Below, in pieces: positions 1 through 10,051 of a stretch of DNA of 10,051 nt. Every line of letters begins with the position of its first letter. The first letter of the stretch is position 1. Made by a program: the position numbers and the translations under genes. Source of the stretch: Pseudomonadota bacterium (lineage in GTDB: Bacteria; Pseudomonadota; Alphaproteobacteria; Acetobacterales; Acetobacteraceae); contig JAJZEG010000083.1 of assembly GCA_021828605.1 (NCBI GenBank), positions 1 through 10,051 on the forward strand. Reading direction: 5' to 3'. Below the pieces are notes generated by a model. The model was not told where the DNA came from. It searched no databases and saw only the letters and a program-made list of their open reading frames with translations.

Positions 1-1
1 C

Positions 2-1009
2 ATTCTGATCAAGGACGCCGACGTGCTGGAACGCGCCCAGCGGATCGATCTGGTCCTATTCGATAAAACCGGCACCCTCACCCAAGGACAGCCGCAAATC
101 GTCGCCATCGAACCCGCCCCCGGCATCGACGAGGCAACCCTGTTACGCGACGCCGCCAGCCTCCAGCGCGCCAGCACTCATCCGCTCGCCCGCGCCGTTT
201 TGGATTATATCGGCGCCCAAGCCGACCAACTCCCCATGGCGGAGGCGCTCGAAGCCCTGCCGGGGCGCGGCATGACCGGGATCGTCGAGGGAAAATCCCT
301 GGCTCTGGGCAGCACCCGCCTCTGCACCGAACTTAACGCCGAACCCGGCGCGCTTGCCGCCCGGGCCGAGGCGCTGGAACAAGAAGGCCGCACCCTCGCC
401 TGGCTGATCGAGCGCGGCGCCACCCCCTCGTCCAACCGCGTGCTCGGGCTGATCGGCTTTGGCGACGCGCTGAAACCCACCGCCATCGCTGCCGTGGCGG
501 CCTTGCGCGCGCGCGGCCTCGCGGTCACGCTGCTGACCGGCGATAATAGCGGCAGCGCCACGGTCGCTGGCCGAGCGCTCGGCATTGATCAGGTGCTGGC
601 CAATCAGCTCCCCGCGCAAAAAGCCGAAGCCGTCCAACAAAGCCGCGCTGCGGGCCACGTCGTCGCGATGGTCGGCGATGGCATTAACGACGCCCCCGCT
701 CTGGCCGAAGCCGATCTGGGCATCGCCATGGCCAGCGGCACCGATATCGCGATGCAAAGCGCCGGGATTACCCTGATGCGCGACGACCCAGCCTTGGTCG
801 ATGCCGCCCTCGACATCGCCCGCCGCACCATGGGCAAAATCCGCCAGGGTCTGTTTTGGGCATTCCTGTTCAACATTATTGGCATTCCACTGGCCGCGTT
901 TGGCCTGCTAAGCCCGGTGATCGCTGGCGCCGCCATGGCGTTTTCCAGCGTCACCGTGGTCAGTAACGCGCTGTTGCTCCGCCGCTGGCGTCCAAACCCA
1001 AATTCCTGA
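2..1009 (+). CDS. copA: Copper-exporting P1B-type ATPase, C-terminal part (5' end outside window)
   Basis: ATP-driven exporter that moves Cu(I) from the cytoplasm across the inner membrane. The reading frame is open from the first bases (codons for ILIKDADVLERAQ before any start), so the gene begins upstream and about 335 C-terminal residues are visible. In fragment numbering I see the phosphorylation motif DKTGTLT with Asp21, the P1B nucleotide-binding His-Pro pair at 60-61, TGDN in the P domain, and GDGINDAP at 225-232. Two membrane segments follow. The last carries MxxSS (Met312, Ser315, Ser316), the usual Cu(I) signature of transmembrane helix 8. The preceding helix has Phe290-Asn291 where Cu(I) ATPases usually have Tyr-Asn. 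The copper-binding CPC helix and N-terminal metal-binding domains are out of view. The CopZ-like gene 12 bases downstream supports copper as substrate; silver is possible too. Confidence 0.88.
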   Translation: MLIKDADVLERAQRIDLVLFDKTGTLTQGQPQIVAIEPAPGIDEATLLRDAASLQRASTHPLARAVLDYIGAQADQLPMAEALEALPGRGMTGIVEGKSLALGSTRLCTELNAEPGALAARAEALEQEGRTLAWLIERGATPSSNRVLGLIGFGDALKPTAIAAVAALRARGLAVTLLTGDNSGSATVAGRALGIDQVLANQLPAQKAEAVQQSRAAGHVVAMVGDGINDAPALAEADLGIAMASGTDIAMQSAGITLMRDDPALVDAALDIARRTMGKIRQGLFWAFLFNIIGIPLAAFGLLSPVIAGAAMAFSSVTVVSNALLLRRWRPNPNS

Positions 1010-1021
1010 AAGGATCCCGTA

Positions 1022-1219
1022 ATGCTGGAACTCACCGTCGAAGGCATGACCTGCGAGCATTGCGTCCGCGCCGTGCACGGCGCGATTGCGGAAATTGCCC
1101 CCACCGCCGCCATCACCGTTAATCGCGCGCAAAATCACGTCTCCATCGACAGCGCAACACCGCTTGACCGCCCCGCGATTATCGCCGCCATCGAAGCCGA
1201 GGGGTATAGCGTGCGCTAG
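1022..1219 (+). CDS. copZ: CopZ-like heavy-metal-associated (HMA) copper chaperone
   Basis: A 65-residue cytoplasmic protein made of a single HMA domain. The metal-binding loop GMTCEHC places the Cu(I) ligands at Cys11 and Cys14. The rest fits the ferredoxin-like fold of the family, with a hydrophobic first strand (LELTVEG), a helix after the CxxC and the typical ending EAEGYSVR. Length matches free-standing CopZ chaperones of about 65-70 residues. Such proteins bind Cu(I) and hand it to CopA or to a copper sensor. A good ribosome binding site, GAAAGGA at 1008-1014, overlaps the copA stop and lies 7 bases before the ATG, so the two genes are almost certainly one operon. Specificity for copper rather than another soft metal is inferred from the motif and from the neighbour. 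Confidence 0.85.
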   Translation: MLELTVEGMTCEHCVRAVHGAIAEIAPTAAITVNRAQNHVSIDSATPLDRPAIIAAIEAEGYSVR

Positions 1220-1223
1220 CGCA
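1212..1223. repeat. 12-base perfect palindrome across the copZ stop codon
   Basis: TGCGCTAGCGCA reads the same on both strands and contains the TAG stop of the CopZ-like gene at 1217-1219. A partly competing pair, GTGCGC at 1211-1216 and GCGCAC at 1231-1236, could form a hairpin with a 14-base loop. No T run follows, so a classical intrinsic terminator is not supported. It may end or stabilise the copAZ mRNA, or may be chance. Confidence 0.4.
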
Positions 1224-1283
1224 GCGTCTGGCGCACCATGTGTATCAAAAATTATTAAATTCGGAGCCAAATATCGCATCGTG

Positions 1284-1315
1284 ATCCACTGACCTCCTGG
1301 TTATTTCCAGTGGAT
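1284..1315 (+). terminator. Possible weak terminator or operator hairpin after copZ
   Basis: ATCCACTG at 1284-1291 and CAGTGGAT at 1308-1315 are perfect 8-base arms around a 16-base loop. The sequence just after is GAGATATTTT, a T-rich but not uninterrupted tract, so termination of the copAZ transcript is possible but not convincing. It lies in an AT-richer stretch between two unrelated functional units, where a transcript end would be expected. The symmetry could equally be a protein-binding site upstream of xsc. Confidence 0.35.
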
Positions 1316-1422
1316 GAGATATTTTAGCCGCTTGAATGATACATATTGATTTCAGCCTTCTTGCGTGTCACAGTCAGTTCAACGGGCATCCGAACGCAAA
1401 ATGATGCGGGAGAGCCAGCGGT

Positions 1423-1430
1423 GAGGAAGG
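1423..1430 (+). promoter_or_regulatory. xsc ribosome binding site
   Basis: GAGGAAGG lies 10 bases before the ATG at 1441 and 16 bases before the in-frame ATG at 1447. This spacing favours 1441 (protein beginning MKMTTEE) over 1447 (MTTEE), although the second start would give the shorter N terminus that I recall from some Xsc proteins. Confidence 0.65.
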
Positions 1431-1440
1431 ATGACACGCG

Positions 1441-3216
1441 ATGAAAATGACCACTGAAGAAGCCTTCGTGAAGGTGCTGCAAATGCATGGCATCGATCAG
1501 GCATTCGGCATTATCGGCTCGGCCTTTATGCCGATCTCGGATTTGTTTCCCCAAGCCGGGATTACGTTTTGGGACGTCGCGCATGAAACCAATGGCGGCA
1601 TGATCTGCGACGGCTATACCCGCTCGACCGGCAAAATGGGCATGGTAATCGCCCAAAACGGTCCGGGCGTGACCGGTTTCGTGACCGCGATCAAAACCGC
1701 CTATTGGAACCACACGCCGATGTTGCTGGTAACCCCGCAGGCGGCAAACCGCACCATTGGCCAAGGCGGCTTCCAGGAAGTCGAGCAGATGGCGCTGTTT
1801 CGCGATATGGTCTGTTATCAGGAAGAAGTCAGGGATGCCGCACGCGTGCCCGAAGTGCTGAACCGGGTGATCATGAAAGCGCGGCGTCTGTCCGCACCGG
1901 CACAAATCAACATCCCGCGTGATTACTGGACCCAGGTGATCGACGTGCCGTTGCCGGCCATTATCGAGTTTGAGCGCCCCGGCGGCGGCGCCAAAGCCAT
2001 CGCCGATGCGGCGGCCTTGTTATCGGCAGCCAAGTTTCCGGTTATTCTCTCCGGTGCTGGCGTGGTGCTCGCCAACGCGATTCCGGCTTGCGCCGCGCTC
2101 GCCGAACGGCTGGATGCGCCGGTTTGTAATAACTACCAACATAATGATAGTTTCCATGGCAGCCACCGCCTTGCGGTCGGACCGCTCGGTTATAACGGCT
2201 CCAAAGCCGCGATGGAACTGATCGCCAAAGCCGATGTGGTGTTGGCCCTCGGCACCCGGCTCAACCCGTTCTCCACCCTGCCGGGTTACGGCATCGATTA
2301 CTGGCCGAAGACCGCAAAAGTCATTCAGGTCGACATTAATGCCGATCGGATTGGCCTGACCAAACCGGTCGCAATCGGCATTTGCGGTGATGCCAAATTG
2401 GTGGCCGAAGCGATTTTGGCGCAATTATCGCCCAGCGCCGGTGATCATCAACGCGATGACCGACAATCGCTGATTCACCAGACCAAATCAGCCTGGTTGC
2501 AAACCTTGTCGAGCCTGGATCATGAGGATGATGATCAAGGTACCAGCTGGAACAGTGACGCGCGCGCGCGCGATCCGAACCGGATGTCACCGCGCCAGGC
2601 CTGGCGCGCCATTCAGAGCGGCTTGCCGCGTGATGCGATCATATCGAGCGATATTGGCAATAACTGCGCCATCGGCAACGCCTATCCCACTTTCGAACAA
2701 GGCCGGAAATATCTGGCCCCTGGCCTGTTCGGTCCGTGCGGCTATGGTTTTCCCTCGATCATCGGTGCAAAAATCGGCAATCCCACCATCCCCTGTGTCG
2801 GTTTCGCGGGCGATGGCGCGTTTGGTATTTCGATGAATGAAATGAGTTCGATTGGCCGCAGCGAATGGCCCGCGATCACCATGATCATTTTCCGCAATTA
2901 CCAATGGGGTGCTGAGAAGCGCAACACCACTCTATGGTATGATAATAATTTCATCGGCACCGAGCTCGACCCTGAACTGAGCTACGCCAAAGTCGCTGAG
3001 GGATGCGGCCTGAAAGGCGTCACCGTTAGCACCCAACGCGAATTGACCGAGGCGTTGCGCACCGCCTGCGACGCGCAGGCGCAGGGGGTCACCACCTTCA
3101 TCGAGGTCATTCTGAACCAGGAGCTGGGCGAGCCGTTCCGCCGCGACGCGATGAAAAAACCGGTGAAAGTTGCCGGCATCAACCGCGATGACATGCGCCC
3201 GCAACTCGGGAGTTAA
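1441..3216 (+). CDS. xsc: Sulfoacetaldehyde acetyltransferase Xsc (thiamine diphosphate enzyme)
   Basis: Cytoplasmic enzyme that converts sulfoacetaldehyde plus phosphate into acetyl phosphate and sulfite (EC 2.3.3.15), the desulfonating step in catabolism of taurine, isethionate and sulfoacetate. The 591 residues match the usual Xsc length. The N-terminal pyrimidine-binding domain carries the catalytic Glu49 in AHETNGG and the stretch IAQNGPGVTGF. A central domain contains LALGTRLNPFSTLPGYG. The C-terminal diphosphate-binding domain has GDG at 457-459 and Asn486, the ThDP/Mg motif. Long blocks including SPRQAWRAI, NNCAIGNAYPTFEQGRKYLA, YQWGAEKRNTTLWYDNNF and the ending EPFRRDAMKKPVKVAGI are Xsc-like rather than acetolactate synthase-like. 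The gene is intact, with ATG start and TAA stop. A sulfonate importer follows; phosphotransacetylase, sulfite export and sulfite oxidation genes are not in the window. Confidence 0.96.
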   Translation: MKMTTEEAFVKVLQMHGIDQAFGIIGSAFMPISDLFPQAGITFWDVAHETNGGMICDGYTRSTGKMGMVIAQNGPGVTGFVTAIKTAYWNHTPMLLVTPQAANRTIGQGGFQEVEQMALFRDMVCYQEEVRDAARVPEVLNRVIMKARRLSAPAQINIPRDYWTQVIDVPLPAIIEFERPGGGAKAIADAAALLSAAKFPVILSGAGVVLANAIPACAALAERLDAPVCNNYQHNDSFHGSHRLAVGPLGYNGSKAAMELIAKADVVLALGTRLNPFSTLPGYGIDYWPKTAKVIQVDINADRIGLTKPVAIGICGDAKLVAEAILAQLSPSAGDHQRDDRQSLIHQTKSAWLQTLSSLDHEDDDQGTSWNSDARARDPNRMSPRQAWRAIQSGLPRDAIISSDIGNNCAIGNAYPTFEQGRKYLAPGLFGPCGYGFPSIIGAKIGNPTIPCVGFAGDGAFGISMNEMSSIGRSEWPAITMIIFRNYQWGAEKRNTTLWYDNNFIGTELDPELSYAKVAEGCGLKGVTVSTQRELTEALRTACDAQAQGVTTFIEVILNQELGEPFRRDAMKKPVKVAGINRDDMRPQLGS

Positions 3217-3234
3217 CCAACAGCCCAAACTTAA

Positions 3235-3292
3235 CTGCACCAGCCTCGCCTCACCACTATGACACCCCAATCTGGTGCAGGGGCTGGTGCAG
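3235..3292 (+). repeat. 11-base inverted repeat downstream of xsc
   Basis: CTGCACCAGCC at 3235-3245 is perfectly complementary to GGCTGGTGCAG at 3282-3292, separated by 36 bases. Because the right arm belongs to a 12-base tandem repeat, the left arm can also pair, a little less well, with the neighbouring copy, so two alternative stems are possible. It starts 19 bases after the xsc stop and could protect the 3' end of the xsc message or reduce read-through into the transporter genes. Confidence 0.45.
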
Positions 3293-3302
3293 GGGCTGGT
3301 GC
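3272..3302. repeat. 12-base tandem repeat, 2.6 copies
   Basis: The unit CTGGTGCAGGGG occurs at 3272-3283 and 3284-3295 without mismatch, followed by a partial copy CTGGTGC at 3296-3302. It is non-coding. The exact duplication suggests recent slippage. The 3' edge also forms a compact hairpin, GGGGC at 3292-3296 with GCCCC at 3301-3305 around a TGGT loop, followed by a run of A rather than T. Confidence 0.7.
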
Positions 3303-3355
3303 CCCAAAAAACTTATGCTGGACGCATGATCGCTTTCCTGCCAAATCTTGCCCGA

Positions 3356-3374
3356 GGCTGATCCTGCATCAGCC
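3356..3374 (+). promoter_or_regulatory. Hairpin abutting the tauC-like ribosome binding site
   Basis: GGCTGAT at 3356-3362 and ATCAGCC at 3368-3374 form a perfect 7-base stem with a 5-base loop CCTGC. Outer pairing of CCC at 3351-3353 with GGG at 3375-3377 is possible across a two-base bulge and would take up part of the ribosome binding site GGGAGA at 3375-3380, which lies 8 bases before the ATG at 3389. This could modulate translation of the permease; no direct evidence of regulation is visible. Confidence 0.4.
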
Positions 3375-3388
3375 GGGAGATTTGCAGC

Positions 3389-4282
3389 ATGGATGTGAAT
3401 GCTCATCGCAACCCGACTGGAGAGATTAACCGGATCGAACGCCAAGCGGCGACCGGGCCGAACGCCCTCATCGATACCGCCTCAAGCGTTGACGGCGCAC
3501 CGCCCCGCAGCGCCTGGCGCCATGTATCGCGCCTGACCACGATGTTGGTGATGCTGGCAACGCTGGCCCTCTGGCAAATCGTCAGCGATTTGCATATTTT
3601 TCCGCCCATCGCTTTGCCGTCGCCGATCATGGTTTGGGCCGCCTTTACCCGCTTGTCGCTCGCCGGATATGGCGGACACTCCTTGCTCGGCGATATCTGG
3701 ATCAGTTCCGCGCGAATCGGTATCGGCTTCGCTGGCGCGGTGGTGATTGGCGTGCCCGTCGGCTTGTTGATGGCCCGGATTAATCTGATTTTTCGAGTGA
3801 TTGATCCGTTCCTGCAATTTGTTCGTCCCGTGCCGCCATTGGCCTATATTCCGCTGCTGGTGGTCTGGTTCGGTATTGGCGAATTGCCGAAAATTCTGCT
3901 GATTCTGATCGGCACGATACCGGTGATCATTATCGGCACCATGTCCGGCGTCAAAGCCACGCCATCGCTGCGCATTTCTGTCGCCAAAACACTGGGGGCC
4001 AGCGAGAGCCAAATTTTTCGCCATGTGATCCTGCCCTCGGCCCTGCCCGAAATATTCACCGCGATGCGCGTGGGCATTGGCGTCGCCTGGACCTGTCTGG
4101 TCGCAGCCGAATTGATCGCCGCCAGCGAAGGGCTCGGCTGGCTGGTGCAATATGCCGGGCAGGCACTGCAAGTCGCCATCGTTATTGTTGGAATCATCAT
4201 CATCGGCATTCTCGGTTATGCGATGGAACTGATGATCCGCCTGCTCGAACGCTGGGCGGTGCCATGGCATGGCCGTGGCTGA
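3389..4282 (+). CDS. tauC: Taurine/sulfonate ABC transporter permease (TauC/SsuC type)
   Basis: Inner-membrane subunit of an ABC importer that passes the sulfonate delivered by the periplasmic binding protein into the cytoplasm. The 297 residues contain about six hydrophobic segments (roughly 48-66, 112-130, 150-163, 168-187, 229-246 and 262-281) in a BPD_transp_1 fold. The motif PVPPLAYIPLLVVWFGIGE at 147-165 is characteristic of TauC/SsuC permeases. The coupling-helix (EAA) loop is at about 199-218, reading AKTLGASESQIFRHVILPSA, with the conserved Gly at 203. About 45 hydrophilic residues precede the first membrane segment, longer than I would expect from E. coli TauC, but the GGGAGA ribosome binding site supports this start. 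The proximity to xsc favours taurine, isethionate or another C2 sulfonate; family membership is firmer than substrate. Confidence 0.88.
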   Translation: MDVNAHRNPTGEINRIERQAATGPNALIDTASSVDGAPPRSAWRHVSRLTTMLVMLATLALWQIVSDLHIFPPIALPSPIMVWAAFTRLSLAGYGGHSLLGDIWISSARIGIGFAGAVVIGVPVGLLMARINLIFRVIDPFLQFVRPVPPLAYIPLLVVWFGIGELPKILLILIGTIPVIIIGTMSGVKATPSLRISVAKTLGASESQIFRHVILPSALPEIFTAMRVGIGVAWTCLVAAELIAASEGLGWLVQYAGQALQVAIVIVGIIIIGILGYAMELMIRLLERWAVPWHGRG

Positions 4283-4330
4283 CCTGAATTTTCGCCGATA
4301 TTTTCGTCTCGAAACTGGAAAGGACTCGCT

Positions 4331-5353
4331 ATGTCGATAATGACCCATAAATCAGTGATGACGGTCGGCAGCATGATCGGCGCCACCATGATCGCGCTCA
4401 GCGGTATCGGCTGGGCGGGGCAGCCCAACGTGACCATCGGTTATGAAAATAACGGCGCCGACCCCTATATGGTGACCCAGGAACGCGGCGCGTTCCAAAA
4501 AGCAATCCCCGGCCATGTTCATCTGAAGTTTTTTGCCTCCGGCCCCGCAGCCATGAGCGCGCTCGCCTCCAACAGCCTGCAATTCATGTGCGGGCTTGGC
4601 GTGCCGCCTTTTGTCGAGGCGATTTCGCACGGGCTGCCGCTCACCATTATTTACAACCAGGAGCGCTACTCAACAGGGGCGGGCATTGTGGTGCGTCCGG
4701 GTGCGGGCATTAAAACCATCGCCGACCTTAAGGGCAAAAAAATCGCCATTGTCGTTGGCTCGCAATCCTCCTTCGAATTAGCGACGTTCCTCGCCGCCGC
4801 CCATGTGCCTCATGCCAGCGTGCGCCAGGTCAACATGTCACCGCCCGACATGCTGATCGCGTGGCGCACCAAGGATATCAATGCGGCAATCGTTTGGGAT
4901 CCGGTGCTGAATTCGCTGCAAGCGCTGGGCGCACGGGTCCTGAAAACCGATGCCGACCTGCCCGCAACGGCAACCTCCTATAATATTTGTGTGGCTGATA
5001 CTCAGTGGGTCAATAAACATCCAAAAATCGCGACCGATTTTGTCAAAGCGATGAATGAAGGAGTCGCCTATACCAATGCCCACCCCAACAAAGCGTTAGT
5101 TTTGATGGCGAAGGCCTCAGGCGTCACCCTGCCAATCGCGAAAACCGAACTTTCTGGCTATAAAATATTTAATAGCAAAGCCCAACTCACCCCAAATGTT
5201 CTTGGCACCAAGGCGGCATCAACCCCATCCGCTACCGAACAAACCGTGATCAATACCGCAAAAGTCCTGCTGAAATCAGGACAAATTGACAATATGCCGC
5301 GCAATCCCGCCGCCGCCGTTGATCCAAAATTCGCCGCAGCCGCCGTGAAATAG
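4331..5353 (+). CDS. tauA: Taurine/sulfonate ABC transporter periplasmic binding protein (TauA type)
   Basis: Periplasmic receptor that captures the sulfonate and delivers it to the permease. The 340 residues begin with a Sec signal peptide: Lys7, a hydrophobic core around 12-26, and a likely cleavage after Ala29 in GWA. No lipobox cysteine is seen. The mature part resembles TauA/SsuA (NMT1-like, type II binding fold): VTIGYENNGADPYMV at the start, FFASGPAAMSALASNSLQF, then DLKGKKIAI, and SPPDMLIAWRTKDINAAIVW followed by DPVLNSLQALG, which parallels the taurine-binding family motif. The ribosome binding site AAAGGA at 4319-4324 is 6 bases before the ATG. It sits between permease and ATPase genes, an order (C-A-B) different from the E. 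coli tauABCD order. Taurine, isethionate and short alkanesulfonates cannot be told apart from sequence alone. Confidence 0.88.
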   Translation: MSIMTHKSVMTVGSMIGATMIALSGIGWAGQPNVTIGYENNGADPYMVTQERGAFQKAIPGHVHLKFFASGPAAMSALASNSLQFMCGLGVPPFVEAISHGLPLTIIYNQERYSTGAGIVVRPGAGIKTIADLKGKKIAIVVGSQSSFELATFLAAAHVPHASVRQVNMSPPDMLIAWRTKDINAAIVWDPVLNSLQALGARVLKTDADLPATATSYNICVADTQWVNKHPKIATDFVKAMNEGVAYTNAHPNKALVLMAKASGVTLPIAKTELSGYKIFNSKAQLTPNVLGTKAASTPSATEQTVINTAKVLLKSGQIDNMPRNPAAAVDPKFAAAAVK

Positions 5354-5358
5354 ACCGA

Positions 5359-6099
5359 ATGCCGATTATCATCGACCATGTCAGCAAGGATTTCGATGCA
5401 TTCCGCGCCCTCGATGATGTTTCGCTGACCATCGATGACGGCAGTTTCGTGACCATCCTGGGCTCATCAGGGTGCGGCAAATCGACCTTGCTCAACCTGA
5501 TCGCCGGCCTCGCATTTCCCACGCAAGGTCGGCTCACCCTCGATGGTGTCACCGTGACCAAACCGGGCCCCGACCGGGTGGTGGTGTTTCAGCAACCCGG
5601 TCTCTACCCGTGGCTGTCGCTGCGCGATAGCATTGCCTTTGGCCTGCGCATGCAATCACGCGCACGATCAATCGATTGGCGTCGCGTTGATGAACTTATC
5701 GAGATTATCGGCCTGCGCGGCTTTGAGCAGCACCGGCCCTACGAATTATCCGGCGGCATGCAACAGCGCGTGGCCATCGCGCGCGCGCTGGTGATGGCGC
5801 CGCGCGTCTTGCTGATGGACGAGCCGTTTGGCGCACTCGATGCCCAAACCCGCCACACCATGCAGCAATTTCTGCTCGATTTGTGGGACCGGATCAAAGC
5901 AACCATCGTCTTTATCACCCACGATATCGACGAAGCGATTCTCCTCGCCGATCGTTTGGTGGTGATGAGCGCCCGCCCGGGGCGGATTGCCTTGGAGACC
6001 ACCGTGCCCCTCGCGCGCCCGCGCCATTGGGACATGTCGCTTGAGCCCGCTTTCCTCGATCTCAAGCGCCAGGCCATGGAGATTCTTAGCGCGCGATGA
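5359..6099 (+). CDS. tauB: Taurine/sulfonate ABC transporter ATP-binding subunit (TauB/SsuB type)
   Basis: Cytoplasmic ATPase that powers the importer. All ABC motifs are present in the 246 residues: Walker A GSSGCGKST at 35-43, Q-loop Gln78 in VVVFQQPGLYPWLS, signature LSGGMQQR at 130-137, Walker B VLLMDEPFGALD with catalytic Glu155, and the H-loop His188 in FITHDIDEAI. The Q-loop sequence and the ending, SARPGRIALE and onward, are typical of TauB/SsuB. It starts only 5 bases after the binding-protein stop with no clear Shine-Dalgarno sequence, so translation is probably coupled to tauA. Its last 14 bases overlap the end of the convergent amidase gene. SsuB-type and nitrate-type ATPases are close relatives; the genetic setting next to xsc decides the call. 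Confidence 0.92.
   Translation: MPIIIDHVSKDFDAFRALDDVSLTIDDGSFVTILGSSGCGKSTLLNLIAGLAFPTQGRLTLDGVTVTKPGPDRVVVFQQPGLYPWLSLRDSIAFGLRMQSRARSIDWRRVDELIEIIGLRGFEQHRPYELSGGMQQRVAIARALVMAPRVLLMDEPFGALDAQTRHTMQQFLLDLWDRIKATIVFITHDIDEAILLADRLVVMSARPGRIALETTVPLARPRHWDMSLEPAFLDLKRQAMEILSAR
6086..6099. other. Tail-to-tail overlap of the two convergent operons
   Basis: The TGA of the TauB-like gene (6097-6099, + strand) and the TAA of the amidase (6088-6086, - strand) lie within each other's coding sequence, so the last 14 bases are shared. There is no room for a conventional terminator between them; transcripts from both sides must overlap unless one ends inside the opposing gene. Confidence 0.85.
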
Positions 6100-7267
6100 C
6101 ACCATGATCAACGAAACTCCGCGCCAGCGCCAATAACGCTTGATCGCGCCCGGGCGCTGCGACCAAGGATAACCCAACCGGACAACCCTCGCTCATCCCC
6201 GCTGGAATGCTGATTTCCGGCAGCCCGGCCAGTCCGGCAATCGCGGTAACATTCATGGTCCTGCGTCTAACATGATCCAACGTCGTCCGAGCCGCATCAC
6301 GGCGCGGCGCGATGCACGGGCTCGACGGGAAAGCCAGCACCGCGCCATCGGCGAGCAGCGCCAGGACCTGCGCGCGAAACGCCTCGCGATTAAGCCGCGC
6401 GTCGCGCACCTCCGCCACGCTCACCCGCGATGCGCCCTGCAAGCGGGTTGCGGTGATCTCCGCCATGTCTGGCTGATGCGCCTCCAGCCACGGGCCGAGC
6501 GACTGCCACGCCTCGCGGCCATGGATCAATGCTTGGGTGGTTTGCAAATCATCAAGTCCGCGCGACCAAAGAACCAAATCGCGCATTGGATAACCGGCGG
6601 CAGCAATCCGGTCGCATACCGCGCCAATCACCGAAGCAACCGCCGGATCGGCATTATCGAACGCATCGCGCACGAGAATAATTTCGCCCCGCAGCGTCGG
6701 GCTGGTCGGCAGCAACGCCGCGCCGATCCTCTGCATCGTTGCGGCATCACGCGCAAACCACCCGGCCACATCAAGGCTCGGCACATAACGCGCCGCCCCG
6801 GCCAGGCTCAGCAAGCCGTAGCTTGGCCGCAGCCCGTACAAGCCGCAATAGCTCGCCGGAATTCGGACCGACCCGCCGGTGTCAGACCCGATCCCAATCG
6901 CCGCGCGCCCTGACGCGACCGCACTGGCGGAACCGGACGATGAACCGCCCGGCAATCGGTCAAGCGCCGCCGGATTGCGCGGGGTGCCATACCACTGATT
7001 TTGGCCTTCCAACCCAAAGGTAAACTCAACGGTTACGGTTTTACCAATAATGCGCGCACCGGCCTCGCGCAGCCTGCTCACAATCGGCGCATCACACAGC
7101 GCGGGCGGGTGCAACCGCGCCCAGGTCGCATTGCCAAAACTGGTGATGGTGCCGCCAACATCGAACACGTCCTTGATCACCGCATCCAAACCCGCTAACG
7201 GACCGTTCGGCTCGCCCGGCAAATCAAGGCTTGCCATCATTCCATCATTGGCGTCGTACAGATTCAT
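6086..7267 (-). CDS. Amidase signature family hydrolase, substrate unknown
   Basis: Probable cytoplasmic amide hydrolase of 393 residues. The Lys-cisSer-Ser triad is complete: Lys32 in IKDVFDVGG, cis-Ser109 in PGGSSSGSA, and nucleophile Ser133 in GSDTGGSVRIPASYCG. The following GLRPSYG is also typical. It is shorter than the 450-500 residues of GatA; no gatB or gatC is nearby, so a role in tRNA-dependent amidation is unlikely. Relatives include AtzE/AtzF-type, malonamidase-type and indoleacetamide-type amidases, and sequence does not choose among them. It is the last gene of the minus-strand operon, 45 bases after the GMC oxidoreductase stop, with only a weak AAGG three bases before the ATG. 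It might release a sulfonated amine or other product that feeds the neighbouring pathway; this is speculation. Confidence 0.88.
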   Translation of the reverse strand: MNLYDANDGMMASLDLPGEPNGPLAGLDAVIKDVFDVGGTITSFGNATWARLHPPALCDAPIVSRLREAGARIIGKTVTVEFTFGLEGQNQWYGTPRNPAALDRLPGGSSSGSASAVASGRAAIGIGSDTGGSVRIPASYCGLYGLRPSYGLLSLAGAARYVPSLDVAGWFARDAATMQRIGAALLPTSPTLRGEIILVRDAFDNADPAVASVIGAVCDRIAAAGYPMRDLVLWSRGLDDLQTTQALIHGREAWQSLGPWLEAHQPDMAEITATRLQGASRVSVAEVRDARLNREAFRAQVLALLADGAVLAFPSSPCIAPRRDAARTTLDHVRRRTMNVTAIAGLAGLPEISIPAGMSEGCPVGLSLVAAPGRDQALLALARSFVDHGVIAR

Positions 7268-7312
7268 CAGCCTTGTCCCGTCATGAGGTCGAGTTTATCC
7301 AAACTGGATTGA

Positions 7313-8932
7313 TCACCGGTCAGCCAGAATCAGATCAGACGCCTTTTCCGCAATCATGATGGTGGGCGCATTGGTATTGCCTGAAACCAAGGTCGGCATC
7401 ACCGAGGCGTCCACCACCCGCAATCCAGCAATCCCATGAACCCGCAAGCGGGGATCGGTCACCGCCCGATCATCAATGCCCATTTTGCAGGTGCCCACCG
7501 GATGGTAAATCGTGGTCGCCGTGCGGCGCGCCGCCTCTAACAACGAGTCGTCACTCTCACAGGCCGCACCGGGAACCAATTCGCTTTTGACAAACCTCGA
7601 GAGCGGTTCTGTGTTCGCGAGGCGCCGACCCAGGCGCATCCCGGCCACCAGCGTTGCGCAATCGGTGTGGGTCGCCAAATAATTTGGGTGGATTGCCGGA
7701 TTGACGAAAGGGTCCGGGTTGATGGTTGCCAAATACCCCCGACTTTCCGGGCGAAGTTGACAAACCGAGGCGGTAAACGCCGAGTAACGATGCAAGCCCT
7801 CGCCCGGCGAATCCGATGAGAGGGGTTGGATATGAAACTGGATATCCGGCAAATCGAGCCCTGGCGCAGAGCGGGCGAAAATACAAACCTGGCTCGCCCC
7901 CATGCTCATCGGGCCGCGCCGAAACAGGAGGTATTCGAGGCCAATTTTTGCTTTCAAGAGCGGGTTATTGACCTCATCATTCAAGGTCGGTCGGGTCGAG
8001 GCATAAACCAGCCGCGCCTGCAAATGATCCTGCAAATTTTCGCCCACACCCGGCAGATCATGACAAACCGCAATCCCCGCTGCGCTCAACCGCGCACCGG
8101 GGCCGATGCCCGACAGCATCAATAAATGCGGCGAGTGAATCGCGCCCGCCGCCAGCAAAATCTCGGATCGCGCGCGGGCAACGCGCCGCCCGTTCGCACC
8201 CCGATAAACCAGGCCCGTCGCGCGCCGATCGGTCACCACCAAGCGCTCCGCTTGCGCCCCGGTTTTGATCACCAAATTACGCCGTTGCCGCGCTGGATTC
8301 AAATAGGCCACAGCCGCACTGCATCGGCGCCCATTTTTGGCTGTTAGTTGAAAATAACCGGCCCCCTCTTGTTGCGCCCCGTTGAAATCCGCATTGCGCG
8401 GAATGCCGATTGCCGCCGCCGCATCGATAAACGCGTCCGATACATCCCGGCTCACCCGCATATCCGATACATAAAGCGGCCCGCCATCTCCGTGAAAGGC
8501 GTCGGCGCCGCGCTCATTATGCTCGGCCCGCCGGAAATAGGGCAGCACATCGTCATAGCTCCAGCCCACACATCCGCTTTGCCGCCATTGGTCATAATCG
8601 GCAGATTGCCCGCGAATATAAAGCAGCCCGTTGATCGAGCTTGATCCCCCCAGCACCCGCCCGCGCGGCCACGCCAGGCTGCGCCCGGCCAGACCCGGAT
8701 CAGGCTCGGTTTTCAGACACCAATCGGTGCGTGGGTTATGCATGGTTTTGAAATAGCCCACCGGGATATGGATCCAGGGATAACGGTCACGCGGCCCCGC
8801 TTCGAGCAGCAAAACTCGAATCGCCGGGTCCGCCGACAGGCGGTTTGCTAACACGCAGCCAGCAGAGCCTGCACCGACGATGATATAGTCAAATTCACCA
8901 TCATCGCCGATGTCCGACAGCTCAGCCTTCAT
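7313..8932 (-). CDS. GMC-family FAD-dependent alcohol dehydrogenase (choline dehydrogenase-like; candidate isethionate dehydrogenase)
   Basis: Flavoprotein oxidoreductase of 539 residues, usual for the glucose-methanol-choline family. The FAD-binding Rossmann motif is at 17-25 (IIVGAGSAG), followed by LLLEAGP at 41-47. The first family signature is around 90-109 (RGRVLGGSSSINGLLYIRG) and the second around 263-278 (GAIHSPHLLMLSGIGP). The catalytic pair is His477 in YHPVGTCKMG and Asn521 in SGNTNAPT. There is no signal peptide. The family oxidises primary alcohols to aldehydes, choline being one substrate. The ATG overlaps the stop of the upstream transporter gene (ATGA), so the two are translationally coupled. 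Because Xsc consumes sulfoacetaldehyde and the transporter and dehydrogenase are paired, oxidation of isethionate to sulfoacetaldehyde is an attractive guess. Choline or another alcohol remains possible, though no betaine aldehyde dehydrogenase gene is seen. Confidence 0.9.
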   Translation of the reverse strand: MKAELSDIGDDGEFDYIIVGAGSAGCVLANRLSADPAIRVLLLEAGPRDRYPWIHIPVGYFKTMHNPRTDWCLKTEPDPGLAGRSLAWPRGRVLGGSSSINGLLYIRGQSADYDQWRQSGCVGWSYDDVLPYFRRAEHNERGADAFHGDGGPLYVSDMRVSRDVSDAFIDAAAAIGIPRNADFNGAQQEGAGYFQLTAKNGRRCSAAVAYLNPARQRRNLVIKTGAQAERLVVTDRRATGLVYRGANGRRVARARSEILLAAGAIHSPHLLMLSGIGPGARLSAAGIAVCHDLPGVGENLQDHLQARLVYASTRPTLNDEVNNPLLKAKIGLEYLLFRRGPMSMGASQVCIFARSAPGLDLPDIQFHIQPLSSDSPGEGLHRYSAFTASVCQLRPESRGYLATINPDPFVNPAIHPNYLATHTDCATLVAGMRLGRRLANTEPLSRFVKSELVPGAACESDDSLLEAARRTATTIYHPVGTCKMGIDDRAVTDPRLRVHGIAGLRVVDASVMPTLVSGNTNAPTIMIAEKASDLILADR

Positions 8933-10050
8933 CGATACTCAACCGCCTCCAGCGGCGTGGGCGCTTTGAAGCGCATCGCCATCACCGAGGCAAAACTGAT
9001 CAGCCCAACCACAATCATGTAAATCACCACATACCAGGGCGCGCCATGATCATAGGCCAGCAAGGCCGAGGCGATCAGCGGCGTTAAACCGCTCGCGTAA
9101 ATACCGCTCACCTGATAGGCGAACGACACCCCGGTATAGCGGATTTTGGCGTCAAACTGGCTGGCAAACAACGAGGATTCGGTGCCGTACACCAGCGGGT
9201 AGAACAGCGAGAACGGCACGATAATCGCCACTAACACCACCCAGTGATTGGTCTGGCCGTAGGCCTGCATCAAGGCGAATGACGCAACCGAACTCACCGC
9301 AATCAGCAAAGCCCCGGTGGCAAATACCCGCCGCATGCCATACCGATCTGCAAGGCGTCCCGCGATTAAAATGAAGGGTAGCATGAACGCCGAGGACAGC
9401 ACCACAGCCAGCAAGGCAAAGCCGCGGGTCAAATGCAGACTATTCACCACATAGGCGATGATGAACACACCAAACACGTTAAAGCAGGCCCCTTCGACAT
9501 AGCGCGCGCCAAGGGTCAGCAAGACCGAACGCGGCGCGGTGCGGATCATTTCCACCACCGGCACCGCAACGATTTTGTCGGTGGCTTGCACCCGCAGGAA
9601 ATCCGGCGTTTCCATGATCCGCAGACGCACAAAAATGCCAATAATCACCAGCACCGCGCTGAGCATGAACGCCACACGCCAGCCCCACAGCATGAACGCG
9701 CTATTGGGCAAATAATTGAGCAAGCCAACCACACCGGCACTCGACATCAGCCCAAGCGGCACACCCAGCTGCGGCCAACTGCCGAAAAAGCTTCTTTGCG
9801 CCGGTGGCGCGTGCTCGATGGCCATCAACACCGCCCCGCCCCACTCACCGCCAATGCCGATGCCCTGCAAAATCCGCAGGAACAACAGCAATAACGGTGC
9901 GGCAATACCAATCGACGCTGCGCCGGGCAGCAAGCCGATCAAAAACGTCGCGCCGCCCATGATCATCAGCGTCAAGACCAAAATTGTTTTGCGGCCGATC
10001 CGATCACCGAAATGGCCGAAAATAATCCCGCCGATCGGCCGCAAAATGAA
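8929..10050 (-). CDS. MHS-type major facilitator transporter, N terminus outside window
   Basis: Inner-membrane proton symporter of the metabolite:H+ symporter (MHS) branch of the MFS, the group of ProP, KgtP and ShiA. The visible 373 residues begin in frame at the window edge (FILRPIGGIIFGHFGDRIGRK), so an apparent TTG start at 10044 is not real; about the first two helices are missing. GHFGDRIGRK is the MFS motif A between helices 2 and 3. RILQGIGIGGEWGGAVLMAIEHAPPAQR and the following SWPQLGVPLGL are strongly MHS-like. A second, weaker motif A copy, GRLADRYGMRR, marks the second half. Known MHS substrates are organic anions or zwitterions, so a sulfonate, a betaine or a carboxylate is plausible. 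It heads the visible part of the operon and overlaps the GMC gene by 4 bases. Confidence 0.9.
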   Translation of the reverse strand, partial: FILRPIGGIIFGHFGDRIGRKTILVLTLMIMGGATFLIGLLPGAASIGIAAPLLLLFLRILQGIGIGGEWGGAVLMAIEHAPPAQRSFFGSWPQLGVPLGLMSSAGVVGLLNYLPNSAFMLWGWRVAFMLSAVLVIIGIFVRLRIMETPDFLRVQATDKIVAVPVVEMIRTAPRSVLLTLGARYVEGACFNVFGVFIIAYVVNSLHLTRGFALLAVVLSSAFMLPFILIAGRLADRYGMRRVFATGALLIAVSSVASFALMQAYGQTNHWVVLVAIIVPFSLFYPLVYGTESSLFASQFDAKIRYTGVSFAYQVSGIYASGLTPLIASALLAYDHGAPWYVVIYMIVVGLISFASVMAMRFKAPTPLEAVEYR

Positions 10051-10051
10051 C

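Follow-up and report, generated by a model that had tools for sequence, protein, structure and literature searches.

Two convergent gene runs around xsc

The window that we analysed, apparently a whole 10,051-nt contig of an Acidiphilium-like alphaproteobacterium, carries two gene runs that converge, one on the plus strand (1441-6099) and one on the minus strand (6086-10050), with a 14-base overlap between them. The plus-strand run begins with xsc (1441..3216; 591 aa), the gene for sulfoacetaldehyde acetyltransferase, the shared desulfonation step, and continues with a TauC-like ABC permease (3389..4282; PF00528, nearest model TauC), a TauA-like periplasmic binding protein of a distinct subfamily (4331..5353), and a TauB-like ABC ATPase (5359..6099; PF00005, TauB model). 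The minus-strand run encodes an IseU-type symporter of the MHS family within the MFS (8929..10050; PF07690/PF00083), whose 5′ end is cut by the contig end, an IseJ-type GMC flavin alcohol dehydrogenase (7313..8932; PF00732/PF05199), which its tree position and neighbourhoods mark as a probable isethionate dehydrogenase, and, as the final gene, an amidase-signature hydrolase (6086..7267; PF01425). The MHS and GMC genes overlap by 4 bases, a 45-base gap separates GMC from amidase, and it is the convergent amidase and tauB-like genes that have the 14 bases in common; each run is presumably co-transcribed. An earlier note had described this arrangement of xsc and a Tau-like importer against MHS, GMC and amidase genes, and every gene proved to be in place, with its family confirmed.

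Left of xsc and outside the cluster lie the C-terminus of a CopA-type P-ATPase (2-1009) and, by eye, a CopZ-like 65-aa open reading frame at about 1022-1219. The 10,051-nt contig contains no pta, sulfite exporter or regulator gene and no taurine-deaminating enzyme (neither Tpa nor TauXY), and at gathering thresholds the window has no match in Rfam.

The xsc product scored 940 bits against the curated equivalog model TIGR03457 (cut-off 676) and 1015 against PRK07525 (cut-off 620), by which it is predicted to be a genuine Xsc; its identity to the Xsc of other genomes reaches 84%, and a second Xsc group stands at 44-48%. We read the locus as a probable cluster for aerobic C2-sulfonate dissimilation; the kind of pathway is known, and the importer is a variant.

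An additional gene of this locus, in the same run as the GMC gene, encodes the amidase. It passes PRK08310 (397, cut-off 391) and is 66% identical to its counterpart in A. acidophilum and 84% to that in an Acidiphilium MAG, while the best match in 385 alphaproteobacterial genomes, with at most four candidates scored per genome, reached 46%. We also considered the N-acetyltaurine hydrolase NaaS, a candidate that found no support, going by descriptions: naaS of R. pomeroyi is listed beside a putative metallochaperone gene, naaT (available text of PMC4334477), and the window protein carries the amidase signature.

Contig sizes in Acidiphilium gave indirect signs of linkage, with equal sizes for the contigs of GMC P0005 and amidase P0128 (463104), GMC P0009 and TauA P0246 (136021), GMC P0006 and TauA P0251 (35562), and amidase P0126 and TauA P0242 (110664). 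Against linkage, the amidase P0142 (56%) of Acidiphilium sp. AL sits on a contig of a different size (176716).

The GMC dehydrogenase and its MHS partner

Automatic annotation would call the GMC protein BetA, a choline dehydrogenase, and give the operon on the minus strand a role in osmoprotection. Choline dehydrogenase is indeed a frequent database name among its relatives, and the protein narrowly passes PRK02106, a loose 'choline dehydrogenase' subfamily model (609, cut-off 605). However, it fails the BetA equivalog TIGR01810 (502 bits, cut-off 732), against which E. coli BetA scores 1036, and a separate gene above the BetA cut-off was present in four of the seven genomes checked. For phylogeny, we dropped GMC hits shorter than 420 aa and collapsed sequences that were identical to, or contained in, another, which left 161 rows, from which L100_3220, L104, L105 and L109 were taken out by hand before the first tree; BetA support and tag changes come from a second tree of 59 hand-picked rows. 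A tag here denotes a TRAP iseK, iseU or xsc gene within 6 kb of the GMC gene. The earlier note had named a tree of the GMC protein as a check on its reading; in ours, BetA rows form their own clade with support of 100/100, and the window GMC lies outside it. One column holds Glu in all five BetA rows and Gln in 45 of the 46 tagged rows, the window GMC included. We take this column to correspond to Glu312 of choline oxidase. The role of Glu312 is named in a reference title of PMC12839357, in the part of that paper available. By model score, tree and Glu/Gln column, we reject a BetA identity and regard the osmoprotection reading as highly improbable.

Within the 59-row tree, which holds no labelled IseJ sequence, the window GMC belongs to the non-BetA group that contains all tagged rows, outside the clade with the TRAP-linked Ruegeria rows. 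The other IseU-linked GMC rows are scattered: the IseU label needs five changes, the rows of Variovorax and Pseudomonas branch close to the base, and untagged clades occur within the same group. The Gln change and a change at Arg307 are also found in most untagged rows and are thus no proof of isethionate as the substrate.

We then consider the neighbourhoods of 80 GMC loci kept from genome contigs, in which TRAP iseK occurred at 21 loci, iseU at 8 and xsc at 7. Tags were found at 32 of the 80, and at 17 of the 24 with an identity of at least 60%; 48 had none, and of the 55 loci flanked on both sides by 5 kb or more, 30 were tag-free. Some relatives adjoin an IclR-TRAP set ordered as the iseRMLKJ genes of R. 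pomeroyi (order from the accessible portion of PMC4334477). In genome G284, a GMC from the same clade as that of the window (69% identity) lies beside Xsc together with TctA, an aldehyde dehydrogenase and an ATP-grasp CoA ligase, a setting of the sulfoacetate type. The check for xsc covered 50 of the 80 loci, in 49 genomes, and Xsc at an identity of at least 44% was found in 40 of these. The genome survey suggested by the earlier note bore out the association: in a single draw of 385 genomes from the Alphaproteobacteria, with the overlap counted by hand, xsc was present in 13 of 26 GMC genomes versus 33 of 359 others (one-sided Fisher p 6e-7). The same note had held that a neighbourhood conserved without xsc would speak against its reading, and this is partly what we see for the GMC relatives, given the tag-free loci and the 13 of 26 GMC-bearing genomes of the class sample in which no full-length xsc match was found.

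The MHS protein, which is incomplete, scored 302 bits against TIGR00883, under the cut-off of 443. Its relatives occur in 3 of the 385 alphaproteobacterial genomes; all three lie beside such a GMC gene (51-54% identity to the window GMC), and all three genomes have xsc (p 0.0016). Among the plasmid MHS loci (9 of 49 records examined, including L200, which was first obtained via GMC), an IseJ-type GMC adjoins in eight of nine, and xsc occurs in the same stretch in five of nine. The MHS-GMC(-xsc) arrangement is found again in Paracoccus, Sinorhizobium, Caballeronia, Pandoraea, Pseudomonas and Variovorax, for example as IclR-MFS-GMC-xsc-sulfite exporter-pta in Paracoccus aminovorans and as xsc-pta-IclR-GMC-MFS in Caballeronia NK8, and is likewise seen in S. 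medicae and P. denitrificans. This adjacency is more than chance.

A different view of these genes is that GMC and MHS handle another hydroxylated compound, either a different sulfonate (dihydroxypropanesulfonate, for example) or some unrelated alcohol, and stand next to xsc by chance or as a unit of their own. The untagged loci and clades and the residue changes shared with untagged rows fit such a view, and so does a 49% MHS relative in Cupriavidus pinatubonensis that adjoins the DHPS genes hpsN/hpsO, which implies that the transporter family is not isethionate-only and that its substrate may vary. Against it stand the pairing of MHS with an IseJ-type GMC in eight of nine plasmid loci and in all three genomes of the class sample, and the G284 copy of the window's GMC clade that also accompanies Xsc. 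We consider this alternative unlikely. Family, tree and neighbourhood evidence supports the claim of the earlier note that the MHS-GMC pair is a counterpart of IseU/IseJ: the GMC falls outside BetA, and its relatives are frequently found near xsc, isethionate TRAP genes or MHS genes of the IseU type. The genomic context speaks well for the IseU/IseJ reading, and the assignment rests on synteny.

The ABC importer and its binding pocket

All three importer components fall short of the canonical taurine models: the permease scored 215 bits against TauC (cut-off 342), the ATPase 241 against TauB (cut-off 357), and the binding protein 132 against the TauA equivalog TIGR01729 (cut-off 304), which E. 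coli TauA (534) and S. medicae TauA (515) pass. The predicted structure of the binding protein (pLDDT 88.8) has TauA (6ssy) as its best PDB match. In E. coli TauA, taurine is contacted by Gln30, Glu106, Thr132 and Asp205, the last three of which touch its amine (available text of PMC6906117); in the window protein, these positions are Glu39, Ala117, Gln145 and Asn218, and the changed pocket is common to the listed homologues. The importer, called TauABC-like in the earlier note, is thus not a canonical TauABC, and its 'TauA' appears from sequence to be a distinct subfamily.

Counterparts of the importer, with permease identities of 63-78%, occur in 16 Burkholderiaceae loci, and in 12 of the 16 genomes they lie near xsc-pta, TauX/TauY-like genes and an IseJ-type GMC, some also with TauR-like genes. 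Merged taurine/isethionate loci around one Xsc hence recur. One locus, L268, has an importer counterpart with taurine-type genes and without xsc. These companions, together with the TauA fold match, favor an ordinary taurine importer, in which case the plus strand would be a plain taurine operon with its deaminase elsewhere. The failed TauA model, the loss of all four taurine contacts, including those to the amine, and the lack of Tpa and TauXY on the contig argue the other way, and we hold this explanation to be a serious contender, at somewhat below even chances. More tentatively still, the C-A-B importer might form its own subfamily of ABC sulfonate importers, with a pocket rebuilt from Gln/Glu/Thr/Asp to Glu/Ala/Gln/Asn, that takes isethionate or another amine-free sulfonate. 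Xsc would then be supplied by three classes of importer, IseU, TRAP and this one, the last so far masked in Acidiphilium and Burkholderiaceae by the name 'taurine transporter'.

The proposed pathway and its wider meaning

Taken together, we find it probable that isethionate enters via MHS and is handled by GMC while a second sulfonate enters via the ABC importer, with both ending at Xsc. The IseU-type symporter would import isethionate, the IseJ-type flavoprotein would oxidize it to sulfoacetaldehyde, and Xsc, with thiamine diphosphate and phosphate, would convert sulfoacetaldehyde to sulfite and acetyl phosphate. The ABC system with the non-canonical TauA relative may import a further sulfonate (taurine or a compound closely similar to it), the breakdown of which would likewise end at Xsc; the enzyme making sulfoacetaldehyde from it is not on the contig. 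The idea in the earlier note of two import routes feeding one desulfonation enzyme therefore stands in part: merged loci do occur elsewhere, but here the ABC importer is non-canonical and a taurine-deaminating enzyme is absent from the contig.

The locus shares parts with several known systems. Cupriavidus necator H16 reportedly has the IseU-IseJ-Xsc type, with a membrane-associated GMC-type IseJ encoded beside the MFS transporter IseU. This terrestrial type, with equivalents in Paracoccus, Caballeronia and Sinorhizobium, resembles the window in its MFS symporter, GMC and Xsc, whereas the window has the additional ABC importer and amidase and its genes are split into two convergent runs. IseJ is described in the available part of PMC6453916 as a membrane-bound flavin enzyme that works with Xsc. 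In Ruegeria pomeroyi DSS-3 (iseJ, iseKLM, iseR), too, a GMC-type dehydrogenase feeds Xsc, and a Ruegeria plasmid GMC whose genes are arranged in that order shares 59.5% identity with the GMC of the window; there, however, a TRAP importer and the IclR-type iseR accompany iseJ, where the window has an MHS symporter. Taurine loci (TauR-TauABC-TauXY-Xsc-Pta), the setting of the Burkholderiaceae counterparts, likewise place a TauA-fold ABC importer beside xsc, but differ in binding protein and deaminating enzyme as set out above. Finally, sulfoacetate clusters (SauS, SauCD, TTT importer; accessible text of PMC12625764) also work with Xsc, and G284 holds its close GMC relative in such a setting, while the window is without any sulfoacetate gene.

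A limited literature search, partly by titles and abstract starts, found no prior report of sulfonate breakdown in Acidiphilium, which does not by itself establish its absence from print. With this locus, the breakdown of isethionate through Xsc would reach an Acidiphilium-like bacterium, and modules of the taurine and isethionate types are seen to have come together around a single Xsc repeatedly, across different lineages. A further point is an importer subfamily that is possibly mislabelled: several genomes have proteins named taurine-binding in which the residues that contact taurine in E. coli TauA are missing, so that taurine uptake estimated from genes may be wrong in their case. The GMC protein, which would automatically be labelled choline dehydrogenase, would be a further mislabel with ecological consequences.

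Two converging runs around Xsc

Gene calls and family profiles placed seven genes of interest in the window. The plus strand carries xsc, for sulfoacetaldehyde acetyltransferase (1441-3216), followed by a TauC-like permease (3389-4282), a TauA-like binding protein (4331-5353) and a TauB-like ATPase (5359-6099). The minus strand carries an MHS symporter with its start cut off (8929-10050), a GMC dehydrogenase (7313-8932) and an amidase (6086-7267), where the MHS and GMC genes overlap by 4 bases and 45 bases separate GMC from amidase. The two runs meet in a 14-base overlap between tauB and the amidase gene, and the convergent arrangement claimed in the earlier note is thus present. Xsc scored 940 bits on its curated equivalog (cut-off 676) and, judged by this profile, is clearly a family member. 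We consider it quite probable that the locus holds an isethionate module combined with Xsc. The window appears to be the entire contig of 10,051 nucleotides, with upstream regulators, Pta and sulfite handling beyond the readable stretch. To the left of the island, the C-terminal part of a CopA-type P-ATPase (2-1009) and a subsequent 65-aa CopZ-like ORF, read by eye (about 1022-1219), look unrelated to it.

The last gene of the MHS-GMC run, the amidase, seems to be an addition specific to this lineage. Its best match in 385 alphaproteobacterial genomes was 46% identical; among named relatives, that of A. acidophilum reached 66% and that of an Acidiphilium MAG 84%, and further ones, at about 50-56%, occurred in Acidiphilium, Acidocella and Falsiroseomonas. 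In A. acidophilum, the amidase and GMC entries come from contigs of the same length (463104), an indirect hint that the two genes are linked there.

The GMC dehydrogenase and its neighbours

The closest named relative listed for the window GMC came from Acidiphilium acidophilum (84% identity), and another entry reached 89%. A choline dehydrogenase (BetA) was ruled out by equivalog score, tree position and two residues. The window protein scored 502 on the BetA equivalog (cut-off 732), compared to 1036 for E. coli BetA, and four of seven checked genomes with an IseJ-type GMC (a probable isethionate dehydrogenase) encoded a separate BetA above the cut-off. In an IQ-TREE phylogeny of 59 rows, the five BetA rows formed a single clade (100/100) and the window fell outside it, opposite, together with every row tagged by an isethionate- or xsc-type neighbour gene; FastTree, with 157 rows, split off the same five plus one further row from the remainder. 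At residue 305, all five BetA rows had Glu and 45 of the 46 tagged rows, the window among them, had Gln; at residue 307, the same two groups had Tyr (5/5) and Arg (46/46), respectively. Because most untagged non-BetA rows share these changes (Gln in 88/94, Arg in 90/94), they argue against choline, yet do not single out isethionate.

We kept at least 80 GMC loci from a genome contig search and counted tags within 6 kb. Of the 80 loci listed, 32 had at least one tag (21 with TRAP iseK, 8 with iseU, 7 with xsc, and 5 each with pta and a sulfite exporter), and the remaining ones had none within that distance. Among these listed loci, tags occurred in 17/24 at 60% identity or more, 13/48 at 55-60% and 2/8 below, and in 25/55 of those with at least 5 kb on both sides. 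A Ruegeria plasmid showed the order IclR, TRAP large, TRAP small, TRAP binding protein, GMC, the same as iseR-M-L-K-J in the R. pomeroyi gene list given in PMC4334477. Other orders were IclR-MFS-GMC-xsc-sulfite exporter-pta (Paracoccus aminovorans) and xsc-pta-IclR-GMC-MFS (Caballeronia NK8).

The window GMC belongs to a clade of 11 rows (100/100; IQ-TREE, 59 rows). In one genome of this clade, G284 (L220:2-7024), the genes upstream of GMC encode Xsc, TctA, a presumed TctB (short ORF), an aldehyde dehydrogenase and an ATP-grasp CoA ligase, a layout matching the sulfoacetate clusters described in PMC12625764. The G284 Xsc is cut by the contig end to 434 aa (PRK07525, 647 vs 620; TIGR03457, 642 vs 676). 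The sister GMC of genome G563 lies on a contig of 11.8 kb, where none of the seven scanned proteins was a sulfoacetate- or Xsc-type neighbour; an Xsc (47%) is present on a different contig. In the 59-row tree, rows linked to the symporter IseU were dispersed (five label changes) and the window GMC lay outside the clade holding the Ruegeria rows, a pattern that speaks against a simple account.

The earlier note had proposed to survey co-occurrence of the GMC/MHS pair with xsc; for GMC, genomes that carry it proved enriched for xsc. For 50 of the 80 listed GMC loci, the 49 source genomes were searched, and Xsc at 44% identity or more turned up in 40 of them. We also drew one sample of 385 alphaproteobacterial genomes around G002, one of the GMC-locus genomes, scoring only a few candidates per genome. 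With thresholds of E 1e-195 for GMC and E 1e-140 for xsc, GMC occurred in 26 genomes and xsc in 46; by a manual count of the overlap, xsc was present in 13/26 GMC genomes vs 33/359 others (Fisher test, one-sided, p 6e-7). Shared ancestry is ignored in these counts. G284 was scored there as lacking xsc because its copy is truncated.

The MHS symporter was rarer, with matches at E 1e-100 or better in 3/385 of these genomes (at most five candidates scored per genome); in all three, an adjoining GMC was 51-54% identical to the window's and xsc was present (hypergeometric p 0.0016). Of 49 plasmid records with MHS, nine loci were read: GMC (48-61% identity) adjoined MHS in eight, and xsc lay in the same stretch in five. 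The ninth, from Cupriavidus pinatubonensis, has hpsN/hpsO in place of GMC, hence the MHS family may carry more than one sulfonate. On S. meliloti ml47 pSymA (L238:7127-8780), the IseJ-type GMC next to MFS-xsc-pta is broken up between two overlapping frames, with no gene over it in the record's table, and the tauABC-GMC-IseU-xsc-pta run of S. medicae ml4 has an xsc whose longest ORF reaches only 475 aa (L245:9498-10925); these two genes may therefore not be intact.

A variant importer pocket

The predicted binding-protein structure (pLDDT 88.8) was nearest to E. coli TauA (6ssy). A canonical TauABC, as the TauABC-like label might imply, was not supported: on the TauA equivalog (cut-off 304) the protein reached only 132, against 534 for E. 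coli TauA and 515 for S. medicae TauA, and its pocket has Glu39, Ala117, Gln145 and Asn218 where E. coli TauA, according to PMC6906117, contacts taurine through the side chains of Gln30, at the sulfonate, and of Glu106, Thr132 and Asp205, at the amine end. Among 120 listed homologues of 243 found, Glu, Ala and Gln were kept in 120/120 and Asn in 119/120, and the same pocket occurred in 16 Burkholderiaceae loci and Paraburkholderia phymatum. The S. medicae copy matched E. coli TauA at these positions. In two Variovorax copies the Glu and Thr of E. coli were kept and Asp205 was replaced by Glu; one of the two did not cover the Gln position. On this residue comparison, the ligand may be taurine held by a different pocket, or another sulfonate.

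Members of this subfamily (window; L265-L280 and L239, loci from other genomes) are often labelled taurine-binding. An NQERY motif at residues 109-113 (window 4331-5353; same loci) was invariant in 49 aligned members.

Merged taurine/isethionate loci

The window-type importer was found in 16/170 Burkholderiaceae genomes (E 1e-60 or better), with xsc and pta within the same 19-kb stretch in 12 of the 16 loci; extra flanks were fetched for 13. All 12 also carried a SnoaL-like small protein (TauX is SnoaL-like), a DAO-family oxidoreductase (the two being TauX/TauY-like) and a GMC that shared 57-65% identity with that of the window; soeA occurred in nine and IseU was seen in four, the remaining stretches ending too early to exclude it. 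P. phymatum has all these parts plus a MocR-type regulator in about 35 kb. Close to xsc-pta, L267, L269, L270, L272-L280, L241 and L248 encode CobS/CobT-like AAA and VWA proteins, in many between pta and GMC. Against a general link of this importer with xsc, the permease and ATPase nearest to the window's (78% and 80-81%) came from L265 and L266, where no xsc was nearby in the stretch read, L265 lying beside prp genes; within the stretches read, L268 had taurine-type genes and no xsc, and L271 had no tag. S. medicae has a single run of classical tauABC, SnoaL, DAO, IclR, GMC, IseU, xsc, exporter and pta.

These Burkholderiaceae loci and the S. medicae run show that merged taurine/isethionate loci around Xsc recur, which favors the earlier proposal of two import routes feeding one Xsc. 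Compared with them, the window is compact, and its contig lacks taurine-deaminating genes; the taurine side of the proposal was not supported in the form given. TauY is required for taurine growth in S. meliloti, as stated in PMC4254191, and the TauR regulons described in PMC5320631 include TauXY, TauABC, Xsc and GabP. Overall, the kind of pathway is already known; its new features are the variant importer and, for an Acidiphilium-like host, a merged layout in so compact a form.
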